Positions 1-10,676 of a stretch of 10,676 nucleotides of DNA are shown in pieces. Position numbers and translations under genes: made by a program. The notes under the pieces were generated by a model that ran no database searches, was not told where the DNA came from, and saw nothing but the letters and a program-made list of their open reading frames with translations. How positions within the stretch are numbered: position 1 is the first letter of the stretch; each line of letters begins with the position of its first letter. The stretch is from Clostridiales bacterium (GTDB taxonomy: Bacteria > Bacillota > Clostridia > Saccharofermentanales > Saccharofermentanaceae): positions 1 to 10,676 of the forward strand of contig JAGAFH010000154.1 in NCBI GenBank assembly GCA_017612755.1, read 5' to 3'.

Positions 1-1
1 C

Positions 2-922
2 ACCATGAACGGCATGTACATCATGGGTGTCTGCTACGGCGGTTACGGGATCTTAGCCGGGACTTTGTCCTACGGTTCCCTGATGGCGGTGACACAGCTG
101 ATCACACAGCTTCAGGGACCTATCGTAAATATCACGGGACTTATCCCCAGGGCGTTTAATGTTTCCGCATCTGCCGAGAGGCTTATGGAAGTGGAGGAGT
201 ATTCTTCTCCCGCTGTTCCTTCTGTGGATGCCTCTTCTGTCTATTCCACGCTTTCCTCTCTGGGTATGAGGTCTGTGGACTTTACTTACTTTGCTCCCTC
301 CGGGGATATGACAAAAGAGAATATGCCTGTTGTCCTTAAGGACTTTTCCATAGATATAAAGAAGGGTGAGTTCGTTGCTTTCTCAGGTCACAGCGGCTGC
401 GGAAAATCTACTGTCCTTAAGCTTCTGATGGATCTTTATAAACCCGATTCAGGATCTGTCTATATCACTTACGACGGATCTGAAAGATTGATGTCTCCTT
501 CTTACAGGAGCCTTTTTGCCTATGTGCCCCAGGGCAATTACCTGATGACCGGAACTGTCCGCGACATCGTTTCCTTTGCAGATCCTGCCGGATCTTCCGA
601 CGATGAACGGATCTGGTCAGCTCTTAAGATCGCCTGCGCCGATGAGTTCATCCGGGAGACGGAACAGGGTCTGGATACTCTTCTGGGAGAGAGGGGCAAA
701 GGCCTGTCAGAAGGCCAGATGCAGAGGGTCGCCATCGCCAGGGCCATCTTCTCCGGCCGCCCCATACTTCTTCTTGATGAAGCCACTTCAGGTCTTGATG
801 AAGATACTGAAAAGGCGCTTATCAGCAACCTTAAGACCATGACCGACAAGACTGTGGTCACGATCACCCACAGGCGTGCAGTTATAGACGCCTGCGACAG
901 GGTCGTGGAGTTCGGGGACTGA
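2..922 (+). CDS. ABC exporter half-transporter, C-terminal part (partial, 5' end outside window)
   Basis: The frame is open to the left edge, so the ATG at position 5 is probably internal and most of the membrane domain is missing. Numbering from that ATG, residues 1-65 hold the last hydrophobic segment and the conserved end of an exporter-type transmembrane domain (the SASAERLMEVEE linker). An ATP-binding domain follows: Walker A GHSGCGKST (128-136), Q-loop Q176 in YVPQGN, signature LSEGQ (234-238), Walker B ILLLDE (254-259), D-loop SGLD, and switch His289 in ITHR. All catalytic elements are intact, so it should hydrolyse ATP at the inner face of the membrane to drive export; two such halves form a transporter. 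The fusion of membrane and ATPase domains indicates an exporter rather than an importer. The substrate cannot be read from this fragment. It ends 3 nt from the stop of the convergent hydrogenase gene, with no room for a terminator. Confidence 0.93.
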   Translation, partial: TMNGMYIMGVCYGGYGILAGTLSYGSLMAVTQLITQLQGPIVNITGLIPRAFNVSASAERLMEVEEYSSPAVPSVDASSVYSTLSSLGMRSVDFTYFAPSGDMTKENMPVVLKDFSIDIKKGEFVAFSGHSGCGKSTVLKLLMDLYKPDSGSVYITYDGSERLMSPSYRSLFAYVPQGNYLMTGTVRDIVSFADPAGSSDDERIWSALKIACADEFIRETEQGLDTLLGERGKGLSEGQMQRVAIARAIFSGRPILLLDEATSGLDEDTEKALISNLKTMTDKTVVTITHRRAVIDACDRVVEFGD

Positions 923-925
923 TAT

Positions 926-2428
926 TTATTCCAGTTCTATATCTTTAAGTTCAAGAGGAGGTACGGGTTTTGTGGAAGCCTCTACCATCTTTTCGATCTC
1001 CTTTTTGGCCTTGGGGATCTCGATCAGGGTTCCGGCACCTGCCACGCAGCCTCCGGGACATGCCATACCCTCTATGAGAAGGCCGTCCTTCTTTCCTGCT
1101 TTAGCCAGCATAAGGGCCGTCTTACAGTCTGCCAGGCCTTCGTAGTGCTCGCACTTAAGTTCCTCGTCCGGGTAGTATTCCTTCATGCACTTTTCGATAG
1201 CTCCCAGGACTCCGCCTGCCACCGCATAGCCGCGGCCGGCGCCGGTTGCATCGTGAAGGGATCCGTTTGCTTCGATGGTCTTGGGATCGATGCCCCTTGC
1301 AGTGAAGATGGCATCCAGTTCCTCGAAGGTTATGACGAAATCCACATCGCTTCGTACCGTCTTTCTCATGGCTTCCAGCTTCTTGGAGGCGCAGGGTCCG
1401 ATGAAGACCACCTTTACGTCCGGGGACTTCTGCTTGATGCTCCTGGCGGTGGCCACCATAGGTGTCAGCTCCAGGGACAGGTGGTCCTTGACCTCCGGGA
1501 AGAAGGTCTTGGCCAGCATAGCCCAGGAAGGGCAGCAGGAGGTGAGGGCGAAGGGCTTGTCTCCGTGGATGACTTTCTCCACATAGTCCCTGGCCTCGGC
1601 GACGCATCCGATGTCGGCGCCTAATGCCACCTCATATACTTCAGCGAAGCCCAGTGCTTTCAGGGCTGCATATATCTTGTCTTTCGTGGCCTCCGGTCCG
1701 AACTGGCCGATGTAGGCAGGGGCTATCTCCGCCACTACTTTTTCGCCGGCCTTCATGGCGCGGATCATCTGGTAGAACTGGGACTTGTCGGCGATGGCGC
1801 CGAAGGGGCAGTTTACCATACACATGCCGCAGGAGAGGCACTTTTCGCTGTCGATAACGGCCCTGCCCAGCTCGTCGCTGCCGATGGCCTTTACACCGCA
1901 GGACAGGTTACAGGGACGGACCCTCTTTCCGATGGCATCGTAGGGGCAGGAGGCTTTGCACTTGCCGCACTTGATGCACTTCTCCCGGTCTATATGTGAG
2001 TGGCCGTCCACCATGGTGACGGCGCCTACGGGACACACTTCAACGCAGTTGTGGGACATGCAGTTCCTGCACAGGTTGCTGACTTCGTATACGTTGTCTT
2101 CGCATCTGGCGCAGGCGGAGGGAATTACCTGCATCAAAGGGGGTTCGTAGTAGACTTCGTTGACGGAACTCTGGTCCAGGCCGGCGGTGATGTGGACCGG
2201 CTTGTTCATGGGACGGAGGGACAGGCCCATTGCAAGACGGGCGCGCTCAGCCGAGATGGCCCTCTCCTGATATATGTTGTCCCCGAACTTGGGAGTCTCT
2301 TCCGGTGAGATCTTGTAGGGCAGAGCCTCAAGATCGTCCTTGACGTTCTCGGACTCGTAGGCGATCCTTGCCACCTCTACGAAAACGCTCTTCCTGAGTT
2401 CAGATACGGGTGTGTGAAGTCCTCTCAT
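926..2428 (-). CDS. Monomeric [FeFe] hydrogenase, group B-like, with multiple 4Fe-4S clusters
   Basis: A 500-residue iron hydrogenase, expected to be cytoplasmic and to interconvert protons and H2 using ferredoxin-type electrons. All three H-cluster signatures are present: TSCCPSW (Cys298 as likely proton relay, Cys299 as ligand), IGPCASKK (Cys346), and EGMACPGGC (Cys457, Cys461). Upstream are two clostridial ferredoxin motifs (Cys151/154/157/161 and Cys197/200/203/207). Before these is an unusual Cys-rich block, SACARCE then CRNCMSHNCVEVCP (Cys106, 109, 120, 123, 128, 132), plus Cys173 and Cys177 between the ferredoxin motifs. The N-terminal Cys block and GPC in place of the usual MPC in the second signature match the group B (B1/B3) enzymes of fermentative Firmicutes as I know them. 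The start is well supported: GGAGG lies 7 nt upstream, inside the last codons of the kinase gene, so the two are probably co-transcribed and translationally coupled. Maturases HydE/F/G are not in the window. Confidence 0.93.
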   Translation of the reverse strand: MRGLHTPVSELRKSVFVEVARIAYESENVKDDLEALPYKISPEETPKFGDNIYQERAISAERARLAMGLSLRPMNKPVHITAGLDQSSVNEVYYEPPLMQVIPSACARCEDNVYEVSNLCRNCMSHNCVEVCPVGAVTMVDGHSHIDREKCIKCGKCKASCPYDAIGKRVRPCNLSCGVKAIGSDELGRAVIDSEKCLSCGMCMVNCPFGAIADKSQFYQMIRAMKAGEKVVAEIAPAYIGQFGPEATKDKIYAALKALGFAEVYEVALGADIGCVAEARDYVEKVIHGDKPFALTSCCPSWAMLAKTFFPEVKDHLSLELTPMVATARSIKQKSPDVKVVFIGPCASKKLEAMRKTVRSDVDFVITFEELDAIFTARGIDPKTIEANGSLHDATGAGRGYAVAGGVLGAIEKCMKEYYPDEELKCEHYEGLADCKTALMLAKAGKKDGLLIEGMACPGGCVAGAGTLIEIPKAKKEIEKMVEASTKPVPPLELKDIELE

Positions 2429-2430
2429 AG

Positions 2431-3540
2431 TTAATCCTCCGATATATCAAGTATCTCATAGCCTAAGAACCAGTGGCTGCCCATGTGGTTAAAATGTACG
2501 ATCCTGGCAGTGACCGTGTCCCCGGTCTCTATGCCGGTGGGCTCTGTCGAGTAGAAGTTCAGATGTTTTCCGGCCCAGACATTTTCCGTGGCATAGATGG
2601 GATGCTTTATGGTCCCTGCCCTGAAACGGACTACTTTCCCCAGGGGATCTATCCCATTGTTCAGGGACTGTTCCAGCTCGGTTGCTGTCTTGTAGTCCGG
2701 ATGGCTTATCAGATACGAAAGTTCCTCTTCAGTATAGTCCTCTGAGATAAAAGTTGCATCTACTGCAACATTTCTTGCCTTGTTGATGGTACGGAAGAAG
2801 AAGGAATACATAAAAACTGCTGCAAAACAGAATACAAGGGAGGCCGCCAGGATGCCGATAGTCGTGGGCGTGCTGTACTTCTTTCTGCCCCTGAGGGCAT
2901 CCCTGAGCTGCTTTATGTTCTGATATCTGTATTTGGGATCCATGCCGGTAGCCCGTTTTACCACTTCTTTGAACCTGCCGGGCATGATCTTGTCTATGAG
3001 GATGCCCAGAGCGTAGATGTCAGTCCTTTTGTCGGACTGGGAGAAGCCGTACTGCTCCGGGGCTGCATTTCCGTGGGTGCCCAGAAGCTCCGTGTCCCGG
3101 GATTCGCCGGGCTTATATATCTTCGAGGCGTCGAAGTCGATGAGCTTTAAGGTGCCGTCGTTTCTGACCATGATGTTGCTCATCTTAAGATCCCTGTTGA
3201 TTATGGGCGGCTTGGCATTGTGGCAGTATTCCACCGCATCCAGAAGCTGGTGTATAAGGTCCAGCCTTTCCTTCGGGTCCTTGTGAAGAGGCAGGTACTC
3301 GTCCAGTGTCACACCTTCCACATACTCTTCCATTACCCAGATCCCATCCTCCTCGATGGAGTAATCGTATACCGCGGGGATGTTTTTGCAGTTGTGGTTT
3401 TTTAAGAATTCGTAAACATTCAGATCCCCGTGACGGTGTTTTTTCAGAACACACAAAGTGTCCGTCGCTTCATTCATATAAAGCGTTTGGCCCCGATCCT
3501 CGAAAATATGGAGTTCTTTGTAGTACGGCGGAAGTTCCAT
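2431..3540 (-). CDS. Membrane-anchored Ser/Thr protein kinase with C-terminal extracytoplasmic domain
   Basis: A 369-residue Hanks-type kinase. Visible elements are the beta-3 lysine (LCVLKK, Lys33/34), a candidate helix-C Glu (about 44), hinge MEEYVEG, catalytic loop INRDLKMSNIM (Asp117, Lys119, Asn122), metal-binding DFD (Asp135), and the activation-segment end GTHGNAAPEQYG. Oddities: the HRD histidine is Asn, DFG reads DFD, and no GxGxxG nucleotide loop is visible near residues 11-25. A single transmembrane helix lies around 227-249, after a basic stretch (RGRKKY), which puts the kinase inside and about 120 C-terminal residues outside. The outer part is beta-rich and may be OB-fold-like (TVTARIVHFNHMG), without PASTA repeats. 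That topology suggests a receptor kinase sensing something outside, but ligand and targets are unknown. The hydrogenase gene follows after 2 nt. A TATAAT lies 6 nt before the ATG, so the mRNA may be leaderless; the nearest SD-like GAGGG is about 14 nt away. Confidence 0.9.
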   Translation of the reverse strand: MELPPYYKELHIFEDRGQTLYMNEATDTLCVLKKHRHGDLNVYEFLKNHNCKNIPAVYDYSIEEDGIWVMEEYVEGVTLDEYLPLHKDPKERLDLIHQLLDAVEYCHNAKPPIINRDLKMSNIMVRNDGTLKLIDFDASKIYKPGESRDTELLGTHGNAAPEQYGFSQSDKRTDIYALGILIDKIMPGRFKEVVKRATGMDPKYRYQNIKQLRDALRGRKKYSTPTTIGILAASLVFCFAAVFMYSFFFRTINKARNVAVDATFISEDYTEEELSYLISHPDYKTATELEQSLNNGIDPLGKVVRFRAGTIKHPIYATENVWAGKHLNFYSTEPTGIETGDTVTARIVHFNHMGSHWFLGYEILDISED

Positions 3541-3546
3541 ACTCTG

Positions 3547-3555
3547 ATTATATCA
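3547..3555 (-). promoter_or_regulatory. Extended -10 promoter element of the kinase-hydrogenase unit
   Basis: On the minus strand this reads TGATATAAT, a perfect TATAAT with the TGn extension. It ends 6 nt before the kinase ATG, so initiation about 7 nt downstream would fall on or next to the A of the start codon. No convincing -35 hexamer is seen 16-18 bp upstream, which fits an extended -10 promoter. A GAGGGTG stretch just upstream could be read as a distant Shine-Dalgarno if transcription began further back. Confidence 0.5.
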
Positions 3556-3589
3556 CCCTCTGCCCGTTCATTCTTTGTTAACTCAAGTA

Positions 3590-3600
3590 GACTGACAGTC
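3590..3600. promoter_or_regulatory. Small palindrome GACTGACAGTC in divergent intergenic region
   Basis: An 11-bp perfect palindrome (5+1+5) lies about 40 bp upstream of the kinase -10 box and about 90 bp upstream of the VanZ-like gene. Its placement between divergent genes suits an operator, but a short palindrome can occur by chance and no second copy was seen. Confidence 0.2.
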
Positions 3601-3651
3601 CACCCAAGGTGCTTTTTTTTGCCGATAATTTAAGCATAGGGGGTGCTGATT

Positions 3652-3666
3652 ATGGGGAATATCTGA
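3652..3666 (+). CDS. Possible 4-codon leader ORF (MGNI-stop) before the VanZ-like gene
   Basis: An ATG at 3652 is preceded by AGGGGG (3638-3643) at 8-nt spacing, one of the better ribosome binding sites here. It opens a frame of only four codons ending in TGA, and that TGA overlaps an in-frame ATG of the next gene (TGATG, 3664-3668). This could be a leader peptide that loads ribosomes for re-initiation downstream. It is equally possible that the SD acts from a distance on 3666. Too short for any coding signal, so this rests only on SD and stop/start overlap. Confidence 0.25.
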   Translation: MGNI

Positions 3667-3689
3667 TGTCATGTCCGAGGAAGATCAGA

Positions 3690-4109
3690 ATGGATAGTGT
3701 TAAGAAGAGATTGCTTATCCGTAGCGGGTGTATATTGCCGTTGATCATAGGAGCGTTTATCTACATCTTTTCCGGAGATAATCTGATTTCAAGTTATCTG
3801 GGGACCCGGTTGGGGGTACACGTTGCTAAGATCGGTTTCCCTGCGATCATTCGAAATCATCTTTGCGATTACTTGTGGGCTTATTCACTGGTCCATTTCC
3901 TGTATGTGGCAAACAGATATGATAACGAAAAGCTTAAGACGATATTTGTACTTTCATTATCATTTTCATTGTTGATGGAAGGTATTCAATTGATCCCCCT
4001 GTTGAATATGACTTTTGATCCCGCGGATATCGTCGTCGAAGTGTTGGCTGAGGTGTCAGCGCTTTTCGTGATCAAGTATATAGGAGGACAATACGATGAA
4101 AAGAATTAA
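3690..4109 (+). CDS. Small VanZ-like integral membrane protein
   Basis: Predicted 139 residues with about four hydrophobic helices (roughly 9-28, 48-74, 83-105 and 113-132). Helices 3-4 carry the VanZ-like pattern: Glu97 and Gln100 in LLMEGIQLI, then FDPAD with Asp110 and Asp113. Preceding DYLWAYSLVHF also resembles this family. VanZ itself lowers teicoplanin susceptibility, but most relatives have no known role, so no resistance function is claimed. The start is a choice: ATG 3690 has GAGGAAG 9 nt or less upstream; ATG 3666 overlaps the mini-ORF stop; the frame stays open back to a GTG at 3609, which has a poor site. The 3' end overlaps the next gene by 14 nt. Base composition is visibly AT-richer than the flanking hydrogenase and carrier genes. 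Confidence 0.72.
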   Translation: MDSVKKRLLIRSGCILPLIIGAFIYIFSGDNLISSYLGTRLGVHVAKIGFPAIIRNHLCDYLWAYSLVHFLYVANRYDNEKLKTIFVLSLSFSLLMEGIQLIPLLNMTFDPADIVVEVLAEVSALFVIKYIGGQYDEKN

Positions 4110-4656
4110 AACGATCATGGCAACGAGTCTTGTACTTATCATGTTTTCGATTATGTCGCTGGGATCTTCAGGCGGAGAGAATTATGTACAGAGTGGTGGA
4201 GATTCAAATGCAGTTGAAGTAGCTGAAGCTACCGAAACTGAACCGCTCAAAATGGTATGTGAATTTACGACTGGTAATCTGACAGTGATGGTTAACAACT
4301 ATTATTGGGATAGCATCCCCAATGATTCACTCGGTCTTTATGACCTTCGTGATGGATATGAGTATTTGCTCGTTGCAGCATATGCCAAGAATAATGGCAC
4401 TGAAGATGAATACTTCAGTACTTACAATTTTCAGTGCTATGCAGATAATGTTCTGTGTGATCAGGAATTGGTGCTTATAGAAGATATGAATACTGACATT
4501 ACTCTTTCTGCAGGAAGGGAAGGCATAATATACGCGTTTTTTGTAGTTCCTAAAGACGCTTCAAAAATCGAGGTGGAATATGATACTTTTCTAGGCGATG
4601 AAATCGTAATGATAGCTAAAACGCATGAGGAAGTTGAAGCGTCGGAGAATAACTAA
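4096..4656 (+). CDS. Secreted or membrane-anchored DUF4352-like protein
   Basis: 186 residues. The N-terminus is a clear export signal: MKRIK followed by a hydrophobic stretch to about residue 22, then a Ser/Gly-rich acidic linker (23-50). The rest (about 52-172) is beta-rich and fits the immunoglobulin-like DUF4352 pattern: YEYLLVAAYAKNNG, a polar middle, and an LSAGREGIIYAFFVVPKDASKIEV-type ending with the characteristic pro-pro strand. The lipobox region reads SLGSSGG with no cysteine, so despite looking like a lipoprotein it cannot be lipid-anchored in the normal way; signal peptidase I cleavage or an uncleaved anchor are alternatives. Start is firm: AGGAGG at 4082-4087, 8 nt before ATG, inside the preceding gene. 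The function is unknown; such domains are usually extracellular binding modules. Confidence 0.75.
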   Translation: MKRIKTIMATSLVLIMFSIMSLGSSGGENYVQSGGDSNAVEVAEATETEPLKMVCEFTTGNLTVMVNNYYWDSIPNDSLGLYDLRDGYEYLLVAAYAKNNGTEDEYFSTYNFQCYADNVLCDQELVLIEDMNTDITLSAGREGIIYAFFVVPKDASKIEVEYDTFLGDEIVMIAKTHEEVEASENN

Positions 4657-4695
4657 TATCTTGTCGTGATAAAATAGGATTCGGAGGAATAATCA

Positions 4696-5130
4696 GTGGA
4701 CAAGTCGACAACGGACAATCTGATGGATGCTCTCATGAGTACTGATAATGAGAGCCAGCTGGAAAGTTTCCTGAAGCGTAATGACGGGAAGTACCCCATG
4801 GACTTCAAGACTTTTCTGAATGCGAAGATGGAGGAGAGGGGTGTTGACAAGCCCTGGCTCATCCGTGAGTCGCGAGTCGAAAAGAGCTATATCTATAAGC
4901 TCTGCGACGGAAAGAAATGTAAGCCCGGAAAGGATAAGATCGTCATGATCGCCCTTGCTCTTCACATGTCCGTAAAGGAGACCCAGAAGGCTCTTGAGGT
5001 AGTCGGGGAGAGTGCGCTCTATCCCAAGAATAAAAGGGACAGCATCCTGATCTTTGCCATCAAGAAAAAGCACAGCGTCAGCGCCGCCAATTCCCTCCTT
5101 GAGCACTATGGCGAAGCACCGCTTGAATAA
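4696..5130 (+). CDS. Helix-turn-helix (XRE-like) transcriptional regulator
   Basis: 144 residues starting at a GTG, chosen because GGAGG (4683-4687) sits 8 nt upstream. The N-terminal 35 residues are polar and acidic. Residues about 37-100 look like an atypical XRE-type DNA-binding domain: FKTFLNAKMEERGV, a helix-turn-helix around WLIRESRVEKSYIYKLCDG, then a basic stretch and KDKIVMIALALHMSVKETQKAL. The C-terminal part (LYPKNKRDSILIFAIKKKHSVSAANSLL) is a helical tail that I recognise from similar clostridial regulators. It lies 39 nt after the DUF4352-like gene and is probably the last gene of that unit. Target sites are unknown; candidates are the divergent region near 3.6 kb and the inverted repeat at the carrier promoter. 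No convincing terminator follows. Confidence 0.75.
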   Translation: MDKSTTDNLMDALMSTDNESQLESFLKRNDGKYPMDFKTFLNAKMEERGVDKPWLIRESRVEKSYIYKLCDGKKCKPGKDKIVMIALALHMSVKETQKALEVVGESALYPKNKRDSILIFAIKKKHSVSAANSLLEHYGEAPLE

Positions 5131-5168
5131 AGGCCGATATTCCGCCACTTTCACAGTGCGATAACTAA

Positions 5169-5197
5169 TTGACAACCCTCTTTTTATATTATATAAA
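5169..5197 (+). promoter_or_regulatory. Sigma-A promoter of the AspT-like carrier gene
   Basis: A perfect -35 TTGACA (5169-5174), a 17-bp spacer and a -10 TATAAA (5192-5197) make the best housekeeping promoter in the window. Initiation is expected near 5204, giving a leader of about 30 nt that contains AAAGAGGG at 9-nt spacing from the ATG. Confidence 0.85.
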
Positions 5198-5227
5198 AGT
5201 GAATTGGTAATTATTGAAAAGAGGGTT
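5174..5227. promoter_or_regulatory. 11-bp perfect inverted repeat flanking the -10 box and covering the SD
   Basis: AACCCTCTTTT (5174-5184) and AAAAGAGGGTT (5217-5227) are exact reverse complements separated by 32 bp. The left arm lies in the promoter spacer just after the -35 box and the right arm contains the Shine-Dalgarno. Centre to centre the arms are 43 bp apart, about four helical turns, suiting a looping or dimeric operator. In RNA read through from upstream, the same pairing would hide the SD; in RNA started at the local promoter the left arm is absent. Confidence 0.6.
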
Positions 5228-5234
5228 TATACAT

Positions 5235-6509
5235 ATGGATTTCAGCGGTTTTTCAGTTAAGTTCTGGGAAGTTGCCGGACATTATCTTTTCAGCATGAAG
5301 GGCACCACACTTGTTCTGTTCTTTATGTTTGCGATAATCGTTATCGGTTATCTTCTCGGTAAGATCAACATCAAGGGAGTCTCACTCGGAACAGCAGCCA
5401 TCTTTATCGTGGCTCTCGTTTTCGGTCACTTCAAGGGCGTGACAGTAGGTTACACGGATCACCCCGGATGTATCGAAGGCTGGGCAGAGAAGCTCTCCAC
5501 TATCGACACTTATTTTAAGATCATCCAGAATATCGGACTTGTACTGTTCGTTACATCAGTCGGACTTATCGCAGGCCCTACATTCTTCAAGAACCTTAAG
5601 AAGAATGCCAAGTCTTACATCCTTCTCGGTGCGATCATCATCGCGGCAGGAAGCCTTGTAACAGCACTTACCATCCTTCTTGTTCCTAATATGACTTCAG
5701 CTATGGCTGTCGGACTTATGTCCGGATCTCTCACATCCACACCTGCTTTCGCAGCTGCCCAGGGAGCTCTCGAGGGTTCCCCTGTTTATGGTGAGATCGC
5801 AGTCGGCCACGCTGTTGCTTATCCCTTCGGAGTTATCGGAGTCGTACTCTTCGTACAGATCGTTCCCAAGCTCCTGAAGGTCAACATGGATGAAGAGCGC
5901 GCCAAGCTGGTATCTGTCGGCACAGGCGACGACACTTCCAAGGCTTCTTCCAAGCTTTTCGAGATGGACAAGTTCGGCCTCGGAGCTTTCGCTCTTACAC
6001 TTATGATAGGACTTCTTCTCGGAAGTATCGTTATCCCTCTTCCCGGCGGATCTTCCTTCAGCCTCGGCGCTACAGGCGGCCCCCTGATCATGGCTCTTAT
6101 CTTCGGTCACTTCGGTAAGATCGGCAAGCTCAGCCTTCAGGTCAAGGAGTCACTCCTTTCCATCTTCCAGGAGTTCGGACTTGTTCTCTTCCTGATCGGT
6201 GCAGGTATCGAAGGCGGTGCCGAGTTCGTAGATACTCTCAAGGTCTATGGCGGCCTGATCTTCCTCTGGGGAGCTCTCATCACCATCGTTCCTCTTATCA
6301 TCGGATTCTTTGTTGCGAAGTACTGGCTCAAGCTCAGCCTTCTCAACAACCTGGGTTCCATCACAGGCGGTATGACAAGTACACCTGCTCTCGGCGCCCT
6401 TATCCAGTCCACAGGAACATCAAATGTTGCTTCCGCTTATGCGGCAACATATCCCATCGCCCTGGTACTCATCGTACTGGCATCCCAGTTCCTCACCTAC
6501 CTGGGCTGA
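5235..6509 (+). CDS. AspT/YidE-type carrier (aspartate:alanine exchanger family), short form
   Basis: A 424-residue polytopic membrane protein made of two homologous halves, as in the aspartate:alanine exchanger family. Half 1 (about 25-215) contains LGKINIKGVSLGTAAIF, GLVLFVTSVGLIAGPTFF and SGSLTSTPAFAAA (164-176). Half 2 (about 245-424) contains FGLVLFLIGAGIEGG and TGGMTSTPALGAL (377-389). Each TSTPA motif is followed by an AxAxxYP segment (AVAYPFGVIG, AYAATYPIAL), reinforcing the duplication. The two TrkA-C domains usual between the halves of longer members are missing; only a short polar linker (about 217-245) remains. It probably exchanges or imports a carboxylate or amino acid; substrate unproven. 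The ATG at 5235 is preferred over the in-frame TTG at 5214 because the SD AAAGAGGG lies between them. It is monocistronic: own promoter before it, strong terminator after it. Confidence 0.88.
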   Translation: MDFSGFSVKFWEVAGHYLFSMKGTTLVLFFMFAIIVIGYLLGKINIKGVSLGTAAIFIVALVFGHFKGVTVGYTDHPGCIEGWAEKLSTIDTYFKIIQNIGLVLFVTSVGLIAGPTFFKNLKKNAKSYILLGAIIIAAGSLVTALTILLVPNMTSAMAVGLMSGSLTSTPAFAAAQGALEGSPVYGEIAVGHAVAYPFGVIGVVLFVQIVPKLLKVNMDEERAKLVSVGTGDDTSKASSKLFEMDKFGLGAFALTLMIGLLLGSIVIPLPGGSSFSLGATGGPLIMALIFGHFGKIGKLSLQVKESLLSIFQEFGLVLFLIGAGIEGGAEFVDTLKVYGGLIFLWGALITIVPLIIGFFVAKYWLKLSLLNNLGSITGGMTSTPALGALIQSTGTSNVASAYAATYPIALVLIVLASQFLTYLG

Positions 6510-6530
6510 TAGTTTATCTAAGCTTTTCCG

Positions 6531-6563
6531 GACCGCATTCCTTATGGGATGCGGTCTTTTTTT
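6531..6563 (+). terminator. Intrinsic terminator after the carrier gene
   Basis: An 11-bp stem (GACCGCATTCC with GGGATGCGGTC, one G-U pair), a TTAT loop and a run of seven T. It begins 21 nt after the carrier stop codon. Confidence 0.93.
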
Positions 6564-6567
6564 ATTG

Positions 6568-6573
6568 TATAAT
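6568..6573 (+). promoter_or_regulatory. -10 box of the downstream membrane-protein gene
   Basis: A perfect TATAAT begins 5 nt after the terminator T-run and 31 nt before the next ATG. No good -35 hexamer is found at 16-18 bp, since that position falls inside the terminator stem, so the promoter may be weak or activator-dependent. Confidence 0.5.
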
Positions 6574-6598
6574 CGCGGTACAGAAGGGAGGGCATCAT

Positions 6599-7429
6599 AT
6601 GAACGATTCAAAACCTGTAAAGCAACCTGTACTCAAGTTTTTCTTCGGCGGCTGGCTCCTTACCGGCGGTATCATGATGATCATCATGATGCTTCCCCAT
6701 TTTATCTATGCAAATAGGTCATATATTGAGCCTGCCAGGTCCATTATCGTGGCTGTTGTCGGTATAGTGTTCATCCTTATCGGTTTGCGGCTTACGTTTG
6801 GCGTGTATAAGAAGAGGATCAAGAACGGCATCCCCGTTAAGAAAGCTCTCTTCATCATTCCGGCTGTTTTTCTGGCCATTTCCCTGATAACCATTCTGGC
6901 TTCTTTCGGCACCGTCAAGAACAGCTACAAGCCTGTGGGCCTTAAAGAAGCCCAGTCGAAGGATATGGATAAGCTTCTCGATGTGGAAGATCTGGTCTCT
7001 GATATCTCCCTGGATGTGGTCGGAGATGAACCCTCCTCCACGGAGACCTGGGTCGCTGTCAGGATCCCGGGATATGAGGAAGGCGGAGACTACCCTTCTG
7101 CTGTCGCCTGGTCAGACGCCCAGTGGTTCGCTATCGGAAACTGGATGGATGCTAAGCCTGTCAAAAAAGATATTGACGATCTGGACGTGATCGTATTGTG
7201 CAGATATGAGATCACTTCAGCCAGCTATTCCAATACTACCGGTGGCGGGGGCGGCGGAACCGGTACATCCGAGATGGTATACCTTTATTTCGTCAACGCC
7301 GAGACAAATGAAGTCTACAGGACTGAAAGGATGGGGCATGAGCTGCCCTCGTCGGTAACGAGCGTTCCCCACTATGAAGTAACTGCCGACGACCTGGCAA
7401 GCGGCATAACAAATTTCCTGTCAAAATAA
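6599..7429 (+). CDS. Unrecognised three-helix membrane protein with extracytoplasmic domain
   Basis: 276 residues; I do not recognise the family. Three hydrophobic helices lie at about 12-37, 47-70 and 83-104. The basic loop KKRIKNGIPVKK between helices 2 and 3 places that loop inside, giving N-terminus in and the C-terminal 170 residues outside. The outer part is acidic and mixed alpha/beta (WVAVRIPGYE, DVIVLCRYEI, MVYLYFVNAETNEVYRTERM) with a flexible six-glycine run at 215-220 followed by TGT. The start is firm: GGGAGGG lies 6 nt upstream of the ATG. It appears to be a single-gene unit between the carrier terminator and the palindrome-rich spacer. A role at the cell surface is all that can be inferred. 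Confidence 0.8.
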   Translation: MNDSKPVKQPVLKFFFGGWLLTGGIMMIIMMLPHFIYANRSYIEPARSIIVAVVGIVFILIGLRLTFGVYKKRIKNGIPVKKALFIIPAVFLAISLITILASFGTVKNSYKPVGLKEAQSKDMDKLLDVEDLVSDISLDVVGDEPSSTETWVAVRIPGYEEGGDYPSAVAWSDAQWFAIGNWMDAKPVKKDIDDLDVIVLCRYEITSASYSNTTGGGGGGTGTSEMVYLYFVNAETNEVYRTERMGHELPSSVTSVPHYEVTADDLASGITNFLSK

Positions 7430-7450
7430 GTCCGGCCCGGAAATACCCTT

Positions 7451-7488
7451 GTCCGACTAAAACACGGATTTCTTCAAAATAGTCGGAC
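7451..7488. repeat. 38-bp palindromic repeat, unit 1
   Basis: Arms GTCCGACTA (7451-7459) and TAGTCGGAC (7480-7488) are perfect reverse complements around a 20-bp AT-rich spacer. One more pair outward (T/A) extends the stem to 10 bp. The spacer is unlike those of units 2 and 3. Confidence 0.8.
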
Positions 7489-7556
7489 AGATTTCCGGAA
7501 AAACAGGCCGTTTTTGCTTGATTTCAAGCTTCAAAGCCTCGGGAAGCGCTCTTTTC

Positions 7557-7594
7557 GTCCGACTATTTTGGCGTTTTTAGCGTTTTAGTCGGAC
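7557..7594. repeat. 38-bp palindromic repeat, unit 2
   Basis: The same 9-bp arms at 7557-7565 and 7586-7594, again with exactly 20 bp between. The spacer contains GGCGTTTTT at the same offset as in unit 3, so units 2 and 3 are close relatives. Confidence 0.8.
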
Positions 7595-7630
7595 AAGAAG
7601 AAGGGAAAAACGGAAAATAAGCGTAAATCT

Positions 7631-7668
7631 GTCCGACTAAAATGGCGTTTTTGCCGATTTAGTCGGTC
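7631..7668. repeat. 38-bp palindromic repeat, unit 3, overlapping a stop codon
   Basis: Left arm GTCCGACTA (7631-7639), right arm TAGTCGGTC (7660-7668) with one changed base, 20 bp apart. Further pairing (CTG/CAG outside, AA/TT and GGC/GCC inside) gives the longest imperfect hairpin of the three. Its right arm covers two bases of the TGA stop of the minus-strand gene. Confidence 0.8.
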
Positions 7669-8452
7669 AGAGCAGAAATTTCCTTAGGATCTTCTCGGCA
7701 ACCCGGGTGTCGAGAGGCCTGTAGGCGGTCTCGTGAAGGAGGATCAGCCTGTCACCGGGATAGATGCCGGACTTCTCATATTGCTCAAGACGGTAGACAG
7801 CGCTGTTGACGTAGGCCATATCATCCATCTTGCCCAGGTGCTCTATATAGATTTCTTTTCTGAGCCTGACGTTGAGGGCGGTGAAGTCCGGATGGATCTT
7901 TGTGCCGTTCAGCAGGAGAGGGTGCTCGTATTTGTAGGGGATCCCCAGCTCGTTCAGTTTGTCGGCGATGATCTTCTCTGACTTGGATCTGACGTGTTCG
8001 CCTCTGTTGCTGAAGATCTGGGGTGCCCCCGGATCTACGCCCTTTGTCTCTGTTCCCTGGGAGTACCACCACTTTATGTACTGTTCGTCTGTCTTTCTGA
8101 TGGGGGTGATGATATCCTGCCTGTCAGGAGAGAAAGTATCGTAGACGGATTCTATGCTCGAAGAAGACAACAGCCTCCTGAGATATTCTCTTTCTCTGAG
8201 GGCGGCCTTGAGGGCCTTTTCGTCATATTGTCTCTGGATTATCAGCCGGGCCGCAGACGTATCTTCAGATCTCAAGTAGATGCCGTTTTTTGGGGTGTCT
8301 TTGTTTATCAGATAGTATTCGGGTTTGCCGCGGTGAATGCTGATGCGGATGCGGCCGTCGGGGGCAGGGGAAGACAGCCTCTCCTGAAGAAGGGAGACTG
8401 CATTATCCAGGAGTTTTATCCGGTTCTGTAAGATAGATCTGTAGTCGTCCAT
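7667..8452 (-). CDS. PD-(D/E)XK nuclease-like protein of unknown function
   Basis: 261 residues from the preferred ATG at 8452. The N-terminal half is helical and charged, with coiled-coil-like stretches (1-27, 72-96) and a basic strand pair (RIRISIHRGKPEYYL). The C-terminal half carries a PD-(D/E)XK-like core: RGEHVRSKSEKIIADKL (Glu159), YEHPLLLNG, HPDFTALN (Asp189), and IYIEHLGKMDD (Glu204). The lysine expected two residues after that Glu is Leu; Lys208 might substitute. I recognise this arrangement (SKSE, PDF, EHLG) from a widespread family of clostridial proteins annotated as hypothetical. It could be a DNA-acting enzyme, but activity is unproven. The frame stays open to 8593, but the extra 47 residues look non-coding-like and a TATAAT lies 6 nt before ATG 8452 with no SD, implying a leaderless message. 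It ends inside palindrome unit 3. Confidence 0.78.
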   Translation of the reverse strand: MDDYRSILQNRIKLLDNAVSLLQERLSSPAPDGRIRISIHRGKPEYYLINKDTPKNGIYLRSEDTSAARLIIQRQYDEKALKAALREREYLRRLLSSSSIESVYDTFSPDRQDIITPIRKTDEQYIKWWYSQGTETKGVDPGAPQIFSNRGEHVRSKSEKIIADKLNELGIPYKYEHPLLLNGTKIHPDFTALNVRLRKEIYIEHLGKMDDMAYVNSAVYRLEQYEKSGIYPGDRLILLHETAYRPLDTRVAEKILRKFLL

Positions 8453-8458
8453 ATCAGG

Positions 8459-8464
8459 ATTATA
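8459..8464 (-). promoter_or_regulatory. -10 box 6 nt before the PD-(D/E)XK start codon
   Basis: A perfect TATAAT on the minus strand, followed by CCTGAT and the ATG at 8452. Initiation would coincide with the start codon. The -35 position holds TGGATT (3 of 6 matches), so the promoter is weak by sequence. Confidence 0.45.
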
Positions 8465-8515
8465 AGAAGGCTTTTTCCGGGAATCCAGCGATCCGGCCGG
8501 TTTTGGAAAAATAAT

Positions 8516-8544
8516 GGGACTTTTAAGGGCTTTTGGGACTTTTT
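8516..8544. repeat. Short direct repeat GGGACTTTT in divergent intergenic region
   Basis: GGGACTTTT occurs at 8516-8524 and 8535-8543 with a related GGGCTTTT between (8527-8534). The set lies between the PD-(D/E)XK and response-regulator genes, behind both start sites, where a regulator could bind. No identity can be given. Confidence 0.35.
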
Positions 8545-8550
8545 GGCGGG

Positions 8551-8568
8551 AAGTTGTGTCAAAGTTGT
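8551..8568 (+). promoter_or_regulatory. Candidate OmpR-type binding site (11-bp-phased direct repeat)
   Basis: AAGTTGT occurs at 8551-8557 and 8562-8568, start to start exactly 11 bp. OmpR/PhoB-family regulators bind as head-to-tail dimers to direct repeats with this phasing. The site lies about 20-40 bp upstream of the expected -35 region of the adjacent OmpR-family regulator gene, so autoregulation is a reasonable inference. Confidence 0.45.
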
Positions 8569-8602
8569 CATTTTTTGCCCCAAGTAAACACAAACGGGAA
8601 TT

Positions 8603-8615
8603 TATAATTTATAAT
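8603..8615 (+). promoter_or_regulatory. Doubled -10 box before the response regulator
   Basis: Two perfect TATAAT hexamers 7 bp apart (8603-8608 and 8610-8615). The second ends 7 nt before the ATG at 8623, so its start point would be at the start codon itself. No SD exists between the boxes and the ATG. A clear -35 is lacking, consistent with activation from the upstream direct repeat. Confidence 0.5.
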
Positions 8616-8622
8616 ACAAAAT

Positions 8623-9291
8623 ATGAAGAAGATACTTACAGTTGAAGACGACAGCGGAATATCCAATCTTATCTATATGACCCTCACCGGCGAGGGCTAC
8701 GACTGCGTAGTTGCCACAGACGGAGAAGAGGGCGCAAATGCCATAGAGTACGGAAGCTTTGATCTGGTGCTCCTGGACCTGATGCTTCCCAAGGTCTCAG
8801 GCTATGACCTGCTGGAGCAGATCAGGGCCACATCCTCTACACCGGTCATCATCATATCGGCCATGAACCAGGTCAATGACAGGATCAGGGGTCTTCGCAT
8901 GGGCGCAGATGATTATATCTCCAAGCCTTTCCAGATCGGCGAGCTGGTGGCAAGGGTCGAGTCGGTCTTAAGAAGGACTTCCAGGGATGACGATGCCTTA
9001 GTTATCGGAGGCGTCCGCATCGATACCGGAAGCAGAAGAGTATTTGATCAGAACGGACAGGAGATCTTCCTTACGGTCAAGGAGTTCGATCTTCTGGAAG
9101 TGCTCATAAGGAACAAGAATATCGCTCTCACAAGAGAGTATTTATATGAGTCAGTCTGGAAAGAGGAGTATCTCGGACAGACCAGGACTTTGGATAACCA
9201 TATACAGAGGGTAAGAAAGAAGCTGGGCTGGGATGACCAGATCCAGACTGTCTTCCGTATTGGTTACCGCTTACACGTGCCGAGTAACTGA
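8623..9291 (+). CDS. OmpR-family response regulator
   Basis: 222 residues. The receiver domain (1-117) has the acidic pocket Glu8/Asp9/Asp10, phospho-acceptor Asp52 in LLDLMLP, switch Ser79 and Lys101 in SKPF. A winged-helix domain (about 125-222) follows, with the TVKEFDLLEVLIRNKN transactivation region, recognition helix around TRTLDNHIQRVRKKLG and wing FRIGYRL. It should be phosphorylated by the histidine kinase encoded 2 nt downstream and then bind promoter direct repeats as a dimer. The residue after SA is Met where Lys or Arg is more usual, a small departure. The start ATG fits the family N-terminus exactly (MKKILTVEDD), yet has no SD, so translation may be leaderless. The regulated pathway is not evident; the flanking genes give no metabolic hint. 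Confidence 0.95.
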   Translation: MKKILTVEDDSGISNLIYMTLTGEGYDCVVATDGEEGANAIEYGSFDLVLLDLMLPKVSGYDLLEQIRATSSTPVIIISAMNQVNDRIRGLRMGADDYISKPFQIGELVARVESVLRRTSRDDDALVIGGVRIDTGSRRVFDQNGQEIFLTVKEFDLLEVLIRNKNIALTREYLYESVWKEEYLGQTRTLDNHIQRVRKKLGWDDQIQTVFRIGYRLHVPSN

Positions 9292-9293
9292 AG

Positions 9294-10676
9294 ATGAAGT
9301 TTTTTGACAAGCTGTATATCTCTATGCTGCTGCTCCTTACCGTGGCGCTGGCTGTCACGGAGTATACAGTTGTGGCCTTAAGCCTCAATACTGCCCTGGA
9401 GAACAGGATAGAGAACTCCCTCAAGCAGCATCAGCTTATCAAGTATGCGATCCAGTCGGATCTCCTTTCAGCTTCCCAGCAGGGGACGGTAGGCGCCAAC
9501 GTAGTCTCCGACATCGCCCAGCAGACCTCCGAGTCCATGAAGGTGGAGCTGGCCCTCCAGAGCAACAACAGCAAGTTTGTCTACTACGAGAACCTGGACA
9601 TGGACGTGCCAAACATCAAGCCCGATGATGAGGAGATCAAGTACATCACCGAAAAGACGGATGACGGCAAAAAGATCCTGGTAATGTCCAGCTCTTTTAC
9701 CAGCGGCAACTACAACCTGAAACTTCTGACCTTCTCTGACATCACTTCGGTCTACGACGACGCAGACAACATGCAGACCAGGTGCATGTGGATCTTCATC
9801 ATAGTCATATCCGCCGGTATCATCTTCACCACCTTTTTCAGCATCATCATCACCAAGCCCATCAAGGAGCTGACCAGGGTAGGTGAAGCCTTCTGCTCGG
9901 GAGACTATTCCGGCAGGGTACAGACCATGGGAAGCGATGAGATCGGCGAACTGGCCGGGGTGTATAACAACATGGCGGATACTATCGAAAACAAGATCCG
10001 TGACCTGGAGCTGGCAGTCAAGCAGCGTGAAGACTTTACAGCCGCCTTTGCCCACGAGCTCAAGACCCCCATGACGAGTATCATCGGCTATGCCGACACC
10101 TTATACCAGAAAGATCTGCCGGAACACGAGGCGAAAGCCGCGGCGGAATTTATCGTAAACGAAGGAATGCGCCTGGAGGCCCTGTCCTTCAAGCTCCTTG
10201 AACTCATCACCCTCAAAAATGACGACTTCCTTCTTGAGGAGATCGAGATGAAGGACTTCCTTCAGGACATTAAGGAGACCATCAAGCCCGCAGCGGAAAA
10301 GAGGGGCGTCCGCATGTTCTTCGACTTTGAGCCCGGGTACGTAAAGATAGAATTCGACCTCTTTAAGACATTGATCCTTAACCTTATCGACAATGCCATG
10401 AAGTCCGGATCTGACACGGTAGCAGTCCTGTCCCAGGCAAAAGGCGACGAGTACATGATCGCCATCGTGGACCACGGCCGCGGTATTCCCGAAAAAGAGC
10501 TCCGCCGCGTAACCGAGGCCTTCTACATGGTAGATAAGGCCCGCTCCCGTAAGCAGCACGGCGCAGGCCTGGGTCTGGCTCTCTGCCAGAAGATCGCGGA
10601 GATACACGGAACGAGGCTTGATATAAGAAGCCGCGAAGGCCAGGGAACGGCCATCAGGATAAAGCTTAAACTGGCA
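9294..10676 (+). CDS. Sensor histidine kinase (3' end outside window)
   Basis: The frame opens at ATG 9294, 2 nt after the regulator stop, and runs 461 codons without a stop to the window edge. Topology: helix 1 at about 9-29, an extracytoplasmic sensor of about 135 residues, helix 2 at about 165-187, HAMP (about 183-236, with KPIKEL and DEIGEL). The dimerisation helix has FAHELKTPMTSIIGY with phospho-acceptor His254. The catalytic domain has N-box LILNLIDNAMKS (Asn363, Asn367), G1 DHGRGIP (Asp393), F-box EAFYMVDKARS and G2 HGAGLGLAL. Both kinase and phosphatase chemistry toward the paired regulator is expected. The sequence ends just after the GTAIRIKL strand that closes this fold, so only a few residues are probably missing. 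The SD is weak, so translation probably depends on coupling to the regulator gene. The sensed signal is unknown. Confidence 0.94.
   Translation, partial: MKFFDKLYISMLLLLTVALAVTEYTVVALSLNTALENRIENSLKQHQLIKYAIQSDLLSASQQGTVGANVVSDIAQQTSESMKVELALQSNNSKFVYYENLDMDVPNIKPDDEEIKYITEKTDDGKKILVMSSSFTSGNYNLKLLTFSDITSVYDDADNMQTRCMWIFIIVISAGIIFTTFFSIIITKPIKELTRVGEAFCSGDYSGRVQTMGSDEIGELAGVYNNMADTIENKIRDLELAVKQREDFTAAFAHELKTPMTSIIGYADTLYQKDLPEHEAKAAAEFIVNEGMRLEALSFKLLELITLKNDDFLLEEIEMKDFLQDIKETIKPAAEKRGVRMFFDFEPGYVKIEFDLFKTLILNLIDNAMKSGSDTVAVLSQAKGDEYMIAIVDHGRGIPEKELRRVTEAFYMVDKARSRKQHGAGLGLALCQKIAEIHGTRLDIRSREGQGTAIRIKLKLA

Follow-up and report, generated by a model that had tools for sequence, protein, structure and literature searches.

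In the literature covered, the enzymes tied to extragenic palindromes are HUH/Y1 transposases, as described in the consulted sections of several sources, PMC3733652 among them. In the REPIN-RAYT system, according to the portion of PMC8266576 covered, a conserved tetranucleotide tag, mostly GTAG, is located 5' of the palindrome, and one class of REPs, the CGTC class, is apparently without a dedicated transposase (PMC3733652, same sections). Among nucleases, the homing endonuclease I-Bth0305I dimerises on nearly 60 bp, as stated in the consulted part of a review (PMC3943268). A search of the open-access literature, with subscription literature outside its range, returned no report of a PD-(D/E)XK nuclease paired with a palindrome array.

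The window, by which we mean the whole 10,676-bp stretch of DNA that was analysed, carries such a pair, with the following features:

7450..7669, no strand, three-unit palindrome array of 220 bp, successive unit starts separated by 106 and 74 bp
7451..7488, no strand, palindromic unit 1, both arms exact
7557..7594, no strand, palindromic unit 2, both arms exact
7631..7668, no strand, palindromic unit 3, one mismatch in the right arm, outermost bases overlapping the minus-strand TGA stop
7667..8452, minus strand, gene for a predicted PD-(D/E)XK-type nuclease of 261 aa starting with the ATG at 8452, 3' end at the array
8273..8368, minus strand, codons of residues 29-60, the proposed arm reader, a beta-sheet capping a helical hairpin

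The array fills a convergent spacer, between the end of a plus-strand gene at 7429 and the TGA stop of the nuclease gene at 7667-7669. Three palindromic units of 38 bp had been claimed here in an earlier note, in agreement with our coordinates and with a shuffle test, in which the unit pattern (up to three mismatches) was matched three times in the window and never in 200 dinucleotide shuffles. Each unit consists of GTCCGACTA arms around an N20 centre; six arms are present, as the note had counted, but only five are exact, the exception being the last arm of unit 3, TAGTCGGTC. The shared internal motif that it described, GGCGTTTTT, does occur at an identical offset in units 2 and 3, whereas its statement that T-runs are absent holds only in that none trails a stem as a tail, T5 tracts being present inside the loops and the spacer.

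In the genome of the window (G000; 1.83 Mb in 240 contigs, 70% complete) the same pattern was found at 12 places, one of them chance-like and the other 11 in four clusters, so the search for further copies that had been proposed yielded four dispersed arrays (the window, C21, C214 and C233). The spacing of 106 plus 74 bp is common to the first three, and C233, reversed, has 105 plus 74 bp; in its middle unit both arms are changed jointly (TACAGACTA / TAGTCTGTA), and a degenerate unit comes after. Across 149 bp the window array has 75% identity to that of C21. Three tRNA genes directly precede the array of C214 (L006:1105-1364). By itself the 9-mer GTCCGACTA shows no over-representation in this genome (22 occurrences, the reversed control having 27), and 18 of the 22 fall within palindromic units. 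Conservation in relatives, the other check that had been suggested, was found for the layout but not for the letters: among 147 other genomes the window arm pattern gave two chance-like matches with two mismatches each, convincing matches being confined to its own genome, while a covariance model built from 13 aligned units matched in at least 31 of the 85 genus genomes on which it was run (own included), often in exact 74-bp steps.

Sixty of the places listed by the covariance model were taken and read, and their arms include TACCGACTA, TACCTACTA, TACCCACTA, GACGGACTA and GACGTACTA. For a set of 57 loci comprising 53 of the 60 read places and the four own arrays (seven were omitted as having no array, another motif or the sole array of their genome), the 9-base arms show 0.96 differences within a genome and 2.03 between genomes, a contrast reached in none of 5000 label shuffles. 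Some of the relatives' arrays are block mosaics; in L109, L111, L117, L134 and L149 (genomes G054, G026 and G045), blocks of TACCGACTA, TACCCACTA or TACCTACTA abut at about 40 bp. One orphan array occupies a single intergenic place across seven genomes (L112, L133, L145, L147, L152, L156 and L128), its arms differing between some of them.

The gene whose 3' end touches the window array encodes a predicted nuclease of the PD-(D/E)XK type (Vsr / EDxHD / TnsA-like), in which both the superfamily fold and the acidic residues are present: fold matches were I-Bth0305I, TnsA, Bax1 and Vsr, and E159 and D189 are kept in 74 of 74 family proteins, although Foldseek alone with the nuclease model gave no match at E 0.001 or better. 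The C-terminal domain matches the PADLOC profiles PDC-S68 and HEAT_CxxC_PDDEXK. The start ATG at 8452 was inferred from alignment, the open frame extending to a TTG at 8593. Of the 85 genus genomes, 84 contain homologues of the window gene, usually more than one copy; the family as a whole comprises 1769 homologues at an E-value cut-off of 0.001, and across the class the gene was found in 28 of 291 genomes, seven of them of the own genus. The nearest relative (L049, G009:C196) has a copy of the window gene at the same locus with an in-frame stop, on a contig that breaks off 36 bp beyond that copy, at the place expected for the array.

Arrays are a regular neighbour of this family. We sampled 110 family loci of the genus (30 returned by search and 80 from further rows, places already covered and contig ends being skipped) and scanned strictly for at least two units with common arms no more than 600 bp from the gene. 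An array was detected at the gene border in 73 of the 110 loci and in none of 675 shuffled flanks, which include three extra loci chosen for having arrays and not counted among the 110. The arrays are mostly on the 5' side (65 of 73, with eight on the 3' side), and their arm sequences vary from gene to gene. The other 37 loci had no array in the strict scan; relaxing it brings in 11 of them at most, some through near-palindromic words counted twice. Twelve random 6-kb stretches of the genus gave two matches, one AT-rich and the other a genuine orphan array of G054, its TTCTCTAAA arms being identical to those of a gene-linked array (L205) of the same genome; against this control, divided into 116 pieces, the linkage has a Fisher p of 1.7e-13. 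Outside the genus, where 21 loci were sampled and five without a tblastn match dropped, a looser scan, which also fires in two of 75 shuffles, picked up an array at some point of the locus in 11 of 16 cases; AT-rich pairs account for two of these. In two loci from other Clostridia families (L218 and L221), same-arm arrays flank the nuclease gene on both sides.

The part of the protein that varies with the arms appears to lie near the N-terminus. Among 66 proteins (collapsed at 70% identity, and including the 44 of an exploratory set), arm similarity correlated weakly with similarity over residues 29-60 (r 0.119; 18 of 2000) and over the window of residues 41-60 (r 0.118; 1 of 2000, one of 25 windows tried); for residues 128-261 no correlation was seen in the same 66 proteins (r 0.006). 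At fixed loci the arms turn over together with residues 29-60: orthologues with conserved flanks and unlike arms (L069, L182, L187 and L202; L060 and L185; L058 and L064) are 28-38% identical over these residues, about as unlike as paralogues (the mean of all pairs being 29%), and 64-72% identical in the catalytic domain, while pairs with related arms reach 69% (L199/L201) and 48% (L065/L176). A poorer fit is the pair L056/L057, 65% identical over residues 29-60 with arms only partly alike. In the structural model these residues form a small sheet topping a helical hairpin.

The spacing of the units follows the DNA helix. Of the 381 spacings between arms of the same orientation in 76 gene-linked arrays, 345 lie within 50-54, 60-65, 72-76 or 102-106 bp, and the favoured values (about 52, 63, 74 and 104 bp) lie near 5, 6, 7 and 10 helical turns, with a best period of 10.5-10.65 bp; the phasing of 47 per-array medians was matched by none of 5000 jittered sets. 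Peaks at 74, 63 and 32 bp were seen in 190 centre distances from 53 orphan loci. Compensated arm changes numbered 25, against 17.6 +/- 3.0 in shuffles (24 of 2000), beside 196 uncompensated positions, and G.T and A.C mismatches in the arms did not differ clearly (49 and 34, p 0.12). Phasing together with mostly uncompensated arms thus favours half-sites in double-stranded DNA over hairpins, and the phasing supports the protein-binding sites that the earlier note had listed as an alternative. Hairpins are possible, given the slight pair compensation and the strong folding of the single strand.

The arrays also spread within genomes. For each of three gene-linked arm motifs that form long arrays, its own genome and seven others were searched, with a chance expectation below 0.001 per motif and no hits for reversed controls: the G015 motif gave 31 exact units in nine clusters in G015 and none in the seven others, the G018 motif 15 exact units in five clusters and one unit in G053, and the G074 motif 18 exact units in seven clusters and two units in G076, located upstream of the family gene of G076 itself. 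Four G015 arrays are 89-96% identical to one another over 407-457 bp, and the gene-linked array of that genome is 92-94% identical to these four over 312-320 bp. The TTATCCCAA arrays of G015 (L244, L248, L249 and L250) are flanked by a second palindromic family (approximately TCACGCAGAAC and TAGCGTGA) that has been copied along. At one locus with conserved flanks, G022 and G058 carry an array that G062 lacks, which could reflect a deletion, the empty site holding 19 other bases; neither a target-site duplication nor a clean insertion junction was seen at the arrays.

With genes taken as open frames only, 69 of 71 array loci (four of them gene-linked) could be classed, giving 36 codirectional, 24 convergent and four divergent positions (of which the divergent call for L007 looks wrong), four at contig edges and one apparently within an open frame. 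A small sample of control gaps of at least 30 bp comprised 14 codirectional, four convergent and seven divergent ones, and the convergent-to-divergent ratio differs from that of the arrays (p 0.004). Codirectional arrays lie nearer the upstream stop in 23 of 33 cases (p 0.035; three of 36 omitted). With four arrays in its own genome, mostly intergenic positions, few of them divergent, and spread within genomes, the dispersed REP-like family proposed in the earlier note is supported.

We give an even chance to the reading that the arrays are half-sites for a dedicated nuclease encoded next door and spread in a REPIN-like manner without a RAYT. Each unit would be a pair of inverted half-sites of about 9-11 bp, on which the neighbouring protein may sit as dimers, and the half-sites would share one face of the DNA because the units are whole turns apart. 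Residues 29-60 would read the half-site and the C-terminal domain would nick or cut the DNA; a cut at or near an array could then be repaired from another array copy. Such copying would keep arms alike within a genome, make arrays longer and mixed, and carry them into intergenic sites, often at 3' ends, while many nuclease genes stay at fixed loci and their specificity turns over.

A different use of bound half-sites, which we consider unlikely, is that the arrays are operators, the protein being an autorepressor or regulator of its own gene and a small regulon, with the nuclease domain secondary. The 5' position of 65 of the 73 gene-linked arrays suits that account, as do half-sites that look independent and a helical phasing that fits cooperative binding; however, the orphan arrays shun promoters, given the excess of convergent over divergent positions and the preference for the upstream stop, near-identical arrays at unrelated loci look copied, and the catalytic residues are fully kept. 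Another account makes the nuclease a restriction-like weapon in a defence or addiction system, with arrays that mark self, titrate it or restrain it. The matches to the PADLOC defence candidates, the numerous paralogues of differing specificity and the fast turnover of the reading part would fit, but the PADLOC match is limited to one domain and orphan arrays sit at many neutral-looking 3' ends, and we judge this quite improbable.

Arrays at 3' ends could instead be RNA elements, hairpins that affect mRNA stability or terminate weakly and are homogenised by recombination, with the nuclease a bystander. The 3'-end positions suit this, the window array does fold, as a single strand, much more strongly than its shuffles (z -7.5 and -8.4), and C233 has compensated arms; yet arm changes are mostly uncompensated, with no clear difference between G.T and A.C mismatches, and neither the phasing nor the private gene link would be expected of hairpins. 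No Rfam model matched at gathering score in the window, and at ten array loci only three tRNAs were returned, in L006 and outside the array. We consider this account highly improbable. Hardly credible is that the units are REP elements of a RAYT (Y1/HUH) transposase, a link that the earlier note had suggested looking for. They are palindromic, dispersed and inverted, and one Y1 transposase was found in the 70% complete own genome, but it lies on another contig than the window, no palindromic unit occurs in its 3.3-kb locus, the 13 aligned units share no GTAG on their 5' side, and the array families track PD-(D/E)XK genes. The Y1 gene itself is RAYT-like and has its own 35-nt inverted repeats on both sides, unrelated to GTCCGACTA (C137; L078:1289-1358, 1465-2214 and 2495-2599).

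Returning to the dedicated nuclease with its half-sites, the pair may constitute a new two-part element of Clostridia, a proposal to which we assign slightly less than an even chance: a multi-copy, mostly chromosomal PD-(D/E)XK family with a private, fast-evolving half-site for each gene and phased arrays copied around the genome, REPIN-like yet relying on a double-strand nuclease of an unrelated kind, whose beta-sheet tip would evolve new specificities at fixed loci. A nuclease family tied gene by gene to private arrays makes the spread and upkeep of non-RAYT palindromes testable, and the 74 proteins with an array supply dozens of naturally occurring combinations in which a small DNA-reading part is matched with its presumed site.

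Among known systems, CRISPR arrays resemble some of these arrays in unit and spacer sizes (38 and 36 bp), but here the arms are kept while the loops vary, spacers recur between copies and inverted half-sites alternate. PDC-S68 and HEAT_CxxC_PDDEXK share the C-terminal nuclease domain by sequence, although PDC-S68 profiles span about 1200 residues, whereas the protein described here has about 260, with its own N-terminus and arrays; the N-terminal part likewise differs from TnsA of Tn7 and from Vsr. The nearly 60 bp covered by an I-Bth0305I dimer fit 38-bp units at periods of 52-74 bp; unlike EDxHD homing endonucleases such as I-Bth0305I, as far as the consulted part of the review describes them (PMC3943268), the present gene is not an intron or phage gene, and its presumed target array stands beside it and is multiplied, with no insertion junction seen. 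The closest likeness is to REPIN-RAYT, as presented in the portions covered of the sources on it (REPtron; PMC3116915, PMC3733652, PMC8266576): in both, inverted extragenic palindromes are private to a linked nuclease gene and dispersed within the genome in inverted pairs or clusters, and the gene is inherited mostly vertically. On the same sources, the differences are a PD-(D/E)XK-type enzyme in place of HUH/Y1, the absence of the GTAG tag, long arrays in helical register and several paralogues per genome, each with arms of its own; moreover, against the folded single-strand recognition of REPIN-RAYT, the phasing and the mostly uncompensated arms point to duplex DNA. The system would work in a similar way but lacks two defining features of REPIN-RAYT, the enzyme and the tag, and the partnership of nuclease and array looks undescribed, with a function that we infer.
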